Source: Escallonia rubra
Lineage: Eukaryota > Streptophyta > Magnoliopsida > Escalloniales > Escalloniaceae
DNA length: 64,000 bases
Direction of reading: 5' to 3'
Assembly (NCBI GenBank): GCA_033065855.1
Contig: JAVXUO010000430.1
Coordinates: 124,001 to 188,000 of the forward strand
Of this stretch, positions 1 to 64,000 are shown in pieces (the first letter of the stretch is position 1; every line of letters starts with the position of its first letter). Under the pieces are notes generated by a model. The model saw nothing but the letters and a program-made list of their open reading frames with translations, had not been told where the DNA came from and made no database searches. Both the position numbers and the translations under genes were made by a program.

Positions 1-985
1 CCTCTGCCAGTCGGGCAGACGACTCCTCTGGGATGCTACCTTGACTCGCTCAAAGTGCTCCGGCATAAGGACTCACCAGCAGGGATATGCGACTCCTCAG
101 GGACACTATCTTTGCCAGGGAGCTCTAAGTGCTCCGGCACGAAGATTCCCCTTCTGCTAAGTAGACGGCTCCTCCGGGATGCTACCTCGGCCTGCGGAAT
201 AGACGACTCCTCCGGGACACTATCTCCGTTAGGGTGCCTACGTGACTGGCCTATGTGCTTCGGCACTGGGGGCTTGTGTCGGCACCCCTAGGGACTATGA
301 CCCTCGGGTCACTCCGAGACGGGAGCAGGTCTTCGGAGGGCATTGCGCCTAGTTCACCTGGCAGTTGGGCGTCGGGTCTTCCCCACTGCTGCCAGGCCTG
401 TGGGACTTCGCAAGGGCTTGGATTGGAGGCTAGATCAAGGGGGTTCTCTGGCCACACCGACGTCGTGAGAGCCAGTCTTTCCAGACAGACAGAGCGACGC
501 TGTGCGGGGCAGGCCGGTTGAATATGCGATCCGACAGTCCGTGGAGCACCGGCACCCGTGGACCCCCCAGTGACGTGTCACTCCCGGGGAGCGCCACGTG
601 TCGGTTAATGACATCATCATCTCAATCTCTATAAATAGAGGTATTGAGAATTCATTTGGGACATACATTACGGTTGGACATTTTCAGAACATTTTCACTT
701 TCTCACTCTAGAATTCTAGAGAAAGAAATATACAGGACCTTGACTCTGGACCTAAGTATCGGATTGTGACTGTCGTCGTGTATTCATCTTGCGCTATCGC
801 CCTCGCAGCACTGCCACCCTCAAGCTCTGTCTAGGAAGCCTTTGGTCTCTGCCCTTGTTCCACCCTTGCTGTGTCCTACATCAACATACTTGGCATCGGA
901 CTCGGACTGCATTCCTTGTGGCACCTCCACGTAGGTACGAACCCATATTCCTTGGCATCACTGTGTATATAGTGTGTGTATGCAA
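1..985 (+). mobile_element. Ty3/gypsy-type LTR fragment, left end cut by the window
   Basis: The left part carries several imperfect copies of a GACTCCTC-GGGA-CTATC motif interleaved with GTGCTCCGGCAC-like units, as in retrotransposon U3 repeats. A TATAAATAG box lies at about 630-638. It is followed by a CACTTTCTCACTCTAG stretch with a TCTAGAATTCTAGA palindrome and a CTAAGTATCGG block, an order typical of Tat/Athila-type gypsy LTR ends. No gag or pol coding follows, so this is a solo or truncated LTR. The right boundary is approximate and the family assignment rests on remembered LTR layout. Confidence 0.55.
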
Positions 986-2830
986 GTTGTGATTATGTGC
1001 GTGAGGCTACCTTGAAGACAGCATGTGTGTGCATGCGTTTGGGTGTCGTGTTCACATGTGTGTGCGTGTTGTGTGTTTTGGGTTGTATGTGATGAGTGTC
1101 TTTAAGGGACAAAAGAGGGTAAACTGCCATGGGCAGTATGTGGGTGTGCTGTGTGCGTGAGCATGTGTGTGTTTTGTGCAGCTGTGTGATGTGCGTGCGT
1201 GGCTGGTGTCCAGTGAAGGAGGGACTGTCGAAACAGCCCCATATGTGTGTTTGGCGTGGGTGATGAGTCGCATGAGCTTGTGTATGTGTGAAGGTATTGT
1301 GTAGGTGATGTGCGAGGGAGTGGATGATGTGTGTTTGTGTGTATACCCGACAAAGAAGAGAAGAGGTAGTGGCTGTTAACATATGTGTATATGGGTCTGT
1401 GTAATTTTGTGTGGGTGTGTGCATATATGGGTGTGGGAGAAGTGAGATGGGTTGTGCTTTGTGTGCATGGCATGACTGAAGTACGTGTGGGTGTATGGGT
1501 GTCTGCCTAAGAGACAAGAAAAAGAAAATGGGTACGGTGTTTGTGTAGTAGGTTTGTGCTTGTGTGTGTGTGTGTGTGTAATGGTATAAGGAGTGAGTGA
1601 AGAGTGAAGAGTGAATGAGTGAATGAGTGAATGAGAGAGTTCTGTGAGTAAGTTGATTTTAGGACAAAGATTGTGCGTAGAGGGAGGAAAGAAAGAAAAA
1701 GAAGAAGGGAAATACAGATTCGGGTATCAATTTGACATTAAGTTTGACACGTACATTGGCTAGCGCATAGTTATTGTTAGCATGTGAAAATTTACAGTAT
1801 AATATGTTAGACTATACTAGAATTTCTGGCAAAATTTCATATTTTTCTGATATCGTATGCATTTTTAATATTTTCTGCAATTTCAAATTTGTAAAGTTCT
1901 TTTGGAGCCTTTAACTCATGAAAATGTTCGGGAAAATTAGGGTAATGTTTTTATGGTATAAATAAGTCCCAGTTTAAGTTTGATAATTTTTAGAGTTGAT
2001 TTGCTATAATTTCCGCATCGTATTGATTTTAGCAAAATGAAACTTTTAAAAATATTTTTGATGTCTTTTAAATTTTGATTTTAGTTTCTATAATTTGTAT
2101 ATATATTTTAAAGTTCTTATAAAAACTATGGGACTTTATTTGTAGATAGAAGCAATTTTGGCAATTTTATGGGTTTTTAGTGTATTTAAAGAAATTATTT
2201 TTATTCGAAAATATTCAAAATTTCAGAAAATTCATATTTTGACTTTTTATAATGTTTTAAGCTGTAAAAGTGTTTTGTTATAATTGAATATATATTTGGA
2301 GTATGATTTCGCACGAAAAAGTGTAAGGAATTCTATCTGAAACCCATTTCATCAGATTGAGATCATATATAATCTTCTGAATTGTTATCAAATTCTTTTT
2401 ATGAATTCTGATATTTTATTTCTCGTGAAAATATTTTTAATTTCCCATGAAACCCTAATTTGAGCCTTCAAGTGATTGTTTGAAATTCATGTTTCATTCT
2501 CATCTATTTACTGATTCGCTTATCTTAAAGTATTTTCAATTGTATTTATTTCTTCTAATGTTGACATGAGTTAGTAACCTGAGAGTTATAAGGATGGTCT
2601 GCTGGTTGTGTTAAACTAGTACCTAAATGGATTAGTCAGTGTACATATGCATATGTAAAAGCGTATCGAACACTGCCGGGGGGGCTTTACCATAGCGTAC
2701 TACTCATGTTCAATGTTTCCTGTTTTTGTTTTTATTGCACCTGAAGTGTTTTGAAACGATTATTGAATTAAGGGATTGAGTTGATACTCATCCCTATATT
2801 TATATTGAAATGCTATGGTCTTCTTTGAAA
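986..2830. repeat. GT-rich then AT-rich degenerate LTR-like sequence
   Basis: The first 600 bases are strongly GT-biased (many TGTGTG runs), which opens long but meaningless His/Thr-rich frames on the minus strand. The stretch near 2578-2650 (GAGTTATAAGG, then CTAGTACCTAAATGGA and a nearby ATGCAT/GTACAT run) matches the solo LTR at about 7558-7640. The CCTAATTTGAGCCT stretch at about 2453 resembles 7193. It is therefore probably an older, broken relative of that LTR. No gene is seen. Confidence 0.45.
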
Positions 2831-2934
2831 AACCCCTTTTAAATCATCATTTGATTGTATATAGAAAATCATTTGAATCGTTTTATTTCTCCGTTTTTAA
2901 AAGTTGTTATTTGATTTAAATATAAAATCGTTTT

Positions 2935-3150
2935 GTTTCAGCCGGCGGCCGGAGGTGGCTGCGTTGTGGTGGAGGTCTAAAAAAAAAATTTAAGTGAAAA
3001 AAAAGAGTTTTTTCCTCTTTTTTTTTTACTCTACAATTTAAAAAGTGGTTTTTTAAATTGAAAAAAAAATGGTTACTAAACGCACTTTTTTTTTTCCAAT
3101 TTTCAAAACTGAAAAAAGAGGAAAAAAAGAGAGCGTCAAACATGGCCTTA
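2935..3150. mobile_element. Partial MITE, same family as the one at 48675-49120
   Basis: It has a GCCGGCGGCCGGAGGTGG start, a GTGGTGG-rich piece, A/T homopolymer stretches with a TTTAAAAAGTGG hairpin, and a right end GTCAAACATGGCCTTAGTC. This is the same order and terminus as the element in the TORTIFOLIA1-like gene intron. The left terminus (AAGGCTCTGTTTGAC) is not seen, so this copy is left-truncated. Confidence 0.5.
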
Positions 3151-3805
3151 GTCTTCCCAAATTACCCCTCCCCCAAAAATCGTTGACCCTGTTCTAATAC
3201 AAGTTATTTTTTGCAATAATGCAAATACGGTTATGCGAAGATACTTGTCAATTTTTGCATATATTCAAGTCGTTTCTCTCTTCAAACCGATGTAATACTA
3301 ATCTCCAATTTTATTCGGCCAGAAGAATAAAATAAAGGGGTGGAAGGTGAAAGGTCAACTTGCCTAGGATAAAGGTCTCAATCATAAAATCTACAAATTT
3401 GATGTATTTTATTTTAATGATCAAGAGGGTGTTTGGCAGCCAGCCAGCCTAGTGGGGTTCATACGTTGTAGTTGTATGGTGGATGAGTATTAGTTGTTAT
3501 TCTAGAACTGAAGGAGTCAAGTTGCAATGCAATCTGGAGACTCAGGAAGGACGCATTAACTTTCTCTTCTATGGACAATCCCCATTAACGTTCTTGAGCC
3601 TCCAGGTTTTAAGAAATTTAGTAGATGTCACAGTAAAATCTAGCTGAGCATGGCTCACCAACTATGATACCATTATTTCCCATTTTTTAGTAGAATTTAA
3701 GAACGCTGTCAACTAAAAGTACAATAAACATAACTCCTAGGATGCCCCGCTTGTACAAAGAAGAGAGCATCGAAAGATTTGCCAAAAAAAAATTACAACG
3801 CTCTT
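3150..3805. other. Non-coding spacer
   Basis: AT-rich sequence with no open frame of note, no RNA gene and no recognisable repeat. Confidence 0.6.
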
Positions 3806-3807
3806 GT

Positions 3808-3935
3808 GCCTAATCCTAAGGGGTGGCTGAAGTGGCAAAGACCCTTGAAGAATAACCTTAAGCTCCTGAGTTCGAATCCCCATACCGATGGCTCATATAA
3901 AATTACAATTATGATAATTTTTTTTAAAAAAAAAA
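3808..3935 (+). mobile_element. tRNA-derived SINE
   Basis: A pol III A-box-like TGGCTGAAGTGGC (about 3826-3838) is followed about 50 bases later by a B-box-like GAGTTCGAATCCC (about 3870-3882), then by an AT/A-rich tail. Spacing and motifs match plant tRNA-related SINE heads. A complete tRNA cloverleaf does not form, so I do not call a tRNA gene. Confidence 0.6.
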
Positions 3936-5143
3936 AGGCCCTAGCACCTTCACCTAACCCAACAAAGTCATGCATGCACAACAAACCCTAAACTAAAAGG
4001 CAAAAAATAATTATCAAACAATGTAAGCACCGAAACAAATTGAAGTAATAAACTGCCATGGACAACGGCGGCTACCACTAACCACTTCGAGACTAAAAAG
4101 ATCCCCGTCATGATGTAAATCTAGAACCAACGCCACCCTAGTCACAACAACCAAAACAATACCTTTTGGCGGCGACATCGTTTAGAAAGAGGGAGGAGTT
4201 TAGTAGGTTTTCTTTGACCTTATCCGACGAAAATTAGAGCCTGTTGGGAATGGCTTTGAGATGGTAAAATTTAATATAATCTGGATCAAAATCAGGTTGC
4301 TAGGTGTTTGAGAGAAAGTTCTTGCTGAAATTCGCTTTCAGAAGCTAAATGCTGATTAACTCTTAATACAAGAAAACAGAGATTATGAATTAATCACTTT
4401 TACATAATCAATTTGACCAAACAAAGTGTTAAAGTGTCACTATTAATTACAAATACATTTAGCACGTATTTTCAAACATTAAATATTTGGTCTTTTTTGT
4501 GGCATTGAAACTGCTTTTAGTACTTTTATCCAAACATCTGCCATATATTAAAGTTAATGTTGCTAAAAATAAATAAAATCTAATTTTTAAAGTTGATTAA
4601 ACCCAAACAAGATCTTATTGAAAATTGCTATTGAGAATTAATCCCATACATGCTCTTACTTTTTTTTTGCCCTTCCCTAATAACGGATAAAATTAACGAA
4701 AAGGATTTATTGAAACTTGGAAAAGACAAGGACTATTAAAAGATATTAAAAGCAAAAGGACGAAATGAAAACTGAAGGCAAATGAGGACGGCAATTTTAG
4801 CTATTTTCACGGAGGCGAAAAGGAGAGTACATTTATGCGGTTTCAGGAAACCATATCTTAATTCGATTTATGTTCTAGCAACAGTGTTAGACTTTCTGTA
4901 TTTATATGCTCTAAAATTCTTTTTGCCCACCTTTACACGATAAAGTGAAAAACAAACGTTATCTCAAAAGTACATTTTGTTTTCATAAATACGTGAGCGT
5001 CGTCTTAAACGACTACATATAAGTAATACGGAATAGTTTCAACACGTTTCACTACAACAAGAACCCTACCATTAATATTAAAGATACCAGTGAGTTTGAT
5101 ACGAATCAAACGTTAATCCTAATGTCATAACATACATTCCATT
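3936..5143. other. AT-rich spacer with a possible MITE
   Basis: No gene is seen. At about 4224-4620 the ends GAGCCTGTTGGGAATGGC and AACCCAAACAAGATCTT are roughly inverted (GAGCCTGTTTGG-type termini), compatible with a non-autonomous DNA element of about 0.4 kb. The match is weak. Confidence 0.35.
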
Positions 5144-8100
5144 TGTAATATCCCGAACTATGGGAGCCGGTCAAAATAACTACATGTGCCCCGAAAAATA
5201 AACGGGCGTTAATTTTGAGCAATGCTCAGGTATTGGTAGTGTGTAGGAGCTTAAAACGATTTTAGGGCAAAAAATGTAATTTTTAAAATTTTGGGGGAAT
5301 TTTCGTAATTTTGGAAAACTTTGGGGGCATAAATGTAAATTATGGTTTTAATCATGAAAATGATACAATGAGTGACAATATGTATTTTTCGTGGAAGTTG
5401 GAATAAATTTGAGGCTTAGATATAATTACACGAAAGTTTGGGGTTAATTCGTAATTTTGAAAACTTGAGGGGCTATCTTACAATTTTATGAAAATAATGT
5501 AGAAACCATGTTTTTAGAATTTTGAGACCTCTTGCTTGGTTGATGACTAAGCTAAACAAATTGTTTAAATATTGGGTAGATAATGACTTCGGGTAAAAGA
5601 AAAGAAGAGATAAGCAAACCAAAAAAGGGAAACCTTTCTCTTTCGGGAAAGGAAGAAGAACCAAAACAGGGAACCAGAAACAGGGGAGAAAAGAAACAAG
5701 GAAAAGGGGAAAAAGAAAAGAAACAGAGATAGAAGAAGGACAGTGGAGCAAAAATTTGGGAAAGATTGGGAATGAGCTTCAAGGGTAAATCCCTCATTCA
5801 TTTAGTGTAACTTCATCTTAAATTTGGTGAATTAATTTCGTATTAGTGTGCGTGAAGGTGAACTGTGCAGCGTGTGTGTGTGTGTGTGTGTGTGTTTGCT
5901 GTGTGTGGGCGTGAGTGAAGAAGGGAGGGGGAGCAGCCATGGGGCTGTTTTGTGTATATATAAGTGTGCGTGTTAATTAAGGTTGTTTGTGCAATTCGGT
6001 GTGTAATCACAGGGTTGTGTGTGCGTTGGACTGTGTGGGCAGTGCGTGCGTGAAAACAGTGTGTGTTGATGCTTCGGGTATGGTGGTAGGTGTAGGATTA
6101 TGTGTTTAATTGTGTATTAGTGTGTGTAGATAGGTGTAAATACACTCATGTAGGTGTTTTTGGGGTGTTTGGAAGAATGGCCGTGTATGAAAATGGAGTA
6201 TGCAGGTGTGTGTGCCTCGGCTGAAGGAAGAAGAAAGTGTGTGTGGAAAAGGTGCACTAGTGTGTGCCTTTCATTTGAACAGTACTTGTAATGGTTGCTA
6301 AAGATAGGATTATTTTAGGCAGTTTCTTTATGAATTTTTATAAATGATTCGAGCCATAATTGGACAAAGTTCAAAACTGTAACCCCCAATATTTTTACGA
6401 GAACTACGCTCTGGAATGTTTCGGAAATTTTTGGTATCCGTGAAGGGCGCTAAATTACTAAACATTTTTAATCTAAAAATTTTATTGAACCCTTATTTTA
6501 CTAATATGTTTCGTATTATTAAATTTCGGGCTATTATGAGGCCGATAGATTTTTTCGCGAAACTGGCCTTTTAGTGCTCGATCCGGACACAAGGTTCAGG
6601 ATTTTTCGGGCGAAAATTTTCTAAAATATTTTTAGTCCAGGAATGGTATCAGGATGCTTAAAATAACTCTTTAAGATGTTTTTGTGATTTTTTCGGTGCC
6701 GAAAACTCTCAGGGGCATTTTGGTAATTTGCCACCCCAAAGGGTATTTTGGTAATTTGACCTAAGAAGGGTACTTTTGTGTGGATTGACATAAAATGAGG
6801 TTATTTGGATGATTCTACTTAGGGGAATTCCGTTTGGGCAATTTAAGAGTACGATGGGTGTTTTTGGTAATTTTACACCCTAGGGGCGTTTTAGTAATTT
6901 TACATACCCAGTGAGGGAGGTTCATTTTGGGAGTTGTGTAAGTATGTATTAAGTTTGTAATATTGTAGTGTAGGTTGTATTCTGATGATTCGATAATTCA
7001 ATTTAGGTTAAAGGTAAAGACTTTTCGGTTAGGATAAGCTAGCTGCGGATGCAGGTAAGGGATTTTATCTGAACCCTGGGTAAGGACTTTTGTCCAAACC
7101 CTTATTTGATAACTCGTATTTGTAAGTACTCCTTTGATTAATGTCGAACTCTGAAGTATGCATTGACATCAGTATGTTCTTGTCCAGAAAACCCTAATAT
7201 TGAACCTGAATCGATTATTTGGAAAGCTTTTGATGCTCGGCTGAGTAAATCTGATAATTCTTTGTATCCCATTCTTCCGAATTGTTATGCCTAAATCCGA
7301 TAATCGTTTTGCTACTTATTGTGATTTTCTTCTGAAAATTCTGAATGATGACTTATTTTGATATGTTATGGTTATTGAAATCTGATCTGATTCTGGTGAA
7401 AATTTTGCTTTCTTCTGAAAATTTTGAATGCTGACTTGTGTCAGTATGATTATTGTTAATGGAATCCGAATTTATTTCGCTGATTGAGCTTATGTTAAAG
7501 CTCATTGATATTGTTAATTTTTCTGTGTTGACCTGGGTTTCTGTTCTGTTCTGAGGCGGGAGTTATAAGGCTGATTTGAATCCTGCATGAAATGCAAGCT
7601 AGTACCTAAATGGACTAGTAATTATTCTGGTACATCATGCATGTGTACATTCTGTTAGCTTGCCGGAATGGCATTGCTATTGCCCATGATCAACGTTGAT
7701 TTTTTATTTTCTCTGCTCTGGAAAGTATTATCTGAAATGATTTGTGCTTCTGTTGAAATCCTTTGGAAAATCTTCATTGTTTTCTGAAAATGATATGTTA
7801 TTGATTGATTTGGAATCCGTCATGTTTGTTCTGATTTATTTTGGTATCTATTTCTGATGAGTTTTTGAGCCTTTTGGAAATCATTGAGTTTTTTACCATC
7901 CGAAGTATTCTGGAAAGTTTCATCGGTTAGATTCTTCGGAATCACTTGTAATCCTGTTATTAGTCCTTGTGCGACCTTACTGAGCTCTCAAAAGCTCACC
8001 CTCCGTTTGGCTCCCTTCTGCAGGTGATGATAAGCTGTAGCAATTTCGAGAATGCGTTAGAGTCTGAGTGAGATTCCGATGAGCCCATCACTACGGTATA

Positions 8101-8345
8101 GTAAGACCCCTGCGTGGGTCGGTACTGTTATTTGATCTTAGAGAATTTGAATTGCGAAGAACCTAAGCTGTAATAGTTTAAGCTAAGAAATTGTGATCTA
8201 GTATTTTGAGAAATCTGAGTTGATGCGGAATTAGATGATTTGAAGTATGTGTTAGTGAACAAATTTGACAGGTTTGATGTGATCCGGTAGGTTAACGACC
8301 CGGGAGTTCGGGGCGGCGGAGCTCCGGATTTCCGGGGATGTTACA
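5144..8345 (+). mobile_element. Solo LTR (Del/Tekay-like gypsy), 3.2 kb
   Basis: It begins TGTAATATCCCGAAC and ends GGGGATGTTACA, the TGTAAC...GTTACA termini usual for long Del/Tekay chromovirus LTRs. It is flanked by a perfect 5-bp target duplication CCATT at 5139-5143 and 8346-8350. The interior has a GT microsatellite near 5873-5896 and repeated short GGGGCATTTTGGTAATTT-type stretches. No gag-pol is present, so recombination between LTRs left a solo LTR. All open frames inside are short and without family resemblance. Confidence 0.8.
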
Positions 8346-8749
8346 CCATTAGTTTTCTAAAATATTGTACAACTTCAGAATCAGAGCGTGTACGCGTTCA
8401 AAACAGAACACCATTCACATCGCGTGCTTGTCCAAGAACGAATATTATTCCGACAAAAGTCAAAACTGCTTCAACAACCGAACCGGCGACAGTCATCCAT
8501 CCGACCACGCAAATTTTTGGAGTCAAAAAGGCGAAAGAAATGTGTCGAGCGAAAGCCAAAACTACAAGACCCCCGGCCCCCACCCCCACCACGTCTTGGT
8601 GATGTACCTCCTCCCCCCGCTGCAACGTGCCATGTCTTTTGCTTCTACCAGCATTCACACTACTTAGTACTCATACGTCCCCCCACCCTACAACGCGAAC
8701 CATTCAACCACCCAACCCCACTTCACGTGCTCTCACATTTCGCATCCCA

Positions 8750-9290
8750 AAGCACTCTCCCTCTCTCTCGCGCACACGCACCCGTAGGTGCACTGTGTGT
8801 TGATTCGGTTCTGGGCCATCGCTTGCTTCTCGCGCACCGGTACGTGGCACTGTGTGCGTGCTTCGATTGTTGAGAGTTTGAGATGAGTCGTGGTAACAGA
8901 ATGTCTGTACTTTTGATGATGCACCACCTTCTAGCGGCGAATTGACGCCTGTGGTTTTGAATCCCAGCACGCCCTCTCACACACACTTGTAGGTGCACTG
9001 TGTGTGCAGTAGATTTTGATTGTTCGGCTTAGTGGTGGTGACATTTGTCAGGAAATGTCCTCTTAGCGACCAATTGGCGCTTAATTTGCTTCCGAGCACT
9101 CTTTCCCACACACTAATCGGTGCACTGTTGGCAAATGTATTGTTTGTATCGTCAAGCGAATTTGATTGTTGTGATTGTAGGGAATGTCTAATTCGATACG
9201 CGTTGTAGCGACGAATTGATGCGTGTATGCGCATGCCGGTACTCATTTCTCACACGTACTAACAGGGTGCAGTGCGTGTAAATTTGTACA
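8750..9290 (+). repeat. Diverged tandem repeats directly upstream of the cycloartenol synthase start codon
   Basis: A unit built around (C)TCTCACACAC-GTAGGTGCACTGTGTGTG, then GATTGTT and AGCGGCGAATTGACGC-like blocks, recurs with its GGTGCA core at about 8787, 8992, 9119 and 9266, with a partial one near 8846. Spacing of the last three is about 127-147 bases. Copies are diverged. The repeats end within about 20 bases of the ATG, so they occupy the promoter/5'UTR of the gene. Confidence 0.65.
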
Positions 9291-9296
9291 GCACAA

Positions 9297-12200
9297 ATGT
9301 GGAGGCTGAAGATCGCGGAGGGAGGCAGTCCGTGGCTGCGGACGGTGAACGACCACGTCGGCAGGCAGGTCTGGGAGTTCGATCCGAAGCTCGGATCGCC
9401 GGATGAGCTGGTGGAGATCGAAGCGGTTCGGGAAGCATTCCGCAGCCGCCGCTTCGAGAAGAAGCACAGCTCAGATCTGCTCATGCGCATTCAGGTAGGT
9501 TGTACATGCATGAGAATAGTATCCCGTGTTTTAATTTGTTTTCTAATCGGGTTAAAATAGAGTATATTTGGGAGTTTGTGTGTTGTAATGAATACTGTAT
9601 AGGTTTGTCTGTTTTGGGTGTTGTTAACGTCGCATTTGACTGGTTTTAGAAGAGTAGGTCAGCAATAAAGACACCTAAGGACCAACAGATTAGCTGCACC
9701 TGTATGTATGCAAGAATGCTTAACTAACAGTATTGATGAGACAACTCATGATGCAATATTTTATTATTAATTAATTAATAGTTCTATGCTGATCTTCTTG
9801 ATTTTGCAAGCAACTGTTTTGTAGCAGCACCTGTACGCGGGGGTCTTAATTAACAGTATAAATGAGACAACTCATTATGCAATAATATATGATAACAATA
9901 CTTCCTCCGTTCCATTGGATGCTTCACCTCGACTTTTTACAAATTCCTAGGATTGGTTTTGATACATGCAGACATTAAATTGGACTATGATCATAAATTC
10001 TAGACTAAATAAGTTCCGTTTGGCAAGTCTAGCTAGGGTAAAAACAATGAGTAAATTCAAAGTTTACATGCACCAAATCCATCCTAGAAATTCGTAGAGA
10101 GTCAGAGGGAGAAATCTAATGGCACGGATGGGGTAGCATTATGCTAATCTCGATTCGTGTTCCTCGAATTGTTTTTGCAAGCAACTGTTTGATAGCACAC
10201 CATGATTTTCGTCGCCTTGACTTTTTGCTGAATTCGTAGTATAGAGTTTGGGCATGTAAATTTTGGCTTGCTCAATATTTTTACCATTGTTGACTTGCGA
10301 AGCAATTGTTATTTAACGCCGGAACTATCTGATTGCAATTCTATGTTAGCTCTTCTAGTTCTAAGCTTCAAATTTGCAAAAGTCGAAGGGAAAAAAGTAT
10401 TATTAGCCTGATGGAGTATTTAGTTGTATTGGCTGCATTGCTGGAAATATATTCTCGCTGTTTCTGTGATTAGCTTCGGGTTGGGAAAAAATTTGGTTAT
10501 GACAATTGGACTTGATTGTACTCTGAAGAAATTCTTGTTTAAGTTCGTTTAGCTTTTGGCCTAGAATCAAGCCTGCTGAATAAACAAGACGTTTGAATAA
10601 TAGTACATTCTTGCCTCTTAATTCTTTTATATATTTTTTTTGCTTTTAGGAGTAGGGGCTCATTCTTTTGTCAAGCTTTGGCTCAATTGGCTCGACTTAC
10701 GTGCTTACGGTTTGCGTACTCCATGAATAACCATGTTGCATGCTCGAGTGATTAGTCATGGAACTAATTTAACCGATCGCTTCTGAGGATATTGAGGATC
10801 AGGTGTTGTATACTGGTGCATCTTTTGGAGTAAATGATGTTAATTTGAAAAGCGTATACTATGAAAGTGAAGCTGTTGTCATGTTCCCAGCAGCCATGTA
10901 GGATGATTCTGCTATTTTGCAACAGATGTTCCAGCATCAGTTAAGAGATTCAAAAGTAATTTTATCTTACAATTGGGTTTCTTTGTTTCTTTTGGAAGAA
11001 TTAAAACTAAAATAACAATCATATGCCCAAAAACTTGTCTGTCTAAATAGGCTAACCTCATTCAACATTTTAGGTCCTATTTCTGCTATTTTGCAACAGA
11101 TGTTCCAGCATCAGATTAAGAGATTCAAAAGTAATTTTATCTTACAATTGGGTTTCTTTGTTTCTTTTGGAAGAATTAAAACTAAAATAACAATCATATG
11201 CCCAAAAACTTGTCTGTCAAAATAGGCTAACCTCATTCAACATTTTAGGTCCTATTTCAATCCTTGTTTGATCTATCAGTAATTAGCCCTTTAAGATTAG
11301 CTAGTGGGTCATATTAGCGACTCATTACTAGCAAGGCATTTTAAACCAGAAAAGGTGATTCTCATATACAATTTGCAGCCGTGGAATTGCAGTTGAAAAT
11401 TATGCTATCCAAAGCACTTTTCCTTCCTCGTCTTAGGATGGCCATGGGACATCTCCTTTTGGGCAGAATAGTATGTTAAGCTGGTAGGGATGTATGTAGG
11501 AGACCCCTTTGAAGTATTGCGAATTACTTTGTAGCTTACGAGCGAAGATTGGCAAATAGCTTCCCCTGTGGACTGGTAGGAAAAAAACATGAAAGTACAT
11601 AGGACTCAGCTAGTGGTCATAGGTAAAAGAAAGTAGGTGACTAGGTGTCCTTCCCATGCCAGTTTTTCTGGATCCTTTTTCCCTGTGATAAGGAAGTTGG
11701 TTGGTTTGGAAGGAAAAAATCTTTAATCGAGAGGTTGACGATCAGAATTCAACTTCAGCTCCTCCATTGATAATGGTTCACGATTTATCGATGCTGAAGA
11801 ACATGTTGCTTATAGGACTGACTGCTTAGTGGGTTCCTACTGAGGGAAATGCTCTCTCTCTCTCTCACTCACACTCACACCCACACACACACACCCCCAC
11901 ACACCCACACCCACCCCCCACCCCCCAAAAGAAGTTTTAGTGTGTGTTGCATGCATTTATACTCCATTTTGCTTGGAGAAAAGTGTAAGACTGGATTTCT
12001 CAATGTCTTTACTAAGCTGAAAATGATGACACAGCCACGAAATATATTTTTATACGTTAAAATCTTTCTTCTGGTTTTTGTATGGAACTTAATATCTGAA
12101 TTACGCGATTGCATTTTACACTGAAATTGTAGTTTGCAAAGGAGAATCCGGACAGAATAGTCTTACCCCAAGTCAGAGTTAAAGATACAGAAGATGTAAC

Positions 12201-15200
12201 ACGTGATCAAGTTACACACACATTAAGAAGAGCTATGAGTTACTACTCGACTCTCCAGGCACACGATGGACATTGGCCAGGAGATTATGGAGGCCCTATG
12301 TTTCTAATGCCTGGTTTGGTAAGTTCTGATCTTCCAACTGGTGCTCTTGATTCATAGTACTCATTCCTCGCTTTCAAAAATTGTATTGTGTAAAAGTGCA
12401 TGTTCACGTTCAATTCTTTCAAATTTGTTTTCTGTTTTTCGTTTGTCGCGAAGGATCGTTCTTGGTCCATGTCCACTTCTATGTGTGCTTAGGTGTTGTA
12501 GTTGTACTTATGAATCTAACGCGATGTTGAAGAACAGTATATGCATTCAATATCTGATCTCTCTGTTCATTACTATGCATCAGATTATTGCTCTATCTAT
12601 CACCGGGGCCCTGAATGCAGTCTTGTCTACAGAACATAGACGTGAGATGTGCCGTTATCTTTACAACCATCAGGCAAGGACATCTCAATTTAGATGTAAC
12701 CAGTTACATGTCGTTTGAGATCTGCACCGATTCTTTTCTTGCTTTTGAGGGTCGCTTCTGTCTTTTTCAGAGTTTTCTATCTTCTACATGTCTGTAAAAG
12801 GACATGTAGTAATTTTAATGTAGACACCTAATTGCAGAACAGGGATGGTGGATGGGGTTTACATATTGAGGGTCCAAGCACCATGTTTGGTACAGCATTG
12901 AACTATGTTACTTTGAGGTTGCTTGGTGAAGGAGCAAATGATGGAGACGGGGCAATGGAGAAAGGGCGTGAATGGATTCTTGACCACGGGAGTGCCACTG
13001 CAATAACATCGTGGGGAAAAATGTGGCTTTCAGTTGAGAATTAACCCTGAAGCTTGTTTGCTTGCTTGTCTGCACTCTATAGCATTTGTGTGATTTTTCT
13101 TGTAACCTGTGATGGCTACAGGTTTTGGGGGTGTTTGAATGGTCTGGAAACAATCCCCTGCCTCCTGAGATATGGCTTTTTCCATATATTTTGCCCTTCC
13201 ATCCAGGTAACTTCACCTAATCGATACTTCTTTTTAGGTTTTTCTTTAGTGAAGATAATGCATCTACATCGCATCTAAATTGCAATAATCTGATTTCATG
13301 CTATTTCAAAACTTGTAAATCTATCGAATTTAAACAGCACTTTGAATCATTGTTCTGAGGTGGCATAATGCTTGTTTCGGAGTATGAAAATTCAGTTGAA
13401 AAGCTGACAAATTAATTTTGAGAAGAAAACAAAGTTTCCTATGTATAAGGAGTAGGATTACCTGAACATCAAAGGTGTTCTGATGCACTATAGACACCCG
13501 GATTCAATATCTTGCCAAACAACTGTTCTTTAGGGTATGACTATCTATATGCAGGAGCCAAGCGGCTGATCCCAATTTAACAATTAAAAGTTTGCATGGC
13601 CTTTATTTATCCACTTGGCTACCTTTGTTATCATTTTTCTGGAATTAAGTGTCAAGTCCCTAAACAAAAGATTAAAATATCCTCAAGAATTTTTGTTTGC
13701 GTTGTGTTGTTGTACTGTCGCAAAGCTGATAAATTTCTCAGGTTAAGTTTGTTTTCTCATGCCCAACATTTGTTGCCTTTTTGTCTAAGAAAGAAAAATT
13801 GTCCCCGTTTTGCAGGAAGGATGTGGTGTCACTGTCGTATGGTTTATCTGCCGATGTCATACTTATATGGGAAGAGGTTTGTTGGTCCCATAACGCCAAC
13901 TGTTCTTTCTCTAAGGAAGGAGCTCTACACTGTACCTTATCATGAAATAGATTGGGGTCAAGCACGAAACCTATGTGCAAAGGTTGGTATGACTTGTAGT
14001 CTGTAGAATTCCCGCATTAGTAGTTTCTTAAAGATGCTCGTCTGCTACTCAAATTGATTGTTTAGGGAGGAAGTCCGTTAAGGATTGTCTTAGCTGTTTT
14101 GCTGTTATCACTAGAAAAGTAAAAATCATGGTTGTGTGCCACCATTTGCTATTTCCAATTGGTAAACATGAATCTTCTTTTTCAGATAACACTTTTCTGG
14201 TTGTTCATTGCTGTAGTTGACGGCCAATTAATATTGAGGCCTTCTGAAGAACATCTAAAATTTGCAGAATCCTATTAACACGTTTTTTTGTTAGCATTTT
14301 ATTTAGGGATCTAAATCATTTGAAAAATAATTTTACTATAAAAAATGGTCGGTGGGCATGTCTTTCACCATATATCCACATATGAAGTGTCATCTGTTGC
14401 TATGTGGTTTTTGGGGAGTGCTATTTGCTTAGGAAGGGATTTTATGTGCTGTGTTGAGGTCCATCAAGGAGATGCCAGCAAACCTTCTGTTTTCATTTGG
14501 ATGGTATGGAGGGCAAGGGAGTCATGATTAAGTCAGGGTTCCTGTAAGGATCACAAGTCATATAGAATTGGTGCCCAAATTCCAGATCTGTTTTTTCCGA
14601 GCCACTTAATAAATGAACTTATGCCAAATGACACTGAATCCAAACTTGGTGATTGGCCCGCCTTAGTTCTAAGGGTTCTATAGATGTTGTTGTTCCTAGT
14701 TTTCATTAGTCACCACCTAAACGTAGACTTACTATCTCCCCTTCTCCATCCCCCCCCCCCCCCCCCCTGGCGGTGTTAGTCCAAATGGGACAATAGTGAA
14801 CTTATTATGAGCAAAACACTTCCCTCTCCCCCTCCTCTGTATGCTAACCTATCTATCTGCCTACCTCTTTCTCCCCAATGTCCCTTTTTCCCTCTCTATT
14901 GGATTTTGGTTATAATCTTCAGCACATATATACTTTGGGCCTCTCTTGTAAAGGGCTCGCTTAGATACAAATGATATGTGGTCCGCCATATCTCTTTTGG
15001 GTTCTTAAATCCTTCACCCTTGATTCATATGTTGTTCTTATTCTTACTTGTTCCAAACTTACCGTTTCTCGTTCTCCTTGGTGCGTTTTGCACTGTAAGA
15101 AGCCATGATTGAATTTAAAGACATTTATGATCCAGTTTTGCGTAGGTTTCTTCTTTGCTAAACCAAACTTTGTCATATATCAAGTGTGAGTTTGTAATTT

Positions 15201-18200
15201 TCTCTATCGGTGCGTCAGTCGTCTTGCTACTCCAGTAACCCATTTTTCTGCTGCTAAGATATCTATTTTTGGCTTTTTTTCTTGCACTTCTTTGTTCCTT
15301 GCCGCATGCGCCACCAAGTTTACCTGCGGTAGTGTTCGGCATCACAAAGTTTATTTTAGCTATCTCACACCTCACACCACATACTTGAATAAGTGTGACA
15401 TCTAACACCCCCCGACCATTCCCGGCAAAAGAATTCGCAAAGGAGAGGTGATTTGGCTCAACTTTAGGGGGATTTTTTGGCAAATCATTCTTTTTCTCTC
15501 TTTATGTTTCTAATTCGATGCTACCTTCCTCTCTCCACCACACCGCCACCATCATCTCCACCGCCAGCACCCTGTTCCCATCGACACCGCCTGCGTAATC
15601 GTCCACCATGCCATCACCACCGACTATGCCGGCAAGAAGCCCGTTTCCCAGAAGATTGGATGGGCCAGCCAAGCACGGCTCCATTGCCCCCACCTCTGCC
15701 CTGGCGATGGCGTTCTCGTCTTCGGTCCCAAGCCCCAGAACACGCACCCCACAACCACCGCACAAATCACCACCCTATGCCACACGCTGCCACTTGAACC
15801 ACGAGACACCAAACGATCTTCAGTCACCAAACCAAATCACATGCTGACAAGTCTCCGTACCAATACACCAAGCGCACAATCGCCATCACCACTATACTGA
15901 CCAACCACCGCGTCCACCAATCACCATACACACCACCGTCGACAATTAGGTTTTGGGATTCGGATTGGGTTTTAAAATTGGCAGGATCAGGTGTGGTGGT
16001 TGATAGCAAGGAGGTGGTGGCAATAGGTGTGGTGGTTGATAGGGAGGTGGTGGCTGTAGGTGTGGTCGGTGTGGGTTGTGATGGTGGTTGAGGCGGTCAG
16101 CTGACGGGTGGAAAGTCGGAGAAGAAGATGAGAGAAAAGAAGAAGAAAAGGAAGGCAAAAAAAGAAATTAAAGTTTTATTTTTATGCAAATTGTGAACTC
16201 CCCGTAACACGCCTGAAATTTTGCAACCTCGTCAATCTGACGAAGATTTTGACAGGAATTTGGTCGGAGGTTGTTAGGTGCTACACTTATGCAAGTTGGT
16301 GGTGCGAGATAGTTAAAATTAACTTTATGGTGCCAAACACTACCTCGGGTAAACTCGGGGGCGCCTTGTGTAATTTAACCTATTTTCATGCTAATCAACT
16401 CTTTGCCTTTCCGAATGCAATTTCCAATTATACTAAGTTGCAATGTATTTGCACAAGCTGAGGGTTCCCTATATTTGTCTCTGGTCTTCTTCTTTGCCTT
16501 TCTGGAATCACACTTTATTGACTTTCTAGGTGAATTTGGTTTTGGAAGCACATTTTATCTAGCAACATTGTGTTCCCTTAAATGGAACTGCTTTTGGGTT
16601 TTGTTCATGGCAAAGGTTTGAAGCAAGGATATTTGAAAGACGTTGTCTTGCACACATTTTGAATCTTTTGGAATGTGTCTCCTGCATTTAGAATATGCGT
16701 AGTTAACAAATGATAATTAGTATAAGGCCTATTGAGAAAATTTAAAATCTTTAAGACAACACATTTTGAGTTTTTTGCAATGTGTCATCTGCATTTAGAA
16801 AATGCATAGTTAACATATGATAAGGCATATTGAGAAAATTTAAAATCTTTCAGTAGGAAGTCATTGTATGCAAATTATACTAGCATTGCTGTGGCCGTAT
16901 TCGTGCCATATGGCCGTAGGAGTCCTTACTATCATACTTTTCATAACTCCTGTATAGCCATATCCTTGTCGTGTCAACTTCATATCCTCTCTCGTGTCAA
17001 CTTCATGCCCTCTCTATATTCATGCTTTGTCCGAGTTATTGTGGATTTTGGATGGTTACTTCCCTAGGTTAGGCATACAAAGATGTGTTCGGTAATGCAT
17101 GGCCTACTTTTGTGCATGGCCAATACTGTCAATAGTTTTAGTCTGCTCAGTATGTTTGAATATGAGTTACAGCTTTAATTTGCCAATGGTAAATTTTTAT
17201 CGTCATAACTCATCGACTTGTGGAGAATCCTTTCACAGTTTTTAGCAGTCAAGGAAATGTCTTAGTCTTAGTAAGAAGACGCGTTATTTCTACCCAGTAC
17301 TTTTCTTATGACTGAAAAATCCCTTTATTTGCAGGAAGACCTGTACTATCCGCATCCTCTCGTACAGGACGTACTTTGGACCTCTCTTGACAAAGCTGTG
17401 GAACCTGTTCTAATGCATTGGCCTGGGAAAAAGTTGAGAGAGAAGGCTCTTTGCACAGTAATGAAGCACATACATTATGAAGATGAGAATACGCGCTATA
17501 TATGTATTGGGCCTGTAAACAAGGTCTGTGTTCACTTGTTTCAGCATAGTTCCTTTGTGATGAGTATTCTGTCCAATTAATAGTGAATTGAAAGGTGAAG
17601 GAATGTTTAGAGTCAACATACTTGAGCTAACTGTCATGAAGTCGACGTGAATGCAAGTATGTCAAGAGTTATGACAGGTCATAGTTTTGAACTTGATGCT
17701 AATCCATATGATTCATGGGATCCTGAAACTTATTCTTGATGCTACAAATCACCATTTTTTTTCCTTCTTGTAAGTTTTGCCTTGTCAAGCAGATGCTACA
17801 TAGTAGCCAAATAATTATTTGGGGTAATGTTTCCTCTTAAGTTGTTGCCTCTAAAGGATAGATTTGTAATTGAAATTGCTTAATTCTGTACTACCTCTCC
17901 TATCTAAAACTGATTTTTAATATCTCAGGTATTGAATATGCTCTGCTGTTGGGCAGAAGATCCGAACTCGGAGGCTTTTAAGTTGCATATCCCAAGGATA
18001 TATGATTATTTGTGGCTTGCTGAAGACGGCATGAAAATGCAGGTCTAGAATGGAGTTGACAATTGTTGCAACATCTTAACTTTTTAAGTGTTTTCTTGTT
18101 CTTCACATGCTTTCATATTCAAAGCCATTCTATAAAGGACATAGTGATGTATTACAGGGGTATAATGGAAGTCAATTATGGGATGCAGCTTTTGCTGTTC

Positions 18201-21200
18201 AAGCTATAATTTCGACGGATCTTGTTGAAGAATATGGTCCAACACTGAAAAAAGCACATATGTACATGAAAAACTCACAGGTGAATCTCATTTGCTGGTA
18301 ATCGTAAAGTTGCATGATATTACTTTTTCATTGATGTGGTAGATGGTCCAATTCTTTGACTTGTAAAAAAAAAAAAAAGACAAAATGTATGCACTTCCGT
18401 AACCATTGTCTGCCCTCGCTTTCTTTAAAGGTGGCAGATGATTGCCCAGGCAATCTTGATTTTTGGTATCGCCATATCTCAAAAGGTGCTTGGCCTTTCT
18501 CGACTGCAGACCATGGATGGCCAATTTCTGACTGCACTGCTGAAGGATTGAAGGTAATTTTCGACCAATTTAGGTAATTTTTAGTCTTTAAATTTGATTT
18601 TACTCACAATTTATATCTTGACCAGGCTGTTCTTTTATTATCAAAATTGCCATCTGAAATTGTTGGTGAACCGCTAGATGCAAAGCGGTTGTATGACGCT
18701 GTCAACGTTACTCTTTCTTTACAGGTAATTCAAATCCCTTCAAAGAAATTAATAACGTTTCTTCTCTTCAATGGATTGCCTCTGATTCTTTTTGTGTTCT
18801 TTCTTTTTCCCAATTTTAATAAGTATTATCTTAACTATCCATCTAGGTAGTGATAATATGCTGCTTCATGATAGGGAAAATTTGACACTCGGTACTGCTG
18901 AGTTTTGGGTTTAATACACTTTGTACCCATCCTATTCCGGTAATTACACTAACACCCCCGATAGTTTGGTCAAAATGACTTAATTGCCCTCACAGGAGTA
19001 ACAAATTTCAAATGTTGACCCACCTCCCACCATTGGCGGGCCACCTGCCCTCTCCATCCTCCCACCGCTGCCAACCTCATACATGTCACCCACCCTTCCT
19101 CCCCCGTCACCCACCACCAATCTCCACTATGCGCCACTACCACCATTCTCCACACAAAAAAACCGGCATACGCACCCGTCACCCACCACCAACCTGTACA
19201 CATGAGCCTACCACACACGCACACCATCGTCGTGCACAACCACCCACCCACTATGCAACCCCCCCCCCCCCCCCCCCGCACACACTCTTGTCGCGCCCAC
19301 CCATCCACCGAGTGGGTGGAGGTGTGTGCTGGGGTTCGTGACTATGGGGTGGTTGCCCGTCTATGTGTGTGGGGTGGGGAGATCCAGTTGCGGAGAGAGG
19401 GGAGGGGAGGGGTGTTCATGATCGTGGGAGGCGTTTGTGTATCTGTCTGTGTGTTTGTGTGGGTGTGGGTGTGGGTGGATGGGTAGGGGGTGCGGAGTGC
19501 CAGTGGTGGAGAGAAGAGAGAGGGGTTGTGACTGTGGGGTGTGCGCGCGCTTGTGTGTGCCTGTATGCGTGCAGGTCGTGGAAGGGCTATGCAGGTGTGG
19601 ATGGGGTAGGGGGTGGGAGCATCGTTGGTAGAAGGTTTATGCAGACGGCGGCAGTGGTTTGGGCTTAATTTTGGCGCTTTATTGGGGGGCGGGGGGATTT
19701 TCAGGTTTCGATTAAATTTTAGCAGCCAGATTCGACGTTAACTAAAGGAATGGGGGTTTGTGAACTCCGGCCCTATTGTCATGGAGGTTGCGTAATTTCC
19801 CCAATAGGAGGGATACCGTATTAAATACAGAACTCAGGAGTGCCGAGTGTAAATTTTTCCTTTAATGTATTTTTGGACTATTGTGAGAATTGCCTGTGAT
19901 ATTGCCAAATGGAAGTTTTAGGTTAAAACATGTCTTCATATATAGAAGTGCGTGTTTATGCTCTTTCAGTAGAAAGTGATGCTTGCCGCTTCAGGGAATT
20001 CTGCTCACTGTTTGGTAATAATGTGACGACGGACGTGAAAGCTAAATTGCTTCCATGAATCTTTTGGTAGTTAAAGGCGTTAACATCATCTATGTACAGA
20101 ATTGGGAACTATTTTAGTCCTATGACATCTCTAATATCCTGTTCCAGGCTCAATTTGTATAGATACAGAGAGCAGACTCTGTTCTGTCTATGTCCAATCC
20201 CTTAATTCTTACATCCTTTCGCATTGCAAGTATAGTTTACTCCGATTTATTTCGACATTTCCATTTCCTTGGAGTTGTTTGATTCCAAAAGCATGTATAT
20301 GACTCTTTGATAAGCCCTTTTCCTTTTATAACATCTGCAGAACAGTGATGGTGGCTTTGCAACATATGAGCTCACGAGATCCTACAGATGGTTGGAGGTA
20401 CCTCATGTTTATACACTTCTGTCTGGCTGTATCTCTTGCTGAGAAGTTTGTTTGTCACCATACATCTTCAGCAAACTTGAGCATGAATTTGTTGCATCAA
20501 CTTGCCTCTATAAAAGCCATGCTTTCGCTTGTCTAAGTACTGCCTCAGCTGCTGGAAATCACCCCATGTGTTATGCAAGAGCTATTGATAGCTATGGTTT
20601 TTTCCATAGCTTTTTCTTTCGACACAGTTTAAATTAGGCCCCGAGAATAAGAGGAATTTACCTAACCATGACACTATCGGCCCTTTTACCTTTGTGCTTT
20701 TCTTCCACCACCTCTACGGCACGGGCACTCTCTCTAAGTATAACGAGACTTCCACTTCTTTAGCAAGGCTTTGATTGATAAAGTATCTTACTGTTTAATT
20801 GATGAAGAAACATTCCATACTTCCCAACCACCAATGCAATTAGCTAGACCGCTGACCTTTGAAGCACGGGTGCTTCATTTTTGCCAAAGTACCAGCACCG
20901 GTTTGTCCTGTAAGGATGTATTTCTCTCTTTCTTGCTGATTTTGAACACCTTGCTAGAAGAGATCCCAGTAAATTTACCAGAGAAACCCTGGCAAGTGGT
21001 TAGCTGTATCCTTTGTTATTGAATGCTTCAATAATTTTGTGTTACGTACATGGAAAACTAACCAGAAATGTAAGAATGAGTTATGTGGTGACGTTTATTG
21101 TCAAAGACGCAATGATCAGAAATTTATGACTCATGGCATTTTGGTTTATATGAATGGGTTCCTTTTGGGGATTATTATATGATCTACTTTGGCCTTGCTG

Positions 21201-24085
21201 CTTTTTTTCTAAGTCAACCTAGTGTTATGTTTGTTCTGATCTCTCTTACTTGTTCCATTCCCAGTTAATCAACCCTGCTGAAACCTTTGGTGACATTGTA
21301 ATTGACTACCCGTAAGATATCAGTATCTCTGTTTCTTTTATCTGCTGTGTCCAAGTTCATTTTAGATCTTTGTGATGTATTACCATCATCAATGTATTTG
21401 TAGTTATGTAGAATGTACCTCAGCTGCAATTCAAGCGTTGACAGCATTCAAGAAATTATATGCTGGACATCGGAGAGAAGAAATACAGCAGTGTATTGAA
21501 AGAGCTGCTATGTTTATTCTTAATATACAGGCATCAGATGGCTCATGGTTTGTTTTTCCACTTTTGAGCCCTTTTTTGGCTTCCCAACATTCTTCCCACT
21601 ATCTTCTAGCATCTTTCCGGAGACAACTAGAATGTTAACTATTAAGTACAAGTTCAGGTATGGCTCTTGGGGAGTTTGCTTCACCTATGGCACATGGTTT
21701 GGGGTTAAAGGGCTAGTTGCTGCTGGAAGGAATTACTCTAACTGCTCTAGCATTCGCAAAGCCTGTGATTTTCTACTGTCCAAACAACTTGCTTCTGGTG
21801 GTTGGGGGGAGAGTTATCTTTCATGTCAGAACAAGGTCAAGTTTATTAATGTTGTGAGCTATGTGGCATTCTTTTCATGTTTTCTGTTTCCTGGTGCATG
21901 AAAGATGAACTAATAACGTAGGACAAACGCTTCCTGTTAGCTCCTATGTCTATTCCATGAAGAATCTTATGTCCTATAAATATGCATGTATGGTCATGTA
22001 TTGCATTTGGTTTTTCCTAACTCAGATAAGAGTCAAAACCTCGTTGAATAATCAGCAACGTAGTGAATTTTAGGGCAATTATTAGCGAATTTGCATATAT
22101 ACACATATCCATAACATCAGAACAAACATAGCACAAACCCAAGTTTTAAGAATCGAGGTCAATTTGTAACAATACCGGAAATTCTTTTCCATGTAGAGTA
22201 CAATTCAGAAAGAGGATGTAGGTAGTTCCCTCATGTAGCAGGAGAACTTTCACCTGTGTGGAAGTTGACCATATTGGTTTGGTGGGTATTTTCTGTAGTT
22301 AGATGACTAACTGATACAGGACAACTATCGGTTTTTCTAGTAGCGTCTGAACATACTAACATTGTATGTTCAGACGCTACTATGGTATGGTACTGTACTG
22401 TAAGTCTATAACTTGAGGGATATTTATATCGTCGATGAATGATCTAGTCCTTTTCGCATCTAGGGTTTAGGAGGTAAAGCATTGCACTGGATTATTGGCG
22501 GCTGGAATGGAAGTAAATTTGTAGTTTGTGTTGTATAAGAGACGCATATCATCTTCCTTATGCGAAATTTCCATCTTGTAGGTGTTTAATGATGAGATTT
22601 TAGTAGCTTCTCTCTCTAGATCGAAATGCCATAGCTTAGAAATATAGCAGTTGCACTGCTTTTGTCTCTTTAGCAAAAGTTGTATTACAAAACTGTTTTT
22701 TCTTCATTTAGTATTTTGTAGTTCTCTACCATACTTGGTATCATAGTCTTGCAATAGTTGCATTGTATCGACCTCTAGCATCTTACCCCCATACGTTTCT
22801 CTGAACTGCAATCTGTCTATATTAGACACATCAACTGAATGAGCCTGAAACCGTTGGGTCGCACCTATAGTGCACCTTTGTGACTTCTACCAGCCCATGG
22901 CAAGAGAGCAGAGATTTATTGGGTCCTTCTCCTGCGATGTTATTCTCAAATATGAGAATGTTAGGATTCTGACGTGTGAGCATCTGCTAGCTTGGTCAAA
23001 CATCATTCTGAGAAGTGCTTATTCTTAACATCCTTATTTTTGTATTAAGTAATTGAAAGACGGTGCCTGGACTGATGTTTTGGTTGTAATGTTTTCCTGT
23101 GCAACAACTTAATTGATGATTTTTGATACAGGTGTATACGAATCTTGAGGGCAACCATAGTCATGTTGTAAATACTGGATGGGCTCTGCTAGCTCTCATT
23201 GAAGCTGGGCAGGTACTCATGTACCATTGTACTTGAATCTTTGTTGACCTCTGATATCAGCTTGCAGTGTAACACGAACTCAGTTCAGCGTCACTAACTA
23301 ATTTGACCCCTTTACGCTACATAAATGATGGAATTACTGCCTTTTATCTAGGATGCACCTGCTTTTAGTTTAGCTTAAATGTCCCTGATGCAGGGAACCT
23401 TCATCTCAGTACTATCACTATAAGAGTCCCTTTTCAACCCATTTTCTGCAGTTCTCTAGTCTTTTCTTATATTCGCGTCAGCGGATGGCTAAGTGCCAAT
23501 ATCTTCTTGTTTTGTCTTTGAGATTGTGAATGCAAATATCCAAGTAAATTTTACCGGTGAATCCTGGTGGTGTCTTCACTTACTTCATAAAGAACCAGGG
23601 TGTCTCTCTGTTGAATTCTTACTCCTCTCCAATGGCAATGTTTAAACGTATTCTTTAATTGCTGCTCTTGATTGTTCCTGTCTAGTTTTGCTGTGGTCAA
23701 GGGGAACGCTAGCCCTTTGAAATGACATGTCATGTGGAAAATGCAATCTCGGTTGGAATAAGTAATGTTGTTGGTTCATATGGTTGATGAATTCTGAAAA
23801 ATTAGGAGACCTCCTATATGCCACACCATCTTTGGTGTTTTCTTCTTTGTTAATATTTGTGAGATTAATCCCTGATTGAAGCATACTGAGGCCAGTTATG
23901 CAATGAGGAGACTGTCATTGCATGTATATATTGAGGCTTTGGTATATTGTTTCACTAGGCTATGTAATTGGCTCTTTGACATGCGTTATGTACTTAGGCT
24001 GGACGCTCGAAGCGTACTCAAGGATATCAAAATATCCATACATGTACCATGACTATATTTTAATAAGAATGGACCATTATAGATG

Positions 24086-24135
<50 letters not shown>

Positions 24136-24640
24136 TAATCAGCTTATATGTTGTTCTATACCGTCATATAAATGGTAACTAAAACTTTCTTTTTGGCATT
24201 AGACAAGTCTTCTGGAAAGTCTCGTTCTCGAGTAGCTTCTCAGTTGTTATTAGATCAATAACATTTCCTACTTTGTATCTTCCTGAAAATTTTGAACTTT
24301 CAATGTAGGCTGAGAGAGACCCAGCACCATTGCACCGTGCAGCAAAAGTATTAATTAATTCTCAAATGGAAAATGGAGATTTCCCACAGGAGGTAATTGT
24401 GTTTACACCTGTGAACTTCTTATTCATGGCCACGCCTCCATCTTGATATGAAAAGTGAAGGTTAATTAATTAAAATATCTGCCTGAATAGCTTTTTTTCT
24501 TTATTTAAACTCCTATTTTGCCGCAGGAAATCATGGGCGTCTTCAACAAAAATTGCATGATCACCTATGCTGCATACAGAAACATCTTCCCGATTTGGGC
24601 TTTGGGTGAATACCAAAGTCGAGTACTGAAGACTCAATAA
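9297..24640 (+). CDS. CAS1: Cycloartenol synthase (oxidosqualene cyclase), complete, 18 exons
   Basis: Cyclises 2,3-oxidosqualene to cycloartenol, the first committed step of plant sterol synthesis, at the ER membrane. Exons: 9297-9494, 12133-12318, 12584-12673, 12838-13032, 13122-13206, 13816-13982, 17335-17523, 17929-18042, 18158-18280, 18431-18553, 18626-18724, 20341-20397, 21265-21311, 21404-21547, 21658-21835, 23132-23212, 24309-24392, 24527-24640. They join in frame to 757 aa, the usual family length. It starts [22 protein letters not shown] is typical of cycloartenol synthases; Tyr410, His477, Ile481 and Asp483 of the DCTAE motif fall at the canonical Arabidopsis positions; several QW-type DGxW/GGWG motifs are present. 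Lanosterol or amyrin synthase is unlikely because these residues would differ. Intron 3 uses a GC donor (12674). No breaks were found, so it should be functional. Confidence 0.97.
9691..9890. repeat. Imperfect duplication in intron 1
   Basis: A block GCACCTGTATG...CTTAACTAACAGTAT...GAGACAACTCATGATGC at about 9697-9763 recurs as GCACCTGTACG...CTTAATTAACAGTAT...GAGACAACTCATTATGC at about 9828-9890, period near 131. A piece of it (TTTGCAAGCAACTGTTT) also lies on the far side of the Stowaway element near 10175, so the MITE inserted into duplicated sequence. Confidence 0.6.
9901..10133. mobile_element. Stowaway-type MITE in intron 1 of the cyclase gene
   Basis: The left end CTTCCTCCGTTCCATTGG and right end TCTAATGGCACGGATGGGG are inverted, and the palindrome continues inward (CCTAGGATTGG against CCATCCTAG). 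Flanking TA dinucleotides at 9899-9900 and 10134-10135 fit the Stowaway/Tc1-mariner target duplication. It is about 233 bp and non-coding. Confidence 0.75.
10907..11258. repeat. 174-bp tandem duplication in intron 1
   Basis: Two adjacent, almost identical copies start TTCTGCTATTTTGCAACAGA at 10907 and 11081 and both end near AACATTTTAGGTCCTATTT. I see only a one-base insertion and a single substitution between them, so the duplication is recent. Confidence 0.9.
15308..16365. mobile_element. Non-autonomous TIR element (Mutator-like) in intron 6 of the cyclase gene
   Basis: The left ~100 bases (GCGCCACCAAGTTTACC, GGTAGTGTTCGGCA, TTTTAGCTATCTC, CATACTTGAATAAGTGT) are matched in inverted order by the right end (CACTTATGCAAGTTGG, GAGATAGTTAAAATTAACTTT, TGCCAAACACTACC, GGTAAACTCGGGGGCGC). 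The interior is C-rich on its left half and G-rich (GTGGTGG) on its right half. A clean target duplication is not visible (CTTGCCGCAT against CTTGTGTAAT is weak). No transposase. Confidence 0.65.
16657..16853. repeat. ~106-bp imperfect tandem duplication in intron 6
   Basis: The block from CATTTTGAATCTTTTGGAATGTGTC through GCATTTAGAATATGCGTAGTTAAC to TATTGAGAAAATTTAAAATCTT is repeated immediately with a few differences and one short deletion. Confidence 0.75.
18874..19860. mobile_element. Non-autonomous TIR element (Mutator-like) in intron 11 of the cyclase gene
   Basis: Left end GGGAAAATTTGACACTCGG, then CTGAGTTTTGGGTTTAATAC; the right end is its inverse (GTATTAAATACAGAACTCAG, then GAGTGTAAATTTTTCC), so the TIRs run about 90 bases. 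The interior is C-rich on the left (a 19-C run at 19259-19277) and GT/GGTG-rich on the right. A possible decayed 9-bp flank duplication is TTCATGATA/TTTAATGTA. The Pro/His-rich open frames inside are compositional. Confidence 0.7.
22338..22382. repeat. Perfect 19-bp inverted repeat with 7-nt loop in intron 15
   Basis: Left arm TAGTAGCGTCTGAACATAC at 22338-22356, loop TAACATT, right arm the exact reverse complement at 22364-22382. In the pre-mRNA it would form a 19-bp stem. Confidence 0.95.
24087..24134. repeat. (TA)n microsatellite in intron 16
   Basis: An uninterrupted alternating TA run of nearly 50 bases. Confidence 0.95.
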
Positions 24641-27600
24641 AAGAGCTCGTGGCAAGTGATGCTTAAAACCATCTCCTGATATCATTATATTCTATAAATG
24701 AGTTGCTACTTGTTAGTATGTTCTCTTTCTGTGATTCAAGGTTTCGATAGATCAGCGGAGAATTAGTTGAATACATAGATGATACTTTTAGTCGAAGGCA
24801 CTGGCAAAGTGTCACATTTTGCACATTTTCATGCCGCACTAGAATGACCCTGAGGCTTCATGGCACGCAACTTGTGCACCGTGCTATGAATCGACATCTC
24901 TTATACAAGGCAATACTATTTTATCTGGAAGCACACTGATACTAGCATTGCATCAAAATCATGCCCAAGCATATTGATGACTTTAGACAAGTAGCAACAT
25001 CTCAACGCAATCACATGAGGCTGCACAATGATCTTGTCAAGATTTCCACATACGTGTGCCCTCAACCCTCGACGCCATCGCTCCGCTCTTCGTGCCGTAA
25101 TGTGCCCTTCATCGTTCTTTGCAAGAACGGTCCACGTTTTGTCCACACTGTATCTACCGTGTTACTATGCACTAAACATCTGTTAGTGTGCACCAATAAC
25201 ATACCCGCATATGAGGTTGTGTGCCAGTGCAGCGTAGCGATGTCCTAGCGAGCCAGGCGATGTGCCCTTCATACACGACAATGTGCCAACCTGTACAACT
25301 TGTCCCAATTCTCGCTTCACTTGTCTTAATGTGAATATTGTCGAGAATAACTTAGCCAACCTTAGTACCATGCTAATGATGGTACTTACAAACTCATACA
25401 TGATGAACAACATGCTGCCACCAAGCATGTGTAGCTTGTTGGTCGTTTGATGAGCTTGTTGGATTCAAGATGATGCTCGCATTGGCACATGGTGTCACCG
25501 TGCAAACTGCGATACGTGCTAAGTTGTACATGAAGCACAACATGCTGTCACTAAGCATGTCTACACCGTCGTCAGTCTCATGAGCGTGTCGAACCTAAGA
25601 CGATGCTCACCTTGGAACATGGTGTGCAAGCACACCAACGGCCCAATCCGTCATTATATGCATGCCCAGTATGATTTAGTATGATTAGGGGCGTAGCAAG
25701 CGCAAATATACAAGCTTAGACCCAAGAATAAAGCACACCATCTGTTGGTGTCCACCTAGAAGGACTTCCTGAAATGGAAGCTCTCAAACATGTCATCAAT
25801 GTTTTTTAAGCTTGTCCTAAGTTCTCTTTGAGTCGCTTACTTTATGCACTGTGGTTGCCCATGAAAGCACAAAGGGCACTTTTCCTTACCAAAGTGAAGG
25901 TATATGACATTACCCTGCTTTCAAAACTCTAATCAAATGCATGCTGTTAAGTTTATGTATTTGTGCTCTGGTGGCCATGGAGCTGATGACTATGGCACCA
26001 GATCAAGGGTTCAAGGGCTGGTAGAGAGAGAAGAAACAGAGTAAATTTTATGTACTCAGTAACGATTCACAATACAATCTTCGTTTGAAGTTTGTGCCCG
26101 TCTGATGCACTCCCAAGTAGAATCTTGCCAAGAACCATTCTCTATAGTCGCAAAACTGCCATAGCATATATTTTTTTGTTCACGAAGCACACCAGGTACT
26201 CTCCCCTCTTACCACCAATCCTTGAGGTCTTGCCTCATGTCACAGGTGCTTGGCCTATGCCAGAAGCATCCCATTACACAACACCTTTGCTTTGAGTCAT
26301 GGTGGCATAATTAACTACACTAACCCCTAATGAGGTTTTTACCGACTAGCATTTATGCTTGCAAATTATCGAGTACTCGGCTCGCTTAGCAAAGCTCGAA
26401 CTCGTGTTTGTTTATTTTGACAGTGTTCAAGCTCGGCTCGTGTTCGTCACGAGCTTTAAATCCTTGCTCGAACTCATGTTTGCAAAATTTATGCGAACGC
26501 GAGCAAAACTTGACTCGACTCGTAAAAAGGGAACCTAAAGAAAACCAAGAAGTTAATTCGATTTTACAAATCAAAGCCCTAATTTTTATTTCTAACCGAA
26601 AAATTGCCTAGAATAATCAATGTTTAGGTTTACTTTAGGTTTGTTTTTGGTTTAGGTTTTGGTTTGGGCTATCAGGATTGGGTTTATGAAATTAATGTGC
26701 TCAATAATTGGGCTTATGAAATTATTGGGCATATAATAAGAGCTGTTCACGAGCTTGTTCGTGAACAATTTTGGGTTTTCATGTTCACCTTGTTTTTAAA
26801 CGACCTCAATTTTTTTGTCAAGCTCAGTTCGCTTGTTCAATAAATGATCATGAACGAGCTTTTATTGAACGAATTATGAGCTTGTTCATGAAAAGTTGGG
26901 TCGGCTTGCAGGCCGACTAGCATCGATGATAAAGAAGAGCATGTTTAGATACTTAAACTTGATTTAATTTGGACCGAATCAGGTTGATAATTGTTTGACA
27001 AACACTTGATTAAATCAACTTTTAGCAGCTTTTATTCGAATACAATATTCTTGGTCATTTGTCACATTGGAATTGCTCGTCAGTATCTTTTTATTCAAAT
27101 ATCATTCATAGCTCGAAGTGATTCTGAAAGTTGATTAAGACTTTGATCTCAAAATAAAATAAAAAAATTTGGAGAATCAATTCAAACAGGCTCTCGAAAA
27201 TTATTGTCGCTTTTGTAGTGCTTACTAATTGTGCCAATGCCACCACGCTGAAAGACACATAAGCAGTCGCACCACCACACCTTTGCCACACTGCGTAGTA
27301 TGTTACTATGTGTTTATTGTACAACAACAATATACGGCATAATATAGAGCGAAGTTGACGAACATAAATCGAAAAGGAGCGCGACACAAGTTGATTGTTC
27401 GTGCCTTTTAGCGTGTGCTTGAGTGGGAGACTGAGAAAGGCATAGTAAAGCAATAAAAATAGCTTTTTTGTCGCTAAAAAGTACTATAATGAGACGTGCT
27501 GGCCTTTTAGCGAGATATAAAGAGGTGAATTAACCATGTCAGAGGATAAAATTTGCATCTCTTTCTAATGGGACTCATTCATTTCTTTTTCACCTTGACA

Positions 27601-28992
27601 AAAGGGATGTGGAGATACATATCTTCATGCAAAATGCTTATTATTATTATTATTATTATATATCTATAATAATGGACATCACTTTAAGGAAATGTAACAG
27701 CAAATGATGATCAGCATGCTTGAATGTCAAAAAGAAAAGAGAAACGTGCTAGTAAACAATGGCGATCAACTGATGTTGTTGCGTCCCTTTTCCCAAAATT
27801 TGGGTCGACAATCCACAATAAGGTAATACGAAGAAGACAATTAAGAAAGTACTGACATGTTTATTGTTAATTAATGACTCTCGAGACAACCGCAACCCGC
27901 GTTCGAAGGGCATGCTCAAGCAAGGAGAACGAGCCCGTTGGCCGCTTGCTTTTAACTTTCAAATATGATATTCACCGCTTTACAAAGATATATTACTATC
28001 TTTTTGGAACTCACCTCTCACTTTAGCGTAGAAGATGTTTTGAGAACGGGTATCCGACCAACGTAGAGGTGTCTTCTTGTTTTCTTGAAATGTTATCCAT
28101 TGAGGATGCTATCATTCCAGATGTTTGAAAGTAGCATCCGCACAAGGCTATTATCTGCTTACATCTTTTCTGAGAAGTCACATTTTTAGCTATTTTTAAA
28201 AGTTTTATCTCCCCCGTTCCCCCCCCCCCCCCCCCCTCTCTGAAACTACAAATATAACACACAAGTTCAACAAAACTATCGAGACTAAGATGATGGCTAC
28301 CCGGCATAAAAGCCCTTTATCAATAACCCTTAATTTTTAATTTTATAGTTCTTGATGTCTTAAGCCTTGTGCTTGTATAAAAGTTAAAACTTCAAGGTTT
28401 AAAATACAATTAGGCAAAATATTAGAAAAGTTGGTTCCAACACGTTTTTGTTTGTCTCTCAAAACTTTTGTGACTTTGAATGGTCATAATATTCTAACTC
28501 CCGATACCGATAGTTACTTTCTGAACAAATAATTTATGGTCAAATTTGTTTTTTTGATTCGCCTGTAAGGAGTATCATCGGGTCAACATTAACGTCAATC
28601 AAAACTAAGTTTTCTCTCCTGAAAATCTTAAAGGTGCACTCCGCATATCTGTCTGGTACATTTTGAATATTTTTCTACAAGATACTTAAATTAGTTGGGT
28701 CGTTTGTTCTATATTCACAATTATGACAAAATAAAAAGAATGGGAAATATTTTTCTATATATGGTCGGCTTCTCAATCGCCTGCAAGACCTTTCAAAATA
28801 AACAATAGGGCATCATGTATGTTACATCCAACGTAAGTAGAGATGATCTGGGCTAATTTATGGGTAATATTAATTAGTACGTAGCAAGACGGCAAAACAA
28901 AAGAAAGGAACTAAAATCAAAGCAAACAACTAACCCTACACTTTGAAATGTACACTTTGGAATGTGTTTTTTGGTGAAATCGGAAATATATA
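24641..28992. other. Intergenic region between the cyclase gene and the MULE
   Basis: No convincing gene. 25398-25640 holds two ~130-bp diverged tandem units (AACATGCTGCCACCAAGCATG / AACATGCTGTCACTAAGCATG). 26340-26930 is rich in inverted AGCTCG/CGAGCT and TTCGTGAACA/TGTTCAC words, resembling a decayed non-autonomous transposon. 26937-27198 has GAGCATGTTTAGA / TTCAAACAGGCTCTC ends like a small MITE. A 19-C run sits at 28219-28237. The frames here are short and lack family similarity. Confidence 0.5.
25398..25640. repeat. Two diverged ~130-bp tandem units
   Basis: ACATGATGAACAACATGCTG through GATGCTCGCATTGGCACATGG recurs 130 bases later as ACATGAAGCACAACATGCTG through GATGCTCACCTTGGAACATGG, with roughly three quarters of positions the same by eye. 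Confidence 0.65.
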
Positions 28993-29260
28993 GGGAGCTG
29001 ATCCGTTGAGAGCGTGGGCAAAATAGGAGAAGTTGCAAACGCGATCTGACCGTCCATCCCGAAAGATGGACGGTCCAGATCGCGCCTTTTTCAAAACCTG
29101 TCAGCCGTCCGCCATACAGTATGGCGGACGGGTTTTTTTACCAAATTGCCCCTCCGCGCCTGTCCGCTACACAGTAGCGCGGAGGGCATTAATGTCCTGA
29201 TGGGTGACAGCAAAAAGGCCTCCGCCATACAGTATGGCGGACGTCCCCTAGGCTGACCCC
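28993..29260 (+). repeat. Left terminal inverted repeat of the MULE
   Basis: About 265 bases that reappear inverted at 38832-39100 with about six substitutions and one T-run length change by hand count. The internal substitutions I saw are all C/T or G/A, as expected from deamination of methylated cytosines. It contains a nested hairpin (29038-29086) and three 23-bp GTCCGC-N11-GCGGAC type palindromes (29107, 29162, 29220). A fourth (29318) lies just inside the TIR, after a triple CCCCTGCCTGACA direct repeat. Confidence 0.93.
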
Positions 29261-29556
29261 TGCCTGACACCCCTGCCTGACACTGACCCCTGCCTGACAC
29301 GAGACAGCAAAAAAGGTATCCGCTATACAGTAGAGCGGAATAATTTCCACACAGAAACGCGGACAGGTGCTTCCCGTATACCCCCGAGGTTCCTGATTCT
29401 CAGCTCTCTTTCCTGAATTCTCAGAGCTCATCCCGCAAAATTCTCAAGCTCTTCCCGCAAAATTTTCTTCTCCTTCGGATTCACCTGGCTTCCATTTCCG
29501 GCTCCCCTCAAGCTACTTCGAGTAAAACTTGCTTCAATCTTCTTCACTCAAGCAAG

Positions 29557-29984
29557 GTAAGTTTCTCATCTCAGATATTTTCTGGGTGGATTGACTGATA
29601 AAGTATATATTTTATTTTGGGCAAAAAAATATAAATTTCTGATGATGTTCTAGAAATTAATTTGTTAACTTTAAAGAAGTTTATTGTAGTTAATTTTGAT
29701 TTTTTTGAGGGGCGCTAACTTCGGCACATCTATCCTATTTAAATTCGAATTTTTTGAGATACGTTTGTTGTATTTTGGCATGATGAATTTGTCTAACGCT
29801 CTTAGTAATTGTAATTTGTTATGTTCAATAAATCTATAATTAGCAAAATGGGAGACTTTTGAGATTATGTATATGGTATATTTGTCATCTTAAATTTGTC
29901 TATTCGTCACGATAATTTTAAGGTAATATTTTCAGTTGAAAATGTCATTTGATTGTTCAGCGTAGTCTATATTTCTACATATAG
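29557..29984 (+). other. Probable 5'UTR intron of the transposase gene
   Basis: A strong donor (AAGCAAG|GTAAGT) and an acceptor (TTCTACATATAG|GGAG) lie just before the ATG at 29999. The intron is AT-rich. It supports 29999 as the ancestral translation start. Confidence 0.55.
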
Positions 29985-29998
29985 GGAGCTGTTTCACA

Positions 29999-32296
29999 AT
30001 GTCTGATTTCGTGTCGAGCTCCAACACCCCCGTAGATGCTAGTGATCCGTATCTAGGACGAACCTTTCAAACATTGGAGGAAGCTGGAGAATGTTTCTGA
30101 GCGTATTCATTGAGGGTTGGATTTGGCATTAGAATAAAGACTTCAAGAACGAGCAACATAACGAGAAAGATATGCTCTCGTATGTACGAGTGCCATAGGG
30201 GCAGAAACCCAGTGCAAAATGAGACACGCGTAGGCAATGAGGACAGTGATGACGAAATAGGCTATTCGCGCAGAAGACGGGACTTCTTTGTGCGAACGAA
30301 TTGCCAGGTCAAGATGTTCGTAAGCTATAAACCCAAGAAAGATCATTGGCTTATTAGCAGCCTGGAACTGGCACACAATCACCCGTTAGTAACCCCTTCT
30401 AAGGTGAGTCAGATGCATCAACACAAGAAGATGGGAAAGGTCGCGAGGAGCCTCATTCACACAATGAGCGATGCGCGTCTAGGACCTACCGACATGATTA
30501 ATGTTCTTGCTGAACAGGCCGGGGGAATTCAAAATTTAAACTTTAACACGACAGACGTTCGCAACGAGGTCCGAACCCATAGACGAGCCGCGTATGACCT
30601 CAATGATGCTCAAGCCACAATGAGCCTATTGAAGCGGATGCAGATGGAGGACCCGCAGTTTACCTTCGATTATAAACTTGACGACGAGCATCGAGTTAGC
30701 ACAATTTTTTGGGTCGACGGTCGTTCCAGGCTTGCTTATAAGCATTTTGGGGATGTCGTGACTTTCGACACCACATACCGTACCAACAAGTACTCGATGC
30801 CGTTTGCCCCTTTCACGGGGGTCAATCATCATTATCACTCCATCCTGTTCGGGTTCGCCTTGTTACGGGACGAGAGCGAGAGTTCTTTTGAATGGTTGTT
30901 TAGGGCGTGGCTGGAAGCCATGAACTTTAAAGCACCCAACGTTATCATCACCGATCAAGATTTGGCAATGAAGAAGGCTATTGCCACCGTCTTCCCAGAT
31001 ACTCGACACAACTTGTGCACTTGGCACATAAGCAACAAATACCCCGAACGTTTGCATCACGTGAATGCAAAGTTTCCAGAATTTAAACAGGATTTTGACA
31101 CGTGCGTTAGCAAGTCGTTAACTATTGAGGAATTTGAGGAGAGGTGGGAAAAGCTTGTTCAGGATTACTCATTGCAAGACAACGGGTGGCTCCAGCACTT
31201 GTACGAGCTCAAAGAGCAATGGATTGGCGTTTACACGAGGAGGCATTTTTCTGCGGGCATGAGAACGACGGGCAGGAGTGAATCTATGAATGCCACTTTC
31301 GATAGTTACGTGGGTACATCTACCAATTTGAAGAGTTTCGTCACATCCGCACAGAAAGCGGTTGCGTCGTTGTTCGTGAAAGAAAGGGCTGCAGACTTTG
31401 CAACCACGTACAAACAGAGGAGAAGGTTGCTTGAGACCCCGCTGGAGCTGAACGGTGCCAAAGTCTATACGAAGGAGATCTTCTTGCTATACCAAGTAGA
31501 GCTGCAGAAATCGGGACGGTACTGTATAAACAAGGTGGCGGAGAAGTCTACGCGTGAGTACAAGGTTTATTCGCTCGTGAATGACCTCGTTCCTGAGAAG
31601 CTGCGCAGAATGTATACGGTGAGCCACGACACATTGACGGACTCAGTGACATGTGTTTGCAAGAAGTTTGAGTTCCATGGCATCCTGTGTAGACACATTC
31701 TGCGCTTTTTCACCCAGAAGAATATCAGGACAATTCCCGATAAATACGTCTTGCCACGGTGGACGAAAGGTGCAAACAGGTTGCACGGTACCATTGCTTT
31801 TCCGGAGCACCCGTATACTGACTTTGAAGAATCGGAGACGTTGCGGTATAATCATCTGGTGACGAGTTTCACCCGTTTGTTCGTAAAGGCTGCTGCTTCA
31901 ATGGTCGGTTATAAACATCTCCTCGAGGTAGCTCAGCAGCAAGAGCCCATCATCGACCAGTTGGAAGCAGCCGCTGTCACCAGTGCGATTGACACCAAGC
32001 CTACGACGGGGGTATCAGAAGATGACGAGCCGGGGGAGGAAGACGACAATGATATTTGTTTGTTGGACCCAATTATATCGCAAACGAAAGGCCGCAAGAG
32101 ATCTACGCGGATGAAAAGCTCTATTGAAACGGCAACTCAACCTAAAAAGCTGCGAAGGTGTGCATTGTGCAACAAAATGACCGACCACGACAAGCGGAAC
32201 CATTACAAGGCACTGGGGATAAGTTCGGGGGGTTTGCAAGACGGGGAAGAAGGTGACGCCGAAGACGAGGACGAACAAGCTGCAGTGGACCTTTAA
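29999..32296 (+). CDS. MULE transposase, FAR1/FHY3-like, with one in-frame stop near the N terminus
   Basis: The frame from ATG 29999 begins a FAR1-type domain (FQTLEEAGECF) but meets TGA at 30098-30100, then stays open to 32296. The first ATG after the stop is 30182, which would give about 704 aa and still keep the Cys/Cys/His/His of the WRKY-like FAR1 finger (YEC, NCQVKM, HNH). Counting from 30110 as residue 1, the DDE catalytic acids are Asp220 (DTTYRT), Asp282 (TDQD, followed by CTWH) and Glu391 (GRSESMN). A SWIM zinc finger (C515-x-C517-x9-C527-x-H529) and an acidic C-terminal tail follow. It binds and cuts element TIRs in the nucleus. FAR1/FHY3 are domesticated relatives, but location inside TIRs makes this a transposase. 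Whether the shortened protein works is open. Confidence 0.9.
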
Positions 32297-32446
32297 TTTT
32301 TTGTACAACGTTATGACATTTGTAATAATTTTCGGAGGGATAATTTTTCCACCAAATGCTGGAAATATTAAAAAATGGACACTGTGAGAGGCCATCGAAT
32401 TAAATGTATAGTCTTTTTTTTTTAAGTTATTTTTTTTTTGTAAGCC

Positions 32447-32752
32447 CCTCCGCTATAAAATATAACGGACGTCATCGCAGTAAACTTTTGGCCTGCTTAT
32501 TCGTCCGCTATACAATATAGCGGACTTCATGAGCAGTAAAAGTTTTGGTCTGCTTTCACGTCCGCTATACAATATAGCGGACCTCATGAGCAGTAAAAGT
32601 TTTGGTCTTCATTTACGTCCGCTATACAATATAGCGGACATCATGAGCAATAAAACTTTTGGTCTTCATTTACGTCCGCTAGACAATATAGCGGACGTCA
32701 TCGAAGAAAAACTTTTGGTGTTCTTTTACGTCCGCTATATAAAGTGGCGGAT
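32447..32752 (+). repeat. Array A: six 57-bp tandem units each with the 23-bp palindrome
   Basis: The palindrome CGTCCGCTATACAATATAG(CGGAC) starts at about 32447, 32502, 32559, 32616, 32673 and 32729, so the period is 55-57 bases. The spacer is CATGAGCAGTAAAAGTTTTG-like. The array sits between the transposase stop and the B3 start codon and so occupies the B3 promoter. The outermost copies are the most degraded. Confidence 0.95.
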
Positions 32753-32924
32753 AACTCTATCCTACTATATATATTAATCATATCGCTAAATCAGCTGTTA
32801 TCAGTCCTATCTGAGGGCACCTCTCTCTGTCTCGAACATCTGCCGCTACTCCGTCTCCGGCACCCACATCTCCGGTGGCCCAGAACTCCGGCATTAAACC
32901 GTCCTCCCCTCAACGCCGACCTCG

Positions 32925-33387
32925 ATGGCTTCTGGATCGGAGACCACCAACGATTTTATTGGCAACTTGCATCTGGCAGGCAAACACTTTTTCAAAGTCA
33001 TGATGCCGGGGTTTGAGAATGTACTTGTAGGCCATCCTTATTTCTCTGTATTTTCGTGTGTTAAAGGTTTGATGTTTTGGTTAAAAACTAACATACTTTT
33101 TGTGTTGTGTTTGTTAGGACATACCGGAAGCCTTGACCAATCAATTTACAACAATTCATGACAGTGCAAGATTATATAGCCGCAAGGGGGCATGGCAGGT
33201 TGAAATCAAGCTGAAGCCCGGCCGACCCCAAAAAAAGCAATTCGCAGAGGGTTGGAACGTCTTCGTGCGCCAGCATGGCCTTGAACTCGGGGACTTTGTA
33301 GTGTTTGAACACCTTGGGTGGTGGGATTTTCAAGTTGTAATCTTTGATCGGAGCACTTGTGAAAAAAATTTCTTTCCCCCAATGTGA
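32925..33387 (+). CDS. Single B3-domain DNA-binding protein captured in the MULE (2 exons, 123 aa)
   Basis: Exons 32925-33026 and 33118-33387 join in phase 0 (GTACTT|GTAGGC donor, TTGTTAG acceptor). The protein is essentially one B3 fold: HFFKVMMPGFENVL and DIPEALTNQF (strand 1 with the IP-F signature), then GAWQVEIKLKPG (WxV strand), FAEGWNVFVRQHGLELGDFV (W-x-F...L-x-GD-x-V core) and VFEHLGWWDFQVVIFD. This order is typical of REM-type plant B3 domains, which bind DNA through the major groove. No other domain and no breaks are visible. It lies inside the MULE, downstream of palindrome array A, on the transposase strand. A role in recognising the element's own repeats is inference; a passively captured host fragment is the alternative. 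Confidence 0.85.
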
Positions 33388-33458
33388 ACCCTAATTTATT
33401 ATTAATAAAATAATTTTTGTTCTTGTTGATTGTGTTTCGAAATTTTTCCTTGCTTATT

Positions 33459-33577
33459 TGTGTCGCTTGCGATTCCCTCAATATATTGAGATCGTTGATT
33501 GTGAATCGTACGTTAATTGTGTCGTTTGAGATTCCGTCGGTATATTGAGATCGTTGACTGTGAATCGTACGTTCTTT
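33459..33577 (+). repeat. 59-bp tandem duplication after the B3 gene
   Basis: TGTGTCGCTTGCGATTCC...TATTGAGATCGTTGATTGTG and its near copy TGTGTCGTTTGAGATTCC...TATTGAGATCGTTGACTGTG follow each other directly, both ending GAATCGTACGTT. Confidence 0.8.
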
Positions 33578-33773
33578 ATTGTTTATCGATATTGAGATTG
33601 TTGATTCTGACGCCAAAACAAGTCTTCGGGGCGCCAATTTATTAAAACAGCATTATGCTACAATGCGACTACAACAAGCCAATTTATTAAAATTGCGGAA
33701 CGCTACAACTTCTAGCTCTACTACATAGCGGACCACGCTGAGTGCACCTGTGCCGCAACGTCGTTCACTTAAT

Positions 33774-33985
33774 ATGTCGCGGCGTAATGTTAAGCAGTGT
33801 AAGAAAGCAGTGCGCCAAATTCGTATGGAGAATAACCGGATGTTGCTGCGTAGAAAACGATTTTATATGCTTCAACTTGCGGAAGAAATGGTCGAGGTTA
33901 GTGGGAGGCAGCTCACATCAAACGAGAGAAACAATATTTTAACCAATGATCAGTACTCATCTGATGAGTATATGTCAAATGAAGA

Positions 33986-33989
<4 letters not shown>
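33774..33989 (+). CDS. Small basic ORF of unknown function in the MULE (71 aa)
   Basis: ATG 33774 opens a frame that starts MSRRNVKQCKKAVRQIRM and ends SSDEYMSNEE. The N-terminal half is strongly basic with an Arg/Lys-rich amphipathic stretch (RMENNRMLLRRKRFYMLQLAEEM), and the C terminus is acidic. It ends just before an (AT)n run. I do not recognise a family. The charge layout is compatible with a small nucleic-acid-binding or helical protein, but chance is possible at this length. Confidence 0.4.

Positions 33990-34021
<32 letters not shown>
33989..34021. repeat. (AT)n microsatellite inside the MULE
   Basis: About 30 bases of alternating AT directly after the small ORF. Confidence 0.95.
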
Positions 34022-34026
<5 letters not shown>

Positions 34027-34164
34027 TTCTACTGCATGCTAGGATTTCATTCCAACCGGCACTCATCCACATGTCATTCTAATTGGTGTATCCCGTCTTT
34101 TGAAGCATGTAAAATGTTGGGAATATATGTTTCTAACTACATCCATCATACTATAATGGGGTAA

Positions 34165-34365
34165 CTAGCATGCCTAAGGTGCAATGAGAAAAAAAAAGTG
34201 ACATAAAAAATTACAACATTTTTCGCAAGCTATGAATTTGGCGCTAAACTGTGCGCGAATAGGCCCTTCATAGGAAAACCAAAAAAATAAATTGTCTCGT
34301 TTTTCGCCGAAATTCATAGAAATTGGCTATATAGCGTGCCTAAGGTGCAATGAGCAAAAAAAATT
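34165..34365 (+). repeat. Direct repeat flanking array B on the left
   Basis: AGCATGCCTAAGGTGCAATGA at about 34168 recurs as AGCGTGCCTAAGGTGCAATGA at about 34333, both followed by A-runs and a TTACA word. It is a spaced direct repeat of about 45 bases with a 165-base step. Confidence 0.8.
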
Positions 34366-34374
34366 ACATATCTA

Positions 34375-34825
34375 CATCCGCTAAACTATATCGCGGACAG
34401 CCAAACAGAATGTACAGCACTTAGTTTTTTTTGGGGCGCCTATTTACGTCCGCTAAACTATATCGCGGACGGCCAAGCAGAATGTAGCCTCCCCAACACT
34501 TAGTTTTTTTTTGGGGCCCTATCTACGTCCGCTAAACTATATCGCAGACGGCCAAGCAGAATGTAGCCTCCCCAACACTTAGTTTTTTTTTGGGGCCCTA
34601 TCTACGTCCGCTAAACTATATCGCGGACGGCCAAGCAGAATGTAGCCTCCCCAACACTTAGTTTTTTTGGGGCCCTATCTACGTCCGCTAAACTATATCG
34701 CCGATGGCCAAGCAGAATGTAGCCTCTCCATTACTTAGTTTTTTTTTGGGTCCTATTTACGTCCGCTAAACTATATCGCGGACGGCCAAGCAGAATGTAC
34801 CCTCCACAACACTTAGTTTTTTTTC
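34375..34825 (+). repeat. Array B: six ~78-bp tandem units with the GTCCGC-N11-GCGGAC motif
   Basis: The CCGCTAAACTATATCGCGG core begins at about 34378, 34450, 34529, 34608, 34685 and 34763 (steps 72, 79, 79, 77, 78). Each is followed by GGCCAAGCAGAATGTAGCC, CCCCAACACTTAG, a T-run and GGGGCCCTATCTAC. The GTCCGC/GCGGAC arms and 23-bp length match array A and the TIRs, but the core differs. It lies between the B3/small-ORF side and the 3' end of the minus-strand ULP1 part, so it separates the two convergent gene sets. Confidence 0.95.
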
Positions 34826-35049
34826 GGCCATATCTAGTCTCCCCTACTGAAAGCAAATCACACAGAACAAATAAAACACTCAGCTGAACAACACAACGAT
34901 ATCACTGAATCAAATCAATCGCATTCAACAACGATCACATCTCAGTCAACACAGATGAAATCGTCAATCGCATTCAAACGATAAGATTGAAGAAGTTTAA
35001 GGATAATTAGTAAAGTCAATATAGCGGACGTTATTATACGCAAACATTG

Positions 35050-36218
35050 TCAATTACACGGATTTACAATATATCTAATAGGTCTAGGCCGGCCATTGAT
35101 AATTTGCCAAGCCATCCTATACCTAAAGCAATCTATGCAGTCTTGGGTCCAGACGGTCTTCTTGAGGCTCTCCGATCGACAGATGTAATCCGTGTACATG
35201 CAGAGGTAGACGCCGCAGTCCGAGGTATTAAGTTGCTTGGGCCTAGTCCTCTTCAATCGGAAAACAACCTCCCTATCGCCCGCTGCCCTCATTTGGGGGG
35301 TCTCTTTTTTACGCTCTCTACTGACCATGGCAGCAAATAGATTCTGCGAGTAACAGGATAAGCATTAAACATTAAACATAGCAAACATAATACGATTAAT
35401 CAGTTCAAAATTATGCAAGTTACAATAAGAAGTAAACATGCTCTTACCATTGGATTCAACATCCCTAAGCCTACGTACATGTCAATCACACCAATCGCGT
35501 CCGTATCATCGTAGAGACTGTCAAGGACTGATACGGTATTCGTTACCGGTTCATAGCAAATCAAGAACCAGTGGGCATTAATTATAGCAGGGAGTAGAAA
35601 CACATCTGCCACACTTGCGCGCTCTGGACTCGGCCGACCAAGATATGCGAGTAGGTTAGCGGACGGTCTCCACTTGATCTCGGCCTTCGCCTTTCTCGCC
35701 TGCTTCCTCGCCTTGTCCCACTCGTTAAAGTCTTGTACTAGCATATTGTGAAAGTAAGCATCGAGGATAAAAATGCGCGGACCGTAGTTAGGCTGCTCCC
35801 GACTCCTTTGCCGCAGAATTTGCACGTAGTGCGAGATGACGAAGTTGTCTAACCACATCCCCGGCGCCAGCGTAGACAGTTCTTTCCACGAGACACTGTA
35901 ATCCAAGCCCTGCGGGTTTTTCACGGCATACGACTCTTCGTCTGGGGGGGGCCCGCTAAAATAACGGTGATGGATTAGGTGGTGTTTATGCGGCTTCAGG
36001 GGCCTGGCTGGATGCCCTTTCGGATATTGCCCTCGGGGGTCGACCGGTTGCTCTTGCCCTCCGCCGGGGGCAAGAGCAACGGAAGAAATTGGCCTCCAAC
36101 CAACGGATCGGCCGGCTGATAATCGCCTTCGGGGGCGCCTGCCGGCTGATATTGCTCGCCGGCCATTTCTTCCTCCGGCTGATATTGCCCTTCGGGGCCG
36201 CCAAGTGGTCCCGCCCAC
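35050..36218 (-). CDS. ULP1/C48 SUMO-protease-like domain, C-terminal part of the PMD locus
   Basis: Exons on the minus strand: (36218)-35448 and 35343-35050, joined in phase 0 (AATCCAATG|GTAAGAG and CTCGCAG|AATC). All catalytic elements of a C48 protease are present: His in NAHWFLICYEP (35571-35573), Asp in VLDSL (35520-35522), Gln in KQLNTSDCG and Cys in DCGVYLC (35215-35217). Such enzymes cleave SUMO or related conjugates. It has no good start of its own: the frame is open upstream through the Gln/Pro-rich linker of the PMD gene, but in another phase. Most likely it was the C-terminal half of one PMD-ULP1 protein. ULP1-like genes carried by MULEs are known (Kaonashi). Confidence 0.8.
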
Positions 36219-38222
36219 GGGACAATGGGCAGTGCCTCGTTAAAACCGTATTGCCATTCTTGCGTGACTTGACTCTGAGAGAGGGGTTGGGGTTCCGGGA
36301 ACAAATCGAAGGTCGGGCCGCTGTAATCGGCCCACGACGCTTGAGCATGTCCCATCCCCGGTACAGAGGGACCACCAACTCCCTGGCTCACCCCTGAAGC
36401 TTGCCCGGAGGGATCAACGTTATACGGGCTGGCGCCCGTATAACCCATTCCCGGGCTGTCGACCGAAGACTGCCCCGATGCTTGCCGCACAAAATTCCCG
36501 CAGCCTATAGCCAGTGCAGCAGCCTGTTGGCGAAGATCCTCGCCCATTGCGCTCATCAGATCCTTCCGCTCACTCAACTTCTGGAAGAATGCAAGCGAGG
36601 CATTAACCTACATCCAAAGAGATAACAAATAAGTAACTTTAATCAGTTCTGATATATTGAAGACAAGTTGGGCAACTTACGAGATTGTATGCCATCTGCT
36701 CGTCGATCTGACCCCTAGGCGCATACCTCGCCCCGCGTTCAAAGTTGACTGGGGCTACTCTCCTCCGCGTGATGCGGGAGTACCACTCATCATACTTCGC
36801 GATGCTGATAACGGGGTCCGGCTCCGAGACGATGGCCGCCAGTGTGTCCTGCCAAGAAGTCCAGAGCTCTAGTTCGGCCGCGCACAATTCTTGCACATTG
36901 GCCTTGCCAAACCGCCCGACATCCGGTGGGTCCCTGTTAACCCTCATATCTGGGGCACCGGCGGGCAAACCCTGCTCCAACTCAAAATGGCGCATTGCTC
37001 GGTCTGGCAGCTGCCACTCTGCGACCTCGAAGTGGATGAGGGGTGTGCGCTGCAACCCGGATAGCGTGAAGACGAACGACTCTTCAACCCGTCGCGCCAA
37101 ACCTATGTACGGTGCCCAACGCAATTGGCCCGGAGATAGGCGGTCGAACTCCCCTCGATAGAACGTGATGTTGTGATGGGGATCGACTCTCCTGCGGTAG
37201 TGGCTATTATTCCGGCTGTACTCCCAAGCACGCAACCGAGGCCACACTCTATCGGTTCCATCCCTACGCGTCGGTGAACCGGGAGCAAGGTGTTCATAAG
37301 ACCACACCTGAAAAAATGGACAAATTATATTTATATCGTCGATTCAACAAAAGCGAAAACAAAAAAAAAACAATAACGAAGACAGGATTTATATGATATA
37401 CCTGCAATAGCGAGAGACATGCACATATGGCTTTGGAGTCGGGCCTCGTTGCCTTGTGCAATGCTCGGTACAGATACGAAAGAACCGCTGCACCCCATGC
37501 ATAATCTCCAACCTCAGCCAGGTTACTCAACAACGGTAAATATTTCACCCTGGCCGTGTTCTTCGACGTCGTTGGGAATAAAATTGCCCCCATCACCCAC
37601 CAGAGGAAGGCTTTTGTGTAAAGCACAAGCTCATGGCCCGTATAGTTTTTCGGCAATACCCTGTACGTATTTACCAACCACTTCAACTTTATACCACCAC
37701 TGCTAAATTTATCCTGGGGTATCGAATGGAGGAAGTCCCTAGCGGTTCTCGTCTTCGTTGCTTCTGACGGAGGAGCAATTACCGTCAGCCCCGTCACCGG
37801 CAATCCTAAGATGAACCCTACATCTTCTAAGGTAATTGCCAGCTCTCCGAGCGGGAAGTGAAACGTATTCGTTTCACTTCTCCACCTCTCAACAAGGGCA
37901 CCTATCAAGGCCCGGTCAAGCTGTTGAAATATCTGCCCATGCGTGAAAATCCCAAACCCAATTCCACGCAGTATCCTCTTCTGGGCGGTGTTCAGTTTCC
38001 ACGATACTATATCGCGAGATACTTCTACGGTGTTGACAAGTTCTCTTTCCTACGAATTAATAAATACAATTTAAGCGCTCTCAACGGTATATACAACGTT
38101 CGTAAGAATAAGAAAAGTTTATAAATAATGTATCTTACTCCACCATCCCATATGAGCGTACTGATATGGTTAGCTTGGTCGTATAACACGGATGGGTCTT
38201 CAGGTCCAGGGTTAAATTCCAT
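35996..38222 (-). CDS. Plant mobile domain (PMD/MAIN-like) gene of the MULE, 4 exons, frameshifted before ULP1
   Basis: Minus-strand exons 38222-38139, 38049-37402, 37307-36681 and 36607 onward, all phase 0. The first three give a PMD fold: MEFNPGPEDPSVL, FHFPLGELAITLEDVGFILGL, LLSNLAEVGDYAWGAAVLSYLY, LSLLQ|VWSYEHLAPGSP, and RVEESFVF onward. Exon 4 adds a repetitive GQYQPEE/EQYQPAG/GDYQPAD linker and stops at 35996. A 5'UTR intron (38519-38232) ends 9 bases before ATG 38222. From exon 4 start to the ULP1 donor is 1160 bases, one short of a multiple of three, so a net -1 (or +2) indel separates PMD from ULP1. PMD proteins MAIN and MAIL1 act in transposon silencing and meristem upkeep; the TE-borne form's function is unknown. 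Confidence 0.82.
36047..36080. repeat. Perfect 13-bp inverted repeat at the PMD-ULP1 phase break
   Basis: GTTGCTCTTGCCC (36047-36059) and its exact inverse GGGCAAGAGCAAC (36068-36080) flank 8 bases. It lies in the interval where the reading frame must shift from PMD to ULP1. Confidence 0.9.
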
Positions 38223-38669
38223 TTTTTGCAACTGAAATTATGAAAAAACCTTCTCAGTTTGGATTTTACGTTTTGGATTTTGATAATAAGAAGCGAAACT
38301 ACGACGCTAGCACATGCATAATACATATAACGAGTTAGCACATGAATGATACGTACAATGTTAGCATATGTACTCATATGTATAAATATATATACTATTA
38401 CGGAATCGGATTTTGCAAACGCTTGCACAAGAACAAGAACAAGAACATACATATATAAAACGCAATATTCATCATAACCGAATATTACAGACAAAAAAGC
38501 GTAGATTTTGTGAACTTACGTGATCGATTTAGGGTATATTGAACACCGGAATTTCGCCGATATGCTTGCCAACGCCGGTGGTAAAGAGTGGATATTGCGT
38601 AGAAAGTGTATATTTTGTGAGTAGAAAGAGTGGAGAAGAGTGTCGTAGTTACTGCCGTTTGCAAGTATA

Positions 38670-38765
38670 CTGAACGTCCGCAATACAGTACCGCGGATGG
38701 CTATTACGTCCGCGATACAATATCGCGGATGGCTATACGTCCGCTAAACTGTATAGCGGACACTG
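38670..38765 (-). repeat. Cluster C: three 23-bp palindromes upstream of the PMD gene
   Basis: GTCCGCAATACAGTACC, GTCCGCGATACAATATC and GTCCGCTAAACTGTATA, each completed by GCGGA(T/C), start at about 38677, 38708 and 38739, about 31 bases apart. They sit upstream of the PMD 5'UTR, just inside the right TIR. Confidence 0.92.
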
Positions 38766-38831
38766 TTGACGTGACAGATAAGGACAAGATAACCGTCATT
38801 GCCGAAAAAACTGACGGGACAGGCCCTGACA

Positions 38832-39100
38832 GGTGTCAGCCTAGGGGACGTCCGTCATACTGTATGGCGGAGGCCTTTTTGCTGTCACCTATCAGGACAT
38901 TAATGCCCTCCGCGCTACTGTGTAGCGGACAAGCGCGGAGGGGCAATTTGGTAAAAAAAACCCGTCCGCCATACTGTATGGCAGACGGCTGACAGGTTTT
39001 GAAAAAGGCGCGATCTGGACCGTCCATCTTTCGGGATGGACGGTCAGATCGCGTTTGCAACTTCTCCTATTTTGCCCACGCTCTCAACAGATCAGCTCCC
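38832..39100 (-). repeat. Right terminal inverted repeat of the MULE
   Basis: Mirror of the left TIR, ending CAGATCAGCTCCC at 39100 against the AT-rich flank. It carries the same nested hairpin (about 39008-39056) and three of the 23-bp palindromes (about 38850, 38918 and 38963), each with one or more C/T-type changes relative to the left copy. Confidence 0.93.
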
Positions 39101-39492
39101 ATATATATATATATATATGTTATCGATCTTTAATACTACACTGCATATGCATCTGGTATGCCCACAATCACTAGTCATAAATGAAGGGAGGAGCAAGGCT
39201 ATCTTTTTACACTCAAAACCTCAGATTAACTAGAAGAGAAAAAAAATAAGCATAATATATGTAAGATAAGATGTCATCAAACTCAAGTCAAGGATTCGAC
39301 TTAAGTTGTCAGTTTATGTGTCATTGTCCCTTGAAAACCAACTGAACCCCAATTAAGTATTGGTGTACGAGGTATCAACACTTTCTCAAGTTTCAAGTGC
39401 TCATCCACGTACAGTGCATTCTTGGGTCAACCAAGCCATGTTCTTCAATTTACAAACCTAGTTTATTTATTTTGATGATGAGTGCTAAGTTG

Positions 39493-39500
39493 TATAAATA
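39493..39500 (+). promoter_or_regulatory. TATA box of the HMA gene
   Basis: TATAAATA lies 73-80 bases before the ATG at 39573, a normal distance for a plant TATA box with a short leader. Confidence 0.55.
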
Positions 39501-39572
39501 GCTAACTTTGTGTACCATTTCACAGTGCTTGGCAGGCAGAAGCTGCGTTCATTGTAAGTGTTTTGCATTACC

Positions 39573-40704
39573 ATGAAGGTACGTATGACTCCCAACCCTC
39601 CACCTTCATTCTATTTAGCATGTCGTTCAGCTGTATTGGATGTATAGATTTCTTCCTTTACTGGAACTGGAAAGAGAAAAACATTCTTCATCTGAAGATT
39701 AGCTAAGGTTAATCATTTTTCTTCAACACTGTAGTCTGATTCATTTCTCGATCCCTAACGCAGAAGACAGTATTGCGAGTAAGTTTCAACTGCCAAAAAT
39801 GCAAAAAGGTCGTGCTAAAAGCCATCACCAAACTAGAAGGTAACAAATTTTAATCTACTTTGAACTATCAAAGTTACACTCTTTAATTTTTTTTGTCCCT
39901 CAAGTAGGATTATACGTACCAAAAAGGATTAAAAAAATGGATAATCTTGCTTCCAATGTCATTTCTTTATGATGTTTTGTTATTTCAAGGCGAGTATTAA
40001 TTGTGTACTCTTAACATCAAATTTTTAGAAGTGGTCTGATTTTTAAAAGCATGTCAAAAAGAGAAAAAACCCAATTTTAAAAGGATGGCGGGCGTATGTA
40101 TACGTTCAAAGTATAATAGAGGTCCATCTGCTTTACCAAAAAAAAGAGGTCCATCAAGTATGGTTATGGCTTAGATAGTTACCGTTTGAATACTACGTAT
40201 AGTAATATATACTGTAGTTGTTATATCAACTGCGACAACTTTGATAGTTTTGCAACAGCAGACTGAGAATTAAAGAACGTCACACGTACGTAACTACTAT
40301 CAGTTGGCATCGATAATATAATCTTTTACGTTATCTAGAAGTCATTATTGATGATTTAAGACTTGCAAATCTTCACGTAAATTAGTTAGGGTGTCACCTC
40401 AGACTCACATTTTTCGCCCTAACGACAAATGTAAGCTTTGGAGTTCACAGGAATAAGCTCGGTGGTTGTGGTCAGTGACAAGGGAACACTAACAGTACTC
40501 GGAGATGCTGATCCGGTGCTGATGGTGAAGCAAATCAGGAAGACTGGAAAGTTGGCAGAGATCATCAGCGTTGGACCTATAAACCCTAAATCGCCAAAGC
40601 CTCCTCTTGAAAGCAACAGACACCTCTCGACGTGTTGTAAGGATTGTCAGCTTGTGGTTATCTACCACCAGCCCTATGAAGGTGGATTATGTTCCATCCG
40701 CTAG
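39573..40704 (+). CDS. HMA-domain metal-binding protein, 3 exons, 111 aa
   Basis: Exons 39573-39578 (ATGAAG only), 39764-39839 and 40451-40704 join in frame. The start MK-KTVLRVSF followed by CQKCKK gives the CxxC metal-binding pair of a heavy-metal-associated domain, then AITKLEGISSVVVVSDKGTLTVLGDADPVLMVKQIRKTGKLAEIISVG completes the ferredoxin-like fold. The short first exon ending after the second codon is common in this plant family. The tail has a second CC-x2-C cluster (STCCKDCQ) but no C-terminal CaaX box, so it is not a prenylated HIPP. It probably binds Cu or Zn in the cytosol or nucleus. The MULE's right end lies about 470 bases upstream. Confidence 0.88.
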
Positions 40705-41159
40705 AGTGTGTGTGATGATTCTGTAATGTACTTGGCATTTTTAACCTGTATTGCAGTGACATGTTTTGTTAGAAAAATATGGTCGCAACCCTTGAAAAAA
40801 GGGGTTCTATGAAGGAAATGGTTTGAGTATATTGCCTCAAGAGTAGGGTTTCTCTTTCCAGATTTGCCATAAACTTCGACTGTTAATTGAAAGAAATGTC
40901 ACTGGTTCTTGCATTTTAAAATAGTGTACTCTTATGTGTTCTAATATACTTGGCTCACTGTATGCCAGATTGTTTTGAAGGCAAAATTCAGGAAACAAAT
41001 TTGAATGGGTATCACTACTTCTATCTCAAACGACAAAAGTGGATTATGCTAGATCTTTCAATGTAGCAAAAAATCGTTTCTTCTTCATGAAATTCATAGT
41101 TTTCGGACATCACGAAGATTGTCCATTCATTCACTTTCTAAGCTTTCTTCGTCATCTGA
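40705..41159. other. 3' flank of the HMA gene
   Basis: AT-rich sequence, presumably 3'UTR then spacer; no other feature seen. Confidence 0.5.
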
Positions 41160-42896
41160 TATTTTTTCATCACTCATAGTCATATTTTGGAACAAGTTCC
41201 TCTGTCTCGTCTTCAGGATATAGTTCGTATGCCCATGCTTGTTGATATCTTTCTTTAGAAAATAAAAATGCACTGACATTTTTGTTTCTTTTCTTACTTC
41301 GGCATTTTTTGTACATCATGTCCTTTCTTACCATATAACCAATAACAATAACACTCTTCTCGAATTTTTTCCTGTAGGGCGTCAAGGTTTTTTTTAAAAT
41401 TGAAATGTGTATTAGATTTTTTTTTTTCAAATGTATCTTCCCCCAATGGCTTTTCTTTTGATGGGCGAAATTCTTTTTTCTGAAAACTTATCCACTTCTT
41501 TATGTATTATTTGTTAAATTTTCTTTTCTCAAATTTTTTTCTTTATGAAAATTGGGCTTTCTTTCCCAACCATAGCTATTTATTATGTTGTCGACTTCTG
41601 TGCAACAATCATAGCTCATACGAGCCTTTTTTATATCTCTGTTTGCTTGTCTATCTGTACAATATTTCTTTAATAATTTCTCTGCAACGGCTATTATTCC
41701 TCCTAAGGAATCACAAAGCATTCTTTTGTTTAAGAGCTTATCAAATTCCTTTTGCAATATATCGTTTCATGGCTTGAGGAGCTCGGAAATAAATTATTTT
41801 TGCCTCTCTTTGTTGTAGCTCGTAAAAGGACTTTTTAAATTCACAAGTACCATCTTTAAAGTAACACGTCATAGATTACATTTGCTCAAATTTGTGAGAG
41901 CATTTTTTCCTTTAATACATATATGTTCCGCTAAACTCTTTTGAGGTTATCTGTAAAAAAACATTATCCGTTCTTCAGAAACGCTAAGCTTGCTTCGTGC
42001 TTCGATTATCATCTCGTTGTTTGCTATGTTATTCTGAAATCTAGTTGCGTTTCCTCTGCAAGGCTGAATTTTTTCATAGCGTGTCTTTTTCTTAAGCTAC
42101 CGTCTACTATGGAAATTCTTAGGGCTTCTTCCAAGTTATCGGTTGCTTCTTCAGACAATCAATATCAGGTCGTATTGATTAACGGACTCATTTCTTTCCG
42201 GCTTGGAAATAAATTCATGCTTTGAAATTGTTCTAAGAAGTGCTTTACTAAATCTAAAACCCTTTTTAAAAATTTGATTATGGGTTCCACGCTTACATAG
42301 TTAGGATCTGTTTTCCGGTCCATAAGTTCATATCACAAAAGTTTTCATTTACCTCAGATATCCCTTGCTTTTCTTCCGATTAATATTGTTGTTCCGTAAA
42401 AGAACTATTTCCATAGACATTGGCCTTTTCTTGCTCTACTTTTTTAAGTAGTCATCTGTTAATCTTTTTCCATCTTCTATACACATTTCTTGATGAATCT
42501 GATGTGTCATTCGAACACTCACAAAGGGTTTTCTGTCACTTTTAATACCATTATTATATGCTATGATTTCCTTTAAGACATATGAAGTTACAATTTATAG
42601 CTATTTGTTTGCAGTGTTGTATTTTTTTAAAAGTTTAATAAGAAATTATCTCAGTGTAAATTATGATTTTCATCATTTGGACTTTTTCTATAATTTATTC
42701 AAAGCGGCCAATATTTGTAAAATTATTTTGCTATGATTTCTACGAATGTTCAAAGTCTCATGAGATACGTCCATTTAAATGATTCTATAATCTTGTAATC
42801 TCAACTATTCCTACTCCATGGTTTAAGTGTACAATATTTGTCACGTTGCTAAATAAACAAGGGAATTTCGTTGCCTTTGATTAGGCTCTGATACCA
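41160..42896 (-). mobile_element. Decayed reverse-transcribing element, endogenous pararetrovirus-like
   Basis: On the minus strand the stretch starts at a primer-binding site complementary to initiator tRNA-Met (TGGTATCAGAGCC, 42883-42895). About 1.1 kb further come open pieces at 41757-41500 and 41430-41170. These look like parts of a coat/gag protein: a Lys-rich stretch, a Cys/Gly-His knuckle-like motif, then an acidic Glu/Asp-rich C-terminal end. They lie in different frames and are separated by stops and frame changes, so nothing functional remains. No protease or reverse transcriptase is seen. A caulimovirus-type origin is preferred over Copia because of the acidic end after the knuckle, but it is not proven. 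Confidence 0.45.
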
Positions 42897-43650
42897 GTTT
42901 TGAAGGGCCAATTTCTCCTATGGTAAAGAAAGTCATGTACTAGAATTTTTTTGAAAGTTTAGGACTATGTTTTTGTACTCCATAAACTTGAGAGGGACGA
43001 ATTTCAATTCTTGAAGAGATGAGGTACTTAAATGAGTTTAAGGATGTGAAAATGGCAGGGGATAGTGCAATCATATTAAACAAGTTAATAGATCAAATCC
43101 CGTGCTATGCCTAAGAATGACAATGTGGCGGGTCGGATACGGATCTTATAAAATCCGTACCCGCCCCGGTAGTACTTACGCACTGCGTTATTGGTAGCAA
43201 TAAAATCTCATAATGGATGATGACTTATAACTGTTTCAGAAGTGAAAATCTAAAAGTGACTAAAAATGGCACTTGACTTGAGATATAGACGTTCTGTTTG
43301 AAATAGTATAGCGATAAATTTTTACTGCTTAAAGAATCTCTTGCTCGTTAAAAATTACGAAACGCCTTCCTTGTAGAATTACTGAGTATTTTTTCACCAG
43401 AAGACTAGTGAAGAAGTTTGCTCTAAATTTGGAGAAGTTTGATCCCACAAAATGACAAAGAACGTCGCTTAGAAAAAATCCAGTATTTATATGACCATGT
43501 ATTTACTCTAAATCTGGAGAAATTTGATCCCACAAAATGGCAGGAATATCGCTTAGAAAAAAATCCGAACAAGAGTGTAGTAGTTTCTCAAACGCGGGGT
43601 AGCTCGAGTGTAACGGAGCGGTGAAATAAAACCTCTCATTTTAGTCAATA
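42897..43650. repeat. Spacer with an 85-bp tandem duplication
   Basis: TTTGCTCTAAATTTGGAGAA...GATCCCACAAAATGAC...CGCTTAGAAAAAATCC near 43417 recurs near 43502 (TTTACTCTAAATCTGGAGAA...). In the + frame both copies read LNLEKFDPTK-like, so this may be repeated coding sequence of an unknown element. Near 43133 GCGGGTCGGATACGGAT...ATCCGTACCCGCC is a short inverted word pair. Confidence 0.5.
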
Positions 43651-43950
43651 TAATAATTAACCCAATAAAAAAAAGTGCAGAAATGTGTAGAATGTGGCAT
43701 GTATTTATTTATGGTATAATTGTAAGACAACAAAAAAGGTCCCCAAAACCTTACATTGTTCTCTCGTGACAGTCAGTCCAAAATGGGTCCCACCCAGCAG
43801 CCACCAACGCTCCTCCAATTCGAAACCAAAGTCGAAGCGCCAAAACTCAAAAAAAAAAAAAAAAAGAAAAAGAAAAAGCCCCACCTTTTTCAAAATCCAA
43901 ACCCGACAGACAATTACTTAAATTATTATTATTATTAATTAATATTTTCC

Positions 43951-43960
43951 TATAAATAAA
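43951..43960 (+). promoter_or_regulatory. TATA box of the TORTIFOLIA1-like gene
   Basis: TATAAATAAA about 60 bases before the first 5'UTR splice donor at 44012, preceded by AT-rich DNA. Confidence 0.6.
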
Positions 43961-44011
43961 TTCCATCTTCTCCCTGCGAGTGTGACTGAGTAGTACACTA
44001 CTGTTCGACGG

Positions 44012-44849
44012 GTAAGATTTTCTCGAACTTCGCTCACCCTTTTCTGTCCTGAGATTCGTTCCCTTCTCTCTGTATTTCTTTAATTTGAACCTAATTCTTG
44101 TGCATTCCCATTCGTTTTTCCCGAGCAAACTTGTCACTGCAACTTTGTTTCCTTCATTTTCCTGGGGAAAGCTTTAAGCTTGTGTACATGTTGAGTCAAC
44201 TCAAAATGTCAAACTACTCTGGGTTCTAGGGTTTTTCAGTTCCGAAGCATTTATTGCGAATGGTGGGTTTCAGTGCAAGTTTTTTTTTTTGGAATCTGTC
44301 TTCTTTTTGCAGTTCCAGTTTATTCTTACGCGTAACCAAGCGGATGACTTTTTTGTGAGTAATTGTTGGATTTGAGATCACGGCATTGTGGTATTTGTGG
44401 GTTTTGGCTTTCGTTTGCGGTGTTTGATTACTTTGAAATTGCAATTTGCAGTTGTTTGTGTGTGTGTGTAGGCCAAGTTATGCTGCTCTTTGAATTTTTT
44501 GTGTTCAATTTGTTTGAGTGCTTGGGTTCGAAAGGAAATGCTTGTGCCTGCGTGCTTGAGTTTGTGTGGGAGAGACAAGTGGTATGCGTCGAGGGAGAGA
44601 AAGAGAGCGCACACCAGCGCGTGTGTGAGTGATTGAGAAAGAGTGTGAGTGTGTGTGTGTGTGTGCGCGTGCGTGAGAGAGAGATTTTTTCAAAATTTGC
44701 TTAACCTGAATTGTTTCGTTAAGCCGATTGCCATACTTGTTAATGTTTTGATCATCTGTGCGTAGACTCTAGTTTGATGCCTAACTTTTGGTTGAACTCC
44801 ATTTTGGATTTGTAGGGAAATAATTTTTGGGTTATTTCTTTCTTTTCAG
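44012..44849 (+). other. 5'UTR intron of the TORTIFOLIA1-like gene
   Basis: Donor CGACGG|GTAAGA and acceptor TTCTTTTCAG|GCTCG. The T-rich, GT-rich interior has the composition of a plant leader intron, including a GTGTGTGTG tract near 44649-44664. Confidence 0.65.
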
Positions 44850-45011
44850 GCTCGATCTTGACGATTGATTTCCTTTTAAGCTCTCAACCGAGCAAATTAT
44901 GTGCCTTTGGTTGGCATTCAATGTCTTGAAGGTGTCATTTGTTGCTTATGACGTTTCGATGGAGTACTGAGAGGTAGAAGGTAAGTGTTGGTGATTAGTG
45001 TTGGGTTGCCT

Positions 45012-48000
45012 ATGATGAGGCATGCACTTATGAAAGCGAGGGGGACTAGTAGGGTTAACAATCAACAGGTGGTTTTTGATCTTAAGCATCGCGTGGTTCT
45101 TGCACTAAATAAGCTTGCTGATCGGGATACTTACCAGATTGGGGTTGAGGATCTTGAGAAAGTAATTCAGTGCTTAACTCCGGATGGGGTTGCCCCGTTC
45201 CTATCATGCATATTAGATACAGATTCAGAACAGAAGAGTGCTGTGCGCAAGGAATGTATTAGGTTGATGGGCACACTTGCAACCTTTCATGAAGGTCTTA
45301 TTGGCCAATACCTTGGAAAGATGGTTGCTAGCATTGTTAAGCGACTGAAGGATCCAGATTCTGTTGTGAGAGACGCATGTGTGGAGACACTGGGTGTTTT
45401 GGCAACTAAGTTGAGCAGTGATGAGGGTGAAAGCGATGGAGTGTTTGTTGTGCTAGTCAAACCGCTTTTTGAAGCATTGGGTGAGCAAAATAAGCAAGTC
45501 CAGTCTGGTTCAGCATTGTGCTTAGCTCGGATCATTGACAATACGAATGATCCTCCGTTGGTGATTTTGCAGCGGATGTTAACAAGAACTGTTAAGTTGC
45601 TCAAGAATCCACACTTCATGGCAAAACCAGCAGTCATTGAGTTGAATAGAAGCATCATCCAGGTCTGTTTGTCTTGAAAAACATAGGCACTCCTGTACAA
45701 TTTGCTCGTCCAATGATTTCCTCTTTTAGTTATCCTTGATTTAGAAAGTTCTGTCTGGTTTGGCTCTGCAAATCATGATAGAGACAAATTACTTTACTTT
45801 CTCGTATACTGCCTGATGCAATAGTTGAAGTTCAAAGATTAACTTGCAATTGCATGTGGGTCTTGCATACTTAGCGCAGTATGTCTGAATATTCATACGT
45901 GACATCAAACAATCTACTTTTTTTAAGAGAAGTGAGGTTCTTAAGCATTGGGCATTTGCATTGCAGTTGCAATATATTGCAATTAGATGTCCAGGGTTTT
46001 GACCTGCTGAGTATGTAAGTATTTTCTTCCTCTAATTTTCTCAGGCAGGGGGCGCCCCAACACGAAGTACTTTATCTGCTGCAATGGCTAGCATCCAAGA
46101 TGCTCTCAAGAACAGTGACTGGCAGACACGTAAAGCTGCTTCTACGGCATTAGGGGAAATTGCTTCAAGTGGTGGATCATATTTCAGTTCTTTCAAATCA
46201 TCCTGCATTCATTCCCTTGAATCATGTCGTTTTGACAAGGTCAGTATTAATCATCAACCAAAACTTGGAGAAGCTTCCTTCATTTGCATGTTCTCAAGTT
46301 GGATCCATTAGGTATTTCTTGTATGTTATATAGGTGAAACCAGCTAGGGACACAGTACTGCAGGCCTTACATCTCTGGAAAAGTCTTCCAGGGCCTGATA
46401 CACCTGAACCTTCAGAAGCTGGATCTTCTATTAAAGGTTTGGTGGCTGCTGTCCTTTTCTATAATTTTTAAAGACTTATCAAACACAGAATGCAGTAACA
46501 CTTCTTGTTTTCAGTGTTCATTACATTTTTTAGATCTTATATTGTAGTAGTCTTTGGCAATGTGAGGGGTCATGGTTTTTTCCTTGACATATTTTCTTTA
46601 CTTTGCCTGATCCGTGCCTTTGGGTTTACGTAGAATAGTCGGTCGCTTGACCTAGATTTGGTGGTTGCTAGCAACTTGGAATGTGTATGGAGCCTCATAA
46701 ACCACCAAAGCACAGTAGCTATATGTAGACATAAGTAAGTTGAACTTTACTTGATTGTTATCAGGCATGGAACTTGTATACCTAGTGTCCTCAAGGTACA
46801 TTCATGCTCTTGAGGTATTGCCATCAGAGGTTAAACCATTGGGTTTTCCTTTTGGAAGTAATCATCAATTATGCATTAGGCGTTGATAGTATTGAACTTT
46901 TTGGCATCTTTACTTTCATAGTTTCATAGCAGTGGGTAAGGAGAACAAAGAGTGAGATGAAAATCCATGAACAACAAGCTAACTCGTTCTTTCTGTCTAC
47001 CCTCCTCCTAGTTGGACCACATGTGATTTACTTAAATGTATCAGCAACATTAAAGGGATTAAGACTCAGTGTATTGAGCATAAGCCAGGTGACAATCTTC
47101 GGGTTACTAAGCGAAGCTGTAGAAGTTCGTGATACATTTATCTCTGAGAATTTCTTTGAGAGTTGAAACTTTCTCAATCACAAGGTGAACTAAGGGGGAG
47201 TAACTCCTTGTGAGAAAGCTCTTGTAATGGTCTATGATTAACTGTTCTCATTGCCCAGTTGAATTCGGTATACAAAAGTCAAAAACCCTTGATCTCAACT
47301 CCACCCCCCCACCCCCCCCCCCCAACCCACCCACACAAACCCCCGAGGGTGGGTGGGGTGGGGGCAGGGGTTTTATCTTGAATTTTGGTATTTTATATGG
47401 GGCTTATTACCACCACAATTGACTGTTAAGGTGCTTGGTTTTCAAGCATTCCGTCAAAATGCTAAAGGTTAGGATTTATTATAGTCTACCTGCTTAGTTT
47501 CTGTATATCAGGATAATATTAGGGCTGCCTAATTTGATTTTTTACTTGTTACTATCTCGGGTGTCAAGTTGAGGGGATTAGGTATGGCGTTTTTTTTTTC
47601 CCTGGAGATTTCCAGCCAGTCCACCTATTCTTCGTTTGCAGATCCCTTTCCAAACTATAGTTTTTGGAAGAAAATCACAAGGCAAAATACTTGACTAGGT
47701 TCCCCTTCTCATGATCCAATTTGGCCATGCAAACTAACAAATTTGGATTGTGGCATTAAGTTATCATTATGAAAGATCGTGTCTTGGACTTTCTTGTATG
47801 TAAAAAGTGATCAAGTTGGTCCACGTCTCCAAGACACTCCTGCATCATGGAACCCTGAAAAAGTGAGATGACTTAGGTTGAGGTCATTCCACTATTTCTC
47901 ATAGGAACATACAAAGGTGGGTGTCTTCCCAAGATTTATATGTCCTTTTCCAGCAAGGCTGGTAAGAAGTTCATTTCTATTTGCTTTGTGGCCCTACAAA

Positions 48001-51000
48001 GGTAAAGGATATGACTGATCACTAGAAGTGGCAATAGAGATTTACAAGGAGAAAACTGACGACTAGAAGATTACCGGTAGGACAGGGTTTGTATGTTGAG
48101 TTACGGAAGTGGTTTTTGTTTCTTATCACATGTAAGGGAGAAGTAGTGAAAAATTCACATACCTCTAAATATATGTAATAAATTTCGCATAGTTGTCTTC
48201 TAAAGTAGATATACACATCTTTACAAGTTATGGATCTCTACTCATGAAACTTCCATGCATATCAAATATGTTTTGTTGTCAGGAGTTTTGATTCTTTTCT
48301 GCATAAAAGGAAGGGGCCAAGGGGAATAGGAAGCCTGGTTTGCGTGGTATATTCCCTACTAGATAATGAATGATCTGGTTTGTCAGATTAAACAGACAAA
48401 GAAAATGAAAGTAAATTGTTCTTATCATCAAGTATATAAAATGGGAAATCATTTCATCGGTTTAAGTCAGCCGTTAGCGTAAATCAAGAGGATCCTTATT
48501 CACTTACATCGACACCTATTTTTTTTCACATTTATTATCCACTTAAAAGAGTGTATTGCCAACAAATTCTTACCTTCTAGTGGCAAATGAGTGTGTGAGA
48601 AAGTGCAATAAGGTGTGGACTCAGACACTCCCCTTTTGAAGTACAGTTTGGAATCTCCATTTCTGCTACTTTAAACTAAGGCTCTGTTTGACAACACTTT
48701 TTTTTTTGTTTTCAGTTTCCAAAAAAAAAAAAATTTAAAGAGCAATTTAATTATTTTTTTTTACAAAAACAAGTGGGTGTTTGATAACCCAGTTTTTATT
48801 GAGTTTTTTTTTTGTGGTGGTTTGCGGTGGCGGTGGCTGGTGGCTGGTGGCTGCTGGAGGTGGCCGGCGGTTGCCTGAGGTGGCTGTCGGCCGGCGGTGA
48901 TCGCCGGAGGTTGCTGCCGGCGGTGGGAGGGTGGTGGTCTAAAAAAAAAAACCAAAACTAAAAAAAAAAAACTCATTTTTGGAGTTTTTTTTTTCTTCTT
49001 CAGTTTAAAAACTGGTTTTTTAAACTGAAGAAGAAAAAAAGAAAAATGGTTACCAAACGCAACTTTTTTTTTCAGTTTCCAAAACTGGAAAAAAAAGGAG
49101 TGTCAAACAGGGCCTTAGTCTTGAGATTGGGTTCTGTAAAAGAAAAGTTTAACGACTGATTTCTGAGTTTGTAGTTTAATGTTGCCTGCTTCATGCCTTC
49201 CACGTCTCCTTCATCCGCTGAATATTCATTGATAATTTGTCAACACATGGTTCCATCTATTTTATGGTGTTTCTGTTATCTAAGTATGATGCACTTGTTG
49301 CAGAAAGTTTCTGTGGTGGTGATTATGGTGATATTACGAGTGCTAGCGAGTCTACATCGAAGGATGTCAAGTATTCTAATAGTAGGAGTGGCTCAGTTAA
49401 GAAAAGGATTCCTCTTATGGTTACAAAAGCAGGACAATGTTGTGCAGAAAATGCTCATCGTACCAAGGCAAATGATTGGCAGATAGAAGTTGCAGTTCCA
49501 AAAACTCATAATGTTTCCTCAGTGGACGTTCACCCTGAAGAATCTGAAGGTAGTTGTGTTACTAAGGCTTGTGAAAGGGCCACTGACATTGTGAGTAACC
49601 AGTATTTAGGGTATGAATATGTGCCCATGGATGACAAGCAGGAATATTCTTGTGTGTCTAATCTTGTCACCAGTAGCTTTGACACCAACCTGGTGGCAGT
49701 TTCGCGTGATGCTCCTGTGAAGGGTGGTTTGGTGACGACAATGCGGTCAAATCAGCAGTTTGAAGATGAAGAAATGAGTATTGGAGATTCAAGATACTTG
49801 GTGAAGATGCAAGATCGCAGGAGTCTTGACTCAGCTGTCACAGATTCATGCTCTCAACCCATACCAGGGTGTTGCTTGCAAACAGCAAATGAAATGGCTA
49901 CCATCCGGAAGCAGCTTTTGGAGATTGAAAACAAGCAAATTGACTTGTTGGATATGTTAAAGGTAATTGCTTCAACTTTCTTGGGCATTTTCAGTGCATA
50001 ATATGCAAATTAGACTAAAAAAAGTTCTACTAATCAAATGGTGTGCTGTAACACCATCTTAAAATCAGTCCCCCTCTGATAAGTAGACCACATAAAGTAC
50101 ACTATATTTTACAGCAGCAAAGTTCTAACCGACTTACCGGCCGGACATATAGCATCTTCCCTGCCAGTTGAATTGGATTAACTCTGATACATTTGGATAC
50201 CTGTTTCAATAAGTTGATTTCTCTACTTTTGCATTTTTTTCATTTTTGTCTTTTATATGATTATTATCTAATGTAAAAAAGGGGGACCCCGGTGCACGAG
50301 GCTTTCCCTATTGTGAGGGTCTGGGGACCGGAGAGGGTTGATGTACCCCATTCCCCCACTATTGTCAAGAGGCTGTTTCCGAGAATTGAACTTGTGACCT
50401 ATTGGTCAGATGGAGCGACCTTACTACTTTAATTTCTTTTTGTCCTGTCTATGATCAGATGTTCACAACCAGCACAGTGGAAAGCCTGTCCATGATACAG
50501 TCAAAGGTGTCAGGTTTAGAACAGGTGGTGGATAGAATAGCAGAACACCTTGTTCGTGGAGGGAGAAACTCTGATGTATTGACTGCCAAAGTTTTCAAGA
50601 AGAGTTCCTCTGTTGCTTCTCCTAGACTCTCTACATGCACTCCAAGGCCATCTGTAGACATACGTAATAGACAGCCCCTTTTGCCAATGAAAAGTGCTGA
50701 TGTTTGGGAGGAAAAACCATTTGCTCGGAGCAAGTTGAACAGTTCTGCTAAGCAAGTTGTAGACACTTGGGCAGAGCCCATAGTAAAGTCAAGTAGAAAT
50801 CCTACTTGTAATGGCACTCAGAAAAGCTTTGGTCAGGGAACCCGAGTCTATCAAACTAAGAAAGGTGACTCCGTCTTTGGTCTTGCTACTACCAGGGCCC
50901 GACATGATAGCTCAGAAATCAAGAATAGCCCGTGGAAACTTGTAACCGGTTATCTATCAGAAGGGGACCTGGAATCTGCATATCTGGAAGCTTTGCACTG

Positions 51001-53818
51001 TGGTGAAGATCTTGTTCTTGTTGAACTCATTGATAGAACGGGCCCTGTTCTGGAAAGCTTATCTCACAAGACAGCCAATGATGTGCTTAGCACTTTGGCT
51101 TCGTACTTCTTTGAACAAAGGTTTACTAATTCGATACTCCCATGGCTGCAGCAGGCAAGTTACTCTCTCACAATCCAACTTGGTTAATATCTCTGCATGA
51201 GTGATCTGTATTCCTAGGTCTAGTTTCTTAATGTTCCCTCAATCCTCTGTCCCAGAACTCAAAGAAGGTGACTTGTTTGTTTCCTGAGATATTTCATTGC
51301 ATATATGATCTCTGTATTCACACCTAGGATTACAATTGCATCAGAATATCGTAAGACAATTTGTTTGCTTTAAAGACTACTACTTGAACTCTGTTGAATT
51401 TAGAGCATTACAAGGCTCCTTCAGTCCATATGTTTCATTTTCCGATAGCGTTCAGCCATCTTGCAATAAAAAGCCAAACAGGACTAAAGACAATAAGCTG
51501 TCTTTTTAAGCCGACTTGCTATTATTCTCATGATTTTTGAAGTAACTGAAGGTGATTGGGAAATGGCAATTAATACAAATTCCAGAATTACTAATTAAGG
51601 GTATGCACCTAAGCCAAATTCGTAGGGGCTGTGTCTTCTAGGCCTTGGCCTGCTACTTGGAAACCAAGTGTGGCTACAACTCATAAATGATACATCTTTT
51701 ACCTTTACATTCTGAGTAATAAATTCCAGGCAACTGAAGGTGACTGGCTCTGTGTGATTTCAACTATGCATGACCATTGCTTATGCATATTGCCAATTTT
51801 ATAACATTGAATAGTAGCTCTTGAAATATATTGGGTTAGTTCCACTTTTCTCCCTTGTATTTTGCCCCTTCTTTTAGAACAGTCCCTGTACTGCTAAATC
51901 ATTGAAACTGGTCATTGTACTATGCTCCGTCATCATTTTATTCTCTCTGTTAGTTTTTCCTGTTAAGTTGAGGGCTAGGTTGGTCATTTCATGCTTTTAA
52001 GCCAAAAATTGCACATGCAAATCCATCCAATCAGCTGCCCACTCCTCTCTCTTTTCACGCCAACCCTCACCTATCAGCGTACTGTGTTTTGCCCACATTC
52101 CACCTCCCTCCACACCCCCCCCACCCCCACCCCCACCAAGACCAGCCATAACTTTCAATGATCCAATTTTCTAGAGTTCCTGAACGGAGAATAGAGTAGA
52201 TTTGGAGGTTAAGGTGCGGCGGGAAAATGGTGACTGGCGGTTTGGCGACAGTGGTGGCAGCGACATATAGTGGTGTTGCGGATGTGTGGCAGTCAGTGGC
52301 GATGGTGGAAATGAGTATGGTGGTTGTGGTTAGATTTGTGTATGGTGGGTTGGGTGGTGATGGTAAAAATCAATGAAAGATGTAGATCTGGGAGTTGGTG
52401 GTGGTGGTTGCTTTAACCATGGAGGGGTGGTGCTTGCGGTAAGCCGTGATGGCATATTTTGGGCTTTGTGGCTCAGATCTGTGGTGAAGGTGGTGGATAT
52501 GGTGATAGTGGTGGTTCTTTGTGTGGTGGTTTAATTGTTGATTGTTGAATGGTGAAAGGGTGGTGGTAATAGCGGCGATGTCATTGAAAGGAGGAGAAAA
52601 AGTGAACCGAAACCACTAACACTGCCACTGCCCAACCGTGGAGGTGGTGCGGTTGATCGAGGGCCTTCTCTGAGAGTGGTGGTTGCCGTTGTGAGTGGCA
52701 GTGTGTTGACCGGGGATGAAGAAGAAAGAGGAAAAAGAGCGTGCATTCTTTAAGGACAATACCCCAAGTTTTTAAATGCTAATGGAGGGACTAAAGCGAT
52801 GACGGCATAGTACAAATACTATTTTCAAGGATTTAGCAGTACAGGGACTGAAGTAAAAAACCATGCAAAGTACGAGGAAGAAAAAGGCAATAAACCCAGA
52901 TATATTTACCTTAGATCATAGCAAGCAGTGAGAAGGTCGGTTGTTCGAAAGGATCATTTTTGGTAATTGGACTGTTCGATTTTATCATGGTAACTTATGG
53001 TCCGGGATAGAGTCTGATGGAGGAAGGTTGCTAGTAAGGAGCAACACATGGACTTGTTGGGTCAAACTCACAACCCAGTTTCAGATCTTGTGAAACCCAA
53101 ATATTTTTGTCAAAACCTTTATCCACTGGATAATGCCTCCAAATGATTTTGTCGAAACCTTGAACAATTGGGGTTCTTACCAAAGCAGCAGCTTTTGGTT
53201 CGCTTTTTAAACGGTTTAGCCTCAAAAGTTCCTTCATGCAAAGCAACAGATCCTGTTTAGAACTGTAAGAACCAAGCATGTTCAATGCAGATCCATTTAC
53301 GTGTTTTTGTTTATACGTATAACATATGTGTATGTATATGCATTTGTGTTTGTATATGTGTGTGTTTTGTTTGCTTTCCTATAAATATACATAGCCCTCA
53401 GAATCTCGGTAGATAGCAAAAATTTTATTTCACGAGCATGCATTACATGCCTATAGTTACTTTTGTGAGAACAGACTGGAGAAAAAACTAACCATATATG
53501 TTGCTCTTCAGGTCGTTGACTTGAGCACTACCCATGGACCAAATTACCTTCTAATCTCTGCAAAATCAAGGAGAGAATTCTTATCTGCTATTAAGGAAGC
53601 TGTGAACATGGAATTTGGTAATACCATGGAGCGGAGATCTGCTGCACAGCTAGTGATGAAATTGCACCAGATGTGGGGTAAGGCTTTGTATTTGGAAATA
53701 TTGCAGATATGTTGTAGTTTCGAAGAGCATTTCATTCTGAAAACATCTAAACAAGTTTCATTACTCCGTATGTTAATATATACTGTATTATTTTGCCCTC
53801 CCAGGAAAATGCTCATGA
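45012..53818 (+). CDS. TOR1L: TORTIFOLIA1-like (SPIRAL2 family) microtubule-associated protein, complete, 827 aa
   Basis: Plant-specific protein that binds and stabilises cortical microtubules, affecting directional cell growth. Coding exons: 45012-45662, 46045-46239, 46334-46436, 49304-49962, 50459-51154, 53512-53677, 53805-53818; they join in frame to 827 aa. Residues ~20-310 are TOG/HEAT repeats (VVLALNKLADRDTYQIG, FLSCILDTDSEQKSAVRKEC, KSLPGPDTPEPSEAGSSIK). A Ser-rich variable region follows, then a coiled coil at ~515-575 (NEMATIRKQLLEIENKQIDL onward), a basic linker, and the conserved C-terminal domain (SPWKLVTGYLSEGDLESAYLEAL to KLHQMWGKCS). ATG 45012 is the first in-frame start; 45015 or 45030 are alternatives. 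Intron 5 has a GC donor at 51155. Introns 3-5 hold a MITE, a SINE and a Mutator-like element; coding sequence is unbroken. Confidence 0.95.
47304..47370. repeat. C-run / G-rich low-complexity inverted tract
   Basis: C-runs of 7 and 12 followed by CCCACCCAC and then GGGTGGGTGGGGTGGGGGC, forming a C-rich against G-rich pair inside intron 3. Confidence 0.8.
48675..49120. mobile_element. ~445-bp MITE in intron 3 of the TORTIFOLIA1-like gene
   Basis: Ends ACTAAGGCTCTGTTTGACA and its inverse TGTCAAACAGGGCCTTAGT. The interior has T/A homopolymers, a GTGGCTGGTGGCTGG-type G-rich core and a TTCAGTTTAAAAACTGG/TTTTTTAAACTGAAG hairpin. Target duplication unclear. A partial relative lies at 2935-3150. Confidence 0.75.
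50276..50430 (-). mobile_element. Au-type SINE in intron 4 of the TORTIFOLIA1-like gene
   Basis: On the minus strand it reads AAGGTCGCTCCATCTGACC, GGTCACAAGTTCAATTCTC (pol III B-box region), GGAAACAGCCTCTTG, CCGGTCCCCAGACCC, GTGCACCGGGGTCCCCC, then a T-run. This is the block order of the plant Au SINE. The 5' tRNA-like head is slightly truncated. It stops about 30 bases before exon 50459, so it supplies the branch-point and polypyrimidine surroundings of that acceptor. Confidence 0.8.
51833..52897. mobile_element. 1065-bp non-autonomous Mutator-like element in intron 5 of the TORTIFOLIA1-like gene
   Basis: It starts GGGTTAGTTCCACTTTTCTC with CAGTCCCTGTACTGCTAAATC further in, and ends with the inverse (GATTTAGCAGTACAGGGACTG ... 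AATAAACCC), so the TIRs are ~100 bases. The 9-bp flanks AAATATATT (51824-51832) and AGATATATT (52898-52906) agree at 8 of 9 positions, as expected for Mutator. The interior is C-rich on the left and GTGGTGG-rich on the right; no transposase. Confidence 0.85.
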
Positions 53819-54299
53819 GCGGCTGCTTGCATGTTGAATTCCTAGTGATTTGCTGACTTGAAGTGCAAGTATTGTGTCAAGTGTTCGCATTTATGTACCA
53901 AGTAGACACCTTCCATTTGGTAGCATACTTGAGTATGGACCAAGTCATCCAAACTATGTATTCGATGTTAACACATGCTTGGAAGGGGTTTAAGTAAGCG
54001 TTTGCGCACTTCATGCAGTACTGAATTGACTAAAAAAGTTCAGTGTGCATGAACAAATTGACTAAAAAAGCTGATTCTGGCGACGCTAAGCCGCTAACAT
54101 GCTGATTGAATTGGCGGTAACTGCAGAAATTAGGATCTACCACTTGAAACGGAACAAGTGGTTTCCTTTCTGCAAGCAAATCCTACTTTAAAATCTTGAA
54201 CTTCGAAGACTTTGGCATGTCTTGGGTGGACATTTGAGACAGTTGCTCGACTGCAGTACTTTGTTGCTTGTAGTAATATGTAACAATCTCAGACCTCAA

Positions 54300-55407
54300 G
54301 GATGCACTTACTTTTCTACCTCAAGACGTTGAATTTTAGGGATATTATCACTTTTATCGGGGTGTAATTATACAAAAGAACCAAAAACTGAGCGGTTGGA
54401 AGAATCTCATATTTTGAAGTGTGAAATTGCCACGTAAGTCAAAACCGTTGATTAGTGTCACGAAATTTTAACGTCACAGGAATCTTATATACTTTTTTTC
54501 TTACTAGTAAGGATCATATGTTTTGCACGTTAAGTAGTGATTCAAAATAAAAATATTATTAAGAGTAATAAAAAAACATATATAAAATTGGTATTTAAAA
54601 AAAAAAAAAAAAGAGGCTTGATATTATATAACAGTCAAAAGCATCATTAATTTAAAACAAACTCTAAACTATATAAAAAGTGCATTTCAAGTCATAAAAA
54701 TTTGAAAAGGGTGTGCGTATTCTGGTTAAATTCATACTCTTTTGTAATATATTAGTGAATGTTTAACTTCTTTAACGATAAAATGTTCAAATTTTAAATT
54801 TAAAAGGGTCATTTCAAGGAAAAATATTTAGCCATTTAATCTCTTGGGATCATTTCTATACAATGGGGCTAGATCCAAACGCGTTTTAGAGATCGTTTGA
54901 GATTGATTCTCAAAAGTAGATTTTGATTAAATTATAACCAGTTCTTAAATTCAACTTTGATTTATTTTAAGCACAACAAATTAAAAAATTATTATAGGTT
55001 GGATAAGAAGGAAAAGTATGTTTAGCGGGGTAAAATGACTATATAATGTATTAAGATGTAAAGGGAGCATTTAATGTTTGTTTACATGTGAGGATGTTTT
55101 GGTAATTCTTTAGGTCAAACCTGATACTCTAAATGTGATTAAATCAAAATTCAAGAAAATGAGGATTTTAGATTTGATCAGTTTCGAGCACATTGGAACA
55201 TATGCATTAGTGAACCTTTGTCACTAAAAGATGCATTAGTGAACCTTTTTAGCGTCAAAATGTTTAAAGTCAGTCAAAACGGTTGTAATTTAGCATCACA
55301 TTTTAAAAGTCAAACTATTTAGAAAACTTTTAAACTTGAAAAGAATAGTTTAAGAAAAAAAATTAGTTATTTAATCCCTTATGTACCAAAACTTGAGAGT
55401 TTTTAAG

Positions 55408-55465
<58 letters not shown>

Positions 55466-58400
55466 TAAGCATTTGAGCAGAAATAAATTGGAGTCTTTAT
55501 CATTTGGATTTCATCTAATCCTATCACTTATAAGAGTGAAATATACTAAGACAATAGCTATATGAATAATATATAATCATGTAAATATATGATATACCGG
55601 GACACAGTAGATCATAGAAAGACAATGACCATGCGAATGATATGTTATCATGCAAATAAGGATATTCCAATTGCTCTAATACGAATATAGGATTATGTAT
55701 TTGCCACGAACTGAAGCTATAATGATCTAACGATTTATATGCATTTGAGATTTCTAAAGCTCCACTTTTACGATAACTTTCTTACACCAATATGTATCTG
55801 CAATTGAAATTTAGAATTAAACTTCAGTTATATAATAGTTTTAATGTACGAATATGTTTGCATTGAAATACATATACATGCAAATTTATTGAAATTTGTA
55901 GCATACACTTCAACATACAATTATGTTATACAAAATTAAAAAATGATTGAAGTTTATGAGAATATTCAATTTAGTGTAAGTAGATTAAGTTTATTCTTAA
56001 AAGTTATAGAAAACACTTTCTCTGCAAGTTGTAGTAGCTCAGAGGTATTTTAACTCATTAATCGAAATTGATGGAGAAGATGTAGTAGATCTAAGGTATT
56101 TAGCTTTAACGTGAATGGAAGTTGTAGGTTTTGAAAAAAATCAAAAAAAAAATCGGTAATCAAAGAACATACAAAAGTTCAAGGGTGATTTTATAGATTT
56201 TCATAATTTTTTTTCCTTTTTTTACTAAAAGACAAAACGACTCTAACTAAAGCATAGATTCCTGTAAAGGTATTCTATAGAAAGATACTTGATAACTTAA
56301 AAGAAGCTAAATAAACTCTTATTATTATTATTTTTTTAACAAAACTCTAATTCAAAATAGGTATTTGATGGGAAAAAGGTTTTTAGTAAAAAAAACCTCG
56401 TCATCAACATTAATTTTGGATGAAGACTTCAGTTTAAAAAGGGCATCTTAAAAAAAATCATTTAACTCTATTTATGATTACATATGAATTTAGAAAATCC
56501 TAAAAAACTCTAGTTTTACGACAACTTCCTTATACCAATATGTGTGTATTCAAAATCGAGAATTAAACTTCAGGTTTATAATAGTTTCAATGTACTAATA
56601 TGTTTATATTAAAATCTATATATATGCAGAATAATTCAAATGTGTACCATACGCATCAACATACAAATATAAAATTAAAAAGGATTGAGTTTCTAACAAA
56701 ACATTCAATTTATATATCATTTCTAAAAAAAAGGCTATAGAAAACTCTGCAAGTTAATTTCTTTAATCAAAATTAAAGTGCTCATTTGATCGATTTTGAT
56801 GTTGGTAAGTTATAAGGTTATATTTTGACAGGGTTTTCTTTAAAGCTGAACGGAAACTTAATATCATATTTGTGCAATTGGGCTAGATTCACTCTCATAT
56901 TTTTTGTCACTTAAAGATGCATTAGTGAACTTTTAACCTCTTTAGTAGCAATTTGTTTATATTTAGCCAAAATATTGTAGTTTAGACTCACCTTCTTAAA
57001 AGTAAAAAATACACTTAATTTTGTAAACATTTTACTCCTAAAAAGGGTATTTTTGATGAAAAATGTTTAGCCATTTTAATCCTTGAGATTATTTTATATG
57101 TTGGGCCGAATCCTTATCCATTTTGGTCATATTCATAGTCTTTTATCATAAAAAGATACGTTAGTGAATCTCTTTTAGTGTCAAAATATTTAAAGTTAGC
57201 CAAAACGGTTGTAATTTAGCCTCACCTTTTAAAATATCAAAATAATTAAAAAAAAATTAAACTTAAAAAGAATATTTAAGAAAAAAATATTTAGTTATTT
57301 AATTCATCGTGTATCACATAGTAAAATATACGAAGATAATAGCTATATGAAAATTATGTTATCATATAAATATATGATATCTTGGGATATAGTGGATCAT
57401 AGAAAGACAATAACCATATGGAGAATACTTTGTCAGGCAAATAAGGGTATTCCAATAACTCTAATACGAAGATAGGATTATGTACTTGGCACGAATTCAA
57501 ATTATAAATAGGAGCAGAATTTATGAGCTGGCAATTCTTATGCATTTAAAAATTTTCAAAAAAACTCTAGTTTTACGATAGCTTTCTTACACCAATATGT
57601 CGATAATTGAAATCTAGAATTAAACTTCAGTTTCATGAAAGTTTTAAAGTACGAATGTGCTTGCATTGAAGTATATATATGCATGCACAATTATTTGGAA
57701 TCTGTAGCATACGCATCAACATACAAATATAAAATACATAATTAAAAAAGGATTGAGTTTCTGACAAAATATTGAATTTGGTTAGGTAGATTATGTTTAT
57801 TCTTAAAGAATATTGAAACATTGTTCTCTACAAGTTGTTTTCATTAATCGAAATTGATGGAGAAGATGTCATAGCTATGATGTATTTAACTTTAACGTAA
57901 AAGGAGACGGTATGTTTTGATAGAAATTTTTTCGGTAATCAAAGGACATGTTCAAGGGTGATTTTATAGATTGTCATAGGTTTTTTTCTTTTTTTATTAA
58001 AAGATGAAATAACCCTTAACTCTAACTAAAGCATATATTCTTATAAATGTGTTCTAAGGAAAGATACTAAGGATTAAAACGTCAAAGCATCTTAAACAGT
58101 GCATTAGTACTTAACAGACACATAACATTGCACTTACATGATTGGCAGAGTGAAAAAAAAATGTCCCGTTTAATTGGTTGTCTCAGTGGGTAAATGTTAC
58201 GGTTGTTTGACCAGTTAAGACTTTACATGACTAAATAAGTTAGGTTTTGAATAATTTTTGATAGTTTTCATTATTATTGAACAGTCAGTGGTGAACAATT
58301 GACGCTGTAATTTGATAATTGTAGCTTGATTTGACTAACTACGATAGTTGAGAAAAAAAGGAAGGAATTGAGGGTGAAATTTTTATGTAAGTGTGTATAT

Positions 58401-60400
58401 GCACAGCATTAAAGGCAGAAACCGAATACTGGTATGTTGGAAATGGTCTTTATAAGACTTATATTTAGGTTTATCACTTGCTGATGAAAGATTTTGGTTG
58501 TAACTACTGCCTTCTCTTGTCTTTCGGTCTTTGTACGACCACCAAAAAGGAAAAAAAAATGGTCTATGAAGAGGCTACGTGATTGTGTTAATGAGAACAT
58601 GTATATCGCTTTAGGGTGATCCAATTGCAATATGGAATCACCACCTCTAAGTTAAATGAATCAATGTTTAGGTTCCCTTTGCCGGAGTATTTTATTTAGG
58701 CTTCAATCCACGTTCCCGTGTTTTGGCGCTTCTTGGTTTAGGACCCTTTAAATTTAACTAAACTCGTAGCTTCAATAAAACATTATTTGTTGTCGACAAT
58801 GAGAATGTTTTGGAGGAGTGGGTGTGACTGGTGCATAATTTATTTTAAAGCTAGAAGTTACAATCTACTGATTGGCTACAACGTTTTATTGAAGAATTGC
58901 TCAATAACCGACTCAGGGTGGCAGAATATGCATCTTGTTAACCTTTTTATTCAAATCCTTACAGAATTAGCATCTTATAAATCAAATTGGGTATTTGATG
59001 GGAAAAAAAAGGTCTCAAGTAAAAAACACACATAATCAACACTAATTTTGTATGAAGACTTCGGTTTGAAAAGTGCATTTTTTTTGGGGTGTGGGGGGGG
59101 GGGGGGGGGGGCTCCAGTCAGGATTACATATGCATTAAGAAAATCCTAAAAAAAAATTCTTTATACCAATATGTCTGTATTCAAAATCTAGAATTAAAGT
59201 TTAAGTTTACGATAGTTTCAATGTACTGATATATTTGTATTGAAATTTATATACATGCAGAATATTTCAAATTTGTTGCATACGCATCAACATACAAATA
59301 TGAAATACGAAATTAAATAAATTGGACTTCTGACAAAATATTAAATTTAGTTTAGGTAATTCAAAGTTGTTTCTTTAATCGAATATGATGGAGAAGATGT
59401 AGTAACTATAAGGTAGTGTAATTTTAACGTGAATGGAGGCGGAAGATTTGATAGGAAATTTTCAATAATTAGAGAGCATGAAGGAGTTTAAAAGTGATTT
59501 TATAGAATTTTCATAGGATTTCTTTTTTGAAATAAAGGTCAAAGCAACTCTTTACTCTAACAAAAACATATATTCCAATAAATCTATTTTAATAAAAGAG
59601 GCTTGCTACCATATGAGAAGTAAAAAACACCCTTATTTTGTAATCACATTCTTATTAAAAATAGGTATTTAATGAAGAAAAAAGTTTTAAGTCAAAAGTC
59701 AAAGCAATCCTTAATTCTAACCAAAACATATATCCCAATAAGAGTATTTTAAACACACTCGTATTTAAATAACACTCTAACTTAAAAAGGGTATTTAATG
59801 GAAAAAAAATGTTATAGGTCAAAAACACCCTTACTCACCCTTAATTTTTTATGACAATATCAATTAGAAAATAGTACTTTAAGGAAAGAAAATATTAGTC
59901 ATTTAAACTCATACGTGCTTTTATATATATACATATGTGTGTGTGTGTGTGTGTGTGATATAGATATAGATATAGATTTTAAATGCATGTGACTATTTTG
60001 TCAAAATTGAATAGTTGACTGTATTTTGCCGTTCAACTCAAGGTTTGCCATTGTGAAGTCTGAAAATGAGCATTATCATCATAACGATGACACAAATTAT
60101 TTGTTTTGTGGTGTGCATTGGCTAAACTTCAACAAGAACCTTCTTAGAATAAGGAAAATGGGTGATGAATGGGGCTGGGATTTATAGCTATGGAAAGCCA
60201 GAACAACTTAAGGTTTCCTTAGCTCAAAAGTTTCGGAGTTATGGGCAAAAACAGGTGCAAAGGCAAAGATGTTCCCAGTTAGCTTATCGAAGAATTACGA
60301 GCTTTTACCAAAAAATTGCAGATACATGTAAACCGCGAGCGTAGACATTATTCACTTGTTTCTCTAACAAATCAAAGGAAAAATGTACTGAGAAAAGGAA
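54300..60400. repeat. AT-rich block of diverged repeat units, no gene seen
   Basis: A unit with ACACCAATATGT...AGAATTAAACTTCAG...AATGTACGAATATGTTTG...GCATACGCATCAACATACAAATAT occurs at about 55788-55930, 56533-56670, 57590-57730 and 59163-59300. Copies at 55525-56300 and 57320-58060 share a longer match (ATCATAGAAAGACAAT, CAAATAAGG, AATACGAA-ATAGGATTATGTA). A preceding block (GCATTAGTGAACCTTT...CAAAACGGTTGTAATTTAGC) recurs near 55210-55390, 56910-57050 and 57150-57305. It is probably old transposon nested in itself. Also present: a (TA)n run (~55410-55463) and a 19-G run (59093-59111). The open frames are short and unsupported. Confidence 0.6.
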
Positions 60401-60510
60401 AAATGAGAATGGACAAAGTATTACAGCTTCTACAACTTGAAAAATGAGAATGGACAAAGTATTACAACTTCTACAACTTCAAACTCCATCCATATTTGAT
60501 TCCTGAGTTC

Positions 60511-61730
60511 TCAACTTCTCTCACCAGGCGCAACATCTGGAGAAGGGCCATAAAGATCGAACTGTGTAGGAGGCTCGCTCTTGCTCCTTCCATTTGCTGG
60601 TTTCTTCCTTCTAGGCATTTGCTCTTCCCTTTCACTTTCACTTCTGATTGGGCATTTCTTGTCCCCTGTTGGCGTCTCGGGCACGCCCTTTGGACATTCG
60701 TAAAGCGTAAGACTGCCTCCTCCACGTCGAAGCATTGCCTCATCTTGGCTGCTCTCGTGTGTCTGAAGAGACTCGAGTATCTCAACAACCTGACTCATTA
60801 AAGGCCTCCCCTTTGGGTTTTGGCTGAGGCATTGGTATGCCAGATTGGCCACCTTTGTAGCAGTTCTAGATGAGTACTGCCCTTCCATCCTAGGGTCAAA
60901 TATCCTCAAAACCTTCTTGTTGTGTTTCAGGAGCGGCCTGGCCCACTCAACTAGATTATGTTCTCGGCTAGGCCTGCTCTTATCCATGGCCCTTCTTCCT
61001 ATCAGCATCTCAAGTAGCACCACCCCAAAACCATAAATATCACTTCTAGCTGTCAAGTGTCCTGATCAATTTATGAAAATAGGTCAGCTAGATATCTGCC
61101 AAGCAGTTATAGCCATGGTTTAACGAACTTTATCAATCATCTGACCTGAATTATCGGAAAGTAAAGAACTGTTTTCTTACCTAGAGATGTAGACCAAAAA
61201 CTACAAGCTGGTCGAAGTTTAGGATCAGAAGAACAACGAGCACTAGATAAATTAATATAAATAGTGCAAGTGAGGAAAATGGAAAAAGCTAGACGTACTT
61301 AAACCCGCTTGGTTATTCAAAGAAGGTAAAGCAAAAAGATTAACAAGAAAAGTTTATAATGTTTCTGCTCCTTTCCTTGTTCATAAAAATGTTTTACACA
61401 ACAGCAAGAGACTTAACGATAATTGCTCAGGTCTCCGCACAACTAAAAGCACTTAAAATTACTTCTGTCAAGTAAAAACTGTTAAAAGACTGCGTTAGAA
61501 AGAGGAATATTTGGAGCTAAAGAAGAACGCTATTTCCTTCTTAGCTGAGGAATCAGTAAATCGCAAACACTAAAACACATCATTACACTTTAATCAAGAG
61601 ACTCACCAGTCATCACATACTCGGGAGCAGCATATCCATAAGTGCCCATAACTCGAGTTGATACATGAGTTTGATCTCCCATAGGCCCATTCTTGGCAAG
61701 TCCAAAGTCTGAAAGCTTTGCATTAAAGTC
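60511..61730 (-). CDS. PBL17-like receptor-like cytoplasmic kinase (RLCK VII), 3' exons only
   Basis: Serine/threonine kinase of plant immune or developmental signalling, usually anchored at the plasma membrane by N-terminal acylation. Minus-strand exons 61730-61607 (124 bases) and 61061-60511 join ACTG|GTGAGT to GATCAG|GACAC in frame. The first carries [13 protein letters not shown] and the activation segment [15 protein letters not shown]. The second carries [52 protein letters not shown] and a variable tail with RSKSEPP before the stop at 60511. The tail and [13 protein letters not shown] point to PBL17 among the RLCK VII members. The N lobe, catalytic loop and myristoylation start are not found up to 64000, so they lie past the right edge. 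Confidence 0.9.
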
Positions 61731-64000
61731 CTGCAGGTTTTTATTACAACTAGTAAGAATCACGTGCTTTGCACATTAATAGTAATTCGAAATAAAAATG
61801 TTATAGACCTTAGTGGAATACACAATTAAACTTAATGAGTACAACTACTTTAACTAAATCATAATATGTAAATCAATTGTGAATTGCTCATTAAAAACTC
61901 GAAGCATGACAAGCTCATTGCAAAAAACATGGTCTTACTTTCAAATGCAAATTGCCGACGCCAATTTGATTCTCATCAAACACTACAAGTTTGGCATTGC
62001 AGTAATAAAGACGATTCAAGTGTTCTAAAGACAAGTTGACACACAAAAAATGTGATTTGATGTGATGTGAAGTGAAGTGTATATATTAGAGTCGTCCAAT
62101 CTCTTGTAATATCGTATTATGGCACGTACATAAGTCAAGGAAGTGTAAGATAAAAGTTAGGAACTAAAGAAAAAGTTTGAATTATAACTAAGATATCACC
62201 AAAAGTTAAAAAATTTGTAGCCCAAAAAGGATCGTAAAATGTGAAGTGTCTAATGGGAAGGAGTTTGATTAGTAAATGTCTAAAAAAGTTTGTAGAAGGA
62301 AAGTAGTTAAGAGCTTAAATGTTGTATTTTTAACCCAAGAATCAAATGAATTCAGGAGACACCTAGCAGAGAACATGTAAAAATTTAATTGCTTAGGCAA
62401 CAAATATAGTAGTTGTAGGTTTCAAGAATCTTCCTAAATTTTGCACCGTTCACTTTAAAGTTTTGGCCCTTTTTCTATCAAGCATATCCACTAAAGTTCA
62501 AAATATCATTTAGGACTCTCGTTGTCTCTCTTTCCCTAGAGTACACAGAATAAAGGCTTTTTTTGAAATTTGTGACCTAGGCTAGAAATTTACCAAGTTG
62601 TCAAGCGACTACAACATGACCTTGAAGGACTGAGTTACATTGTTTTGTTCTAAGCCAAATATATCAAATCAATATTTGAGTTTTCTACCTTGTCCGATAT
62701 TTAGGGTGATTGGAAACAATTTTTCTCTTTGGGTTGAGGGGTGGGCAGGGATTAAATGGATAATGGATACATAACTATGAGAGGAAGACATACTAATGCA
62801 GATCAGATATAATCTGAACAAACATTTCATGTTCTAAGCTAATTTTGTGATATTGCCATATATTCTTTAGTTGGTTTAATGGTATTGCTATTGTTCACCA
62901 ATCGAACATGCTGATTGATTATGGATATATGAACAAAGATTTCAGATGCTGATCTAATTTTAGCTATTGCCATATTTGTTTTTTGATAATTTTATGGTAT
63001 TGCTATTACCACATTGGTCAGACTTCCTAATAGGTTTTGAACATATAAATGAATGAGAGAAAGAATCCTATTAACATGTTCGATGGTTATACAAGCAATG
63101 CACATTATGATATCTAAGATTGTGAAGGACATGTTTCTGGTGGTGTTCGCTTACTAGGAAGGCGAATGTGTGCCAGAGTGTCCTTAAATTTCTGCCATTT
63201 ACTTAATTATTGCACCGGAAAAATTTATATGATTTTGTCAATTTACACTTACAACCTATTGAACTACATAAAAAAATTATCCTTGAGCAAATTTGCTACT
63301 AAGAAGCAATTAGAACTCATCAAACTTGTTTTATACAAGTTATGTATGTGTAACAATCCGCTAAATCGATATTTCAGCAAGTCCTTCTATGGGGGGGGGG
63401 GGAGGGGGGTGGTTGGAAATGATAGAAACTTGTGAAAAAATTATTCAATTTACTTTAAGGTTAAAGAATACCATAGATACATACCTCAGGATTAAGCTAG
63501 TGTAACCTTTTTCCCCCCCCGAATCAACTTTCATGGAGAAGATGGAGAAAAAAAAACTGGAAAGCAACAGTGATAGATATGACGTGGTGCAACCAACAAA
63601 TAAGATGAGAGGATATCAGTTCTTTGACCCCCTATTGTCTAGGAATTAATCCATTTTGTTAGATCCTATCCGTCAATTACACCACGTCATATCTACTTTG
63701 CACTTGAGATTTTCTCAAGAAGATGGAGTATCTAAGTTTAGTAGATTGTATTATTTATAGGGGATTTTGACAAACTCTAAAATTTGTATTATTTTGAAGG
63801 AAAGAGGCTTAACGTCTATTAAAAATAAAAAAAGAACCCTAACTTTTTGTAACTTTTAGAACTCAAAAAAAATATTTTGAGGAAAGATGCTTAATATTGT
63901 ACTCAAAGTCAAAACAACCCTCAATTTAAAACAAACTCTTAAATTTATAAAAGGTATCTTAAGGAAAACACATTTTCAACACCATTTGTGCTTCTATATA
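61731..64000. other. Probable long intron of the kinase gene, repeats only
   Basis: No kinase exon was found. 61750-61815 (ACTAGTAAGAATCACGTGCTTTGCAC...) resembles 54503-54570, a dispersed repeat. 62816-63014 contains two diverged copies (period ~115) of GAACAAACATTTCATG...ATGGTATTGCTATT. A 12-G run lies at 63391-63402. A 15-bp perfect inverted repeat AGATATGACGTGGTG is at 63575-63589 and 63680-63694. Confidence 0.55.
62816..63014. repeat. Two diverged ~115-bp tandem units
   Basis: GAACAAACATTTCATGTTCTAAGCTAATTTT...ATGGTATTGCTATTG and GAACAAAGATTTCAGATGCTGATCTAATTTT...ATGGTATTGCTATTA, adjacent and in the same orientation. Confidence 0.6.

Follow-up and report, generated by a model that had tools for sequence, protein, structure and literature searches.

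Which protein, if any, reads the 23-bp palindrome that recurs at both ends and in three internal clusters of one transposable element of Escallonia rubra? In the window, the whole 64-kb stretch of DNA analysed, a scan for GTCCGC-N11-GCGGAC that allowed at most two mismatches across the 12 arm bases returned 23 near-matches (mean 0.42 in 100 shuffles). One of these (32090-32112) falls by chance within the transposase reading frame and was discarded; the other 22 form the palindrome clusters of a 10,108-bp Mutator-like element (28993-39100), so that the family of constant length and about 22 copies described in the sequence-only reading is borne out. Four palindromes lie at the left end (29107-29340; starts at 29107, 29162, 29220 and 29318), six in cluster 1 upstream of a B3 gene (32448-32752, steps of about 57 bp), six in cluster 2 (34376-34783, steps of 72-79 bp), three in cluster 3 upstream of a PMD gene (38676-38761, steps of 31-32 bp) and three in the right terminal inverted repeat (TIR; 38850-38986, starts at 38850, 38908 and 38964).

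The element sits in a TA-rich stretch, flanked by CGGAAATATATA and ATATATATATAT, and has TIRs of about 270 bp (28993-29262 on the plus strand and 38830-39100 on the minus strand, 95-96% complementary) with the tip GGGAGCTGATC(C/T)GTTGAGAGCG at both ends. Its flanks are TA repeats, within which a target-site duplication of 8-11 bp is indistinguishable. A TATATA-like run lies within the 12-bp flank of 20 of 21 family tips (at most five mismatches) and (TG)n beside the other one, in a tally read by eye that excludes six-mismatch matches and one unpaired match (C1:10123). The long TIRs and a MULE transposase domain (PF10551, E 8.3e-33) identify the element as a MULE, and insertion in TA microsatellites across copies identifies the family as (TA)n-targeting. 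Members that hold sites range from a 136-bp MITE, which retains two palindromes, to a 13-kb element; the TIR tip turned up in only 2 of 12 fetched stretches searched. No known RNA family reached its gathering score in 28900-39200.

The transposase gene (29999-32296, plus strand), which encodes FAR1, MULE and SWIM domains according to Pfam and frame analysis, has in this copy an in-frame TGA (30098-30100) followed by an open frame (30110-32296); the protein is 84-91% identical among three long copies and 76-82% identical to a fourth, fragmentary one. Downstream lies a gene for a 123-aa protein (32925-33387, plus strand; putative exons 32925-33026 and 33118-33387) with a Pfam B3 domain at residues 22-112 (E 4.9e-9, 36.5 bits versus a cut-off of 30.1), for which the closest solved chain is VRN1, at only E 0.019. 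B3 is a known DNA-binding domain. A PMD and C48 (Ulp1-like) protease gene of several exons occupies the minus strand (35050-38222, ATG at 38222; Pfam PMD and Peptidase_C48). Over seven element frames and two more proteins, the Pfam domains are FAR1, MULE, SWIM, ZSWIM RNaseH-like, B3, PMD, DUF7745 and C48, and the VANC-type domains DUF1985 and DUF287 are absent from this set. A 71-aa ORF (33774-33989, plus strand) matches no Pfam family (best UPF0231, E 0.087, below cut-off) and lies within a segment inverted relative to two other copies, in which its orientation is minus and it lies on the opposite side of cluster 2; the cluster 2 array may thus be its putative promoter. The earlier placement of clusters at promoters and gene ends holds for the sites upstream of genes and at both element ends; cluster 2 is located past the 3' terminus of the PMD/C48 gene and may belong to the 71-aa ORF.

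The site consists of two inverted 10-bp half-sites, GTCCGCNAYA, around a 3-bp spacer. The idea of conserved arms around a free core is ruled out by position counts over the 22 window copies (A8 in 21, A10 in 22, C11 in 20, T14 in 21), and the core belongs to the site. The uniformity noted within each cluster is partly trivial, since clusters 1 and 2 consist of tandemly duplicated units (57 bp and 79 bp) in which the spacer is copied along with the site. Over five units each, changes number 1/60 in arms, 5/55 in core and 27/160 in spacer for cluster 1, and 3/60, 0/55 and 12/250 for cluster 2; in cluster 1 the arms are clearly more conserved than the spacer, whereas in cluster 2 they are not. 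Some copies (29107, 32560) pair across 10 bp per arm. Covariation beyond independence occurs only at position pairs 9/15 (0.63 versus 0.47) and 7/17 (0.77 versus 0.68), and at no arm position. At the arm CpGs, transitions reach 58/720, twice the rate at the remaining C/G positions of the arms (29/720), a pattern expected if the sites have been methylated.

The 566-Mb host genome contains 19,579 exact GTCCGC-N11-GCGGAC sites, versus 421 for the 29 gap lengths N12-N40 together. Spacing is also rigid in 20 fetched regions, most of them picked for having gap-11 sites, where all 52 exact pairs have a gap of 11 and the other 39 gaps between 0 and 39 yield none. The motif is thus common genome-wide, which had been named as an objection if it extended beyond the family; yet all 50 listed exact sites, from five contigs and all fetched, are in or beside family members, and seven other fetched stretches, a small sample of 66,172 bases, contain none. 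Within this sample, the palindrome has been amplified with its family.

Placement and divergence both direct attention to the B3 gene. In 27 of the 38 B3 regions that could be read, B3 is preceded by at least two palindromes, and a TATA box follows the last palindrome by 13-14 bp in 18 of 28 copies (in this element by 13 bp; putative box at 32765-32780, plus strand). Among the 13 readable B3 regions in stretches without transposase sequence, 10 have no palindrome. Of 44 B3 exon-2 stretches, 37 are open and of sufficient length. The B3 protein evolves fast: between type A, to which the window copy belongs, and type B, represented by copy C9:517416, it differs at 0.42 of residues, versus 0.13 for the transposase C-terminus in the same copies. 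Despite this difference of about 40% between types, arm sequence shows no variation with B3, so that a protein reading TCCGC must keep the corresponding part constant.

Across 27 copies, half-site base 9, which is T or C, tracks B3 distance (Mantel r 0.50, p 0.0002; r 0.48 with transposase held constant). The leader, exon 1 and intron adjoining B3 correlate with base 9 equally (r 0.52), so the promoter correlation can be linkage, and given this stretch the B3 correlation drops to 0.21 (p 0.02); a strong claim of B3-site co-evolution from the promoter alone was withdrawn for this reason. Base 9 is mixed in type A promoters (T 57, C 26 and G 3 half-sites) and in intermediate-type promoters (C 57, T 38). 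The left-end stretch is separated from B3 by the transposase gene, and there, in a small sample, the half-sites of 8 type A copies are T 59 and C 11 and those of 6 type B copies C 35 and T 5, with Fisher p 0.005 by copy and 0.03 with lineages collapsed by eye. Among the stretches compared, 1 of 9 of type A and 4 of 10 of type B lack the site.

The best explanation, held tentatively and at a little under even chances, is that the palindrome is an operator and anti-silencing site, most likely of the element's own 123-aa B3 protein. As a cis-acting site of this (TA)n-targeting MULE family, its two inverted half-sites would be recognized by a DNA-binding protein that the element encodes and that acts as a dimer, B3 being the most likely one. 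B3 bound to the promoter arrays and the element ends would control the element's own genes, probably including B3 itself, as the last palindrome often directly precedes the B3 TATA box. Bound B3 may also shield the CpG-containing sites, and hence the ends, from host silencing, and ends kept free of silencing would leave autonomous and non-autonomous copies able to move.

The main rival, possible though less probable than B3, is that the palindromes bind the FAR1-type N-terminal domain of the transposase and assemble the ends for transposition, the internal clusters serving self-regulation. TnpA sites in Spm/En and MURA sites in Mu are models for such an arrangement. It accords with a distance of 110-121 bp between the tip and the first palindrome at 15 of 20 hand-picked ends (8 at exactly 114 bp), non-coding elements included, with the retention of sites by non-coding MITEs, even the shortest, and with a transposase that, like the arms, is well conserved between copies. 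Long internal arrays, with as many as 16 sites and well away from the ends, and sites directly before the B3 TATA box, fit it poorly, and base 9 follows the transposase C-terminus only weakly once B3 is controlled for (r 0.20, p 0.08, the FAR1 end being outside the test). Furthermore, the FHY3/FAR1 core, CACGCGC, was not seen by eye in the window palindromes or the left TIR.

A host factor, such as a host B3 or FAR1-like regulator, whose palindrome was captured and amplified by the element, is an unlikely reader: MITEs are known to amplify binding sites of host transcription factors (E2F, PMC13317346), but in the small samples available not one of the 50 listed sites can be placed clearly outside the family and none occurs in the seven other stretches. 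Least probable of all is a protein-free origin as hairpin or cruciform DNA or as a functionless by-product of tandem duplication, which is suggested by the duplicated arrays and by two of three single copies tested folding well single-stranded (z -7.2 and -8.5), but a hairpin or cruciform function was set aside because the cluster 2 copy tested (34448) has lost inner pairing and pairs over 6 bp only and the arms lack covariation; clusters with unlike spacers carrying the same 23 bp, and the rigid gap of 11, also speak against this reading.

The likeness to VANC proteins proposed from the sequence is sound as an analogy, in the element-wide motif family, tandem arrays and fast-changing element-encoded DNA-binding protein, but the element is not a VANDAL, having long TIRs, a FAR1-type transposase and B3 in place of a VANC-like protein. 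Like the VANDALs of Arabidopsis with their VANC anti-silencing proteins, as described in PMC5735166 and PMC10398659, it is a MULE with extra genes, in which a fast-evolving protein (VANC in VANDALs) accompanies a conserved transposase, and has dense tandem motif arrays in its own non-coding DNA and upstream of genes; KIU-type VANC genes share the C48/Ulp1 domain with its PMD/C48 gene (PMC13317346). In contrast, the VANC21 motif YAGTATTAY, of 9 bp, is described as lying in arrays of a single orientation, versus a 23-bp two-fold site here, and the available text of these two papers (PMC5735166, PMC10398659) does not contain "palindrom". VANDAL TIRs are described as degenerate, unlike the matching TIRs here, VANC proteins carry DUF1985/DUF287 instead of a small B3 domain, and the (TA)n target also sets this element apart.

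In targeting (TA)n, the family resembles MuTAnT/AutoMuTAnT, SaTar/Micron and the pineapple Ac-mMITE (PMC4486113, PMC5907723, PMC8449440), which are likewise Mutator-related, with TA-microsatellite insertions, large numbers of short non-autonomous copies and autonomous ones scarce or missing; for the pineapple family, no autonomous partner was found. AutoMuTAnT has a Jittery-like transposase and a single ORF (same sources), whereas this element adds B3, PMD/C48 and a small ORF. A palindromic site array appears undescribed for (TA)n families in the text available, "palindrom" having no occurrence in that of PMC8449440 and PMC5907723. The MULE groups with FAR1 and SWIM (the Jittery sub-group) and with antisense PMD in the survey PMC6446971 share with this element the FAR1 N-terminus, SWIM, long TIRs and antisense PMD, but "B3 domain" does not occur in the available text of that survey. 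A B3 domain is reported in LTR elements of Aegilops tauschii (PMC9289625), and none in a MULE is described in the titles and abstract openings of the literature searched. Five pieces of motif and tip, of 14-16 letters, were absent from the literature texts, a weak test as such letters are seldom printed.

VANC serves as the model case of a plant transposon protein locating its own family through a short motif present in many copies. It is conceivable, if rather doubtful, that this family is a second, independently evolved plant MULE system of anti-silencing or self-regulation, built from a captured B3 and a two-fold palindrome that even the 136-bp MITEs carry, B3 and its sites (base 9 C or T) diversifying together into subfamilies that would no longer cross-activate. 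If B3, a different DNA-binding fold, does the job of VANC in a TA-targeting MULE, sequence-specific self-recognition by transposons would be a recurrent solution, some 20,000 sites in one genome would be at hand to test it, and the arrangement would suggest how gene-less MITEs stay under the control of the element.

The 10,108-bp (TA)n-targeting Mutator-like element (MULE) at 28993-39100, with terminal inverted repeats (TIRs) of about 270 bp, encodes a FAR1-MULE-SWIM transposase and a B3 protein (two-exon gene model, 123 amino acids, B3 domain above the Pfam cut-off), with a PMD and C48 gene on the opposite strand. The window transposase has an in-frame TGA downstream of its ATG, a place where five other transposase copies that were matched have no stop, two of them carrying different stops nearby. 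With up to two arm mismatches allowed, the window contains 23 matches to the palindrome GTCCGC-N11-GCGGAC (0.42 expected), and the element holds 22 of these, as the sequence-only reading had counted (about 22); the 23rd (32090) falls in the transposase reading frame. Each TIR also has, between its tip, or outer end, and its first palindrome, an additional and longer inverted repeat with arms of roughly 14 bp and a 6-base loop; the left one is at 29045-29079 (DNA fold z -4.8). Tandem duplications occur directly after the B3 gene (59 bp, 33454-33571) and, elsewhere than in the element, at 10907-11258 (175-bp unit, 98% matches).

The 566-Mb host assembly contains 19,579 exact N11 sites and 2 of the reversed pattern; gaps of 12 to 40, pooled, give 421 matches genome-wide versus 453 for the reversed control, several of the listed matches consisting of chained N11 sites. 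Genomic context was judged on 50 listed sites of the 19,579 (five contigs, every one fetched): 47 fall inside elements for which one or both TIR tips were scored (four of them in one copy with a tip at a single end only), two adjoin a transposase copy that lacks a scored tip on the side concerned, and one belongs to a short element with a variant tip recognised by eye. All 50 are in or beside family members, so the occurrence outside the family that would have told against the earlier reading was not encountered among them. A further seven stretches that were fetched, 66,172 bases in all, contain no site. Inverted repeats of a different kind, of GCGACGGA-type sequence (TTTTAGCGACGG...), are present at two host loci (L014 and L017).

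Elements of the family range from a 136-bp MITE (C9:532596-532731, on another contig) to 12,941 bp. Of 21 tips that mismatch at five positions or fewer, 20 are flanked within 12 bp by a TATATA-like run, as judged by reading, and at 15 of 20 hand-picked ends the distance from tip to first site is 110-121 bp. Three more long copies (C1:10519-22558, C9:209717-222657 and C9:511925-521747) share the window element's gene order and carry comparable clusters; a 71-aa ORF is present in two of the three and was not found in the other. Compared with two related elements, the window segment with this ORF (33732-34124, including a pure AT run at 33989-34022) has the opposite orientation; in those two, the ORF runs on the minus strand and the second cluster of six sites (34376-34783 in the window) lies upstream of it, and this cluster may therefore be the promoter of the ORF.

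The window B3 yielded at least 241 matches (150 of 1,933 candidates scored) and a diverged B3 at least 150 (63-100% identity, many without stops; 150 of 1,396 candidates scored). Forty B3 regions of about 1.6 kb were hand-picked for diversity, of which 38 were readable, one of the remainder being 270 bases long at a contig end and one mostly N. At least two sites precede B3 in 27 of the 38 and none in 11; transposase sequence is found in 24 of the 27 stretches versus 1 of the 11. With the window added to the 27, 21 of 28 copies have a TATA box no more than 70 bp from the last site, and in 18 it is at +13 or +14. Extra B3 copies with an open exon 2 (L044, L048-L054 and L058), partly near-identical to many other matches of the diverged query, have neither transposase nor palindromes in the fetched stretch; given these loci, B3 may be riding on a different mobile unit.

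The site comprises two inverted half-sites flanking a 3-bp spacer, with the consensus GTCCGC-N-A-Y-A-Y-W-R-T-R-T-N-GCGGAC (180 distinct sequences, 261 instances, from the window and the loci fetched to that point, the coding match being left out only where its core had one of three spellings). Across the 180 sequences, arm positions pair no more than independence predicts; positions 9/15 (0.63 vs 0.47) and 7/17 (0.77 vs 0.68) pair above it. Transitions counted from the consensus table are twofold more frequent at arm CpGs (58/720) than at the remaining C/G arm positions (29/720).

Base 9, the T or C of the half-site TCCGCNAYA, correlates with B3 distance across 27 copies (r 0.50; 0.48 given transposase); the arms show no such correlation. 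The B3 protein is tentatively favoured over the transposase as putative reader of the palindrome. The transposase, the main rival and a less probable binder, would fit the retention of sites at a fixed tip distance by non-coding elements, but its correlation with base 9 is r 0.20 (p 0.08, 27 copies) when B3 is held constant. In the cluster of six sites upstream of B3 (32448-32752 in the window), half-sites have T 57, C 26, G 3 with B3 type A, that of the window (7 copies), C 57, T 38, A 1 with the intermediate type (10 copies), and C 89, T 14, A 2, G 1 with type B, that of the C9:517416 copy (14 copies). Because the adjoining leader, exon 1 and intron match base 9 equally well (0.52), reducing B3 to r 0.21 (p 0.02), linkage can explain most of this promoter correlation.

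The left end, across the transposase from B3, is the better test. Half-sites there are T 59 / C 11 in type A (8 copies with sites, one 4:4; one of nine site-free), a sample in which several copies were typed solely by window-B3 match, four are close kin and one gives a single site; they are C 35 / T 5 in type B (sites present in 6 copies, absent in 4 of 10) and C 5 / T 3 in the intermediate copy C1. The A-B difference has p 0.03 once the copies are merged by eye into 4 and 6 lineages. A TIR tip was seen in 2 of 12 stretches scanned, so some sites are perhaps in arrays beside the TIR. The left-end evidence is concordant with B3 type, not conclusive; the mixed type A promoters and the missing tips weaken the argument from base 9.

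Between B3 type A (5 copies) and type B (13 copies), 0.42 of residues differ; for the transposase C-terminus in these copies the figure is 0.13, no more than the 0.14 within type B. Mean B3 dN/dS is 0.82-0.90 when type A is compared with the rest, 0.66-0.83 for comparisons within and among the remaining types, and 0.47 inside type A, values that do not show positive selection; set against 0.39-0.81 for the transposase C-terminus, they indicate that B3 is under light constraint, with a contribution from post-insertion decay. Synonymous A-B divergence is 0.45 in B3 versus 0.16 in the transposase (copies partly different), and the B3 segment is therefore older or exchanged. Between A and B, the loop before FAEGW differs in length by one residue and carries several substitutions; through FUS3 it aligns with the C-terminal arm by which solved B3 domains contact DNA.

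Already known are MULEs that target (TA)n, MULEs carrying PMD and C48, and the binding of motif arrays by VANC, the anti-silencing proteins of VANDAL elements. The literature searched yielded no MULE that combines a B3 gene with a palindromic operator family of its own. The family may resemble the pineapple Ac-mMITE families, as portrayed in part of PMC8449440. In the favoured model, a B3 dimer would occupy the two-fold site, a constant part of the protein reading TCCGC and a variable part base 9. Placement of sites before the TATA box is consistent with self-control of B3; the CpGs that each arm carries, and the decay of these CpGs, fit methylation of the sites in a silent element. By analogy with VANC, as far as portions of PMC5735166 and PMC10398659 describe it, the site and its B3 protein may have an anti-silencing role.
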